Position numbers and translations under genes: made by a program
Notes under the pieces: model-generated
Databases searched by the model: none
What the model was told of the DNA's origin: nothing
What the model saw: only the letters and a program-made list of their open reading frames with translations
In this document: positions 1 through 64,000 of the stretch, one piece after another
How positions within the stretch are numbered: position 1 is the stretch's first letter
How the letters are laid out: every line of letters starts with the position of its first letter
Source: Diphasiastrum complanatum
Taxonomy: Eukaryota; Streptophyta; Lycopodiopsida; Lycopodiales; Lycopodiaceae
DNA length: 64,000 nucleotides
Direction: 5' to 3'
NCBI GenBank assembly: GCA_029204225.1
Contig: CM055106.1
Coordinates: 19,602,149-19,666,148, forward strand

Positions 1-145
1 AATCATTAACAGGTGACTCTTTCTATTCCTGACAGAGGAGTAATATACACTAAACTGCATTTAGAAAAGTGCTTCAGATTGTATGATCTGTACGACTGTG
101 TTGGTGACATATTGTTGGGTTTCTAAGGAGTGACCGGAAGGACCG

Positions 146-682
146 ATGGCCTCACCACAAACCAAAAATGAACCTTTTATATCAGAAAATGCTCCTTTAC
201 CGAAGGATGGCTTTCAAGAGACAGATGGGGGTCGTCAGCGCTTCTTACTGGAGCTAGAATTTATACAGTGCCTTGCAAATCCAACTTACATACATTACTT
301 GGCTCAAAATCGCTATTTTGATGATGAAGCATTTGTTGGGTATTTAAAGTATTTGCAGTACTGGCATCGTCCTGAGTATGCTAAGTTTATAGTGTACCCT
401 CATGCTCTTTTCTTCCTTGATCTTCTTCAAAATTCACACTTTCGTAGTGCTATGGCCCATCCAGCTAACAAGGAGTTGGCGCACCGACAACAATTTTACT
501 TTTGGAAGCATTATCGTAACAATCGCCTTAAGCATATACTACCGCGACCTCTCCCTCAAGAAACCCCTGCTCGGCCTGCTCAGGTCGCACAAACATCTGC
601 ACCAGCTGTGGGGTCTATTAAACCAGATGCAGCAGTTAGACCTGCTACCGTTGAACGGCGAAAAAGGAAATATGCAAACTAG
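146..682 (+). CDS. MED31: Mediator of RNA polymerase II transcription subunit 31
   Basis: Encodes a 178-residue MED31/SOH1 protein, a small middle-module subunit of the nuclear Mediator complex that links transcription factors to RNA polymerase II. The conserved Med31 domain spans about residues 28-130, with the family signatures FLLELEFIQCLANPTYIHYL, YLKYLQYWHRPEYAKFI and YPHALFFLDLL. A Gln/Pro/Ala-rich tail ending in a basic RRKRKY stretch follows. The start is the first Met of the frame (MASPQTKNEP), in a good GATGG context, and the length is close to other plant MED31 proteins. The whole frame is open in one exon. The sequence just before the ATG (a pyrimidine-rich run ending in TTCTAAG around 121-127) could be a splice acceptor of a 5' UTR intron. 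No poly(A) tract marks it clearly as a processed retrocopy. Family assignment is firm; whether this copy is expressed is not visible. Confidence 0.93.
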   Translation: MASPQTKNEPFISENAPLPKDGFQETDGGRQRFLLELEFIQCLANPTYIHYLAQNRYFDDEAFVGYLKYLQYWHRPEYAKFIVYPHALFFLDLLQNSHFRSAMAHPANKELAHRQQFYFWKHYRNNRLKHILPRPLPQETPARPAQVAQTSAPAVGSIKPDAAVRPATVERRKRKYAN

Positions 683-3600
683 AGTTCGGCTGTGAAGGGA
701 GTCTGTAATTTGTGAATTTGCATGTGCACCAGTAAAATTGACCACTGGCAAACTTTGGGAAACTACTACAAGAAGATCCCTTCGGGAATAATGCTCTACA
801 TTATATTTGTAGACCTGCAAAGGAGAAGCATCTTCTTTGGGATGAGGAAGTCTCTTTTCTCTTTTTTGATTTACATAGAACTCTTGTCAGGACGGAGGAA
901 GAGCTGGAACTACTTGAGGCTACTTCTCTTGGTATACCCATGTGGAATCCTGAGTGGAAGGTTCCCTTTTAATCAGAAGGGAATTGTTGAGCTCATGTTC
1001 TCTGGATCATTCAGTCTAGTAGAGTTTACATGATTGTTTGCTCCATTTATTCATATTATTTGGGGTTGTCTGTCTTGTACAGATTTTAGAAACTTGGTTA
1101 TTGATGAGAATCACTTTCAAACTTGAAATTTCCTTGTTGCTTTAACCCATCTGCTGGGCTCTTTAAGCATGTTGAGAAACAAAATATATGAAAGATTATT
1201 GAAATGTGCTAGTTCTGTCAAGCTCTTGCATCTTTGTTGGACATACTAATATGCTCTCTTTATCTTGATAGCCCATTCGCATGGAGAGAAAATGAAAAAG
1301 ATCTTACTGATTTTTAAGGAACGTATGCTGTCCATACCATACAAAACAATATGAAATCAATTTTACAAACCGATTGGGCTTTCATCAAGTATTTATTCTC
1401 ATACAGAGATTTTGGAAGGTTCTATCACCTACTTTGGGTTAACTCTGGTTGTTAGTATCTTAAGGCTGCTTTATCCCTAACTATTGTCAAGGATTTCAAA
1501 ATTGCCTCCCTGCCTAAAGATGCAACATCCCATGTTGCTATGATTTATCAGAATAAATTTTCATCCCCTACTGTGCTCACGTACAAGCTCTCGTAAGCAT
1601 TATGCTGCAGGCCAGCTACTGGAAAGCCTTAACTGCTGTTCTACAAGCTGAATAATTTAGGAGCCGAGGTTCAAAGTATATAATTGATGCAGCTTAGGTA
1701 TGGCTGTTGAAAAAGAGGCAGAAGATGGAATGTTAAGTATGGACTATTGCTTCCAAACAGGTGAGGAAAATGCTTTGTGTAGTGAATGACCTCAAAGGTA
1801 GACATACCATGCGCAAAGCATGAAAGCACCCGGTGTTAACTTGGTGGCTCAATTGTACTCTGTGACGTGATGTCATCGATTGGGTGCAGCATGTTTTTGT
1901 TAATTTCAACGGATGCTTGATTAGTAGGTATAGCTATGGAATGGCTAATAGAGATGGAGTTAATGGTCAAGTAAGTAGGCTATTCTTTCTCATCCAATCA
2001 TGCTCCAATACTCCTGTAGGTAATTAGAAGTCATACAAAAGTTTCAACTGTTCTTTCTGAGTTATATTCATCGTTTTGGGAAACATTTTCCACCTAGGAA
2101 ATGAGGACCACCTGGGGAATGGGCAACAGGAATTGATACTCGAGAAGCAGGATACGGGGAACGGGGAAAGCTCATGTCATCACATAAGCAAACCAGTGTG
2201 GGGTTACAATAGTGTATGTGGAAGAGAGGGAGATACGAAGGGGAAAAGTGATTTACATATCAGGGTATAGAAATTGTTGAGATGAAATCAATAAGACTCC
2301 TAGAAATTGCTAAAAATGGTCAAATTTGGCCTTTGAAGAAATGATATGCCTTCTGTTATGGGGATATGTTTCCTCAGTCGGGGAAATGTAGTAGGGGAAT
2401 GTATTTCTGTATAACTATGCTTATATCTAGTATAGTTGGGGAAGTGCCTTAGGGTGTGACACAGGAAAGGTAAGAATCACAGGTTGAAATATTTTAGGAA
2501 AAGTTTTTCCTAATCACCAGGCAATGGTAACTAGAATGGTACTTAGAAATCTGATTCAGACCTCTATGGCACCTTGTTAGTTATGCCTGCCAGTTGCAAA
2601 GAAATCAAGAGATAACTCTCGTTAGTGTATGATTATGTCTCCTCGATGAATTTTACATTAATGAGTTTGCTACTAGATGAATGTTTTGGTCTTATATCTA
2701 TTTGACTTTCACAATATATTGTGGTTGTCTATTCCAAACTCATGATCTCTTAGCCTCAAAATATTTGAAGCCCAAAAATGTTGTCTAATATCCTAATACT
2801 AAATATCATTGTAGGAGCAATCTACTAGTTCATGTGGCTTGATAATTGAGTAGCTTCAGGTAGGCACATCTTTTAGGAGTCAAACCTTGACCTAATGGTC
2901 CGATAGAAATTCCGAATCAACTTGGTACTTAATAGAGATGGAACGTATGAGATGGTTGATCCTCTATTTCTACACTTGTCAAGAATTCTAGGCCTTTTTA
3001 AAATAATTTTAAAATGTAAATGTAGGGATTTAGGCCCACACATGCTAGATGATAGGGAGCGTTTGAACGTGATACTGGGGATGTATATTTGTTGTGAATT
3101 TGAACCATCCTTTCCAGTCAATGTTGAGCCGATTACGATAACCCTTGAGTGTTGTACCTACAATCAACCTTTAAAGCTAGTCTAAATCTCTTGGCAAAGT
3201 AGATGCACTCTCTTTAGAATGTCAAAGCATTTAAGAATATTATTTTTTTTGCTAGCATCCACATTGATTTTGCCTATTCTTGAATGAAAAAAGCAATGTA
3301 GGAACATGCACCTTCAGTGTGGGTTCATTATTATGTACTTTGTTCACAATCTTATAATATATTCTTGTTTTAGCTCTATGACATTTGAAGCACTATTGAC
3401 TATAAAGGGAGGCCATGCAATGATTTTCTTGAGAAATCTTTCATTTTCATGATTCTTTTCTGCTTGTTATTTTTGCACTAGTGTTATTGTGTTGATGTTC
3501 TACCAAATAGCAGAATGTACTTTTTTGTAATGTTGAATCCAACGTACTATTTACAAGGAAATGGAGTACTTGGTTTGTTAGGTGAAAACTTCTAAATTGG

Positions 3601-4075
3601 CTTTTCCCTAGCATTGCTATGAAGAAGCACATAGTTATGTCAAGATATAAGAACAATATTGCTCTCTAAAAAAGCATCACATCTTACTTTGTTTTTTGTT
3701 CTATGTCCAACAAGAACTTGTTGTACGTATGTGACCAGTTTTTCTTGACCAATAAGTTTGTATCTTCCAAAAATTGTACAACTTTGAGAGCACTTTGTTT
3801 TCAGCTTTGAGTTAAATGAAACAATAGACAAATGAATTGTAAGTGCATGCTATAAAATGGTGCCATTAGGGCACCTCAATTTGAATTCACCAAAAATGTG
3901 GCATGTTGGTTGACGGCTCATTTTCTCATCACCTTTTAGGTTTAATGTTGGAATAAAATTCCACTAGGTTTAGGAATGAACAATAAAATACTGTGCTGAT
4001 TTTTTAGTGCTGAACAATAAAATTCCACTAGGTTTAGGAATGAACAATAATTTACTCTCGAACGCAACTGGTCGT
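683..4075. other. Non-coding stretch downstream of MED31
   Basis: No gene is recognised in these 3.4 kb. The first few hundred bases probably include the MED31 3' UTR. A direct duplication lies near the end: a segment reading AATAAAATTCCACTAGG and onward occurs around 3953-3990 and again around 4016-4051. Open frames here are short and resemble no family I know. Confidence 0.4.
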
Positions 4076-4264
4076 TCATTGAGTTAGTACAGCACCGACT
4101 GCAAATTCGCTAACATCTGTTGCGACCAAAAATGGCTGATTGGGGTCGACGACTTTTAAAACTGGTGCTGTAGCTAAGGCTGTTTTATACTGTGCTAATT
4201 TTCTAGTTTGCAAGAAAACATCTACATCTTCACTTAGAATTTCATAAATTACTACCACCCACAT
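4076..4264 (-). pseudogene. Ty3/gypsy RT-RNase H boundary fragment
   Basis: The minus strand encodes a short piece of a gypsy polyprotein. The stretch LAQYKTALATAPVLKVV, then DPNQPFLVATDVSEFAVG, then AVLTQ matches the start of the RNase H domain that follows reverse transcriptase. The usual catalytic TDAS reads TDVS here. Only about 45 residues are recognisable and no flanking RT or integrase is attached. It is a relic on its own, with no LTRs seen nearby. Confidence 0.75.
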
Positions 4265-4519
4265 CCATATGACAAGTACACCTATTGTCTTGCAAAAATC
4301 TATATCATAAATATTACCACATGGTGAGAGCCTTAAGCCATGTTGAGTGAAGTTTGATGGGTGAAAGTCCTAAATAATTAATTACATAGTAGTGAGCGCT
4401 CTTAAACGTCTTTTGATCAACCTTGCAAAAAGGCCACAATGCTATAATTGAAGAGTTAAAATACAAGTTTGACACATAAATCTTAAAGCAAAATGCAAGA
4501 CTTTTCAATAGTTGATCTA

Positions 4520-4917
4520 GGCTCCGCATAATTTTAGCACCTTGACGGGTGCTGGCACGAGCCAGGGTGTGCCAGCCAAGGCGCTGGACTCACTGGGCGC
4601 ATGACCTTAAAAATTCGCAGGCGGGCACCAGGCATCCTACGGTGGGTGCCGGGCAGGTGGGCGACGGGCAGCGCAAATGGGCGCGGTCAGGCAGTGGCAC
4701 CGGGCACCTTTACTCCCACCTGCACACATGTGAGTTAATGGGTTTGTTTAGTTATATATTCACTTTGGGTAATCCCACAGAAAAGCTTATGGGATAACTA
4801 CTGGTTGCCTGCCGACATGTGGCACCCAGGCAACCAGTTTAAAAAAAAAAACTTTACTTGGTTGGCGTACCCTGATGTGTGCCAGCACTCGTCAAGGTGC
4901 TAAAATTAAGCGGAATT
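4520..4917. mobile_element. Non-autonomous MULE-like TIR element, 398 bp
   Basis: The two ends form imperfect terminal inverted repeats of about 58 bp. The left end reads TCCGCATAATTTTAGCACC and onward; the reverse complement of the right end reads TCCGCTTAATTTTAGCACC and onward, and the match continues through GTGCTGGCAC and GCCA-CCAAG. A perfect 9-bp direct repeat GTTGATCTA flanks it (4511-4519 and 4918-4926), the size typical of Mutator-like elements. The outermost three bases do not match between the ends. The interior is GC-rich and non-coding. Its 3' half resembles the candidate element at 27904-28520. Confidence 0.8.
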
Positions 4918-7480
4918 GTTGATCTATCATCCTTAACTGGGCATTGGTACTTACAAGAAACAATGCGAGTCATCAATGTGAATGTGCATCCATAAATAAA
5001 TTTCAATATGACATACAAGGTTTTCTTTTCAAGTTTATTATATTGTTTTATATTTTTTTGGGGTTGTATGCAATATTGACCTTATTTACAAAAATAAATC
5101 TCAAATTTTGTAATCATGAAAGTGAAGTCTTGTTGCATAACATACAACAAAACGTATGCAAATTGTAGTCAGGGCCAATGTGGCTTGCCACACTCCCTTG
5201 TTTTTTCTCTACTAACATTATTCCTACATATGAGCTAGAAAGTAAAAATTTGATAGTTTAATATTAGTTTCCTTCAAGTTTAGAAGAGTGTTACATTAAG
5301 TTTTTCATTTGGTTGGCTGGAATGAATCTCTTGATGAATTTGTTAGGTGTTCAAGAATACATGTTTAGAGGATTTTGTTGGAAGCCAGCTTGGACTGGAA
5401 AAAGATGTGGCAAAGCAATGTGTGGGCGGTCTACTTCAAAGCATATATTGGAAGTCATCATGCTATGGAACATAATCTGAAATATCTACATTGACTTCAC
5501 CTACTTCTTGGTGCAGATGCAAATGGAGGGCACTCATGCTTTCAAATCTATTGTTGACATCAACTATTGTACATGGGTTATATCATTTCTTATGTGTTGA
5601 AGTTTGGGTTGTGAGTCTAAGTTTAGTTCTAGAAAAAAAAAATCATCACAAGAAAAAAAACATTGGAATGCACGACTATATGTACTAATCGAGCATGTTT
5701 GCATCATTGTCATGATAGATTTCTCAAGTAACCCAATGTCATTAATACATGTCAATTTTCATGAGGTCCAAGTAGTCAAGGAGTAATTAACTTTTAGTCC
5801 AACAACACTCATCTCGAGATGCCAGTTCCGTCTTCCTTGGTCAAGGTGTTAGTTTATAGAGTAGGTGGGTGCTAGAGGTAATTAATGAAAATTCCTTTCT
5901 AGTAAGTCAAGCTACTAAGGTCCTAGATAATAATTAATGAATGTGCCACTTAGCATGTGCCATAATTGCCCCATGAGTGCTTTTAGGAACTTGTGTTTTT
6001 AGGTAGGGTATAAATGAGTGGCACAATTCACAAGGCAATCAAGTTAGAGTCGCTTATGTGTTGGGTCTTGTTTGAGTTCCTCCCCCTTCCATGGAAAACT
6101 TGAGCAAGGCTTTTAGAATAACTACTTTTATGTAGAGAGATGAATGTGGCTGAATTGTGACTACTTGGATGTGGCTAGATCTCATTTTTTTTGCAATGTT
6201 GAACCGAATTTTGTTAGGACATGTGATAGAAATTGGTTGCTCAACCTTAACACCAAAATCTTTAATGTAATCACTATGTATCTCATGTAGCTGCGACTGC
6301 TTGAGGCTCAAAGTGTGTACGATCAGTTGGCCTCTCTAGAACAATGCCTAAGATAATATGACGCTTCCAAGAATAAGAACAAATCTTATTCACCCAATGG
6401 TTGATGCCAAATCACACCGATTGAAACTAGTCTAACTATCTAGCATTGAGAAAAATGTCTTGAATGTGAGTGAGTAGACTTTCAAGAGTGCGTAGGTTGT
6501 ATTGAATTACTCTAAGAAGTGAGAATTATTTGTTAAAGTTGTTATAGATGATGAATTGAAATCCATGAGCCATTGACATTAGGTGGGGACCATTTGAAAT
6601 TCAAGCGGACTAGCCATCACATATGATGATATTAGTTTGTCATTCAGATATTGTCTTTTCTTTTGATTTGTGATTATTATTTTTAATCTAAATTTCACAA
6701 GAAAATTAGTCGACTGATGTTCATTGGTTGTGGATTTCTTTTATGGAGTTTTTTCTTTTATCGTAAAATTAGTTGTAGATCAAAATTTCTATGTTCACGA
6801 TTTGTAGTTGTTTTTGTAACGTGAATTTCAAAAGATAATTAGTTAGCTAATGTCCATTGGGTTATGGATTTTTGATAAGGAGATATATTTTCTTAGAATT
6901 ACTAAAAGGGTGAAATTACATTATAGAGTACTTTTTCATAGTGTGATTCATGTGAGCACATATGAAATTCTCATTATTTGGTCTTGAGCAAGGCATGACA
7001 ATAATTTATAGTATTGACTAACATAAGCAATGGCATTTGTGCATTTAGTTTTGCCCAACACGCCTTCAAAATTTGAGAAACCACAAGATGGGATGCTTCA
7101 AAACTCAGCAATATTTAATCTAATAAAGCAAAGTTGAAAATGTGCCACTAACACCTAGAACCACAAAAATCAACATGAAACTACATAGACAAACACAAAG
7201 CTACACTGGCTGAAGACTAGTAAATTAATACGTTACTTCACAGGTGCAACAGATAATGGTCACATGTCAAATCATGCACAATAAAATTTCCTCTACTTAA
7301 TTTTTTGAAAAAATGACTTCACTTAATAAAAATGCAATCTTCTAATTCCTCCAATTAAAAACTCTTGCTCATTAGAATTCTCCAACCCTAAACTTTGCCA
7401 CTCCTTAGCGGCATGATGACTAAACACACAAAAGCTAAGATCAGATCAAGTGATAGTGAACCAAATTAAGGAGCCTGTAA
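4918..7480. other. AT-rich intergenic stretch
   Basis: No gene or recognisable transposon domain was found. Short open frames are present in several frames, but they have no family signatures and are typical of AT-rich spacer. Confidence 0.35.
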
Positions 7481-7489
7481 GAATCCTAT

Positions 7490-8005
7490 AGAGGGTCATG
7501 TCCTCAAAGGATCTTTCATCACCTCCTATTGGGTCTTTTACATGATGCTTCAATGGAGTATCTATTCCTTTGCATCTATCCATGTGAAATCTTTTGAGCA
7601 TTGAAAGAAAATATTTGGATTGACAAATGAATGCATATTCTTGTGTCCTTTCTATCTCAAGTCCTTAGATAGAATGCAAAGTACCAAGATCTTGCATCCT
7701 AAACTCTTGTCCTAGTGCTATCTTGGTATCATCAATAAGCTTGACATTGCTCCCACAAAGAATGATGTCATCTACATATAATACAAGAATGATCACGTCC
7801 CTATCTATAAACCTGAAGTATAATGATGAATCATACTCACTAATGATGAAATCGAGCGAGAGAATAAATGAGTTGATTCGAGAATACCAAGATCTTGGAG
7901 CTTGTTTGAGCCCATACAAGCTCTTGAAAAGTAAGCAAACCTTGTCCTCTTGGCCTTCCTTGATAAGGCCCTCAGGTTGGCACATATAGATCTCCTTTTC
8001 AAGAT
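7490..8005 (-). pseudogene. Ty1/copia reverse transcriptase fragment
   Basis: Read on the minus strand this encodes the heart of a copia RT. It has EKEIYMCQPEGL, the LYGLKQAPRSWY motif, the catalytic box LYVDDIILCGS, and then QDLGTLHSI. A stop interrupts the frame after LHSI, where copia RTs normally continue with a FLG or YFLG-like segment. The homologous reading (GLEIERTQEYAFICQSKY, then LKRFHMDRCK) continues beyond it down to about 7540. No gag, integrase or LTR is attached, so it is a truncated relic. Confidence 0.88.
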
Positions 8006-8089
8006 AAGGAGAAAAGAGAGGTAGGCCTGGATTTTTACATGGACGAGGACAATTTGTACAAGGCAGGATTTTCTACGTACAAGGTTTTG

Positions 8090-8990
8090 TCGACACTTTC
8101 CCTAACTAGATATGCCTAGTCTCCTATCCATTCTACAATTATCACTTAACTACGCTAAAGGGACAACTTTCTAGTTTAATGGGACCGATCTACACGTAAA
8201 TCCAATCTATCTAATTTCTAACTTATTTTACCTATCTAATCTAGACTTTCCTAATCTAATCTATACCACTGGCTAACCTACCTATCTCTTTAATTTACCT
8301 AATTACCTAATCTTCCTTACTATCCAACGAGATAATCTAATCTACGGGTCATGGTCAATTGCTACCCTAATCTAAGGATCATGATCTGTTACCCAACGAT
8401 TAACTAGATCTAAGCCTATCCTAGCGGTCTAACCAGTCTAAATTCTACCTAGCTAACTATCTATCTCTATCTAATCTAAATGTTATCTTTCTGGGCTGAC
8501 TAGGGCTAACTAAGCCTATCTAACAGATCTATCTAAACTAAGACCAACTAGCTAAGGAGATCTAATCTAGCCTAACTTATCCTATCTAATCTATCTATGG
8601 GTTGCGATCGGCAACTACCCTCATCTATGGGTCACGATCTATTATTCTAAGCCTAATTAATACTACGTCTATCCTATCTGATCGAAATTGGTTTAACTAA
8701 TCTAACATCTATCTGACCAAGTATCTATTCTCAATCGACTACGAAGTCTGGGTCACCTAATCTAAATGCTATTTTCCTAAGGTTATCTAACTGAACTATT
8801 TAGTTTATAATTGACCTATTGAGGAACTTAAGTCTAATCTAACTTAACTACTCTATCCCCTCCTCTAGATCTAATGGGATATCTATGGATCTAACTTCTA
8901 ACGATCTAGATCTAAACTATTGTTAATGGCTAACTAACCTACGCTATCGACCATCTTAATCAACAACTAGCAGATTCACTGATCACTAAA
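8090..8990. repeat. CTAATCTA-rich degenerate tandem tract
   Basis: About 900 bp are dominated by variants of CTATCTAATCTA, interspersed with a longer phrase around TCTATGGGTCACGATC that recurs near 8340-8400 and 8595-8650. The copies are too diverged for an exact period by eye. It lies directly after (in minus-strand sense) the gypsy integrase end at 9024-9479, so it may be the 3' untranslated tandem-repeat region of that element. Confidence 0.6.
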
Positions 8991-9023
8991 CCAAAATTAA
9001 CCAATTCTACCTACCTAGGCTGG

Positions 9024-9479
9024 CTAACAGGGTGTTGATGGCTCATCATGAGCAGAAGAAGATGACGAGGATGGCATTGCGGGCACATCCCTGAGATCAA
9101 CATTGGCGGAATAGTAGCGACACAACCTGCTACCGTTAATGGGAGTGTCGAGCAGTTTGCCTTGCAAGTTGGCGAGAATGACTGCGCCATTAGGTCGGAT
9201 CTCTGCTGTTTTCTTGTAGGGTCCTTCTCCTTGAAACTTGATCTTGTCTTTATGAGCCTTGGCATTGTGTAACAGAGCCATTTCTCTCTTAACAAGATCC
9301 TTGGTCTTGATATTTCGATCATGCCAAGCCTTCCTACATTGTTTCTCTGTAACTAGGGCATGAAGTGCTAGGAAGCGTATTTCGTGAAGTTGGAGAAGAT
9401 TGTCGAGTCTCCTCTTGGTGGACTCCTCTGTATTAAGTCGTTCAGCAATGGCGACTCTCAAACTTGGTGTTACATCCAT
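9024..9479 (-). pseudogene. Ty3/gypsy integrase C-terminal fragment
   Basis: A 151-residue open frame on the minus strand matches the C-terminal region of gypsy integrases. It has RRLDNLLQLHEIRFLAL, an AWHDRNIK motif, GPYKKTAEIRPNGAVIL, and then LLDTPINGSRLCRYY. The tail is Ser-rich and ends in a stop. The catalytic core is absent upstream on this strand, so this is a truncated element. The layout of this domain recalls non-chromodomain (Tat/Athila-type) gypsy elements. That lineage call is inference. Confidence 0.75.
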
Positions 9480-9936
9480 GTCCAGTATGTGGGGTTCGGA
9501 ATAAGTCTTGAAATGTATAGCTGGTCACTTCAGTGTATGTGGTTATTAGTTATGCCTCGTCATTCTGGGCTTGGCCGATAAAGTAATTAATAATCATATG
9601 AGGGCCCAGACTTATAATTGCATGGTGTTTGACTGCTATAATGCATGAATAGAAGGTCAATAGCTATTCCAAGTTGCATGGAGATCCTAAGAGAAATATT
9701 CTCTCCTCTTGGGAGAGAATATAACTAGTGGAAACTTTTTCATCTACTGGTTGGATTTTTTGATCCTTGTAGCCAAGAGCCCCTCCTCTCTTGCATTCAT
9801 TCACCATGGCATGGGGGTGAAGTGGTTAGGGTATTGACTAGTCATTTTCTGTTGGTTGGGTGGTTTTGCTCCACATGTGTCCCTTTGGTTGCATGCAACA
9901 TGATCTAGTCAGATCTTCACTAGGCGATCTTTACAG
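9480..9936 (+). mobile_element. Probable LTR end before a primer-binding site (LARD copy A)
   Basis: The sequence ends in CGATCTTTACAG immediately before an initiator-Met PBS at 9937. That is the position expected of a 5' LTR. The left boundary is not clear. A similar arrangement recurs at about 16250-16732, including the shared phrases TTGGTTGGGTGGTTT and GAGGCCCAGA or a variant, so the two look like diverged LTRs of one family. Confidence 0.5.
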
Positions 9937-9948
9937 TGGTATCAAAGC
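9937..9948 (+). promoter_or_regulatory. Primer-binding site, tRNA-iMet type
   Basis: TGGTATCAAAGC matches the plant retrotransposon PBS (TGGTATCAGAGC), complementary to the 3' end of initiator Met-tRNA, with one difference. Confidence 0.7.
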
Positions 9949-12900
9949 TTGGCTTTGCATCAATCGTAAGATAGAGTTGCTTCTTGTTTTTCCTAGCTTT
10001 TTGGTATCTTCTCTTTGCTTTGTAGTTCTTGGTGGTGGAATTGATCTCCAAGTAAGTGGCTTCTCTGAATTTGGTGTACTTTCAGCCTATTGATCATGAT
10101 TATGGACTCTTCTCCATAGATTTTGATGGAAATCAATGGATTTTTGACGATTTTTTTTTTGTGATTTTTCACCTAGAATGAAAATTTTGGCTTGGAATTT
10201 ATCATTGCTACTGATCTAGTATGTTTTTTCAGATTTTACTTGCTATTTTCCAGTCATTATTGATTGGATCTAGTGATTGCATGTCGGTTGAAAAGTCAAA
10301 AGGGTGCTTAGATGATGTTTAGCCAAAAGTTGTTGGACTATAAATGGGCTATAAAAACCATAATTGACTGCAATCAAAACTTTTAGTGCTTTAATGCAAT
10401 TGATTTACATGGATTTGGATCTAATTGCACTTAATTGTGGATTCGATCCACAAATTTTGGTCAAAATTGGATATGGGCTTTTGATGGTTTTTGGACTACT
10501 TTTGGGGTTCTTCATAAAATTCATGGCCAATATTTTGCATGCACATTTTCAGAGGTGTAATGAAGCTGTCCTAAGGCTTTCATGAAGTTTCTTTTGGGAT
10601 TGGACACCATTAAGGATCTCAAAAAGTCAAAAAGTAGTGTATTTTTGGGGACTTTTGAGCATGAATACTTATCAAATGGTGGTCTAAAACAAATGGATCT
10701 TGTACAAGCTTAAAGATATGATGGATTTCCTTTGATATGTGCCATCATGCATCCAAGTTGGTTGTGTGAGGCTTAGGCACCAATATGTTGAAGCTTTGTT
10801 TGTTGAATCGGGAGTCCAAAAATGCATTTTTTGCATGATCTGAGCCTATGATTGCTTTATGGACCTGATAGAAGCTTCTACGAATCTCTAATGAATCTTA
10901 GCAGAGCGCCTGTAACCTCTGATTGGATGTTTACTGGGCTGTAGATGGATTTTGATTAATCAACCTTGAGAAAGTGCGCCCTCCTACTTGTTTTTTTTTT
11001 ATCAATTACAGCTCGCACATGTGAAGCCTAGGTGGAAGGGTGACATGGCAAGTGTCTTGTAGACCTACTCTCCCTCCGTACTGTGCTTTACAGTGACCAA
11101 TTTGGTGTCTTGTAGAGAAAGTTATGGCTATCGAAAGTTTGGCAATTTTTGAACTAAAATTTGAAAAAATTTCGTAAATGTTCGGATGCATGCGTGTACT
11201 CAGTGTAGTGCTTTTTTGTTGATGAGAATGTATGGATAGACATGTATGCATGTTTGGATGCATGGTACATGGGTGTTCAGTAGATTGATCAGAGAAAATG
11301 TCATGCATGAAGTTATTTTTAGCAATTCTCGTTCAAAAAGCTGATTTTCCAGTTTCTAGGCAATTTACGTAAAAAATTTGAAGAAATCACTGCATGTCAT
11401 GTCTGATGTATGCCGGATGTTTTGAAATCCTTTCAAAATGTGATGGTAACTGTGAAGCTGCCAAGTGGATGTTTTAGATCGATTTTCATAGTTTAGGTCC
11501 ATATTGAACGATATTTGAAATTTCCAGTTATGTAATTTTTGGAAAGGATCATGAATTTGTTTTGGATTTATTCAAATTTGTTGGTTATTGATCAAACATA
11601 AATTGCTTAAAAAGTGACTGATCCTGTTGGAACAGTTGCTATGCTAATCCATAAGGGAATTTGCCAGTAATTAAGTGCAACACTTAATGAATGAACAATC
11701 AAAACTGTCTAGTTGATTAGTAGTTAAGTACTACTGATTCCAAATTGAATTTTTTTTCTAGTACAAGTTTGGGGCTTTCAGCCTGAACCATTTTTGGAAG
11801 GGAGGAAAGAGATGGAGCCTGAGGAGTAGATGATTGGTTATCCAAGGGATCCAGTTATTTTATTTACTATCAATTCCTGAAGTGTAAATGATAGCATGTG
11901 AGAATAACAATTGGGAATTATATTAGGAACTGCCTCTGGGAATTTGGATTCCTTTTTCCCAGTGTTAATTAGAATCTCAAGAAATTGAAGATTCTAAGAG
12001 AAAAGTGAGTGGCAAGTTAGATAATTCATTTATGGAACCATCTCCGTTTTGCAATTGGATTTGAATCTTGCAAGTGATAGCAGATTGAAAGTGTTCCATA
12101 CAGGAATCTAGTAATTTGGATTCTAGAGTGTTATTTTTATAATAACTGAGTCAACCAAGAGAATTCTAACTTGTAAAGAATTAAGTTCTTTTTACCGATT
12201 CCGAAATAGATATTGGATATCTAGGACGGTATGGTACTTGGTTTTGTTGAGATCCACATTCATTTTGGGATAGTTATACACTTAAGATATTTTAAACAAT
12301 ATTGTACGAAACATCGTTTGGGTGTTATGAGGAGTGGTATTTTTGGAGTAACACTCAAGGGGCATGAGGGATTTCAATAAATAGAAATATTTCCTGAAAT
12401 CGGTTGTGATTCTGATCCTATATCTAGATATAGGATAGCCAAATAGTCTTTTTTACTTTTTGAGTAAACAGATCTAGATGCAGAGTATTCTTGAAGGAAA
12501 AGTTGGTGGTATGGGATATTAGTGATTCCAAAGGAGATTTCTTGGGTAATAATGATCTGTAGGCCGATGGTTAGTAATTACGGTAATGATAATACTAATA
12601 GAAAAATCCATTGGCTATTGTTTAGGATATTTTGAAAATTTTTGAGATATAGATCTAGATCCCAAATGGTATCTCATTATTTACAAAATCTGGAGGCCCT
12701 TAAATCTATTTCTCTTTTATTTTATACCTCTACTTTTTAGAAATTTCTTAAATACAAGACAATTGGATTGAGATTCATGTAATTCCTTCCAGTGTAGAAT
12801 TTGGTTATGAAGGACTGATGAAATTATATGAAATTATACTTCCATATATGATTTGTGAATATGGCTCAGAATCTATTGATGTATTCAATTGATTCAGTGG

Positions 12901-15540
12901 AGTTTAGACTTCCTGAACCCAAATGATTATTTCTATTTGATAGTTGATTATTATGATGTAATATTTCTATCACTCGGGATAAGATATTCTAGGATTTTGA
13001 GGAGAAAGTCTGGGTTTTAATAGTATTGGATACTCATTATTGACTTTTTTGGATCTTTAATATCTTATACGTTGTCTCCTGAGAACTTTTAATCAAAATT
13101 GTGGAATTTCTTTTAAAAGGGGAGAAGAAAAGATAGGAATAAGACTTTCGATGAATCAGCCAGTTGTGTAGATTTCTGAAAAAAAAAATCTAGTATGTAT
13201 GCAAAGGTAGAACTATCTAGTTGAAATAGAGGAACTCTCTAGTGATTGTTTTGTATAACCTGGAACTAGAGGAGTTTTGGGATTTTTGAGCTATGAAATA
13301 TTCATGAATATGGATACTGGTGGTAAAGATTAAATTAAGATTTACTGATTGGTTTGCCAAGTACCATTTTTTTATGGATTAAATCAGAGGGAATAAAGTT
13401 TAAATCTTAACCTTATGTCCAAAGATGTCTTTATCAATCAATTGTTTGAGTACTAAGATCTGGAATAGGTTGATTGGTTGAAGGAATTTTGTTGGTAAAC
13501 GTATGATGGTTGGAAAACTTGTGATACCATGTGAAAAGTATAGTACTAAGGACTATAAATGGATCTTTGAATGATCCACAAGGTGATTGTATGCTTGTTA
13601 AACAATCTATCAGAAACTAGTCATCAGAAAACAAGATCTAGTTTAGCAGCTTGATAGGAAACAAGTAGAGACAATCAAAGCATTGATCAAATAGTCTAAT
13701 CCAACTCCACACGTGTGGAAATAAGGCTGTAGTACGGCCTGTAGACAATGTTTACAAAGTGCCAAAGCTGGGTTTGATTGGAAAAATAGAGTAATCACCA
13801 TACAATGAGAGGAAACTCGAGTTTCTCCTTGAGGATCCAAAAAGTTTCTATCTTCTTACTATGGAGAATGGAAATACATAGTAAAACACACTTCCTTTGC
13901 AAAGTTAGGTGAAAATCCAGCATATAATAAGGAAGTAGACTCCACTTTCTTGCCCTAATGTGAAAACCCTAGCCTAGATCCAAGAGTCATGCTTGGTAGG
14001 TGCATGGTAGGTACAAATCTCATCATAAATCATGGTCTAGATCCTACAAAGTAGGAATCACTACCAAATAGACACAACCACTCCTCTTGACTCGTGGTAA
14101 CCTACTTTAGGTGTGTATGTACAAGTGGCACTTTGGCCATTCAAGTGACCAACAAACAATATTGACAAAATGTACAATATTCTACATGGCTAGATTTGCC
14201 AATGTAGGCAATTTTTCACATGTGAAACTATTTACTTCACAGATTTCCCTTATATGTTATTTACTCATGAGAAATAGAGTTCTTTTGTAGCTAAGTTGCA
14301 AGATTCTCAGTGAGTTATGTGAGTAACATATGCATATTATGGATATATCTGCCAGTTTGTATCCTATATTTATGTTTAGAAACATAGTTGGATATGTTGG
14401 TTACCTACGTCCTAATCTTGTGGCTCTGCTATGTTGTAGGTTAATGTATCTTTTTGTGGAAAGGATAATTCATTAACTTATTTATGGTTTAGAAGATGAT
14501 CTAAATATGGTATTATAAATGTATGTTTGAGATCTGCACCTAGACATTTAAGATTTCTGAATCATTTACAATTGACTTGAGTAATTGGATTACTCATGTT
14601 TTGAAGTTAATTGATAGAATAAGTAGTGTAAAGAGAATTCAACGGGAACTGTTTATTTTGATCTATATTGTCTATAAGACACATGATTTGTGAGTCATCA
14701 GGATTCATGATCTATGAGACTTGTGTGCATAAAAATATAGGAGATTCTTGATATAGAATAATTCTTGCATGAGGAATATCCTAGGTTATTGACGAATCCT
14801 TGTGAGCTCATATTGGATGACAAAGTCTAACTAATATCAAGGATAACCATTGAATTCAGTTGGAATTTAGCAGAACTTTGTAATCTCTAGATGCCGTTCT
14901 AGGTGGTAGAATAAAGTTTATGTTGTTAAAGATGGTCTTTAATTACTTGGTTGATTGTAGAATTTGAAACTCATAATCTATTTAAGAATCGGATTAGAAG
15001 AATATTCTTGGAAATTTTCTTTGTGAAAAAGGTTTCGGAATGTTTCTTATATTTCCTGAGTGGTATGTTGTACACATACTCCAGTATCTTTTAATGATTA
15101 AGTAGGGTTTTGGAATCTTGTAAATTATGATTGATGAATCAAAAGATTCTAAATGTAATCATAAATAAATACGTAATGGACATTAGAAGATTATAAGGGG
15201 ATGGGAGAGTCAAGAATTAGATCAGTCAATCTAAATTCCTTTACCCCAGTACATAGTCGAGATTGTGCAAATCTCATAGTTAAGTCTATCAAGATTGAAT
15301 GGTTGCTATTTCCTTGCATATGTTGATAGAGCGCTTAACTCAAGAGAGTATTTGGAGTACTCAGGGCTGAGTTGAAGTCATTTTTTATCTTGATGGATCT
15401 CCTAGATATCAAGCAATTGTGGATAGTTTTGGACTATAATTGTTTGGATCTTTAACTTTTGAACATTGATTTCCAATGTAAAATGACATTTCACCCAAAG
15501 ATTCATGTAAATTGAGGTTAAATGAAGGTGACGTTGTTAG
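9949..15540 (+). mobile_element. Non-coding LARD-like internal region, copy A
   Basis: After the PBS about 5.6 kb contain no retroelement protein domains. A block at 10976-11123 (starting GTGCGCCCTCCTAC and including GACATGGCAAG and CTCCCTCCGTACTG) is clearly related to 17715-17860 in copy B, at almost the same distance from each PBS (about 1040 and 980 bp). This suggests a large retrotransposon derivative that mobilises without its own proteins. The right boundary is uncertain; no matching 3' LTR was located. Confidence 0.45.
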
Positions 15541-15548
15541 AAGAAGTT

Positions 15549-15648
15549 GCTTTGATACCACTGCTGAAGTGTGGCTCTGATACCACTCCTGTGGGAGCAG
15601 ACACTAATATCACTCTATGGGCGGAAATAGATATCAGCTTTGATACCA
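15549..15648 (-). promoter_or_regulatory. Cluster of three PBS-like motifs on the minus strand
   Basis: The complements of TGGTATCAAAGC, TGGTATCAGAGCC and TGGTATCAAAGC lie at 15549-15560, 15573-15585 and 15637-15648. Three initiator-Met primer sites in 100 bp suggest nested or duplicated retroelement junctions in minus orientation. Confidence 0.55.
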
Positions 15649-16249
15649 TTCCTATTGGAAGGAGAAACAAGAAAATTGTTATAACCTGAATCGTGGATTA
15701 CTTGGAGAATGGAGTTACGAGCAGTTCTTTGTGTGTGAAATCAGATTATCAGTGTGAGAGTGATAGACTACCGTGAAAGAGAAATTGCAAAAGAGAATTA
15801 GGCGTCTAAGACAGCCATGCAATCCTCTAATGCTAATAACTTGATATGAAGAGAATGTAGAATTCTTTCATGCTTCAGAGACAACCATACAATTTTCTTC
15901 TTAATAATGTTTGTGTGAGAGGAACGAGAGATATCATTCAACAAGAATGCTAAGGTGTAGAACAATAGCGAATCTGTATATTGAAGTTGTAAATACAACG
16001 ATCAGACCATAATACAATTGCGCTGATAAGCGCGTGATTCCCGGACGTAGTGGAATAGGAGGCCGTCATCCCATCAAATAAAACAATGACAACAACAATA
16101 AAAGAAACTGGTTGCATGCAACATGATCTAGTCGGCGTGGGCTTGAAACGATCAGGATCTATGTAATGAAGAAAATCTTTGTCCTCGTATTCTCGGTCTT
16201 CTTCTAGGGCGAACAGTGCTATGTCTATGACCAATACATAGGATACAAT

Positions 16250-16732
16250 ATACTCCTAGTCTTGGATACACAGTACTCCAGTGAAACAAGATGTTAGCTA
16301 TGCCACGTCATACTGGACGTGACGCGAAAGTGACTAATATCCTTGTGAGGCCCAGAACATACTAAATGGAGTTTAGACAAGGTATGAGATAGTGTATGCA
16401 TGTGTATAGAACTATCAACAACAATTCTATGAATAGTTGGTCCATGCTTAGGACTCTATTCTAGGTGAATCTATGTATAGAGAATTTAGGGCTATGCATG
16501 GCTATGTGTCCAGGTTGCTTTTGGCTCTATATATTGGGTTCTAATCATGGTTTTGGATTCATTGCCAAGCTCTCACTCTAGATTCATGCTTCTTGTTCCT
16601 TGGCTTGGGGGTGAGGCTTCTAGAGTTTGATTGGATGCTTCTACTTGGTTGGGTGGTTTCTCCATAGTGTGTTACCATTGTGTTGTAATTTGTAAGCAGG
16701 ATCTCAGGAGCTTCTCTTATAGTGGTATCAGA
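16250..16732 (+). mobile_element. Probable LTR end before a primer-binding site (LARD copy B)
   Basis: This stretch ends in CTTCTCTTATAG directly before a PBS at 16733 and contains a TATATATTG TATA-like region near 16529. Phrases such as GGTTGGGTGGTTTC parallel the segment before the PBS of copy A. The left edge is not defined. Confidence 0.45.
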
Positions 16733-16745
16733 GCCAGACTTACAA
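16733..16745 (+). promoter_or_regulatory. Primer-binding site, tRNA-iMet type
   Basis: TGGTATCAGAGCC is an exact copy of the common plant retrotransposon PBS. Confidence 0.75.
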
Positions 16746-18600
16746 GCTTGGAGAGGTGGTGCTTTTCATTGGAGCTTGGTGATGATCAACTAGTATTCTC
16801 ATCCAAGGAGAGGTGAAAGGCTGCAAGTTGGTGGATCTTCCTAATTTCAATTTGCATGATCCATATCCCTCTCAAATTCATTGTGGTTTATGGAGAATTG
16901 TGCTAGGAAATCAATTTTGGTTGTCTTTTTGGAGTTTTAGCATATGTAATTCAAAACTAGTTATGGATCTGAAATTTTCAGCAAGTTAATTCACTTTGAA
17001 GTAGTTGAAATTCAGGTTGCATGTTGGATCTTCCCATGGTTTTGGATTCTAGGCTCTTTTGTGGCCAAATTTGGCTTGTTTTCCATGATTTTGGCACAAA
17101 AATGATTGTAGAATTCAAAATCCAATAAGTTATAGATCAATCATGATGGTTATAACTCTGTAAATAGGATTTCATGCGGTTTAAAAAACGTTCTTGCCAT
17201 TAGTTTCCAATTTGTCAAAGTGAAAAAACCTAGAAAGGGCCAAAATCCATGATTTTTGCTTGTTTTTTCATGAAATTGGATGGTAGGAGGTTGTTGAACA
17301 TCAAATAAAGCTGGTAAAAGATGAATCATAGTCTTTTGAAGTTGTCCTAGAAGTTAGAGCCAAGAATTCCAGCAATTGGATTTGTAAGAAGTCAAAAATT
17401 GTCAAAAATTGACTAATTTTGGTGAATTTTGGGGGGTGGATTTCTCTAAATCCATAAGGGGATCATTCTGGATTTTTTACAACATGATTTGCATTACTTT
17501 TTACCTTCCTAGCAAGCTATCAGACCTATAAATTGATGTGTTTGTAGCAATTTTGACTTCTAGAAATCAAGAATTCATGGTTTTCAGCCCATACTACTTC
17601 ATAGGATCTGCATGAAGGCTTCATGGAACTCTTAGAGACCATTTAAGACTATTTGGATCATCACTTTTAGGCTTAGTTGAGTGTTTGCATGATTTTATGC
17701 AAATTGAGCTTAAAAAAGTGCGCCCTCCTACAGGTTTTTTGGCTGTCTTGAACTTGCACGTGTGAATCCTAGCTGGTAGGCTGACGTGGCAAGAGTCTTT
17801 TTCACTAGGTCTCCCTCTGTACTGAGCTTTACAACACACGATTTGGTGTTATGTAGCTGAAGTTGTGATCATCTGAAGTTTTGGAATTTTGTGAGCAAAA
17901 TTGGTAGAATTTCGAATTGTTCTGATTGCATGCAAGTCAATTTCCTATTTTGAGGTATTGTGCTTGCATGGAATGTCTGCATGTTGATTTTCAGAGCGAT
18001 TCTGACATGCATATATGGTTTAGATCTGTTTTGAGTGGTTATACGCATGTGCTCTGACTGATAGATACAAAACTGGGTTTTATAGCTGACAATTTCCGTA
18101 GAACTTGATTTTACATAAAATTTCATAATGCTAAAAAATCAGTTTAATGTCGCATGTCTTTTTCCTCAAGGTGAGCAATCTTGAGGTGTTTTTAGACTCA
18201 TACATAGACTTCAATGTGTCTCAAGCATTTTTGGGAGAGACACATTCCCTAAGAACATCATTGAACACATTCATCTTGATGCAATGAAATGCCATTCTAA
18301 ATCTCTTCTTGAATCTCACATTGTCTTGAGAAACGCTCCTCAATCTCCATCACTATATCTATGAGACTTGAAGTACTAGAATTAATTCCATCCTAACTTT
18401 CCAAATGTAATAGTTAGATGAAATTAAGCTTTCACTTGCTTTTGTAAGAAAGAATCCAATTGATGCCATTTTAAAGCAAAGATTGTACACTGAGTACGCA
18501 CGTGTGAGAATTGGTCAAAAGTGATGTTGCTATCTGCACTACAAAACTTGCTAAATGTAGATCAAAATAGTGAAATGCTTGGATCCAACTCTGATACCTT
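16746..18600 (+). mobile_element. Non-coding LARD-like internal region, copy B
   Basis: No protein domains are present. It shares the conserved block at 17715-17860 with copy A, followed in both by a variant of GATTTGGTGT and a stretch of similar AT-rich sequence. The right end is undefined; I stop at about 18600 because similarity to copy A can no longer be followed by eye. Confidence 0.4.
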
Positions 18601-20227
18601 GTTTAAAATGGTGGAGTATCAAGCATTGAAATTTGCAAAGTATTCAAATCAATCAAGACTAGCTTCGGTACAAATGCATCTAGATTGATTATGTGGCAAT
18701 TGCACCTAGAATCACTCTGATCAACAAGTACAAATCATTCCAAGCATCCTGAAATATTTGTAGGACATCAAATCACTTAGTTAGCATTCAATTAGCTATG
18801 TAGATCATCAATATCACTCAAACATAGATGCTCCAACTCGGCCTTGGAAGAACAATGTGTCTCAAACTCAAAAATTGCATCTCATCAATGAATGTACAAA
18901 AAGATCCTCATCAAAGTAGTGATGGATCAACTCGAATATGAGATCCAGGGCTATCCATAGTTAGGTATAGACCTAACCTTACCAACTAACCCCCTAATCT
19001 AAAAATCATATCCATTTGGTAGGTAGATTAGGTGAGACGTGCATCGTCACCAAATTTCCTCAAATTAAGCCAACACCTAATGCTATATGCATTCCATATA
19101 TTAGAAAGAATGTACCTTACAATGCATGTGACAACCCCCAAGTATCAAGACTTGCCATTTCCCTTCAAGTTTGCTACAAATGGAGGGAGAGGCACTCCAA
19201 CAAGACACAAAACACAAGAGGTTCCAACTTAATTGCCTTGTAAATTATAACACTTCTATATACCTCAATTAGAACCATGGGTTCCTACACTTCTGGAAAA
19301 ATTATGACGTCCCCCATTTGGCACCTTCATTCATTGTCTTCAAGGACCTTAGTGACTCTACCTACAAGAAAGGGACATTTATTGCTTACCTTTAGATATA
19401 AACCTGCTCTGATGAACTAGCACCTCGAGATAGGAACAATAAATTGGCAACTTGAAATGAGTGCTCTTGCACTCATAATTAGCAATACTTCTAGCTATAT
19501 ACTTGGCCCTCATGAATAATGACATTCATTGATGACTTTGGGCCATATCTAACATTTTAATCATGACAACGACACAAATGTATAGACATCAATATACAAA
19601 AAATCATTAGCTCCAACTTTTCCCTCCTAGTGATTATTTTGTTCAACTCTAGGCCTAGACTCACATTATACACTTACATAAGATATCATGGCATGACATG
19701 ACACAAGATATGTGCAACTGCCTATGTCAATCATCCCATAGAAAGCATGTAACTGTCCATGTGTACATGCACCAAGTAGTTCAAGTCGAAAATGTTCCAT
19801 ATTGTGTCAAAGTAGACCAATACCCATACATTGCATTGCCACACCTTTTCTCAGTCCAAGCTTAGCTTCCAGCACAATCCTCCAAATATGTGTGCTTGAC
19901 CACCCAACAAAATCACCAAGAGATATTGATTCCATCTAAGCAAATGAACAACTAGAACAAACCAACCCATCTAACCAAGCAACCATCAACAAACCTAAAA
20001 TTAATGTACCCACGCTTGAACCAAGTACCAACACAAAAGCAACTCCATCCAATACAAAAATGTTCATCATAGATCCAATTCCACATGCCATATAAGATGT
20101 CTTGTCCAAGAAAAAACAAATCATTGAATTTTGGATGAATTATGACATAATATGCTAAGTTCTCAACAAACACAAGATGAAAGTCGATAAGGTTGATTCA
20201 TCTGCGAACTCACTCTCCCCAACCATA
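18600..20227. other. Intergenic stretch without recognised genes
   Basis: Nothing assignable. An ACTCTGATACC motif at about 18587-18597 resembles a degenerate minus-strand primer site. Short open frames have no family resemblance. Confidence 0.3.
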
Positions 20228-20688
20228 AATGAAGACCCACTCTCAACACAAGACATAACTCTCAACATCATGACACAACTGACTGAATTGACACATCGGA
20301 TACACATCGCCATTGGTATTATCCTTGGCTTCCACCTCCAACACATGCTTGCTTGTCTCACTGGCCACTGCATCGAACACACCAATGTGCATTTCATATA
20401 CTTCATCGATATGTATAGATTCATACTCTCCTACACGCAACCTAGGAATCATACTGAACCATGAATGAAGACCCACTCTCACCACAAGACAAACCCCTCA
20501 ACATCATGATATAAATGCCTGAATTGACACATCAAATCCACATCACCATTGACATTATCCTTGGCTTCCGCCTCCAACACATGTTTGATCGTCTCATTAG
20601 CCAGTACATCTAACACACCAGTGTGCATTTCATATGTTTCTTCAAAACATACATATTCATACTCTCCTACACACAACCTAGGAATCAT
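20228..20688. repeat. Tandem duplication, 236-bp period
   Basis: Two adjacent copies begin AATGAAGACCCACTCTC at 20228 and 20464 and both end in CCTAGGAATCAT (20441-20452 and 20677-20688). The offset is exactly 236 bp at both ends, with scattered substitutions and no net length change. Both copies are largely open on the minus strand and encode related peptides (MIPRLRVGEYE and MIPRLCVGEYE, each followed later by KHVLE-EAKDN). The two copies are in different frames relative to each other, and I recognise no protein family. Confidence 0.8.
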
Positions 20689-21036
20689 TCCAAACATGTC
20701 AACCATCTTTTTGTTCCCTTTCATGCAACCATTACTAAGGCTTTCCAAAAAAATTTCCAAGACACTCAAAATTTCATTCCACCACTTCTCAATATCAAGC
20801 TCACTCACACATAGACCCATCATTCTTGGAATCATCCTCACCAATAGTTGTACTTTCCAAGACACAAAATCTCATCAATGCTTTCGGATCATCCCACTCA
20901 TCATGTATAGGCCTATGTAGTAGTCTCAAATACCAAATATAGTTTGAGTTTTTCTTTTATTCTTCAAATTAAAGAAGAGGTTGAGCCATCCACCTTTGAA
21001 CAATCTGAGGCATCCACCTCTATACATGAGTCTTCT

Positions 21037-21531
21037 TGTCATGCCCATGACTGGTCTCGGGTAGCGTGTCCACGCTAGGGACCAATAGACCAACAACCCG
21101 TAAGTTAATTGTGACTATAAGGGAATTGGGGCCCTTATGTGTACATGGTCATAATTAATGGTTGTAGACCTAAACACATGGTGGTGGAGTTGGTATGAGT
21201 CTATCAATGAGTCAATAGGGAACTGGATGATGTGGCCTTGATAGGCTGCAGAGGTGTCCAGTGAGATGTCACAGTGCACTACTAGTGGTGCATGGGCCTT
21301 GGAGGGTATAAGTATACCTGCTGGGCTCTCACTAGCGCATGCTTGATTTGTGATGAGTAGTTACATGCTGCTGGTGTGACTCCTCTTTCCATGACTCTGA
21401 TTGATCCATAGCTTAGGGGCTAGATGCGTACGATCTAGGTCTAGTTGGGTTGGTTTAACCTCCACCGGTTCCCATGTGTTGTTGCTTTGTATGGTATGCT
21501 TAGGCTAGAATCATGTTGTGAGGACTTTATA
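21037..21531 (+). repeat. 5' LTR of the chromovirus
   Basis: This 495-bp LTR starts TGTCATGCCC, a common plant gypsy LTR start, and ends GGACTTTATA. It contains GGTATAAGTATACC near 21305-21318, a TATA-like palindrome. It carries 11 bp (near 21500-21510) that are absent from the 3' copy. Confidence 0.88.
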
Positions 21532-21532
21532 T

Positions 21533-21545
21533 TGGTATCAGAGCC
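21533..21545 (+). promoter_or_regulatory. Primer-binding site of the chromovirus
   Basis: TGGTATCAGAGCC lies one base after the 5' LTR and matches the 3' end of initiator Met-tRNA. Confidence 0.85.
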
Positions 21546-21842
21546 AGTCTAAGCAGGATTTACCATCGAAAGTGCTGGGTGGAAATCTCGACGTTTTCTC
21601 GAGAATCCGAGACAGAGTAAGCAACAAACGGTGGAATTGTGGGATTTTCTTCCCGTTGGAAATATTTTTGAATTGCAATCGATTGTGTGGTAAGTGCACT
21701 ACCGGGCTCACAATTGGTTCGTTTTTGTGCTTTTCGAATTAGTTTCTTGGAAGGAATTCTGTGTCAATTTTGTTGTTGCCAATTACTCTGTGGTTACCAT
21801 TTTTGTGAAAGCAACAGTTACTTTTTTGGTTGGCTGGTTTTT

Positions 21843-22500
21843 TCCCTTTAGTTTCTTGTTGGATGATCTCATAAATCGATTGAATGGAGCTAAATACTTC
21901 ACAAAAATTGATGTACGTACGTGATACCATCAGATTAGGATACATCCGGAAGATGTATCTAAAACCGGTTTTAGGACCAGGTTCGGCCACTACGAGTTTC
22001 TTGTTTTGCCCTTTGGTTTGACAAATGCTCTGGCTACTTTCCAACAAAAGATGAACGATTTATTTCGTCCATATTTGGGGAAGTTTGTAGTAGTGCTTCT
22101 GGACGATATTCTAATCTATAGCAGAACACTCAAAGAGCATGCTAAACATCTTCGTACTGTCTTACGTATTTTAAGACAAGAGAAGCTTTATGCAAAAGAA
22201 TCAAAGTGCGAATTCTTTAAAAAGGAGCTTCTTTACCTAGGTCATAAGATCACCTCCTTTGGGATCAAGATTGACGAAGAAAAGGTGAAGACGGTAGTGG
22301 AATGGCCAAGAACTTAAGTCATTTTTAGGTTTCATTGTGTTTTTTCGTAGATTTGCAAAGGAGTACTCGAAGATTGTTGCGCCTCTCAACAATATGTTGA
22401 AAGGAGTGAAAAGCCGCAAAGGTAGGCCAAGTCCTCCTATTAGATGGAATGAGAAATAAGATGAGAGTTTTCGCAAACTCAAGCTTCTAATTGCCTCAGC
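21843..22500 (+). pseudogene. Chromovirus reverse transcriptase, broken
   Basis: RT is recognisable from LLDDLINRLNGAKYFTKID through YHQIRI, a PFGLTNALATFQ motif and the catalytic box VVVLLDDILIYS. The thumb region KCEFFKKELLYLGH follows. A TGA stop replaces the residue before YHQIR at about 21922, a frame change occurs at about 22317 and another stop sits at about 22455. The N-terminal third of RT, protease and gag are absent upstream. Confidence 0.88.
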
Positions 22501-22507
22501 TCCAGTT

Positions 22508-22981
22508 TTGAGGATAACGGATCCAGATTTGTCGTTCGTCATTAACACTGACGCGAGTGATACGGCTATTGGAGTTGTTCTCTTACAGGAGGGTCAGCCC
22601 GTTGCCTTTGAGAGTAAGAAACTAACCGATGCACAGGTCAGGTACACCACTAAGGAAAAAGAACTTTTTGCAGTGATCCATGCATTGAAATCATGGAGGC
22701 ATTACCTGTACGGTAATAAATTCGTAGTTAATACAGATCATCAACCTTTAAAGTATTTCTATAATCAGAATGATTTGCGAGGTCGTAAGGCCAGATGGGC
22801 AGAACTTATGCAAGAATTTGACTTTGACGTGCGGTATATCAAGGGCTCATCTAATCAGATGGCTGATGCACTTAGTCGAATTGGTGAAGTGAACGAACTT
22901 TCCTTCACTGAGATCAGTATAGACTTTTATCTCTCTCTGAGAGGTCTTTATGAGAAAGACCCACATTTTGGACCAATCTAG
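22508..22981 (+). pseudogene. Chromovirus RNase H domain
   Basis: A 157-residue frame contains the gypsy RNase H motifs FVINTDASDTAIGVVLLQ, then TTKEKELFAVIHALKSWRHY, then NTDHQPLKYF and KGSSNQMADALSR. The domain itself is intact, but it has lost continuity with RT upstream and ends in a stop (TAG at 22979-22981) before integrase. Confidence 0.88.
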
Positions 22982-23085
22982 AATAGGGTTCTAGCAGTTT
23001 CATCAAGCGGGACTGATGATCATAGTGATCAGTCTGGGAGGAAGATATAAAGGGTACTGATGACTTCTCTATCCGTAATGGACTT

Positions 23086-23835
23086 TTGTTCAGGAAAGGG
23101 AAGGTTTGTGTGCCTGATGTGGATGTTGTTAAGAATAAAATTCTTTATGACTGTCATGACTCACCATGCGTAGGACATCCCGGCATACATCCTCGTACAT
23201 TGGATTTGGTACGAAGGGATTTTTATTGCCCAAAACTCAAACCCTTTGTAGAATCTTATGTGGTCAAATGTGACCAATGCCAGTTGAATAAAGCTGAATG
23301 TCATAAGGCTGGCGGTTTGTTGCATCCACTGGATATCTCTGATAAGAAATGGGATAGTATTTCCATGGATTTCGTGGTTGAGTTACCGTGGACGAATAAA
23401 CAACATGATGCAATTTGGGTTGTGGTCAACCATCTTACCAAATTGGCTACGTTTATTTTAGTAAAGACCACCGCGAAGGCTTCTGATTTAGCTCAGATAT
23501 TTGTAGAGCGTCTGTTTAGGCTTTACGGATTACCAAGTGATATTGTGAGCGATCGTGATCCGAAATTCATCGGTCACTTTTGGTCGGCCGTGTTTGCTAA
23601 ACTAGAGACGACACTGAGTTTGGGTTCTTCTGATCATCTTGAGACGGATGGACAGACGGAAAGAACAAATCAGACAACGGAACAAATGCTTCGGGCATAT
23701 GTTTCCAGACGACAATCTGATTGAGAAAAGTACCTTCTAGTTTGCCTATAATACTGTAAGCATTCAGCTACCGGTTATAGCCCGTTTATGTTTATGTACG
23801 GTTTCGAGCCTAGGTCACACATCGCGGTTGAGACT
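23086..23835 (+). pseudogene. Chromovirus integrase, zinc-binding and catalytic core
   Basis: The N-terminal HHCC zinc finger is visible (H at HDSPCVGH, pair CDQC), then the DDE core: D in SISMDFVVELP, D in DIVSDRDPKFIGHFW and E in ETDGQTERTNQTTEQ. A stop ends the frame after VSRRQSD. Homologous sequence continues in shifted frames (about 23745-23855) toward the C-terminal part. Confidence 0.88.
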
Positions 23836-23859
23836 CGAACGATCAAGTTTTAGAAAGTA

Positions 23860-24408
23860 GTGGATTTCCTACACGATATGCAGGAAATGCTACGGATTGC
23901 ACGTGAAAATGTCCAGAGTGCCCAGGATAGGAATAGACATTATGCAAATCTGAAAAGATCACCGAGAGACTTCCAAGTAGGAGATTGGATATATTTGAGA
24001 ATCCCGAAGGATTCAAGTGTAATGCGTACCGGCAAGTATTATAAGTTGTCCCCTAGATATAGAGGATTGTTTAAGGTCTTGAAAAAGATCGGATCCTTAG
24101 CTTACCAATTGGAACTCCCCGAAGGATCGCAAGTGCATCCCGTATTTCACGTTAGTCGTCTCAAAAAGAGTCTACGTGAAGGAGAGCATCTTGGATTTGG
24201 AGATCAGTTGGACCTGTTGGATGAATCATCGAGTGTATCTCGTCTTGAACCCGAAAAGATCTTGGATACAAGAACTAAACGATTGAGAAATCGTATAGTT
24301 ACCGAGCATCTGGTTCGATGGAGGGGATGTACGGACGATGATGATTCCTGGGAACAGGAAAGAAACTTAAGGAGAAACTTTCCCAGTTTTAAGTTCTTGA
24401 GGACATGA
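23860..24408 (+). pseudogene. Chromovirus integrase C-terminus with chromodomain
   Basis: A 182-residue frame covers the integrase GPY/F-like region (DFQVGDWIYLRIP, then LSPRYRGLFKVLKKIGSLAY and HPVFHVSRLKKS). A chromodomain follows: PEKILDTRTKRLRNRIVTEH, then LVRWRGCTDDDDSWEQERNL. The chromodomain is the hallmark of chromoviruses and directs integration to modified chromatin. The reading frame runs right into the 3' LTR sequence, leaving no room for a polypurine tract. Confidence 0.9.
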
Positions 24409-24878
24409 CTGGTCTCGGGTAGCGTGTCCACGCTAGGGACCAATAGACCAACAACCCGTAAGTTAATTGTGACTATAAGAGAATTGGGGCCCTTATGTGT
24501 ACATGGTCATAATTAATGGTTGTAGGCCTAAACACATGGTGGTGGAGTTGGTATGGGTTTATCAATGAGTCAATAGGGAACTGGATGACGTGGCCTTGAT
24601 AGGCTGCAGAGGTGTCCAGTGAGATGTCACAGTGCACTACTAGTGGTGCATGGGCCTTGGAGGGTATAAGTATACCTGCTGGGCTCTCACTAGCGCATGC
24701 TTGATTTGTGATGAGTAGCTACATGCTGCTGGTGTGACTCCTCTTTCCATGACTCTGATTGATCCATAGCTTGGGGGCTAGATCCGTACGATCTAGGTTT
24801 AGTTGGGTTGGTTTAACCTCCACCGGTTCCCATGTGTTGTTGCTTTGTATGGTATGCTCATGTTGTGAGGACTTTATA
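24404..24878 (+). repeat. 3' LTR of the chromovirus, lacking its first bases
   Basis: Aligns to the 5' LTR from its tenth base (CATGACTGGTCTCGGG) to the common end GGACTTTATA. The first nine bases (TGTCATGCC) and a recognisable polypurine tract are missing, which suggests a small deletion at the junction with the coding region. Confidence 0.85.
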
Positions 24879-24883
24879 CTTCT

Positions 24884-26658
24884 CGCATTGATATAAGTTG
24901 TTTTCTTACTCAACTCCCACATACAAGCATTTTCTTTTACACAAAATTATCCATACAACCCTCAACTTCACATACAAATTCAAATCCACATTCTTGATCT
25001 AGATATTCTTGAAAGACTTTCCCAATATGAGTGTTGCCTTGTTGACCAAGGCAACATTTTAAATCTCTTTAATTTTTCATGCAAGTACGTCATGATCATC
25101 AATGCTCCATGAATGTAAACCCTAATTTTCAAGCACAAAGTACCAACAAATTGATATATATATATATAGCCAAATTTTTTGTGGGCACAAGCTCCACATG
25201 CGAGGGGTTTTTTGCGAGCACAGACGCGACCTACAAGTGCGACAAGCACTACTTTTCTGCGACACCAGACTTTTCCACAGGCACAGACAAAGGCACAACA
25301 GGCATGATCAGCTTTTCGCTGGCTTCAACTCGAGCATGCGTGAGAACTAAGGGAAACAATAAATATGCAGTAGATGAGAGATTACCCAAAAACCTATGGG
25401 ATAAAACTTGCATGCCACATGGCAAGCAAGGACCACAGAGAGGGGCAGGCGTGCAGGTACAGGCACAGGCAGACAGGGAACTGAGAGCAGTAAAGATCTC
25501 CTGGGGACACGAGGTGCACAGGCAACTGCACTGCCCATTATCCATATCATGTCCCCAAGAGACGAGCATGCCCATTTCACGACTTTTAGGGGCTTGTCAC
25601 ATATAAACCCATTACCCATTCTTGGCGTCATCCCTTCCTTGAGCACACCACCCGTTCTCACAAATCCACTTCCCATGCCACTACCCAGTCTTTGTGCACT
25701 TCACCCATACTTACCAGCTGAATCAGTCCACCAACAAGGATCAACCTGTTGTAACAGGTGTACTGATCAAAGATCCTTTTCCCAGATTTTACATTACCTG
25801 CTGAACAGGACCAGGTTGGAGGCTGACTCGTTCTCTCCCAACTTAAGAGAGTAGGTTGGAAAGGCTGACCTGTTGCCTGGGTCAGCCTCCCCACGAGTCC
25901 ACATAAAGACATAACTCCTCCCTGCCAACCCGTTCTTGACGTCAAGATCGGCCGGGATCTCAGCATGTGAAGAGGCTCTTACATGCATTAAGAACACCCC
26001 CCCCCTTTCTTTAACACTTCTAAGGAATTTTAGGAATTTTTTTGTTCAAAGCATGTCCTTCTAGTGTTAGGCATTTGAAACTTTGGCTTCAATGTCTCGA
26101 GCATTTGTTTCGATACGTGTTATTTAAAATCTTTGACTCGTTTGATTTTAAGTCAAATTGGAATAAAGCTACACGTTGCTAGAACTGATTGGATGGTAAA
26201 TGTTGGAATGGGATCCACCAATCGCCAAAACTTCCAACCGTATGTGATACTCTTCGTTATAATTATCAAAAAGAGGTGGACAAACTCAGAAACCAAAAGC
26301 CATACTGGTGCTTGTAGGAATAAGAAATATTTACACATCCAGAAAGAGATGCAGACGTCCACCTGAAGTGGGAAAATTAACAAGAGCAAGAAATTTCTGC
26401 AGCTTGCACAAAAGCCGCTTGGAGCCACCACACGACATACATACACTTTCGAGCAAAGGCCGTCAGCAAAGATATCAAGACCGTACTGGCTGGGCTGGAA
26501 ATTCTAACTAGCAAGGGCATTCTATGGTGAAACGTTATCTGCTTCAAAACCCTGTACTGCACAGGATTCACTTGACCAAATGTACCTTATGGATGGCTTA
26601 GGGTTATCGGCAGCAGCCAAAACAAACTGCCTTTAGGCACTCCGCCGCCACCTGATCT
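24884..26658. other. Intergenic stretch between chromovirus and SWIM/RING gene
   Basis: No gene recognised. A short TA repeat lies near 25156-25167 and a run of C near 25995-26007. Overlapping open frames of up to 175 codons at 25079-26000 occur in four frames at once, have biased composition and no family signature, so I do not call them genes. The right part probably includes the 3' UTR of the minus-strand gene. Confidence 0.35.
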
Positions 26659-27636
26659 TCAACCGAAACGAATCCATTCATAACTTTCTGGATAGAGGGC
26701 TTCCAGGCTAGTATCCGTCACTGAATGATCCTCTGAGTAAGATGCAAGATTTATATACCATCCTGGCCCGATTTCTTTTTTCTTACCCTTCTTCTTGAGC
26801 GAGGGATCTTCCCACACAGCTCTGCAGTAAATGCATGTTACTTTACGACCCCGTTTTCCTCTGCTCCACTTCTGAAAGCAATCCCTGTGCACGTTGTTTC
26901 CACAGACCCGACAAAATACCACAGGCTCAACTTCTTTCCCATCTTCCGCTGCCATCGGTTCATAACAGATAGGGCAATCACCATCCAACTCCCTCTGTTC
27001 AACTTTCTCAGTGTTTTCCACCTCCTTCCCTGCCTTGCCTGTGATTTCTTGAAACCTCCGCCTCACACTCTGGCTTGCAAGGGCTGCCTCACTAACCACA
27101 GATTTTTCAAGTAGATCTTGCAGTTCGGGTGATAGAAGAGCCTTCTGCCATACCCTAGGGTCAGACTGGGGCAGTTTCAAGACCCTGAGGTACACAAACA
27201 GAAGATGCTTGCAAACATGACCTCTGCTGAAGTCAGGACATGTGCAGGATGGGATTTTCTCAAGCTTGACAGTGTAAACATTGCCTGTGGCTCCCAGAAC
27301 GAAAAACTCACATGAAACTGGATTTTCCGGATCGCCGATGAGGCTTTTCTCGATGAGATAGAGGCGGTGCTGGTAAGCCCTCTGGATCCTTTCCATGACC
27401 GAAGCAGAAGGTCCAGCAATGTAGCGAGCCATGCGCTTCTCAGGGGCTTGCTTCTTTGGCCGTTTAGAAACAGCAGCATTAAAAGCAGCGGCATCATGCT
27501 TCTCATAGGCATTGCCTCTTTTCCTTGAGGAAGAAGCAACCGATGATGCTGCTGCTGCTGGCGATGGCGATAAAGCAGATCCTGGCGATGATGAAAGCTG
27601 CGATCGACGTGCTTTGCCAGGCTTTATCGACGCCAT
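26659..27636 (-). CDS. SWIM zinc finger and RING-type zinc finger protein (ZSWIM2/MEX-like)
   Basis: A 325-residue single-exon protein. An N-terminal Ser/Ala-rich, basic low-complexity stretch (residues about 5-65) is followed by a SWIM zinc finger, C131-x-C133...C142-x-H144 (sequence SCTCPDFSRGHVCKH). A RING-type finger follows with ligands C221, C224, C242, C245, H250, C253, C268 and C271. SWIM plus RING in this order occurs in ZSWIM2/MEX, an E3 ubiquitin ligase, so a ubiquitin-ligase role is inferred. The ligand order C4HC3 is that of RING-CH or PHD fingers rather than the classical C3HC4. A basic segment KKKGKKK near residues 281-287 may be a nuclear signal. I start at the Met in GCGATGGCG; the frame is open 33 codons further upstream, but that Met has a poorer context. 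Confidence 0.88.
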   Translation of the reverse strand: MASIKPGKARRSQLSSSPGSALSPSPAAAASSVASSSRKRGNAYEKHDAAAFNAAVSKRPKKQAPEKRMARYIAGPSASVMERIQRAYQHRLYLIEKSLIGDPENPVSCEFFVLGATGNVYTVKLEKIPSCTCPDFSRGHVCKHLLFVYLRVLKLPQSDPRVWQKALLSPELQDLLEKSVVSEAALASQSVRRRFQEITGKAGKEVENTEKVEQRELDGDCPICYEPMAAEDGKEVEPVVFCRVCGNNVHRDCFQKWSRGKRGRKVTCIYCRAVWEDPSLKKKGKKKEIGPGWYINLASYSEDHSVTDTSLEALYPESYEWIRFG

Positions 27637-27892
27637 CGCAAAACCTAAAGCAAACGGAGAAAAACGGAGAACTGAAACCCTTTCGGAAAACTCGTTTTTC
27701 AGTGTGAAACGGGTTTCGAGGTCTTTTTGAATCAATTACAAGATACTACTTGCTATGGGAGTAACAAGAAAGGTTGTCCCACAATTTTTCTGACCTAATT
27801 TTTTTTTTAAACCATTTGTCACAGTATCAGCCGACCAATGTTTAATAACATTTACTTTAAGGCAAAGTCATTTCGGTAGACTTTAGGAATGA

Positions 27893-28531
27893 GCTTCTTA
27901 GATGTCACTATGCACCGGTTGGCATTTGAGCTTGTCCCTTCCCTGCTTGTCGTGTATTAAACAACTCACCCCACTGGATGGAGCTTTAAAGCATATTGAA
28001 CAACTCACCCCACTGGATGGAGCTTTAGAGCACGGGCTGGCACGTGTTTGGGATTTGGCCTCAGCCCACTGGAAAGGTACCTGGGAGAAATCTCTCCTGC
28101 GAGTGCCAACACCACTGTCCTGCGAGCATCGATGCCATTTTCTCGCGGGCACTAGCGAGACGTGGCGCCAATTTCCTTAGGGCATCGTTGCCACTTCCAC
28201 GGGCACTGAAAACTTTTCATGGGCACTTGCACCACTCTTTCCCGTGGGCAAGATACCGGTGCCATTTTTTCCCAAGTACCCAACACCACTCTCCCCAACA
28301 ATTGCATGCATGCGCCACCTGCCATTCTCCCGAGCACCTGCATGCATGTGAGATTAGGGTCCAATTTGCAGTTATATGGGTTCATGGAAAAGGCGTGGGA
28401 TTGACTATGGGATACTATTTCTAGCTGCATGGTGATGTGGCACTCCAGATAGCCATTTAAAAATACATATATAATATAAATATATGTGGCTGTCAGCACA
28501 CCGAGGCCAAACCACTACGTGCTTCTTAGAT
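27893..28531. mobile_element. Candidate MULE-like element with 11-bp flanking repeat
   Basis: An 11-bp direct repeat GCTTCTTAGAT lies at 27893-27903 and 28521-28531. The 617 bp between are GC-rich on the left and AT-rich on the right. They share ordered similarity with the MULE at 4520-4917: a CACCTGCA...CATGTGAG phrase, then TATGGGATA, then GATGTGGCAC, then CCATTTAAAAA or a variant. Terminal inverted repeats are not convincing by eye. A tandem 37-bp unit (AACTCACCCCACTGG and onward) sits at about 27961-28030. Confidence 0.45.
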
Positions 28532-28605
28532 ACGAGGCACCCCACACAAGTGCAATGGACTAAAATAAACATTCATTATGTGGCCTTTTGCTAGTCCTTA
28601 GACAA

Positions 28606-28698
28606 GCTTTTAATGCCAAGTATAAAAAGATGCCCATTCATTCTCTCACTTAATGTCCACCCTTGGATGGGCATCTTTTTGAATTTGGCATTAAAAGC
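28606..28698. repeat. 93-nt near-perfect inverted repeat (hairpin)
   Basis: The left arm starts GCTTTTAATGCCAA, then AAAAGATGCCCAT. The right arm is its reverse complement over about 34 nt with roughly five mismatches, separated by about 25 nt. A transcript of either strand would fold into a long hairpin. It could be a tiny foldback transposon or a small-RNA precursor; no TSD was identified. Confidence 0.7.
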
Positions 28699-28699
28699 A

Positions 28700-30509
28700 T
28701 GCCACTATATGGGAACAAAGTATCTTTTACTAAATTGATTCGCGCACAAAATCATAAAAGGTCCCTAATCCGTGAATTTATGTGCAACGTAAAAAATAAT
28801 TATAATAGATAACAATTTTAATCTATTTTTTGAATGATATGATGCTCAAAATAAATTTGCACCACATCTTATGTTGATTTGGGCAAGAGTAAAAAAAAAA
28901 TCTAACCTTTATGTAAGAGAGTGGTATTTCTGTTGACTTTTACAATTGGTAAGCATCATTTAGAATATGCCACAATCTCGTATATTCTAGTGACTTTTAT
29001 GGTAGGTTTGGATGTTTTTTGAAGTTATGCTTTGCCCTTGGCAGACTCTAACCTCGTAAGGTCACCAAAAAGACCATCTCCCGATAAGCGGGACATCAAG
29101 TGCAAGAAAGGGCTTTGAAGAGATAACTCTAGGGTAACGAAGACCCATGTAATGGTCGAAAAACTTGTGATGTGGAGTTATTCTCTTCAAAGATTTCCCA
29201 AATATGTTATTTACTCTAGAGAAATAGAATCTTCTGTAGCTGAGTTACAAGGCATGATTAAAAACCATGTTTTTTGCCCGAGAATAACAATTTTTACGAG
29301 TTTTGACAATTCTTAACCTCACGCGACCTCATATAGATCCTCAAGTACTAGAAATGACCTTGTTCAAGCATCTAACGTATTGGTTGCATCAATTACCAGC
29401 TTGAACTATCAATTCATAGTAAAAAACATCAAATTTTGACCAAAAATAGACTACAACGCTTTAATAATCATGTCATAACATCATGAAATCATTAAGATAA
29501 GATTTAATGACTTCCTAACACTCTATATATACTTTGAAATCATCAATATACAGTAACTTTCGAGTTATACTGGATTAAAATCAAAATTTTAACCAAAACT
29601 GATAGAAACGCTTGATAAATTGCAAGTAATTCGACCCCATCTATGGAATGATACCACCTTACTTGAATCTCAATTCCACCAACATGATGGAAAAACAACA
29701 GTCTCCTACTCAAAAAACAGGAAAAACAAGCAGAAAACTAGATTCAAGAATTTGCCAGCTCCACCTTTTGATTGTCGTAAGCCAAGGCTTTGATGCCATT
29801 GTGAAGATCACACCAAGATCTAGCTTACAATACACTATAGATGACACTGTGCCAACCAAATAGAAGCTTGAGATCAAACCCTAAGAGCCTCACCCCCATG
29901 CCACAACAAATGAATACCAAAGAAAGAGAAAGTTGGTAACTAGAATCATCAAACTGAGAATGTAAATGGGCAAGTGTTGCACCCAAAGTGCCCTGTAAGA
30001 TTCTAAGGGATGACACTCCCTAAAGTCCCAAAGCAAGTTAGGAAGTCAAGGACTGAGCCTCCGACTTGTGGTGAGCCAGATAAGCAAGTCATGAGCTAGC
30101 TATGGAACTCGAGTCATGGCCTTGTCAGCTCTTGGGACCCATGTCTAGGTTGATTCTGCTTGCCGGGATAGCTCTTGGGACCCATATCCAAGAGCTAGAC
30201 TGATTGTGCCAATCTTGCCAGGCTTAATCAGCAAAATAAAAACTAAGTTCAGAAAAGCATGCTTTACGAGACAACCCAAGGTCTATTGAATAGATAGCAC
30301 AAGTTACTACTGATTCTCTCTCCATGCATATAACTGTCACGTACCAAGCACTACTCCACATGTCACTATGTGATTTCTTGGGTCCTCTCAAGGTTACTAG
30401 TACTGAAACAGGCCTTGAATTGAAATTTATCCTTGGCATAACCAATAAGCTCAAAAACTAGAGTACCAAATATTCACACTCATTTTTCCAAATTATCTAT
30501 ATAGAACGC

Positions 30510-30562
<53 letters not shown>

Positions 30563-31190
30563 ATATATATATAAATAAATAAATAAATAAATATGTTATT
30601 CACATACAACCCATATTTATTACATAAAAGAGTTAGAAATATCTCTCTCTTTCTCATACACACAATTGAAAAATTAATTTTTGTCTTTCAATAAATAATA
30701 CCCAATTAAGCTACACATTTTATCATATGTGTTATCAATCTCTCAAATGTGCATTTACTCATAACAAGTTAGTGGGTGACATGGATAGGTACTTTGAGAT
30801 GACCAAAAGGCCAAATTTTTCACATGTGCTAGTTGGAGTTGGGACTCCACCATTTTTTGTTGCATCTGCGATCACTTTGCCACTAACACGATCATAGGTA
30901 TCTGGTAAGAAGGAGCTCAAAGCTCAATGATGGAGAGTCTTGCTACTTCATACATATCCATATCAATGAAGTAACAATTCTTATCCAACTTGACCACCTA
31001 ACTACTGCGATCCAACTCGATGAGTTGTGGACGATCCATCTAAGATATCCCATGCAACACATAAACCCTCTTCACTTTAATGGTAATTGCATCCATACCA
31101 TATTTGAATAAGCTTTCACATCGAACTTGGATAATTATTTGGCTTCCCTTGATAATGCTTTTGCATGGGTTTTTGGGGGCAAGAAGTTTG
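28700..31190. other. Intergenic stretch upstream of PWP2
   Basis: No gene recognised. It holds a short duplicated phrase (AGCTCTTGGGACCCAT at about 30131 and 30171) and the composite microsatellite at 30512-30592. The last few hundred bases form the PWP2 promoter region. Confidence 0.35.
30512..30592. repeat. Composite microsatellite (AC)n (AT)n (AAAT)n
   Basis: About 24 AC units are followed by six AT units and about five AAAT units, uninterrupted. Confidence 0.97.
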
Positions 31191-31203
31191 GCCAAGCGAG
31201 GGT

Positions 31204-31234
31204 TTAGGGTTTTAGGAAGGAGGGTTTAGGGTTT
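31204..31234 (+). promoter_or_regulatory. Two telo-boxes upstream of PWP2
   Basis: TTAGGGTTT occurs at 31204-31212 and 31226-31234, i.e. the telo-box AAACCCTAA on the minus strand, about 225-250 bp before the PWP2 start codon. Telo-boxes are known in plant promoters of ribosomal-protein and ribosome-biogenesis genes, so the motif fits the gene's role. The positions are direct observation; function is inference. Confidence 0.7.
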
Positions 31235-31363
31235 CAGCGAGCAGCAGAGTTGTGATCTCTCGTCACTGGATCGCGTTTTCTCCCTCTCTTTGTTCGCCCA
31301 CAGGCCAATCTTGCGATCCAATCCGCCTTTGCTTTCGCAGCATCTTGTATTTTTGCCAAGTTC

Positions 31364-31460
31364 ATGCTGCCAGGTGCTGCAATAATCTCGATCCTCTGTT
31401 TTCCTATCTTTCTTTGAGGATCAAATGCTTGTTTTTGGAGAATTTACATTTTTCCAATGA
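31364..31460 (+). promoter_or_regulatory. Two upstream ORFs before the PWP2 start
   Basis: uORF1 runs from the ATG at 31364 to TGA at 31415-31417 (17 codons). uORF2 runs from the ATG at 31425 to TGA at 31458-31460 (11 codons). Its stop overlaps the main start as ATGA. If this region is in the mRNA leader, both would precede the main frame and could limit translation. Transcript start and leader splicing are unknown. Confidence 0.45.
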
Positions 31461-33196
31461 ATTTTAAGTTCAGCAATCTGCTGGGCGCTCCCTACAGGGG
31501 AGGCAACGTCCTCATAGTCGGGGATTCCTTGCTGCTCTCGCCTGTTGGCAACAGAATCTCAGCAACAGATCTGGTAAAGTCAGAAAGCTTTACTTTACCC
31601 TCTCAAAACTCTAAGAATATCACCAAGATTGCTGTCTCCCCTAATGGAGCCTTCCTTCTTTCCATAGATGAAGATGGTAGGAGCTTGCTCATCAACCTAC
31701 CACGCCGCGTAGTTCTTCATCACTTCACATTCAAAGGACCTGTTTCTGCTGTCAAATTCAGCCCAAATGGGAGTTTCTTTGCTACTGGAGTGGGAAAGCT
31801 TCTCCAGATCTGGCAGACCCCAGGATTCAAAATGGAATTCACTCCCTTTCAGCTATTTAAAACTTATGGTGGTTGCCATGACACCATCACTGCCCTGGAT
31901 TGGAGTCCTGATAGCCATTGGATCATAGTCGGGTGTAAAGATCTGACTGCCAGAGTGTATTCGATCCAAAATCTTGTCGGGTATCATCCGATTACTCTCA
32001 CAGGGCATCGAAATACGCCGATTGGAGTGTATTTTAGTTCAGAGAAAGTGGGAAAAGACAAAGACAAAGTGACAGGGGCATACACCATTTCCAAAGATGG
32101 GGCGATTTTCAGCTGGAAGTTTCGTTTATCAGAACTGAGTACACTAACTAAGGACGTTTCTTTGGTGGGCACAGAGGCTGTGGCTGATCCTTCCAGGCAA
32201 ACTAGGCCTTTGCAAGCTGTTGCTAATAAGCCAGTGAGGTCCCTTCATGGGGGAAATAAACTTGAAGGCGTAGTGGAAGACGAAGATGACGATTTCACTG
32301 TACTCTTGGATCCAGTACAACCTTCAGAGGGTATCACGGGAGCTGATTCGAATCTGGTGAGTCATCCAACAATCCTTTCCAGCTCAGGTCCCTCACCAGC
32401 AAAATCTGTTACCAAGAAAAAACATAAGACAGAACCAGAGAATACCGAGGCTATGATAAAGGACTCTCAAGTTGGAGGTCAGAAGATCAGAAATGACGGG
32501 GATCTAAGCAGTGCTAAAAATTGGGAGCCTAAAGGCGGTGAATCTCAAAATGAAGCATCACTGCAGGATTTTCAGAATAACGCTCAAAATGGCACAAACA
32601 GGGAGGAACATGAAGATGGTGATGGGAAGCAAGAGGACAGGCGCTCTATTGCTGCTTTTGAAGGAGAACTCATCCAGACAGGTGGAAAAAGGAAAAGGAG
32701 CAAGCAAACTGAGGAAAGCCATGGATATGAGGACAAGATGGAGCCAGATGACGAGACGATGTTGCAAACTACTGGAGTAGTTGGTGCAAAAGCAGCAACC
32801 AACTACACTATCAGACCTGATGCTGGAAAATGGGAACTTGTTAAGAAGCACTTCTTTATGCAAAATGCAAAGCTTACCGCTTGTGATTATCACAAGTCTC
32901 TCAGTATAGTGGTTGCGGGATTCTCAACTGGTATCTTTGGTCTCTATCAAATGCCTGATTTTTCATGTATTCATCTATTGTCCATATCGCGAACTAGCAT
33001 CACAACAACCACATTTAATGATTTTGGGAACTGGCTGGTATTTGGATGCGCGAAGCTAGGTCAGTTACTTGTTTGGGAATGGCAGTCTGAGACTTACATA
33101 CTTAAGCAACAGGGTCACTACTTTGACGTGAATTGTGTTGCCTACTCCCCTGATTCACAACTAATTGCTACTGGAGCTGACGACAACAAACTAAAG
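31457..33196 (+). CDS. PWP2: PWP2 exon 1
   Basis: Codes for residues 1-580: the first WD40 propeller, the acidic linker (about 225-455, with basic patches KKKHK and KRKRSK as possible nuclear signals), and the start of the second propeller up to TGADDNKLK. Donor is AAG|GTTTGC. The frame stays open for 22 more codons into the intron, which is why a naive prediction overruns. Confidence 0.95.
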
Positions 33197-36100
33197 GTTT
33201 GCTTCACCTTTTTTACCCCTAATTCCTCAGCATCAACTATGTATCAGTTGGACATGAAATAAATTTTAACGTGTCCTGTTCCCTTTCTATTGGCCGATTT
33301 CTTTTGGAAAACAGTGTTTTATATGGTATTCTGTGAAAGTTTCTCCTTGGTTTAGGTTTTGTGACCATGATATGTTGAGAGAATATGAACAAGATAAATA
33401 ATGACAAGGGACACAAATTCGTGCAAATGCAAGGCACAACACTAAGGAGTCAAGCTGGGACTCTTCTAGCACACATAGCTCTTACACGGTCTCATAATGA
33501 CTGAATTTCTACCTCACAGCTGGTTTTTTTCACAGAATGTCCATAGTTATCTTTGGAATGACAATTTGTAGCACATTGATAGCTTCACAAGGGCCACTCC
33601 TTCCCAACAATGACACCTTGCTCATGAATCTTGGGTGGCCTAAGCTTTCATGAACAAGATGTGACAATAGGCAATAGGCAGTGCCACAAGAAGTATCAAT
33701 TGTCTCCAATGTAAGATGGCTATTTCCTTGTCTAGTGTGTACACTTCTTTCTTACCATGTTCCCACAATAGCAATTTGGCGTTCATAAAAGCTGCCTCCT
33801 TTACCCATGCTTTGATGCTCTCAATGTCTCTGATCCCAATAGCCAATCACTTTCACATAGCTTCTCACCCCTCTAGTTCCTCCACATTGTTTTCACGCTT
33901 GTCCAAATAGTAAGGAATATAATCCTTCTTCCTTTTCTTTTTGCATGGTCTTTTTTTGGAATCTCCTTGGCTTGACTTGTGCTATTTTTTCTTGCATGAT
34001 GAAATATTTTCGTGGTGATTATTGTATAGCAAGGTACAACTTATAGCAAGATTCCAAGGTCTAAAACATTGAGGCCATTAACCATCCATTTTCTTGCATG
34101 TACCTCAGTTCATCGTATCTTACAAACAATCAAATCCATTTGGCCATGTCAAATAATTGAACCTCATTCGATATTAAACCTCAATAGAATCCAATTTGTT
34201 TTGAGAATCAAAGAGTCTAGTTCTTATAGAATAAATTACATGAGCCCCAAGCTTTTTGGGGCCACTACCATGCGCTAGATTACAAGACAATTGTTCTTCT
34301 TGAATTCATTCCTAGCTTTGACAGACTAGGTTATTTTCGATATTTCTTGATAATTGGCTGTGAACATTTCTTAAACATGTGTTAAAAAAATAAGAACTTT
34401 TCCAAAAATAAGAAAGCTATGTACAAGTGGGTGTATTTGTTGAAGATGATCCCATCATCTTTTTGAGAGTCATGACAATGACCCTATCATCATCTTGGGT
34501 CTTGGTCCCCTACTAATTATCATATTAGATCCATGTGACTTGCTCCTACTATTGGGCCTTGATGAAGTGTGTCAGAATCTCTTGGCATTCGGTCTGCACT
34601 ATGCATGATGAAGTTGGTGGTCTTAGACTTTGTGGGTGGATTGCATGTTAGAAATCCATAAATCATAATATGGATGGACAAACTAGGATTCGAACCCAGG
34701 ACCTCCCTCATACCAGATGGGATGCTCTACCACTGAGCTGTCCGCCCTGTTTGATAGTTCTCTCTAGAGTGTGGATTGATATTCCAACACCCCCCCTCAA
34801 GCCACACTTGGTTGGGGTCCTAGTTGTCACTTGCCCCACAACTTGGGCCACCTAACCATGGCTTTGACACCATGAATTGTTAGGTCTAACTTGGCTTTGA
34901 TACCATGTTAGAAATCCATAAATCATAATATGGATGGACAGACTAGGATTCGAACCCAGGACCTCCCTCATACCGGATGGGATGCTCTACCACTGAGCTA
35001 TCCACCCTGTTTGATAGTTCTCTCTAGAGTGTGGATTGATATTCCAACAGATTGCATAAGATTTAAGATTTCGCATCTCCTTTGTTACGTCATCTACTAT
35101 CCTTCACTTAAAATCCATATATATATAGAGTAAGTAATTTTTTTCCAGCTTTATTCAGCTTTAGTGTAGTAGCAACTTGTGTTATAAGCTATTATCTTTT
35201 AGCAAAGTACAATTTATTTGTAGTAACTCTCTAGAGTTTGTGTGTTGTTTTGAGCAAAACTTTGATAGAAGAGCATCCATTTGGGTGCTAGTTTCTTATT
35301 CGATTGGATCTTTATTGAAAGTGGCATTACATTATACCTTTTGTGGATACGATTGGTGGACCAAAACAAGGGAAAGTGAGCTCATATTTCAAATGTCCAG
35401 CATAAATTTCTTTACAATGATTGAAATCCAAGTCCAATTTGCAGAGGCTTGCCAGAATCAAATTGTTGTAAGAGAAACATAGTTTTTCTTCGATAGTTTG
35501 CTAGAAAACCTAAATCCGTAAATTTTTATTTTCGTGTCTTGGTCGAAGTTGGCTTTTTCAACTGCTTGACAATGAGTTAGTATATGAAGCATGTACTGAA
35601 AGGCGCCATACAAGAGGAATTTGTTGCACTAGATATAACGTCAACCCAACTTTCACAACTTATTATTACAACGTCAAATTTTGGCCAAAACGTGGGGGGT
35701 TTTATTTTGATACTAAACAATGTTGTGTTTCACATTTGATTGGAAAATCATTACGAAGTTGTCTACATCATTCATTATAAAACAACAAAGTTTGTTTCAA
35801 TTGCAAGATATTTTTGTTTGATGCATATTTACATATTTTGTCCATTGTGAACATCCTACAAGACCTATTCGCTCATCAATTAGAATAGTGTACACGAAGA
35901 TATAAAAAAGTTAAATATGGTCAAGATAGGGAAGATGTTTTTCCACACAAGAAACATTCTGCTTGAGAGAACATTTTGATCTACACATTGGGTTATTCTG
36001 CCCATTTTGAATACTTTGCAACACTTGTTTGTATGTCAATCAGGGCAGTCTATGTTAAGATAATCCACAAACAATAATGGTCAATGCAATTTAGATGCGT

Positions 36101-37162
36101 GGAAATATCCTCATATCCACGCATGCATATTCTTTCTAAGAATACTTCGTAGCATGCTACAGTTCGTCAATTGGACTTTTCAATCTCAAGCTACTTCAAT
36201 CATAAAATTTGGTTCTAAGGGCAGTAATTCTCTTATTTTAGTATTATATCAAGCACTCCATTTTTAGCATTAAGATTTTGTATGAGTGATGATCATTTTT
36301 GTCTTTTAATGTTTATGGTTGCAACATTTTTTTGTTATTAGATGTAGGCATTTAGTAACACGATCTACCATGGAAGAAGGTACTTACATGGAAGTAGTTA
36401 GCCAGCTCATCTATTGGGTGTGTAAGTAATCAATGGACTATATCAATTACTGCGGTTGAAAGATGATTGTATGGATGACCAAATGTATTGGTCATTTCCT
36501 TGACAGTTTTTAGGGGGTTGAAGGTCCTAACCACCTTGGATAGACAAAACTATTGTCTACCTAGTAGGATAGTTGAACAATTGAGGGGATTGATAATTCA
36601 GGCAGAGGATTCTAGTGTTTTGATTTTAGAACACCGTATCGTCAAAGGTGCTAATGATTAAGTGTAGTTAGGATGTGGGATTGGGGACCATTTGGCTTTG
36701 TGCTACAACCAAAAAGATGCAGGCCATGTTCCGGACCGTGATTCGGAACGCATTCTGGAACGTGATCTGGGATTTCTCAGAACGCATTTTTTCTTTGGGT
36801 GCCAAAATGGGTATCGAATGAAAGGCTTTTTTGAGAGTAGTTAATTTATCTTGTTTGCCAAGAGTTTTGAGATTAGCGCGGTCCAAGTTTGGGCCATTAA
36901 GTGATTTTCTATCTTGGTTTTCAATTGAATATGTATTGTGTGAAATGAAATCATATGAAACTGTATTGAATGATATCAAACTTGACAATAGTTATGAAGC
37001 ATACGCACCCATCTCAAAGCTTGCTACAAAAATGTGAATAAGCTCAACGTGCTCAACAAAAATGAGCACATTACACAGTGCCAACGCGAAAGCATGATCA
37101 CCAACTTGTTGCTTCGTAAATGAATGAATAGAGAACCATAGCAAACCATTAAAACCATATTG

Positions 37163-37237
<75 letters not shown>

Positions 37238-40200
37238 CACACACACACATATGCGCGCGCGCACACACACACACAATGTGAAATTTGATAGTCACCATAC
37301 TGAAGTAAACCATATTGAAAAAGCATTATCGAAACACAAACGACACAAGAAACAATGTAAAAACATGACAATATATAATGCGACCTCAAGGCACTGTAAT
37401 GGAGTATAGTGATGTCTGATAAACAATATAAAAATGTCTCATAAACACTCTACAACTAACACTCATCCTCTAACTCAGAGTCTGAATCATCGGAGTTTGT
37501 GGAACTGCCAAATAGGAAGTTTGCATATGACGCTGAGGGTGTCATGCGTCGTGATGAGCCTCTGCCTCTGCCTATGCCTATGCCTTCGCCTCCATTTCCG
37601 CCTTTGCCTTTGCCTCTGCCTCCACCTTGTCCCTTGCCTCTCCCTCTCCCTCTCCCTCTTGCTCCCCCCTAGCTGGCTCCAATTGCTCCTCCTTTGCTGC
37701 TCTCACTAGGTTGCCCTCTCACTTGTGATCTTGTACCCTGGGAAGGCCCTATAAACTCAGGGTTGACCTGGCCCTCAATTCCTGTGATGCTCCAGTCCTC
37801 ACTACAAACAATGTCCCCAACCCAGCCCCCCCCCCCCCTTTGGAACGCCTAGGTCGCCCTCTACGCCTAGGTGCAAGAATGGTTGGCTCCTCTTGTGTCT
37901 CAGCATCAGGGTCTACGAATAAATGCTTTATGTCCACCCCCGCTCACATTCACCCTCATCCTTTGCCTCTATATCCCCCTCCATCCACTCCTCATAACGA
38001 AGCCCAAACTCCTCTCCACATCATCATCTCCCTCCTTGCTCTATCTTGATGCCGACCTGCTCTCCTGTGATGTCACGTAGACCGTGCCTCTGCATTGCTT
38101 GCTTATGTAGGTCACGATAGATCTCATTCCCCCTCCTTCATAGGTGGTACCCGACAATGTTTTTTCAACCCGTTTCGTATGTTGTTTTGAAACAAATTTC
38201 AAACGTGTTCGAAACGAGAGGTCCAAGTTCGAAACGGGAACTTTTTTAGGTTTATTTTTTTTTTTATGGGTTTTTGGGGTTTAGACATGTCATAGAAAGA
38301 CATAGTACTAAGTAGATACATCCAATTTCTATCTCTAACTTAGTGGCTTTAGCGGTTATTGTGATAACTTTAAGTCATAAATTAAGAAGATTAAAACTTA
38401 GGGAGCTTTGAGAAATTGTTTTGAAACACAATAGCAGGTACATGATTAATGAAAGCAAGACACCTAGTATTTGAACCTTAGAATCAAGATTGAAATCAAT
38501 GGCTTCAATGCTCAGAGTCAAAACTTATAGTTTAAGAAGTTTGAAGAACTTTTAAAATTGTTTCAAAACTTTGGACATGGTAGTAGGTACTCAATAACAT
38601 GTCAACAATCACACTTCTACGCCTAGCCCTAATTTGGGCCCTTAGGGAAGGTGATCATACACTATGGATTCACAACAAATATTGAGTTTTGGTGGGCCAA
38701 AAATCAATAGTTAAGATGTCTTCCAACACTTCACTTCATAATCTTTAGGTTGATACTTTTCATAACTCTCCAAGTTGATACTTTTGCCAAACGGATTCTT
38801 AATTATATAACCTTGCACAACAATTTTTGGAAGGGTATTGTTAAAACTGATGAGTTGGAACTTGGGAGAAATTGTGTCAATCAATGTATAGAAGAAAGGT
38901 AGGATATGACTCTTGAGAAGAAAAAGCTACATAAGAGATATACCTGTGCAACAATACTGTATTCTTCTACAAGAGGCTCTTTTGTCAAGTGAATTTGCAA
39001 TGGGTCATTTGTCGAGAGAGAGACATCTAACCCATGAGCCAAAAACATTGCGTGCGGAAATCCAAAAAAAGTTCGTTTTTTTTTCCAGTCGTTTCAAACG
39101 TCTGTTTGACATTTCGAAACGGCCCTGTTTCAAACGCGATTTCGAAACATGTTTCGATACAACATTGGTATCTGAGGAGCAGCAGCTGTCGTCTGTACCA
39201 TGCAATAGTCAGGGTTCACTTGCAAAAACAAACAGGCATGGTTCCATTTGTTAGATAAGTATCTTGAAATGCAAGTACATCAAGCAATAGCAAGTAAGTC
39301 ACTAACTAATTCACCTCGATCAAGTGGTCACCTTGTGTGTGCGCGCATCTCAACATGCATCCGTTGGTGTTCACAAACACCAAGCGCCTGCACAGCTCAA
39401 TGGAGAGCCTGTTTCTCCTCTTCGTGTGATGGCTGCCCCATATGCCCTAGTTCCGCTCACAGGCGAACGACACTCCTGTGAGAGGACTCGTCTAGGGAAA
39501 AATCGTGGATTACCCTGCTGAAATACAACACGGTGCCCTCTCTGTCCAGCCTGCTGAATGATCGCTCGTCGCAACTGGGAATGAGTGAGGTCGTCATCAA
39601 GAAGAATGGAGGTACCGCGTAGCGTCGATGTCTGGCGCAGGAAGTCTGTCCGCGACTGAGATCTGAAGCGAATGAACACAACCATATGATCCGATCTGGC
39701 ATGCCATGCTGAATGTAAATGCTGCTCGGACTGGGGGAAGTGCCTGTGTAAGAATGCCCTGGCACACTGCAAAGGCTGGACCCCTGACACGGACGTTGAG
39801 GGATTTAAAATCCCTCCGTCGCTGCTCTCTGGCAATCTCCTGCAAAGTGTCGTCAAGCAAGGTAGATCTGGCCTGTTGCATCTCATGCTGTAACGCTGAT
39901 AATCTCTCCGCTGTCTGCTGGGCTGCTGCGTCATCATGTGGTGGGGAGATTGGCTGTGGGTGTGTGCGATGCAAGTCCTGAAGCTGGCGGCTAATATCCT
40001 GCTGGGTGGTAAGCATACTAGAGACTATCTGCTGCTGCTCCGCGACCGTGGCACGTATGGAAGTCAGTCGGCCCGTAAGAACAAGTATCTCTGCATGGAG
40101 GTCATGAAGAATGCCATCAGGGACTGTCTGCTGACTCTGCGCCTGCTGCGTGGCTCGTAAATCATTCTGCTGGGCATAAACAGAGGTACGCAAGCCCTGC

Positions 40201-41254
40201 AAGTCCCCCTGAGTGCGACGTAAGTTTGTCTGGGCTGTCCGCAGCTGTGTCTGCACCGTGGTGAGGTCCGTCCGTGCTGTACCAATCTCTGTCTGTGCTG
40301 CGCTGAGCTCCTCTCGAGCAGCGACGAGATCCGTGCGAGCAGTGGCAAGCTCCGTCTGAAGGGTTTGAATGTCCTGCTGCTGTGCTGCAACTGTGGATGC
40401 CAAGGAAGAAATCGCGGCAAGCACACGCTGAAGCATATCCGGAGAGGTATGGGGGAAGTATGTGCGCAACGGAATATCAGCATTAGGAGGCTGTGGAGAC
40501 TGCTGAGCGGAAGAGTGCTCTTTCTGATCCTGCGGTGTAGCTGTCACGTCACACTGTCACGTCTGCTGTAGGAATGTATGTCATCTTGTCAAGGTCGAGC
40601 TGATCTGGAGAGAGGCGGTATCGCTTTTGGAGAACACTGGTAGGCATTGTGAGTAGAAGATCCAGTGTTCCAGCACACCTTTCTCAGATTCTGGCACACT
40701 TTTGGAAAGAATCCAGCACTTTTCAGTCAGCGCACTTTTCCCGAAATTATGGCGTCCAGTGCACTTTTGCGCACTTTTTTGAAATTCTGGCGTCCAATGC
40801 ACTTTTGCGCACTTCTTTGAAATTCTGGCGTCCAGTGCACTTTTTCTAGTCAGCGAATTCTGGTGCACTTTTCTGATCAATGGCAGAAACGTTCAGGTGG
40901 TAGCCAAGCGAGGGAAGGAGCGCTGACCATCAGCGAGGATGGGGAACCATCAGCAGCGAGGAACCATCATCATCAGCGAGGACCATCATCATCAGCGAGG
41001 AGGAGGAACCATTGATCATCAGCGAGGAGGAACCATCATCAGCGAGGAAGAACAATTTAGCATCATCAGCGAGGAATTATCATCATCAGTGAGGAGGAAC
41101 CATCATCAGCGAGGAAGAACAATGTAGCATCATCAGCGAGGACCATCATCATCAGCGAGGAGGAACCATTGATCATCAGCGAGGAGGAACCATCATCAGC
41201 AAGGAAGAACAATTTAGCATCATCAGCGAGGAAGAACAATTAATCATCATCATG

Positions 41255-41306
<52 letters not shown>

Positions 41307-41602
41307 TGGGCAATGATAGACAAAAAGGGTTTTGTCTATCCTCATTGGTCCACGTTTGCCCTAAAATTTATTTTAAGGGCATTTGAAGTGCATTTGAAAT
41401 GCTTGAAAATGACATGTGCATTTAGAAATTTCTAGAGAGAACATGTGATTTTAGAAATTCATAGAAAGAGACGTTTCTAGAAAGAGAGGTATAAAAGGGC
41501 AAGAGAGAAAAGCAGAGGCTTGCATCATGATAAAGAGAGAGGCGTTGTTTTTTATATTTTAGGGTTTTTTTAGGTTTCAGAGAAAAAATAGCAATAATGT
41601 GA

Positions 41603-41645
<43 letters not shown>

Positions 41646-44600
41646 TGACTTTTTTTGTTTTTTCTTATGCTTAATAGGTGTGGAATAGTGCCTCAGGTTT
41701 TTGTTTTGTAACATTCTCTGAACATACAAATGCTGTCACAGCAGTTTTATTTCTTCCTGGAAATCATGCTGTGCTAAGTGCTTCATTGGATGGCACTGTG
41801 CGTGCTTGGGATCTCATGCGATATCGTAATTTTCGGACATTTACAACTCCGTCACCAACGCAGTTTGTATCATTGGCTGCTGATCAGAGTGGGGAGGTGA
41901 TTTGTGCAGGAACTCTGGATTCCTTTCAGGTTTGAGATTTTTGTATTGAGTTTACATATAATATCTGCACTGGGCAGGGTACTGTTTGGGTTTTCCAACA
42001 AATACACTTTTGAATTGAATAGCTTATAGTGCGAAAGGGTGATATCTGCTCCATATTTCACATAATCAAAATTAATTTTGACAATCTACTGGTCTATATA
42101 TAATCAAAGAATTTGGCTGGCTGCTATGTTTGGTTTAATTGTAGATCTTAGACTTACTCTTTCAATTGGTTTTGGCAGATATATGTCTGGGCGATGAAGA
42201 CGGGACGATTGCTTGAAGTGTTAAGTGGTCATGAAGGTCCTGTTCATGGACTTGTGTTCTCTCCTACCCATGTATGAGTTTATCTGCTTAACCTTCTGGT
42301 TGTGGTTTTAATCAGAAGATCAAAGGGTTATATCTATTATGTATTCCTTGCATCTAGTTTGTTATTGGCTGGTTCCACGCCTATCAAAGATATAGTAACA
42401 CTGAATTTCAGAAGATGTCAATGCTTGACCTAAATTTCTGTCACTAAGGATAAAATTTGCAGCTGGCATATAGTGCTTGTTTGTCCATTTGTTTATTCGT
42501 AGAGGTCTATAAAGTCATATGATTTTTGTTCTTTTTTGGAATTTTGCCAGGAGATGCTTGCATCATCATCTTGGGATAAGACTGTCCGGCTATGGGATGT
42601 CTTTGAAGGAAAAGGAGGAGTAGAAACTTTTACCCACACGCATGATGTCCTGACTGTTTCATATCGTCCTGATGGCAAGCAGCTTGCATCGACGACACTC
42701 GAAGGGCATATCCATTTTTGGGATCCATTTGAAGGTCAGCTAATGGGCACAATAGAGGGGCGTCGAGATATTGCAGGGGGGAGATTGATGAGTGATCGCC
42801 GAACTGCAGCAAACTCAAGCTCTGGGAAATGCTTTACGACCATTTGTTACTCTGCAGATGGCGGTTACCTTATTGCAGGGGGTACCAGCAAGTATATTTG
42901 CATGTATGATGTTATAGAGCAGGTTTGTATATGTTGAACTAATGCAATATTATGGCCCTTTTGTTATGTGGTCTCTTCTTAGTTGTCAGCATTGTGAGAG
43001 ATTTTTTTAAGAGTGATAAGGATGATCATCACTGTAAGAATGTTGACATCAGAATTTTTGTCATTCATTTCTTTTGTTTTATATTGCTTACTATTATATG
43101 GACTTTTGGCACTCTCAGGCTAAGCCACGGACTTGCTTCTTTGGTTTGGTTGGACTCTAGAGAGTTCTAGGTCCGATTGTTGTCCTCTTGGGAATTCCCA
43201 TTAGGGTTTCCCAGAACGCAGCTATTTTTATTTTTATTTTTTTTGTTTTTTTTGTGGTTTTGATTAGTTCTAGTGCTTCGCAGAATTTTTTAGGTTTATT
43301 TATTTTTATTTAAGTTGTGTTTTTTTTTCGGACTTTTTAGTTAGAACAATCTTTGCCTACCTTAAAGAGCCAAGATGGAAAAGTATCAAGATCAGGCTGG
43401 AGGAGAGAAACCAAGGTGCATAAGCAACAAGGCACGAAGTGGACCACAAAGTGGGCAATCAAACGATAAATCCTTTCGCTCAGAGAGCCTTGATACCTGT
43501 GCGGAACTGATCAAATCTGGAGCTCAGGGAGCTCAACACAAAGTGCGTCAAGGACAAATCAGGAGCTCAAAGGAGTTCCAAAGTCGAAAGTCAGAAGCGG
43601 CAGGGACGAACATTTCAAAGAAAGGCCTCTGCCACGAGTTAATAAGGTCCTTGGGTTTTACGAAAGCGATATAAAACCTACGCTTTTCCCAGACAGAGAT
43701 ATATTTTAAGTTATGTAATTTTTCAGAAAAAAACATTTCGTATAGCGTTCCACCGTTTGGAACGCCGGCATTTCAGAACGAGTGTTCTGGACAGCGACGT
43801 TCTGGAAAGTGAAACGGCGTCTGGAATGCTTTTTATTTTTATTTCTATTTTTCTAAATAAAACATTAGAAAACCACATAAGAACAGGTTTGAACACTCAA
43901 ATCAAAATTTTTGTAAGCCTAAAAAAAAACCTGCAAGCAGTAGAACTAATCAAAATCTCAAAAAACAAAACAAAAAGAAAAAAGGTAGCAATGTTCTGGG
44001 TAACCGTAATTTGTCGTAAAACGTGGGGATGACTGGCAGCGGAAGCTTGAGCGTAGGCGTGTAGGAACGGAGACGCAACAGTTAGCAGCAGAGATATTCA
44101 AGATGAATCATTTATACAAAATTGCGCAAATGAACAATACAATAGTGAGACAAAAATTGCACTCTGATTAATATCAATAGCGAGTACAATGGCTTGAAGT
44201 GATAACTTCAGCTTGCTGAGCGTGATAACGGTGGCTACAGAAGAATTTTGATTATAATGTTAAAACAACACTTACATTGCTTGATTCAGCTAGCAGTATA
44301 TATTTACAAGTGTCTTCAAAAAATATCTTACAAGCATTGAATGCTATGTACGCCAGTCTTTGTATATGTGCAAAGTGGGTAACCGCCCTTGGGATATTTA
44401 GCGGTCCAACTGTTTTTAGGGTTGATGATAAGTTGGCGACGTCGGTCTGCCACTGTTGGAGAAACCTGAAAAACGCGAAGGTGCCCTTGAACAGAGAAAG
44501 CACGTAAATCCCGAAGGTGCCTTTAAAGCGAAGGCAGAGAAATGCGAAAAACCTGACAGTGCCTTTAAATTGAAATTTGGTCACAGTGTCGCATTTTTCC

Positions 44601-47600
44601 CAAAGGTGCGAAAAATGCGAAAAACTTGACAGTGCCCTTAAAATGGATTTTGGTCACAGTGTTGCATTTTTTCCGAAGGTGCAAAAGTGCGAAAAACCCG
44701 ACAGTGCGTTTAAAATGAAATTTGGTCACAGTGTCGCTTTTCCCCGACAGTGCAAAAAAAGGCCAAGGTGCGTTAAAACGAAAATGCTTTAAGGAAAAAC
44801 GAAGTTTTGGAAAAATGCGAAGGTCCGAAATATGTTGTCGACCTTCGGCTGTTTTCAGGATGCTCATTACTTGAACCATTTGTTAAGGCCGAGCATAAGA
44901 AATCTGACATAATGGGATTTCCCAAAACATGTTTTGGAACGCATTCCGGAACGCCCAATGCAATGAGGGTCCGGGCCGGACACAGACTTTTTGCGTCCGG
45001 AGTTCCGGACCCACCGTCGGACGCATCCCTTTTTTTTTATATATATATAGTTTTTTATCACATATATAATATATAATATATGATATTATATATTTTTAGT
45101 ATATATAATATATATATTTTTTGCTTCAATGATGTCTCTTGCAACTACGATCACCTTTTTTTTTCTCCTACAATGAAATTTTTTCCTTGTGATCGTGTTC
45201 AATTGTGATGAAAATAAGACCTCCGAGATGAAACCTTTGGTGAAAATTGACTCGCTATTGCCGATTATCGTAAGTGAGGCAGGTAAGATATCTTAGAAAG
45301 CTTTATGTTAGTGTAGATATTGGTAATCACTTGATAGGTAGCCTTCCTAGTGCCCTTTTTTGGCTAATAATCCCTCTATCAAGATTTAATGGGTAAACAT
45401 TTTGATGGAGTCACGAGTGAGCTATAACACTCATCTCCACTCTTTATTGGGTGTAGTGAACTTTCTTCCTTAAATCACACTTCCCTCATAGGACCGACCC
45501 CATACTATAGTGTCTCATCCACAGAAGGGTGTACCATCATCCTTGGATAGCTTGTGCTTGTGCCAATGAAAGTGCTAATGGGCTTTTAATCCGTGCATGT
45601 TGAATCTTTTGAAGATTTCTACTTTGCTCGAGAAAAGAAGAGACTGTTTTTTCTTTTCGATATTTCTAATCCAAGGCAATAATGTAGCAAACCCAAATCT
45701 CTCATGTCAAATTTATGTGAAAATTTACTTTTGACCTTTGCGACAAGATTTTTTTTACTACTAGTGACGGCTAAATCATCAACATAGAAAACAATAATGA
45801 TAACGTCCCCTTTCTCCATGTGACATAGTAATAAGTGTCTTACTTACTCTTATTGAGTTTTTTTTTGTAAAGTAGTTGTCAATATGAGTATACCAAGCCC
45901 TTAATGCTTGTTTCAAACAATAGAGGCCTTTCTTAAGCCTACAGACTAAGTATCCCTTGCTCTTTGCCTCAAACCTGTTGCTCCATTTATACCTCTTCTT
46001 GCAAATGCCTACTGAGAAAGGCACACTTGACATCCATTTGTTGAACAACCCAATTAAAGTATGCTATCAATGTCAAAATAGCCATGGTAGAGGTCATCTT
46101 TGCCACAAGAGTGAATGTCTCATCATAGCATAGCCCTTCCTACTGTGCAAAGCCCTTTGGCAACCAATGGTACCTTATGCTTGTATATAGTGTCATCTAT
46201 TTAGAACTTGGTCTTGTAGACCCATTTTCATCCAATAGGCTACTTTCCATTTGACAGTTTCACAAGTTCCCAAGTGTCTTTATGCATAATGAGGTCGTAC
46301 TCCTGTGCTTCATGAAATGAACAAGGCTTGTGTGAATCTAGAATAGTAGTCATAAGGGCTTTTGCCTCTTGACAATTGTGATGTAGTTGCCTTTGAGATC
46401 TCCTTGCTCCTTGGGCACCGCTTTCGTCCTCTTCAAGTAGATGCCCCTCCCACCTTGGTAGTTTCTTATTGGTGAGAGGATGGTGGTGTCCTATGGTGGT
46501 TGTAGAGCCTTTCATTTTATATAGTCCTCAATTAGTAACTCCTATGACTCTTAAGATCATTGCCAATTGCCTCATCTCTAGAACCTATGAGGGGTATGAA
46601 CTCGTTGGGTCATTGCTTCTCATGTTCTTCAACTTGGGGTGAGTGAATAAGAGATCCTCATCAAAGATCGCATCTCAACTTAGGATATTCTTACTATTTT
46701 TGAGAATCAAGATTGTGTAGAAGATAGGCCTTCTCTTTCTCACTATCACCCAAAAATTTGCGAAGGTGACTTAGCGTCCAATTCTTTTTTCAATTCCTTT
46801 AGTACGTGCATACGTCGTGCGACCAAACACTCGTAAGAGTGGTGGGAGTCCACAAGTCACCTCTAGGTACATTTTTGGATGAACTTTGGACCCACCAACT
46901 ACGCCTGAACAAGTCAAACCAACTTACATGGGGGGGCCCATATAGGGAAACAAACTTGAGTTATTACAAGGTATTTAACATTTGATCATTTGTAGAACAA
47001 TGAATAAGTTCTACTTCTCTGCTTGAATTTTTTCTCTAACAAAATGAAAATGCACTTCTAGCTTTTTCTTTGAAACTGGATTTTTAGTTATAGAAGTGCA
47101 ACTTATCACGTAAAATAGTATTTGCGTCATCTTGGAACACTTTGACTTCTGCAGGAAGTCTTTGACGCCAAATAGCCTCGCATGTTGTGGTTGTTGCCTA
47201 ACCAAAAATCGATCTCATGGTTATGATCTTGCTTGCCCAATCGTCCTCATAGAATCCTTGCAAGATGAGATCACTTTGAGCTATGTATTAAATAAAGTTG
47301 TGGAGTGAATCTACGAATTTACCACAAAGCAAATTTCTTCATGCATGAATTTTCTGAATTGCAAGACCATCTATTGCTGATTCTTTTGCAGCCAATCTAG
47401 GTTTTGATTCTATGTAAGAATGAATTTATTCTTGCTGTACAGTACTTCTATGCTGGGAAACGATAGTTAGCATCCATCAAAAATAATGAGCAGACAGATT
47501 GCTGAGCGCAGCCCCTCCTTCAATGAAGCTAATCGCTGATTATGCAGCTCCTTCCCTCTTAATTGAGGTTGTTTGCTGCTGTTCCCTTGGCCTTTCCTGC

Positions 47601-50487
47601 AACTTGCAGCGTGACCTTTGGCAGCAGCTACTCACTGGATTCTACAAGGATTTGGGCTCAGCTTCCCTTGCAAACATGTGCTGCAGCCTGCCCAAAAAGC
47701 GCGCCAGAATCTTTCAAAAAAGTGTGCTGAAATCTATGAAGGAAGTGTGGCCACTTCTCTTCACAAAGTTCACTGGACCTATTCAAGAAAAGTGCGCTCC
47801 AATTCCTGTCAAAATTGCACTAGATTCTCTGCTAATTTTGCAAAAGATGGATACCAGAACTCATGGAGGAAATTGCTACCACAGTTTTGATCTAATTGCT
47901 GAGCTCTGATACTAGTGTTAAATCTAGGAGCAACAGCAGGGCAACCGAAGGATTTTCCACCTAGCCATGTCCTCCCTCTATACAGAGAGGAACCCCCTGA
48001 ACCCAATGTAGGCTGATGGTATGCATGGTGCCAAGTGTTCTAACACCTCAGTCAGTGTCACTGGACACCTAATTACTGTGTTCATGTAACTACCGAACTT
48101 AGGCCTTATACTATCCTCAAGTTAGCACAGGCATCATTTTCCAACCTGTGTAAATCATTAGCTGTAAAGAGATGCATCTTTGTGAAACTGTTTTTTAGAT
48201 ATTTTCTGAGGGTACGCAATTGTGTTGTGCAATTAATATGCTATGAAACAATGGACGGTGGATGACATGTGTAGTTGTGTATAATCAAATAATCTAAATG
48301 TTTTTGCTGTAATGCTGAGTAGGATACAGCTGGTCCCTTTTCAACAAAGAAGAGCTAGATGCATAGCATCATAGTTTATTCAAATGGAGGGGGCTGATGT
48401 GCACACACGCACGCACACAACCACATGCACATGCTCATACACATGAACATTCCCTCCATGTGCTCATTGTTATATAGATGTGTCTGTGTCTCTATATATA
48501 AATTATAAAAGTCTAGTATACTTTTATTTGTAGTAATTGTGAACTTTTGCAGGTCCTGCTTCGCAGATTTCAAATTTCTCACAACTATTCTTTTGATGGA
48601 GTGTTGGATTTTCTTAATTCGAAACGCATGACAGATGCTGGACCAATTGACCTGATTGCTGATGAGGACAGTGACAAAGAAATAGGGATAGACCGTCAGG
48701 CCCGACGAGTTGCTGGATATGAACTACCAGGGACCTTATCCAATGCTGGAAGGCCGGTTGTGCGGACAAAGTGTCTACAAATTTCTCCAACTGGAAGGTC
48801 TTGGGCTGCTGCGACCACTGAAGGGTTGCTTATCTATTCTGTTGATGATGCTCTCCTATTTGACCCCAGTGATCTAGACATTGATGTCACTCCTGAGGTA
48901 CCTACTTCTTTCCGTGCTCGTGTTAGTTGTTCTTGCAAAAATTGGACAAATCAAGTTGAATATCTATGCTACTTAGAAGCTAATGGTTGTGCCAAATATA
49001 TAATGTAATATGTATTTATTATTTGTTATCCAGGACTTATGATTGCACTTCTTTAAACTAGGAAGTGGGAAAGATAACAGTGTGTAAAAACAAGTCTGGT
49101 CCTTTATTAGCTCCTCATTCTTCCCTTTCTTGGTGTAGTGGAGGTAGTGAAAACTTCCATATATCAAAATACTATTCATAGTTGCCATTTTAAGGTTCAT
49201 TTCTGTGATAACGCTCATAGAAAGTGCTAGCTTAAGTTCTGGTGTTCATTTTCTTGTATGTCGTTTTTTTCATTTAACAATGACAGGCTTGGACTAGTAA
49301 ATTTTTTGTGGCAAATTTCCCACTTCAATTTCTTTTATTTATATTTATATCTTTGTTGTTCTTCAGTAAGTTTTTAATCTATCCAAGATGATATCTGATC
49401 GTACTGATTTATGGTTAGGTACTATCATTCAAAGAGCTGTTGAAGAGTTGCCAGGATCTTGTTTGAATGTTGAGTTGTGTTTTGCTTGCCTTTCTGCTAA
49501 TATATTGCTTGTTGGGTGTTTTCCAACTTCATCAAAACTTCTACTTACTCTTATGTTGTCGATGAGGTTTTTAATTTTACTTCTTGTTGAAGCTTAACAT
49601 TTGCAGTTGGTTTCGGTAGAGGGCTGAGTTGCTTACATATCAACTCTGGCTATCTACCCTTCCTAGGTGCCTTTGGCGTCCCTGCTTGGACCAAGGCTGC
49701 TTGCAGACAGGCCACCTGCCAACTGTCAGTTGCCTGTTCATCGGGCTGTTTTCAATTGAGACCTCCAGTATGCAACATCCATTGCACCCTCTCTGTCTTC
49801 TTTTTTTTGCCCCGCTATACTTAGTGGTGTTAGAATGCCAGGTCTATTTTGTACTGTGTGCACTGTGTATACCCTCATGGCTTGTATATTATGTCTTTGA
49901 GATTGTACTCGAGTCACATTTACTGTATTACAGTCATACTCAATGGGCAATCTGGTTCACCTTTGCAATGAATGTAAGGGTCCATAATGACTCACCCGTG
50001 AGTCGTAGACCTAAGTAGGTTGGTGATCAATATATATCCTGTGTTCTAGGTGTTGAAGATCTATGACATTTGGAAATGTATGATAAGTCCCAAAGCAAGT
50101 GGGAAGCTTAGAAGGTTCTAAGCTAGGGTATAAATGCCACTCTTATCTGCCCTTGAGTAGCTTATCAGGAAATCAAGTGGGGTGTAGCTATGAGATACCT
50201 TGCCAAGAATTATGCAATAAATAAATTGTCATGTTATAAAAGTCTTTAGAGCCCAGGAATAGAAAATTCCATTGGAAAGACTCTTAACTCACTTCATAGG
50301 TAAGATTTGCACATTTTAAATAAGAAAGCAGAAACTTGTGCAAGCGAAGATTAGAGCTACATGCTCGAGAATGCAACAAATGACGACCAGAGAAGTAACA
50401 TGCATGCATGCAAAATGAGACTAGTAGAGTTTACTTGAGTTGCATGACTGGATATCCACCCTCACATCTCACTCACTTATTGCTTGC

Positions 50488-50545
<58 letters not shown>

Positions 50546-53500
50546 TGTTAACGCCTTTTTCATGCCAAAAGGCATATAAGACAAAGTACATATCAAGTGT
50601 GTGGTGCAAATAGGAGCATGTTAAACATCTCCAATAACAAGATAAATGAAACATATATGAAGTAGCTACTAAAAACATGATCTAGTAGCTAGTCTGATAG
50701 CTGCTAATAACTACTAATGACAGAATGTAACTATGATGGCGATGATGGTAGACACTCATCATGAAATCAAATCAATTCCTGCTGCCACAGAAGAAAGATG
50801 TGATGGAGACTATAGTTGGAGGTAACGTAGGCTGACGATGCCGCCTAGGAAGTTGTCGGTGAAGTGTGTGTCTCCTCATACCTGTGATCTGGGTGATACG
50901 CTGTCTCATTTCTCTGTGTCGGAAGTCATCATCAATCGCACTATCCCCTGAGTCTGGATCATGTCGTGACAGAGTTGAAGGCCTTCATGAAGTCCACGAA
51001 ACAGTAGTAAACCCTCTGTCTCTGATGTCTGGCCGCCTCGATGATAGCTCAAAGAGTGAAGATGTGGTCTGTAGTGTAATAGTGAGCTCGAAAGCCTGCC
51101 TGACCCATAGCATGTAATCTCCTTATGTTTGCCTCGAAATTGATCCCTGACTGAAGGATAGTGCCATACAGCTTCGCAATAACATGCGCAATCATGATAG
51201 TGCAGTAGTTACTAGGGTTCATGGGTACCATTTTTGTGGATGGGATGGGTAATGTTAGTACACTAGGAAGATGGGAAACCAGAGACAACAACACGGTTGA
51301 GTAGAGTGGCTAAGCTGGGAGAGAGTGGGACAGCAGCATGGATCAACAATTCTAATTCAAAGTCTTCAATATTTTCGATACGATGGGTTTTCAGTCTTTT
51401 AATGGCATCATGGATCATGTTGGTAGTGAAGAAGGTGAATTCACATGGGCGTGGGGATATAGAGATGGGTGAATCAGTAGGTACAATGTAGAGTGAAGTG
51501 CCATATGTGGTCCATGTCTGTAAGTCCTCAATAAGGGGAGGTGGAGCCTTCTATTGACAAGCTTGATGCTGGGGTTTCTTCTTTGAGCACGTATATTCAA
51601 GCCATGCACACATAATTAGTTGGTGGCATAGAGGCCACTTTTGAGATTTCTACTAGATTAGTACAAGTTTGTCCCACATTCTTCAAATGGCATTGTACTG
51701 AGGAGATGACGGAGATCCATGCGAAGAATTCATGTTTCAACTCTTAAGAACATGGAGCATCGGGCCAATTTTTTCCAAGCAGCCACCTAGTGCTATAGCT
51801 GCTATACATATTCATGAGGCTGATGATGCTAATGATTCTGAGCTATATGTGATCATAGAGGAGATGGTAGAGAGTACTGAGCTGTTGTCTGCTGAGTGCT
51901 GTGCACAACTAGCATATACCACCACGTGGGTCCTTGTCACATCCGGTTATGGGCATGTATATCTGGAGAGAGTTTATAGCGTCATGGATCAGGCAACGCT
52001 CTTTCTTTCATCAGCATTCTTATCCTTTCACGAGTTCATGCTACTCCAGTGGAGGCAACACATAAATAATGTGTGGAGGTGACAAACCTGTATGCTTTTT
52101 GGAGTACCCAGATGTTACGGGGCATTCAGTATCAGATAGGAGATTTTATGACATGAAAATCTCGACATTCATTTCTAGTGAGAGTTGCGATATTGTTCTG
52201 GGTGCTCACTAGTTTACTTCCCTAGGAGAAGTTGCTTTGGATTTTGCACAAGAATGAATATCTAGTACTCACGTGGGCATGAGCAAATTTTTATAGCATA
52301 GAACTATCAGCTTATTTCAAGTAAGAAGTTTGATGATGCTTCTCAAAGGCTCATCTTGCAGCGTTAGTACTTCTCTACGTCTACATGTGCACAATTGAGA
52401 TTCATCAATCATTTCGAAGTACATTGTTGCAGCAATAGCGTGTTTTTGATGAGCCTCATTCTATGTCACTCTTGAACGAGGTTAATTATTGTATTGATGT
52501 CTCATTCCCGTAGCAATTTTAATTTCAAGAGTACCTTAATGCATGACTAGGTATGAGCAAGAGATCGTAAATAGATTTAAGGAGGTTTCAACGAGCACAC
52601 TATAGGAATTATTACCCTATTCTACATATGAACGATTCATTTCATCAGCTGTGTAAAGCTTCTAAGTTCTCTCAGATTGATCTTAGATCTAACATCAGAT
52701 GCGCATTCTTTGCATCCTTACCTTGATTTTCCTGTCCACCTTGCTGCTCAAGGAGTAATCTCAGGATGCCATTCGTGGGGCTTGCCCAAAAAAATGGTAG
52801 ATGTTCTTGACATTATTTTGGAAGTTTGTTTTGACATCCTTTTGAGTCGTTCAACTCAACAGCCTGTTTGAATCCATATGACCATGCGGGGAAAGGTTTA
52901 TGAGGTCAGCACTGTAACTCTGAACATAGTTTGAACCGAGGAAATTTTTTAGATATGCACTGAAAGCAGCATGCAATGAGTCTAGGATCTCTTCCAGTTC
53001 CTATTGGCTATATAGACAGGTTGATTCTGCTGTAGCAGCTCATTGGCTAATGTAGAGAAATGTGATTTGGTCGTCTCTATGCCAATAAGATACGGGTTGG
53101 TTAATATGGACAGACTGGTGCGCCCAAGGTCGTATAGTTTCTTTGCATAGGCTCCAGATGGACCTTTGATATTTTTTGTACTGTTGTATTTGTTTTATTC
53201 TTTTTTTAATAGGAGAAATGCTACCTTTTCAAGAACCTAGGCTGTATCAAAATCCAGAATCTTCCAACTTAATGAAGTATTGCCAATTGTCCTCTTCTAT
53301 GGGCCCAAGTGGTTGAATGGGGATTGCTATTCTCAATCTCCAAGGTGCACTATTGTTATGTATGTAGGCATTTTACATTACTTTATTTTTACTTTTATAG
53401 TATTAGTATCCACGAAGAAAAGCAGCACTTGCTATTTGTAGCTTATTGTTTGGGGGATCCTCCTGAAATGCAAATCGTTTTGTTTCCATCCTGTCACTGA

Positions 53501-56500
53501 TTTTCTTGTTCTTGCACCTTGTTGTCTGCAAATTCTTCCATCTGTTAACTGTGTTTCCTCCTTTTTGCCACTCGTTTCAGTGGCCAAATTGAGTTGGTAT
53601 GTATTGTACCATGGGCTATCAAAAGAAGCTTGTTGTCTGGCGAGCTCCAAATTGGATATATCCCCATTAGCTCATAATGTAGATCTCTCTTGGTCCCTCC
53701 TTGGCCAGAACTAGTCCCTTTGTGCTTTGTACTTAGGATCGGCTTTTTTAGCAATCTGTGAAATTTGCCGTCTCTGCTTTTATAGTTCTTTTCCTGAAGG
53801 CGTTTGTTGTCAGTAAGAAATCCTTGATCCCAAGGAAGCTGTATGTTGAAGTTGCTTGAACTTTTACAGTAACATAGTGGTTCATGACAAATTTTTGTTA
53901 TCAGGAAAGCTTTTGATGGGATGATTAACACATGCATGGGTAGTTTGGCCAAATATAAAACCTTTTTAAAGCGAACTGAAAATACATGAAAGGTTTCATA
54001 CTCAGCAGAGGGTGCATTCATCTTATTGGAAAATCATTCCAATCATAATGGATGTCATTTGAAATATTTCTTGTGTCATGACGCACATTATCACACTGTA
54101 TATGCTCAGTTGTAGCTTATTGATGAGAAACATTGATTGGTTTTTGAAGTTCTGGCTTTGATTATGGTTGCTTCACTAAAGCGAGACAGAATCTTGATAT
54201 TTGCAAGTGGATGGATAATGCTCTACCTTTTGATGCCGAGTATGTGGTTGGAAAGTATTAGTGATATGGTAGCCAATGACCTAAATTGAGCTGGTGAGAG
54301 CTCTGTTGGTATTGACATTTGGCTTTAGACTTCAAAGGCTTGCATGATTGTCATTTTTTCGGAGCCAGAGATGTGCCTGAATCGGTAATCAGGATTGCAA
54401 TTGGTACAAAACTTATCATAAACTTACCATGTTGAGCTAAAATTGTAAGGAGATCGCAGTTGGGTTTGTTCATAAGCCTTCACTGTTGCAAATGCATTAA
54501 GCTTTCTGAGATTGCAGACTTCTCTAATCTCTGAAGACCAGAGTTCAACTTGCATCAGAAAAATTTCTTAAATGTTTTCTGCTCTTGACATTTGTTCTAC
54601 ATTTTAGTATAATGTTCAACAAGTTTTGATGATGCGCACCATTGTTTGACCAATATGGTATAATGCTCTATGCAGACGGTCGTCCGGGCTCTGGAAGATA
54701 ATCAACACATACGGGCATTGGTTCTTGCATTGCGTTTGAATGAGCCAACAATCATTCGTAAATGTGTTGAAGCTGTACATCCTTCAGACATCTCATTGGT
54801 TGCAAGAAACATCCCGATTAAATACCTTGGCACTTTTATTGGTGCTCTTGCTGAGTATCTTGACAACTCCGCTCATCTTGAGTTTCTTCTTCTCTGGTGT
54901 CAGGTTTGTCAAGCTTTTGAGTGCTTCCTGTTTTGCTTTTTCATCTTGACATCTTAACACATGCCCTTCTAAGTTAGCAATGTCAGAAAACTGTATCTCA
55001 TTTCATAATTTTTGATGAATGGTTGTGAAACTATAGTATCTCATGTGTTTAGGTGGAGGCTCCTTGTACTACTCTTTCCTCATCATTTTTAGGTTATTGC
55101 TTGCCCATTAGTGGAAAGTTCTAGACAACATCCCTTTTGGAAAGTTTTTAATATCAGCGGGAATTCACGTGCTCTATCTAAGTCTTCCTAACCATTGAGG
55201 TTTTTCTTAGATCACTGCTCCACCTCTGATGTTTTCTCAGATGTAGGCATCTTGTTGATTGCATGGTGCAACAAATAGATCTCGTGTTTATCTTTAAATG
55301 ATGTTACTGGCAAGTGGTTTTAAAAGAATATCTTGAGAAATGTGATAAAAAGCTGTCAATCAGTAAAGCAGCCAAATTATTACAATTGAGAACCAATTGA
55401 AAATCACTGAGTGTATGTTGAAACTTGAAAGAGAAGCTTATGTATAGAGAGGACAGGAAGAGTGTGTCACCAAGAAAAAGAGATGGTGACTTTCCTCTAA
55501 ATTTAGATAAGAGTTTGTTTATCCAATTAAACAGAAGCAGTTTATGATTTGCTTCCAAATAATACATTCATGGGTGAAAAACACTTCTCATTTTTGGAAG
55601 TTGGAACTTCACTTGGAGAAACCCAAAATTGAATTTCCTAACTTGGGGCAATGCTGATGTGGGATGTCTGTTATTTGGTAGCAATCTGTCGTTATTTTTA
55701 TTTCATTCTTTGGGAGAACATTGCTTCAAAACATAGTTGCCCGTTCCGAAATGGAACGTGTTCTGCTCCGGAACTTGACCAAAATAAAATTTTAAGAAGT
55801 ACGTATTTTATTGACAAAGGATTATAACAAAAAGCGAGCCTCCTATTCTTCCAATTTTACCAAAATCTTGATGCGCACATCTGAAGGAGAAATTGGTGAA
55901 TTTTTGAGGCTTCCCATCTGTTCTTGTCATTGTGAGAGTGTCGGATGAAAAGTCTCCTGCCCCAAAGTAGATCCATCGCTGTAGCCATATTGCAATCCGT
56001 ATCTGGTCTTACTGCAATGGGCTTGTAGGAAGGAGAGTTTTTAAGATTCGCCACGGGTCCTCCAGTTCCATTAAATGGATTGCATCACACCCACACCAGA
56101 TCGCTACCCATGTCTGCAAGAGCATGAATTGTCTGTGGAGGAGTGGCCAGTTGACAGGATCCATACAAATCAGTATTGTAGCAAGGATTGAGTGTGTTCT
56201 CTTCTGTTTCTGACTCTTCCTTTCAGGCTTTCTTGGTCAATTCATCAGATTTATCATTGTTGGACGATCATAAATATGCACTCTATTTTAATACCTGTTT
56301 CAGGCTTTAATACCTGTTTTTTTAAATTAAAAAAAAAAGAAGTTCCGACCCAGTACATTCCGGCCCAAAAGAGTTGGAACGGGCTTCTAAAGCTTCAAAA
56401 TTTGGATGGTTTGTATGTGAAGTTTGCAAGAAATATATGAATTAAGATGGTGGTCTGGGAAATGCCTGCTTTGAAAGTGGGTAACAAATTGAGTTTCCTT

Positions 56501-57699
56501 TGATGCACTGGGTACTCACTTTGTAGAGGTATGTAGCTGTCTTGGTAGACTGTATTGACAGGCATAATAGTCAAAGGTGATGGTTTCATTCATCCTTCCA
56601 TCTTTGTTTTAGAAGTCCTGGCATTGTTTATTAGGAAGGTTAACAACATCTATGTCTGTTGTGTTTGGAAGACATGTTTTATTTCATAAATTTCACCTTC
56701 TCTATAAACGCCATTGTCACCAATGATAAGCGGTTCTTTCTGTGCTGCCCTCAGATTGTTGCTAGCTAGAATGCCTGCCCAGGTTCATTATGCGGATCTT
56801 TTAGCTTTCAAAGAGACACTTGGCTCAAGTTTGGCCAAACTGTCGTGTGGCTGGCTACTAAATCAAGTGATTAGTTCTTATGTTTGGATTGTGTCTTTCA
56901 AAGATCGCGAACTTAAAGTTTCAGGCCACTATGATCCTAGATATAAGCCTTGCAAGAAGGGGACAGAATTTCTTGCCCTAGAAAGTTATTGTGTCAGTAA
57001 AGGATAAGTTTCCGTCTACCACCTACTCTTGGTAGGCTTTTCCTTTCAGACGCATTCTGAACTCCCCTCTATACCATATCGTGTTCGAAGTTCATGTGTA
57101 TCTCCAAATTGCTCTTAAGCAATATTGTATTTTGACATGCATCTCTGTTTTAGCAATGACTAGCAACAATTAGGAGGTGAGTATGCAAGTTGGCAATATC
57201 TTTGTAAAGCTTTGGACACTTGACGCAGAAGTAAAATTGCTTGGACTTTACCCTTCAAATCTGTTCAAGTTGTGATTGAATGATACTGCAATTTCCTTTT
57301 CCTCTTTGATCCTGCAATTTCCCTTTCCTCTTTGATCCTGCAATTTCCTTTTCCTCTATGATTGTCGGGTGCTCAGGTTTATTTCAATTATATTTAGAAT
57401 TCTATATTGAGTTTCTATATGCTAGTGTGGAATCTGACCTGTACTTTGAACTTCTAAAAGTGTGTTGTTTTTGTTACAAGAGTAAATGCTCCTTAGTTGA
57501 TTATTTATGTTTCTTTTCAACCTCTTCTATTTTGCAGGCGTTGTGTGTTGCTCATGGAAAGACAATCCAGTCTCGAAACAAAGATTATTTGCCAGCCTTA
57601 CGATCTTTACTCAAAGGCCTCACAAGGCTGCATGAAGAGCTTGGCAGTGCTTGCTCTACAAATCAGTATCTCCTTCAATATCTATGTTCTGCCCCTTGA
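31457..57699 (+). CDS. PWP2: Periodic tryptophan protein 2 (UTP-B component), seven exons
   Basis: Joining 31457-33196, 41678-41929, 42179-42271, 42551-42922, 48553-48897, 54676-54903 and 57538-57699 gives 1063 residues. PWP2/UTP1 is a tandem WD40 protein of the UTP-B complex in the nucleolar small-subunit processome, needed for early 18S rRNA processing. The N-terminus ([20 protein letters not shown]) and the blocks [59 protein letters not shown] and [20 protein letters not shown] are near-identical to plant PWP2. A C-terminal Utp12-type helical domain spans about residues 935-1050. A hydrophilic, acidic and Lys-rich linker at about 225-455 makes it longer than typical plant PWP2 (about 860-900). 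All six introns have GT-AG ends and lie in phase 0. Splicing is inferred from homology, but all joins keep frame and conserved sequence. Confidence 0.95.
33197..34645. other. PWP2 intron 1, part before the TRIM element
   Basis: No recognisable element domains. Short open frames have no family match. It belongs to the 8481-bp intron 1 (33197-41677). Confidence 0.5.
34646..34789 (-). repeat. 3' LTR of the TRIM
   Basis: 144 bp, TG...CA ends on the element strand. It differs from the 5' LTR at 34681, 34715, 34740 and 34744 (all A/G on the plus strand), all inside the tRNA-like part. Confidence 0.93.
34671..34747 (-). tRNA. tRNA-like sequence in the TRIM 3' LTR
   Basis: Starts GGGCGGACAGCTCAGTGG and contains the B box GGTTCGAATCC. 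It folds as a cloverleaf with wobble pairs in the acceptor stem, an intact T arm (CTGGG/CCTAG), a D arm GCTC/GAGC and one mismatch in the anticodon stem. The 7-base anticodon loop TCTGGTA has C at position 33 instead of the near-universal U. A host tRNA gene is therefore unlikely; it is TE cargo. Confidence 0.7.
34790..34800 (-). promoter_or_regulatory. Polypurine tract of the TRIM
   Basis: TTGAGGGGGGG directly precedes the TGTTGGAA start of the 3' LTR on the element strand. Confidence 0.85.
34893..34905 (-). promoter_or_regulatory. Primer-binding site of the TRIM
   Basis: TGGTATCAAAGCC directly follows the ...CTAACA end of the 5' LTR and matches the initiator Met-tRNA PBS with one substitution. 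Confidence 0.9.
34906..35049 (-). repeat. 5' LTR of the TRIM
   Basis: 144 bp: 42 nt upstream of the tRNA-like unit, the 77-nt unit, then 25 nt to the end. The 7-bp flanking repeat begins at 35050. Confidence 0.93.
34931..35007 (-). tRNA. tRNA-like sequence in the TRIM 5' LTR
   Basis: Starts GGGTGGATAGCTCAGTGG (A box) and contains the B box GGTTCGAATCC, both matching Pol III internal promoter consensus. All seven acceptor pairs form, three as G-U (GGGTGGA with TCTGTCC). The D and T arms are fully paired, and the anticodon stem has one mismatch. The loop TCCGGTA lacks U33. The 3' end reads ATCCA. No TTTT terminator follows on this strand anywhere within the element. Confidence 0.72.
35057..37160. 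other. PWP2 intron 1, part after the TRIM element
   Basis: Mostly AT-rich with no recognised domains. Around 36725-36790 is a cluster of GGAACG and CAGAACGC boxes (GTTCCGGA, TTCGGAACGC, CTGGAACG, TCTCAGAACGC) like those at 43745, 44935, 55741 and 56345. Confidence 0.4.
37165..37275. repeat. Composite microsatellite (TC)n (AC)n
   Basis: About 14 TC units followed by more than 20 AC units, then interrupted AC/GC dinucleotides to 37275. Confidence 0.97.
37445..38135 (-). pseudogene. Degenerate coding relic, Gly/Arg-rich, possibly hAT-like transposase end
   Basis: Several broken minus-strand frames have coding-like composition: [16 protein letters not shown] near 38130-38070; then acidic and [10 protein letters not shown] text with an AT-hook-like [12 protein letters not shown] near 37860; then a [16 protein letters not shown] hexamer-repeat region (37555-37660); then [10 protein letters not shown] followed by [11 protein letters not shown] and a stop at 37456-37458. 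Low-complexity tails of this style end many plant hAT transposases, but no catalytic core is visible. Identity is weak. Confidence 0.3.
38146..39172. mobile_element. Candidate TIR element with GTTTCGAAAC-rich ends
   Basis: The left end (GGTACCCGACAATGTTTTTT, then GTTTCG and TTCGAAACG boxes) and the reverse complement of the right end (GATACCAATGTTGTATCG, then GTTTCGAAAT) share the order of motifs. Both ends have dense GTTTCGAAAC palindromes. Alignment needs gaps and no target duplication was found. Confidence 0.35.
39371..40640 (-). pseudogene. LINE ORF1-like coiled-coil protein, frameshifted
   Basis: On the minus strand a short Met-started frame ([20 protein letters not shown], from about 40648) stops at about 40554. 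A long frame (about 40547-39597) then encodes a coiled coil of Thr/Ala/Gln heptads, seen as repeated [12 protein letters not shown]-like units. A second frame change near 39790 leads to a region ([10 protein letters not shown], then [14 protein letters not shown], then [19 protein letters not shown]) that matches the RRM-like plus C-terminal domain layout of L1-type LINE ORF1 proteins. No ORF2 follows. The homology is from motif memory only. The first break coincides with a 13-bp near-duplication (GTGACA...GTGACA). Confidence 0.45.
40751..40850. repeat. 38-bp tandem repeat
   Basis: Units start GGCGTCCARTGCACTTTT at 40751, 40789 and 40827 (partial). Related phrases occur just upstream at 40670-40750. 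Confidence 0.85.
40940..41245. repeat. CATCATCAGCGAGGA minisatellite
   Basis: About 300 bp made of variants of CATCATCAGCGAGGA with higher-order units that include GAAGAACAATTTAG. At least a dozen core copies. Confidence 0.9.
41258..41303. repeat. (GA)n microsatellite
   Basis: About 23 uninterrupted GA units in PWP2 intron 1. Confidence 0.97.
41606..41642. repeat. (GA)n microsatellite next to PWP2 exon 2
   Basis: About 18 GA units ending 35 bp upstream of the exon 2 acceptor, just before its T-rich tract. Confidence 0.97.
41678..41929 (+). CDS. PWP2: PWP2 exon 2
   Basis: 84 codons, [20 protein letters not shown] through [11 protein letters not shown]40 repeats of the second propeller. Acceptor is TTAATAG|GTG, donor CAG|GTTTGA. 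Phase 0 at both ends. Confidence 0.95.
42179..42271 (+). CDS. PWP2: PWP2 exon 3
   Basis: 31 codons, [20 protein letters not shown] then [11 protein letters not shown]. Acceptor is TTGGCAG|ATA, donor CAT|GTATGA. Too short to stand out as an ORF, but it is fixed by homology and frame. Introns 2 and 3 are only 249 and 279 bp. Confidence 0.94.
42551..42922 (+). CDS. PWP2: PWP2 exon 4
   Basis: 124 codons from [20 protein letters not shown] to [10 protein letters not shown], covering three WD40 blades and the conserved GRRDIAGG segment. Acceptor TGCCAG|GAG, donor CAG|GTTTGT. Confidence 0.95.
43200..44010. mobile_element. Long-TIR DNA element in PWP2 intron 4, about 811 bp
   Basis: The left end (ATTAGGGTTTCCCAGAACGC, then GCTA and T-rich, then TTTTGATTAGTTCTAGTGCT) matches the reverse complement of the right end (ATTACGGTTACCCAGAACAT, then GCTA, then TTTTGATTAGTTCTACTGCT). 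The inverted repeats extend about 115 bp with gaps. Inside is a 99-codon plus-strand frame (43375-43674, starts [10 protein letters not shown]) without known relatives, and a cluster of GGAACG/CAGAACG boxes. No target duplication was resolved. Confidence 0.7.
44557..44755. repeat. 72-73-bp tandem repeat
   Basis: Units start CAGTGCCTTTAAA-like at 44557, 44630 and 44702, with a partial fourth at 44748. Each contains GGTCACAGTGTYGC. It lies in a stretch (44040-44880) rich in GCGAAAAA and GAAGGTGC phrases, similar in style to the copia LTR at 62033-63264. Confidence 0.85.
45035..45120. repeat. TA-rich low-complexity tract
   Basis: Runs of TATATA and ATATAATATA, about 85 bp, in PWP2 intron 4. Confidence 0.9.
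45470..46860 (-). pseudogene. Ty1/copia integrase-end and reverse transcriptase relic
   Basis: The minus strand carries, in order, a degraded integrase/linker piece ([20 protein letters not shown] near 46770), the RT entry motif [20 protein letters not shown] followed by [10 protein letters not shown] (46240-46350), [33 protein letters not shown], the catalytic [11 protein letters not shown] (about 45770), then [15 protein letters not shown]. Frames change several times and stops are frequent, so it is a dead fragment. It lies antisense inside PWP2 intron 4. Confidence 0.85.
46870..48552. other. PWP2 intron 4, distal part
   Basis: No intact gene. A GAGCTCTGATACTAG motif near 47900 resembles a degenerate minus-strand PBS next to an LTR end. 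The adjacent stretch 47690-47815 has AAAAGTGCGCTCC and CACTGGACC phrases similar to the reverse complement of 40700-40860, suggesting related retroelement remnants. An AC-rich dinucleotide stretch lies near 48403-48440. Confidence 0.35.
48553..48897 (+). CDS. PWP2: PWP2 exon 5
   Basis: 115 codons from [20 protein letters not shown] to DLDIDVTPE, the last WD40 blades and the conserved [13 protein letters not shown] segment before the C-terminal domain. Acceptor TTGCAG|GTC, donor GAG|GTACCT. Confidence 0.95.
48898..50850. other. PWP2 intron 5, proximal part
   Basis: No recognised gene or element. A (GA)n microsatellite occupies 50491-50542. Confidence 0.4.
50491..50542. repeat. (AG)n microsatellite
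   Basis: About 26 uninterrupted AG units. Confidence 0.97.
50930..51440 (-). pseudogene. LINE reverse transcriptase fragment
   Basis: Minus-strand reading gives, across two frame changes, [20 protein letters not shown], then [15 protein letters not shown], then THPIHKNG, then [20 protein letters not shown], then [18 protein letters not shown], a stop, and [17 protein letters not shown]. These are the RT fingers and palm motifs of non-LTR retrotransposons, including the SNYR-like and F-DF-KAFD-like boxes. Endonuclease and the YxDD region are not seen. It is antisense in PWP2 intron 5. Confidence 0.8.
51450..54675. other. PWP2 intron 5, distal part
   Basis: About 3.2 kb with no recognisable gene. 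Open frames at 51732-52082 (plus) and 53545-54021 (minus, 158 codons) show no family motifs. Confidence 0.35.
54676..54903 (+). CDS. PWP2: PWP2 exon 6
   Basis: 76 codons, [20 protein letters not shown] then [14 protein letters not shown] to [10 protein letters not shown], the first part of the Utp12-type helical domain. Acceptor TATGCAG|ACG, donor CAG|GTTTGT. Confidence 0.94.
55732..56391. mobile_element. Non-autonomous MULE-like element in PWP2 intron 6, 660 bp
   Basis: A perfect 9-bp direct repeat GCTTCAAAA (55723-55731 and 56392-56400) flanks termini that are inverted: CATAGTTGCCCGTTCC on the left against TTTAGAAGCCCGTTCC on the right complement, followed on both sides by GGAA-G and GGAACTT boxes. 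The 9-bp duplication points to the Mutator group. The interior holds a 65-codon minus-strand frame (55857-56054) of unknown origin that might be a captured host fragment. Confidence 0.72.
57286..57363. repeat. 26-bp triplication
   Basis: CTGCAATTTCCYTTTCCTCT and six more bases, three times in tandem with exact 26-bp spacing (57286, 57312, 57338), in PWP2 intron 6. Confidence 0.95.
57538..57699 (+). CDS. PWP2: PWP2 exon 7 (terminal)
   Basis: 53 codons plus TGA stop, [20 protein letters not shown] then [20 protein letters not shown] to [10 protein letters not shown]. Acceptor TTTGCAG|GCG. It completes the C-terminal domain with the conserved LLPALRSLQK-like motif of plant PWP2. Confidence 0.94.
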   Translation, partial: ALCVAHGKTIQSRNKDYLPALRSLLKGLTRLHEELGSACSTNQYLLQYLCSAP

Positions 57700-58730
57700 G
57701 CCCAAAACTTGTTCCCTAACATCAATTTGTTGCAAGATGGAAGAAGTAATATAACTGATTTGACATCAGTAGGAGGGAGGGAGGGAATAACTTTGATTTT
57801 TTTGTGAAGATCTGATCGAAAAGGATTAGAGGTGTTTTTTAGAGTCATTTTTGAGGCAACTTTAGTGTGTACCATATGAGGATTTAAGGCTTGTAAGAGA
57901 GGTCATTGTAGTTGGCATTTTTATGTATTTGAAGTCCTTTGCCAACATTTCTATTGCAATCAATTTTGGAAAAGGTCAACAACAGGTCTTATTCATTTTT
58001 TGTAAAGATAACAGTGTCTGCTTTGGAATTGCCTAAAATGACAAGATAAAAGGAGATGAAATTATTGAAATGCTGCCTGATGAAGTAACTGTATAAACTC
58101 CATCTTCTTAAACCACCAGCAAAAGAGATTTTGTTGAGCAAAATTGATTTTTGACAAAATCAGACATTTGCAAATTGTGACAATGAGAAGGGTTTGCATG
58201 GGATTGTCTCTTAGCTTAGGCTAGACTGTTACACAAAGAGTGAAGTCTAAGAGGCACAAACTTAACAAAATTGTAGAAAGATTGTGGAGTTGATGAAGCT
58301 TCCTGCAATGCAGTATAATATGGGATTAATATTCCAAGAATAACTCCTTTAAGGGGCAACATTTGTTTTGCTTTAAGTATGCAGATGCGAGGTGGGACTA
58401 AAATGGCCCATAAAAGGAGGATTGGTTTTCAGCGAGGATCAGAGTGTATGTTAGTTCTATTTGGCTGGTTCTCGTATCCACTTGTACATCTGGCAAAACA
58501 TACCATGCAACCCCTGCTACTATTGGACATTGCAGGCTGAGTATCTGACCAATGTGCTTGTTCATTCAGAAAAATTGTTCAGAAGATTCTCATTCTCAAA
58601 GAAGTGTCAGGAATATTTCAAAATTTCAACATTGATGCTCTATGATGGTATCCTGCTTGGAAAGATCGTTGCTTATATGGTTTACAAGTTTAAGGCACAT
58701 TGAAATACGAACTTGTAACATTATCAGCTG
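57700..58730. other. PWP2 3' flank
   Basis: Probably PWP2 3' UTR followed by spacer. No poly(A) signal stood out convincingly and no other gene was recognised. Confidence 0.35.
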
Positions 58731-58734
58731 CCCA

Positions 58735-59215
58735 TTTTAGAATGGCATCGACGTGGAATAATATGGCATCACGAAGTTTGTCATCTACCCCTTTACTCCT
58801 AAGCCCCTTGTGTATGTGTGAGAGGTGATTGGGGCCAAATAATGTTGCTTGCCCTTATGAACAACAATTTTAAAGTTGAACTCTTGGAGAAGCAACAACC
58901 ATCTAGTGATCCATCCTCTGGTGCATGGTCAATTTACCAGATAAAGTAGGGCTTGGTAATCAACGAAGAAGACGAATTGATTGGCTAGGAAGTAATGGCA
59001 GAATTTCTTCACGCTATATACCATCTCTAGCACTTCTCGTTCAGTGATAATATAGTTCATCTCTATGGAGATCAACTGCCTATTGGCAAAATAAATAATC
59101 CTTTTCTAACTCCCCTAGCTAGGACTCCCTATGACATACTTGGAAGCATTTGTATGGACGTGGAATTGTATGGTCCAGATCGGGGGACGTAGGATTGGGG
59201 TGGTTACTAAGGTCC
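58735..59215 (-). pseudogene. Ty3/gypsy RNase H relic
   Basis: Minus strand encodes FHVHTNASKYVIG (TDAS box with N for D), then NRQLISIEMNYIITEREVLE, then MVYSVKKFCHYFLANQFVFF, then VDYQALLYLVN, a premature TGA, and RGWITRWLLLLQEFNFKIVV, HKGKQHYLAPI and KGVDDKLRDA. This is the RNase H and adjoining region of a gypsy element. The CTxGRxxRWLLLLQEF-like text is typical of non-chromovirus plant gypsy lineages. At least one stop and the catalytic change make it dead. Confidence 0.82.
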
Positions 59216-60001
59216 TCTTAGTCTTAGCTTCAAGTTGTCCACTTTAACTGGATGGTCATTTGGTAAATTAGGTGGCCACAGCTTGGCAAAATTCAAACAA
59301 ACCTATGATAACAGTTGCAGTGCCCCATAAAGATATAGACTTTGCGAACAGTTCCATTCTCTTTGGACAATTTCATAATCAAGACTTACTCCATTGGGAT
59401 GCTCCTAGTATCTTTGCTGTTTTTTCTTTCTCATGCTCCCATTGGTATATATAAAAAAGAAGCTCTAAAACTATGACCATATATCAAAATTGTTGAAGGA
59501 CTAACAATTGAACAATTTAGAATGCTTCATAGTAGTTCTGAAAAAGTAAGACCAAAAAGATCCTAATGTAATCAACAATGATTACAAAGTGATGATGTTT
59601 GTACCTAGATAACTTATCAATCCAAACTAGCATCCAAAAATGATACAATCTTATTTTAAGGTAGTCTTGGCAATATCTACAATTGGCACATATTTCAACA
59701 TAAATATCAATTTTGATGGTGAGAATGCCTTTTTAGACATGTGATATATTTTAATAGCTATTAAAAAAACCATATATCAACACAAAAACAAGCTATAATG
59801 ATGCATGAATGGAGTCTCCACATTACAATGTAGTTAAAAACTCAATTTTTCTTGAATAATTGAAATGAGTACAGTTGAATGGCTCTAAACCCAAGTCTAG
59901 TCCATCCTTTAGGGCTTCCTCCCTCTTAGTCATAACCCAAAAATGAAACTCTAAACCTATAACCAATCATAATTTCACAAGCTTGATGTTGCTGGGAGTC
60001 G

Positions 60002-60138
60002 AAAATACATGCTACTTTGGGACCTAGAATTTTTTACTATGAAGATTACTTGTCAAAACCATGTGAAGTCTAAAATACATGCTACTTTGGGACCTAGAAT
60101 TTTTTACTATGAAGATTACTTGTCAAAACCATGTGAAG
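60002..60138. repeat. 70-bp tandem duplication
   Basis: A 67-bp segment starting AAAATACATGCTACTTTGGG occurs at 60002-60068 and again, without a difference, at 60072-60138. Confidence 0.97.
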
Positions 60139-60471
60139 GTTGATCTTGTGCCTTAGACTATAGAAATACATCATCTTTGACATCCCTAATAACTTCTCAA
60201 TAAGACTTTGGATTGCTCAAATAAAACATGCGATTTGGTGCAAACTTGATAACTGTGCTTATCAAGTGCTTTTTGCCTATGTGCTAGTCAAATGCTTCAA
60301 TTAAAAATTATGGCAATTTGAAAAGAAAAAAAATCCTTAGTAGGCCTTTTGAGGCATTCCGAATGAATTTTAGCTAGAAGTGCGGCACAACCAATCGTAG
60401 ACTATTGAAGATGCAATTCGCTTTGCGAAATCTTCGATGACACCCATTTAGGTTCTCGTTAGGAGCAAAAT

Positions 60472-60800
60472 TTGGCCAAGGTTGAGCAGAAGGAAAAGAA
60501 AATTTTCAAGAAGTGGGGCAAGGACAAGACAGACACCAGTTTTCAGGGCAGGAAAAAGCGCGTAGAGCTGGATCGCGCTGACTATGACAAGACAAGGACC
60601 AACGACTTGATTTCTCCTGTATGGAGAAGGGGCATCTTTCAAAAGACTGTTTGGAAAAACAAAAGAAATCTGGTGGGCATCCTAAAACTTTCAAGGGATC
60701 AGGTAATACTAATATTTCTTTTGTTGATTTATCCCTCAAGGATGACTCTAGTTGTGAAAATTGTTGTTTTGATACGATTGTTTTTGGCCCCCACGACCTC
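60472..60800 (+). pseudogene. Possible copia Gag nucleocapsid fragment
   Basis: A Lys-rich stretch (KVEQKEKKIFKKWGKDK) is followed in another frame by FSCMEKGHLSKDCLEKQKKS, which resembles a retroviral-type zinc knuckle that has lost its first Cys. It lies upstream of copia RNase H text on the same strand, so it may be the same element with most of pol deleted. Weak evidence. Confidence 0.4.
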
Positions 60801-60810
60801 ATGCGTATGA

Positions 60811-61545
60811 AACTATGCAATTTTGTGGACATATGTTGGAATCATGAAATTTTTGCCAAGCACATATGTGGTCATTCCAAGTCAATGTTCTTATCTAAGT
60901 GGGGTGAGGCAAGGATGTCTATTATCCATACTACTATATACTATTGGTATGTAGCCATTTTAGATCACAAAGTATTCTCAAAATGGGAGAAATAGATTGT
61001 ACACGTGTCTATGGGCTACTATGCATAGTTATTAGATCAATAACAATTGGATTTTTGAAGATGTATAGGTTCATGGTACTCGAAAGGACATGTTTTGCTA
61101 TGTTCTACACGAATTTCAAAGAACATTGTCAAAATGGCATGGGCCTTGTCTCTCCTCTGACATAATTACTTCGGTCACTTATCAAATTGGGCGGGAAAAG
61201 AATAAAATTTCCCAACTTTAGTAAAGAAAATGAGATATTTTTTATGGGGAAAGAAAAGCTACATTGTGTCGTCAATTGGATAATCAGGACAACTGCAATG
61301 AATGATGGGGGGTCTAGGATTGAGAGAGTTTGAGATTTAGTTTCACATGTAGATTAATAGAAGGATGATGTCAAATCTAGAAAGCAATGAGTAATGGATT
61401 ATGGCATTTTGATAGCTAGTCGAGTTCCTAATTTTTTTTAGTGGATGGACGAGAAAGATTGGTTACCATGAATATGGAGAGGGAAAGGTTTTAAGAGACT
61501 ATTTTCCTGTCCTACTTATGTGGTTAGGGGTATTTTCATCAGCTC
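60811..61545. other. Stretch between copia-like fragments
   Basis: No recognisable protease, integrase or RT motif. It may be unrelated sequence inserted into, or replacing, the pol region of the copia element. Confidence 0.3.
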
Positions 61546-61547
61546 GG

Positions 61548-62020
61548 TGGATATTTTGATGCAAGCTGGGGAGGAAATGTAGACAATCGTAAGTCCACAT
61601 CTGGATTTACATTCTTCTTCAATGGCGGTCCTAACTCATGGAACAGTCGTAAGCAAACCTTTATCGCTCTTTCTTCTACAGAAGCAGAATACATTGCTGC
61701 TTCTCAATCTATTAAAGAAGCGTTTTGGTTGAGAAATTTATTGTCAGACATTAATCTGTATCAGTACAACCCCAATTTTATTCTGTGATAATCAGAGTGC
61801 TATTGCCTTATCGGCCAACCCTAGATTTCACTCTAGGAGTAAGCACATTGAAATCAGATATCACTACATCAGGGGAAAGGTTCTCAACAAAGAGGTGAGT
61901 GTAATGTACTGCAAAACGCAGGACATGGTTGCAGATATATTCACAAAGGCATTAAGTGTTAATGCACACAACAAGTTTTGTGCATTGCTTAGTCTGACGA
62001 TCAAGCATTCACGGATCCCG
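61548..62020 (+). pseudogene. Ty1/copia RNase H domain
   Basis: Plus-strand text GYFDASWGGNVDNRKSTSGF, then FTFFFNGGPNSWNSRKQTFI, then ALSSTEAEYIAASQSIKEAF, then DNQSAIALSANPRFHSRSKH, IEIRYHYIRGKV, and MVADIFTKAL matches the copia RNase H with its DAD-like start, TEAEY box and terminal VADIFTKAL motif. A frame change with a stop lies near 61760-61790. RT and integrase are missing upstream. Confidence 0.88.
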
Positions 62021-62032
62021 ATTAAAGGGGGG
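62021..62032 (+). promoter_or_regulatory. Polypurine tract of the copia remnant
   Basis: ATTAAAGGGGGG directly before TGTTGGATT, at the expected distance downstream of RNase H. Confidence 0.85.
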
Positions 62033-63264
62033 TGTTGGATTTATTTCCTTTACTCTCCTAGATCCTATGTTAATCTGCCTCCATTCATGCTACTGCATTT
62101 TTACTCATGTTGTCGCACAGTCTGCATATTTACATGTAAAATAAGACAGACGAATAAAACGCAACTGTCTGCATAAATAGAAGTAGATTTCCACAGGCGA
62201 AAAAGGCGAAAAACGCAACACTATGTTTTTACACGTGATTTGTGACAGGCGAAAAAAGCGACACTGCCCTACAAAATGCCGAAGGTGACCTAATGGAAAA
62301 GCGCACCTTGTAAATCAAATCCTAAGGCATTTGCCAGAGTGTCGCATTTTTTGCATCTTCACCAATGTTCATTTCAGCGAAAACTGACGTCGCGGCCTTC
62401 TCACGCTCATCCCATGCAACTGCGCAAACAGATTTGACAACGACTGCAGCCACCCACGATCTCCCACAGACAGCACATTCACTTTGTACTTTCTTCATCT
62501 GCACACCTGTAAAATTATGTAATTATATTGAATACCATTTGCGTATTTTGGGTGTGAGAAATTAAGTGAGAAGCATAATAGCGTCAGAAGCTCATCAGAG
62601 ATAGACGAAGTAGATGCTTTCGCACATCAATTCTTTGTATTGTCAGTAATAGGTTTATTCCTTTCACAGATTAAATTAGCTTTGTAGAGCACGCGGTTTC
62701 GTCCGCTATTGTCTTGTGCTCAACAACATTATTGACCTGTATATTTTGTTATACTTAATCTAGTAACAGCTCTGTTTGTTCTGCGTTCAGATTTGTGTCA
62801 ATATTGCTATTTTCTACATTCTGTCTCACTCTCGTATTGCTTAATCTGGTAGTCTGTTCTTAGCAAATTATTATAAGACTAGCTGTTCGCGACTAATATT
62901 TAGTCTTGCCTTTCGCGACTAATTCGCGACTGATTATCAGTCGAGCTCAGTCTAGCTCTTCGCAAATCATTCGCAACAGATAATTTGTCTAGTTGTTCGC
63001 GAAAAATTATCTTTCTGATGTTTTGTGCTTAATGTTTGGCTACGTAATTAGCCCGAACGTGATTTCAATCACTAACGTTCTGTTCGTGTCTGGTAGGCGT
63101 AGTCATGCTTAGGGAAAGGGTAAGATAGCTCATTCCGCTGCGCATAAACACTTTTCGTTTGTAGTTCATTTTTTTTTTTCGAGTTTCGAGTTCGCTTCTT
63201 TTCGTGTTTGTTTCTTTTCGAGCTATTTTAGTTTCTCACACTCACACATCCTCTTTCTCCAACA
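62033..63264 (+). repeat. Probable copia 3' LTR
   Basis: Starts TGTTGGATTTATTTCC right after the PPT. A matching inverted end TTTCTCCAACA lies at 63254-63264, giving about 1232 bp. No second LTR is in the window, so the right boundary is inferred from the terminal dinucleotides and short inverted repeat only. Confidence 0.6.
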
Positions 63265-64000
63265 CTAAGTTCTCTTGAACATTCATAACGAAAAAATTAG
63301 ATTGATTGGGAGTTTTGAAGAAATTCAATGTGTTTAATGGTGATGTTCCTTTAGTAGCAAAAAACTATATAGTTTTCAATCTAGTAAAAACATTGACATA
63401 TATGTTATTCATTGGAAGGCCCTGCTTGTATGAAGTTAAATTCTCAAAAAATTTGAAGAAGAATTAATTGTGTTTTCTAGGAAGATTTTGAAGATTCAAT
63501 AAGATTTCAGAAATAACCACTTCATGAAGAGAAAAATCTAACTCAAGGTATACCTCAAATTTCTTTGACCAATAAGAATTGACAACCTATGTAGGTACTA
63601 TCCAGGAAAAGGACTTTATATATTTGTGCTATCTAGAATGTTATGATGTGGAATAGCCTATCAAAGAAAACTCCCCAGATCCAAACTGAACTTCTTTTTA
63701 AAACTAGCTCAACCAACTTCATGGAGGTAGGTGTGTAGTTTCGTTGATTGAATCTAGAGATGTTTTCTCATGAACCAAGGAGGGTCTCAAAGGAACACCA
63801 AGCCACTTTGGAGAGCAATTAGCAGAGTTACAAAAAGGTGCAATACTATCATAGTGTCGATTGTTGATACTCATGAATGATGAAAGAAGAATTAGAAAAG
63901 TATTTACAAGTATGAATTATCTACTATGCACTCAATATTGAATGGTGTAATGTGTTGTCTATTGTGGTGGCGAACACATACAATGTCAAGGTTTGTCAAG
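63265..64000. other. AT-rich stretch to the end of the window
   Basis: No gene or element recognised. Confidence 0.35.

Follow-up and report, generated by a model that had tools for sequence, protein, structure and literature searches.

The 404-bp element at positions 34646–35049 of the window (the whole 64,000-nucleotide stretch of Diphasiastrum complanatum DNA that was analyzed) is a TRIM with a tRNA-like unit in each LTR, and we are confident that it belongs to a high-copy Helenus-type family of this clubmoss that spreads by the mechanism proposed below. The component claims carry different weight. The identity as a Helenus-type TRIM is close to certain and mobilization in trans by an LTR retrotransposon is very probable, while the balance leans only slightly toward use of the tRNA-like unit as an RNA polymerase III (Pol III) promoter. 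This kind of element is already known as Helenus, and the clubmoss families are a new plant example of it. New features are the Lycopodiaceae host, the large number of copies, and the presence in the same genome of another, probably related family whose LTR is 153 bp long.

Results

Structure and setting of the element

Direct-repeat and LTR analysis delimits a complete TRIM, 404 bp long and oriented on the minus strand. Two direct 144-bp LTRs that are 140/144 identical (97%) enclose a 116-bp interior, and ARAGORN and Rfam both recognize the tRNA-like unit in each LTR, as the preliminary description had proposed; the PBS, PPT, and TG/CA ends that it reported are likewise present. The LTR has the form TGTTGG...CTAACA. 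The four differences between the two LTRs are all transitions, and each falls at a CG or CHG site if read as C to T. The interior is non-coding and the longest stop-to-stop frames within the element are short. One frame of the element, used as a protein query, returned no match, and a 24-mer of the LTR had 0 matches among viral contigs. On the minus strand the order is 5′ LTR, PBS, PPT, 3′ LTR, and the features are as follows.

34646–35049, minus strand: complete TRIM of family 1, 404 bp (repeat analysis and relatives)
35050–35056, no strand: right flanking repeat GATTGCA (flank comparison)
34906–35049, minus strand: 5′ LTR, 144 bp, TGTTGG...CTAACA (LTR comparison)
34935–35007, minus strand: tRNA-like unit of the 5′ LTR, 73 nt, called tRNA-Thr(ggt) (ARAGORN, Rfam, cloverleaf)
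34990–35000, minus strand: A box TAGCTCAGTGG of the 5′ LTR (box match)
34946–34956, minus strand: B box GGTTCGAATCC of the 5′ LTR (box match)
34790–34905, minus strand: non-coding interior, 116 bp (frames and relatives)
34893–34905, minus strand: PBS TGGTATCAAAGCC, adjoining the 5′ LTR; TGGTATCAGAGCC in most relatives
34861–34872, minus strand: inner second PBS-like copy TGGTGTCAAAGC, aligned with the family 2 PBS position
34790–34798, minus strand: PPT GAGGGGGGG, adjoining the 3′ LTR
34646–34789, minus strand: 3′ LTR, 144 bp, with four transitions relative to the 5′ LTR
34675–34747, minus strand: tRNA-like unit of the 3′ LTR, 73 nt (ARAGORN, Rfam)
34730–34740, minus strand: A box CAGCTCAGTGG of the 3′ LTR, first base altered (box match)
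34686–34696, minus strand: B box GGTTCGAATCC of the 3′ LTR (box match)
34639–34645, no strand: left flanking repeat GATTGCA, either a 5-bp TSD plus CA or a 7-bp TSD

The flanking direct repeat was initially taken to be intact, and the 7-bp GATTGCA is indeed found on both sides. The likelier reading of these bases is a 5-bp TSD, GATTG (34639–34643 and 35050–35054), followed by CA at 34644–34645, because the relatives of the element mostly have 5-bp TSDs (21/30). The first two bases of the PBS are complementary to this CA. The alternative is a 7-bp TSD, GATTGCA, and a single copy cannot separate the two. The two PBS-like copies of the interior lie 33 bp apart (34861–34905).

A 601-amino acid open reading frame at 31457–33262 has 98% identity over 99% of its length to a Diphasiastrum complanatum protein and belongs to a PWP2-type gene. 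Exons of this gene lie at 31457–33238, 41678–41932, 42173–42271, and 42548–42934, and these positions put the TRIM antisense within an intron of ~8.4 kb. Elsewhere in the window, three PBS-like strings occur within 90 bp at 15560–15648 (minus strand), and no LTR pair was found nearby. A Gypsy-type LTR retrotransposon at 21046–24878 has LTRs that are 96% identical and a PBS, TGGTATCAGAGC, at 21533. It was considered as a partner of the TRIM and rejected; the LTRs differ and nothing supports the pairing.

The tRNA-like unit

ARAGORN calls a tRNA-Thr(ggt) in each LTR of the window element with a length of 73 nt, which corrects the 77 nt given earlier. A scan of the whole window with the Rfam tRNA model scored the 5′ LTR unit at 47.7 bits (E = 4.4e-07) and the 3′ LTR unit at 43.4 bits (E = 6.4e-06). 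The B box is exact in both LTRs and lies 44 bases after the A box; the A box, which had also been assigned to both LTRs, is exact in the 5′ LTR alone. The 21-base A-box promoter core had two matches in the window at up to three mismatches and 0 in 100 shuffles. Two flaws mark the cloverleaf: the anticodon stem contains an A·A mismatch, and one base too many is present at position 26. In the 5′ LTR, position 33 of the unit is C, where U is expected in tRNAs (the U33 rule). One relative (locus L035, ~1449) has an LTR from which the anticodon arm is deleted and in which the A and B boxes are retained.

The tRNA-Thr(ggt) call recurs in 58 of the 61 LTR units called across 30 loci. Host tRNA matches score higher: 60/63 reach at least 59.3 bits, compared with 43–48 bits for the LTR units, the 63 being the top slice of 84,948 first-look candidates. 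Among 20 host tRNAs fetched, the nearest to the LTR unit are Thr(ggt) and Cys(gca), tied at 50/73 identities, so that no single donor is picked out in this set; genuine tRNA pairs have a median of 43 identities. Derivation of the unit by capture of a tRNA or a SINE into an LTR is plausible. Self-priming by the 3′ end of the tRNA-like unit was rejected, since just 6–8 of 16 positions match the PBS.

Family 1 copies in the genome

The genome searched comprises 1.745 Gb, and the window was located on its contig C15. The 40 LTR matches that were scored, of 1537 first-look candidates, are all full length at 98–100% identity; a search with the interior scored 40 of 1129 candidates. The exact string joining the LTR end to the PBS occurs 518 times genome-wide (270 + 248) and the reversed-pattern control 0 times. 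A B box followed after 20–50 bases by the PBS occurs at 618 places genome-wide (292 + 326; control 0), and both TRIM families described here occur among the matches listed. On contigs C1 and C2, inspection by eye shows the B-box consensus to be intact as well at 45 of 54 exact family 1 junctions.

Insertion sites were compared in 41 distinct copies with complete outer ends, a set from which 13 incomplete pieces and 5 loci duplicating an insertion already counted had been removed; the fetched loci were chosen by likeness to the window copy, and old copies are under-represented among them. The 30 single LTR-interior-LTR copies comprise 21 with an exact 5-bp TSD, one with 4 bp, one with 7 bp (the window copy), and seven with none. 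One of five lone LTRs has a 5-bp TSD, a single LTR-interior-LTR-LTR copy has no TSD, and four of five longer arrays, with up to five LTRs, have 5-bp TSDs. These data bear out the expectation of complete copies at varied flanks. Tandem LTR arrays with shared interiors were observed at L031 (1501–2683), L039 (844–2020), L035, L042, and L045.

The PBS TGGTATCAGAGCC starts 24 of 31 family 1 interiors, and the PBS of the window copy differs from it by one change. Divergence between paired LTRs in 20 copies ranges from 0.007 to 0.051 (K2P; median 0.021), a set that counts the duplicated insertion L025/L026 twice. The transitions between paired LTRs fall at CG or CHG sites in 38 of 51 cases, as in methylated, decaying repeats. 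The same insertion was found at two places in four pairs of loci (L025/L026, L047/L048, L035/L043, and L036/L040), which are either duplicated segments or assembly duplicates. At L093 a direct repeat of at least 245 bp (288–532 and 1757–2001; spacing 1469 bp) contains a family 1-like LTR; PBS-like strings occur on both sides, and the repeat may be part of a larger element.

A second, probably related family

A second tRNA-bearing TRIM family was first met in the flank of locus L018 (506–863), and a genome search for it returned 72 matches from 40 scored of 658 first-look candidates. In 20 loci fetched, an LTR pair is present in 15 rows, which by eye represent 8 distinct insertions. Four of these have an exact 5-bp TSD (AGGCA, GTTAG, AACAA, and AGACA) and four do not. 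The copy at L054 has a 153-bp LTR, a 73-bp interior, the PBS TGGTATCAGAGCC, and a PPT. Family 2 was also seen at L053–L072 and at L042 (1761–2109).

The tRNA-like part is the LTR segment best conserved between the families. The tRNA-like units share 59/73 identities (shuffled maximum 42), compared with 29 identities over 42/53 nt in the part before the unit (shuffled maximum 29) and 15 over 29/28 nt in the tail (shuffled maximum 18). Both families have the same A box, and the B box of each fits GGTTCRANYCY. The interiors align with a score of 40 (shuffled maximum 24), and in this alignment the family 2 PBS falls on the inner PBS-like copy of family 1. Because tRNA-like units and interiors both align above shuffles, a relationship between the two families is more probable than two separate captures.

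Conservation of the boxes and candidate terminators

Base-by-base departure was measured in 60 family 1 LTRs, young copies picked for likeness to the window. Mean departure was 0.018 in the A box, 0.015 in the B box, and 0.022 in the whole unit, compared with 0.006 in LTR positions 1–42 and 0.008 in the tail. Departure was at or below that of the box in 95 of 134 11-base windows for the A box and 77 of 134 for the B box, and no extra conservation of the boxes was seen in these 60 LTRs. The A box is intact in 54, the B box in 50, and both in 45. Set beside the conservation of the unit between families, this gives mixed evidence for selection on a promoter; dead copies decay freely, and the values in young family 1 copies neither prove nor disprove promoter use.

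A TTTT run is absent from the window element and occurs in 1/60 family 1 LTRs and 0/31 interiors; about half of simulated sequences with the dinucleotide make-up of family 1 also have none. Without an internal TTTT, a family 1 Pol III RNA would end in the flank. In family 2 a TTTT run occurs in the LTR tail, after the tRNA-like unit and before the PBS. The run of the 5′ LTR could stop Pol III there; if it were read through, its 3′ LTR counterpart could set the RNA end.

Discussion

Relation to known elements

The preliminary description cited Cassandra as the known precedent for a Pol III gene inside TRIM LTRs. A closer one is Helenus, the name given in 2024 to TRIMs whose LTRs contain tRNA-derived sequence and which were described from fungi, animals, and a single plant (Kojima 2024, PMC10886601), and a 2026 meeting report repeats the finding (PMC12859917). 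The sole plant listed there for Helenus is Selaginella moellendorffii (PMC10886601). The same paper proposes the name TRIMp3 for TRIMs with Pol III promoters, and Pol III transcription of Helenus is its author's inference as well (PMC10886601). Helenus elements are described as TRIMs, mostly shorter than 1 kb, with an A/B-box tRNA-derived sequence in both LTRs, a PBS, and a PPT; they have 5-bp TSDs in plants and fungi, several families per genome, and solo LTRs, and their mobilization is attributed to autonomous Copia or Gypsy elements (PMC10886601). The clubmoss families resemble them in each respect: the element is a non-coding TRIM of less than 1 kb with a tRNA-derived sequence and A/B boxes in both LTRs, a PBS, and a PPT, and it is dispersed in many copies with a 5-bp TSD at the level of the family (7 or 5 + 2 in the window copy). 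Dimensions differ, with an LTR of 120 bp and an interior of 85 bp given for the Selaginella element and LTRs of 144 or 153 bp and interiors of 116 or 73 bp in the clubmoss. Diphasiastrum is a homosporous clubmoss, unlike Selaginella, and its element is likened to Helenus-1_SMo by description, not by sequence.

Cassandra, another plant TRIM, likewise forms tandem arrays and has LTRs that contain the sequence of a Pol III gene (PMC7215508). The Cassandra PBS TGGTATCAGAGC is shared with the clubmoss families, and TGGTATCAGAGCC is the PBS given for Cassandra (PMC7215508). Its LTRs carry 5S rRNA (PMC7215508), whereas those of the clubmoss carry tRNA; no 5S rRNA was detected at the Rfam gathering score, only tRNA. 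The plant TRIMs of Gao et al. 2016 resemble the clubmoss element as small non-coding LTR elements with tandem arrays, and they occur in Selaginella (PMC4717578), but no tRNA sequence is reported in their LTRs and the word tRNA occurs 0 times in the main text (PMC4717578). Searches of the open-licence literature turned up no account of tRNA-bearing TRIMs from Lycopodiaceae.

Alternative explanations

A tandem pair of tRNA-derived SINEs whose likeness to an LTR pair arose by chance would also be short and non-coding and would contain a tRNA-like unit with A and B boxes, and the preliminary description had set this reading against its own. A tRNA-derived SINE inserts alone with its own TSD and has no PBS/PPT interior, whereas in 21 of the 30 distinct single clubmoss copies 5-bp TSDs enclose both LTRs together with the interior. 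Other copies share the PBS, the PPT, and the interior, the exact LTR-PBS junction recurs 518 times against 0 for the reversed pattern, and the LTR end of the window copy has no poly(A) or simple-repeat tail. These observations refute the tandem SINE, which we regard as scarcely credible. Little more credence attaches to the idea that the LTRs carry working tRNA-Thr genes spread by the element. The consistent ARAGORN call (58/61) is what such genes would give, but the anticodon-stem mismatch, the extra base at 26, C33 in the 5′ LTR unit, covariance scores well below those of most scored host tRNAs, and the distance from the closest fetched host tRNAs, with Thr and Cys tied, make a functional tRNA unlikely, and this reading was rejected.

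A far stronger competitor, rated somewhat below an even chance, is that the TRIM is transcribed by Pol II and the tRNA-like unit is a passenger that plays no part in transcription, left by a SINE or tRNA that inserted long ago. The lack of extra box conservation among young family 1 copies, the T4 run that family 2 carries in its LTR tail, and the first base lost in one A box of the window copy all agree with a passenger. Against this, the tRNA-like part is conserved between families far above the LTR parts on either side, with identical A boxes and B boxes of one consensus; a recent common capture could account for that conservation too.

Proposed mechanism

In the mechanism that we favor for the Helenus-type TRIM, Pol III, possibly alongside Pol II, would start in the 5′ LTR, at its tRNA-like unit, and the transcript would read through the interior into the 3′ LTR to give an RNA with terminal redundancy. 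tRNA-iMet would prime reverse transcription at the PBS and the PPT would prime the second strand. An autonomous LTR retrotransposon, probably Copia, would supply the enzymes for copying and for integration with 5-bp TSDs. Copia is a guess based on the 5-bp TSD, the iMet-type PBS, and a fungal Helenus case (PMC10886601). The tRNA-like unit would act as a promoter and not as a working tRNA. A broader scenario, which we consider doubtful, is that one tRNA capture was ancestral to both clubmoss families and the Selaginella Helenus. Lycophytes would then have kept a Pol III-driven, Copia-mobilized TRIM lineage since before the clubmoss/spikemoss split; the tRNA-like promoter would be the core that was kept, and the remaining LTR sequence would have turned over.

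Implications

LTR units called as tRNA-Thr by ARAGORN will inflate the tRNA gene counts of clubmoss annotations. The annotation of Isoetes sinensis includes 8,975 tRNA genes (PMC10541799), a number that could hide tRNA-like repeats of the TRIM-LTR type. Lycopodiaceae become the second plant family in a class whose lone plant in Kojima 2024 was Selaginella (PMC10886601). The two families allow a comparison of the LTR parts that were kept with those that were lost, and with both present in one genome at high copy number, the use of Pol III becomes open to direct test in a plant.
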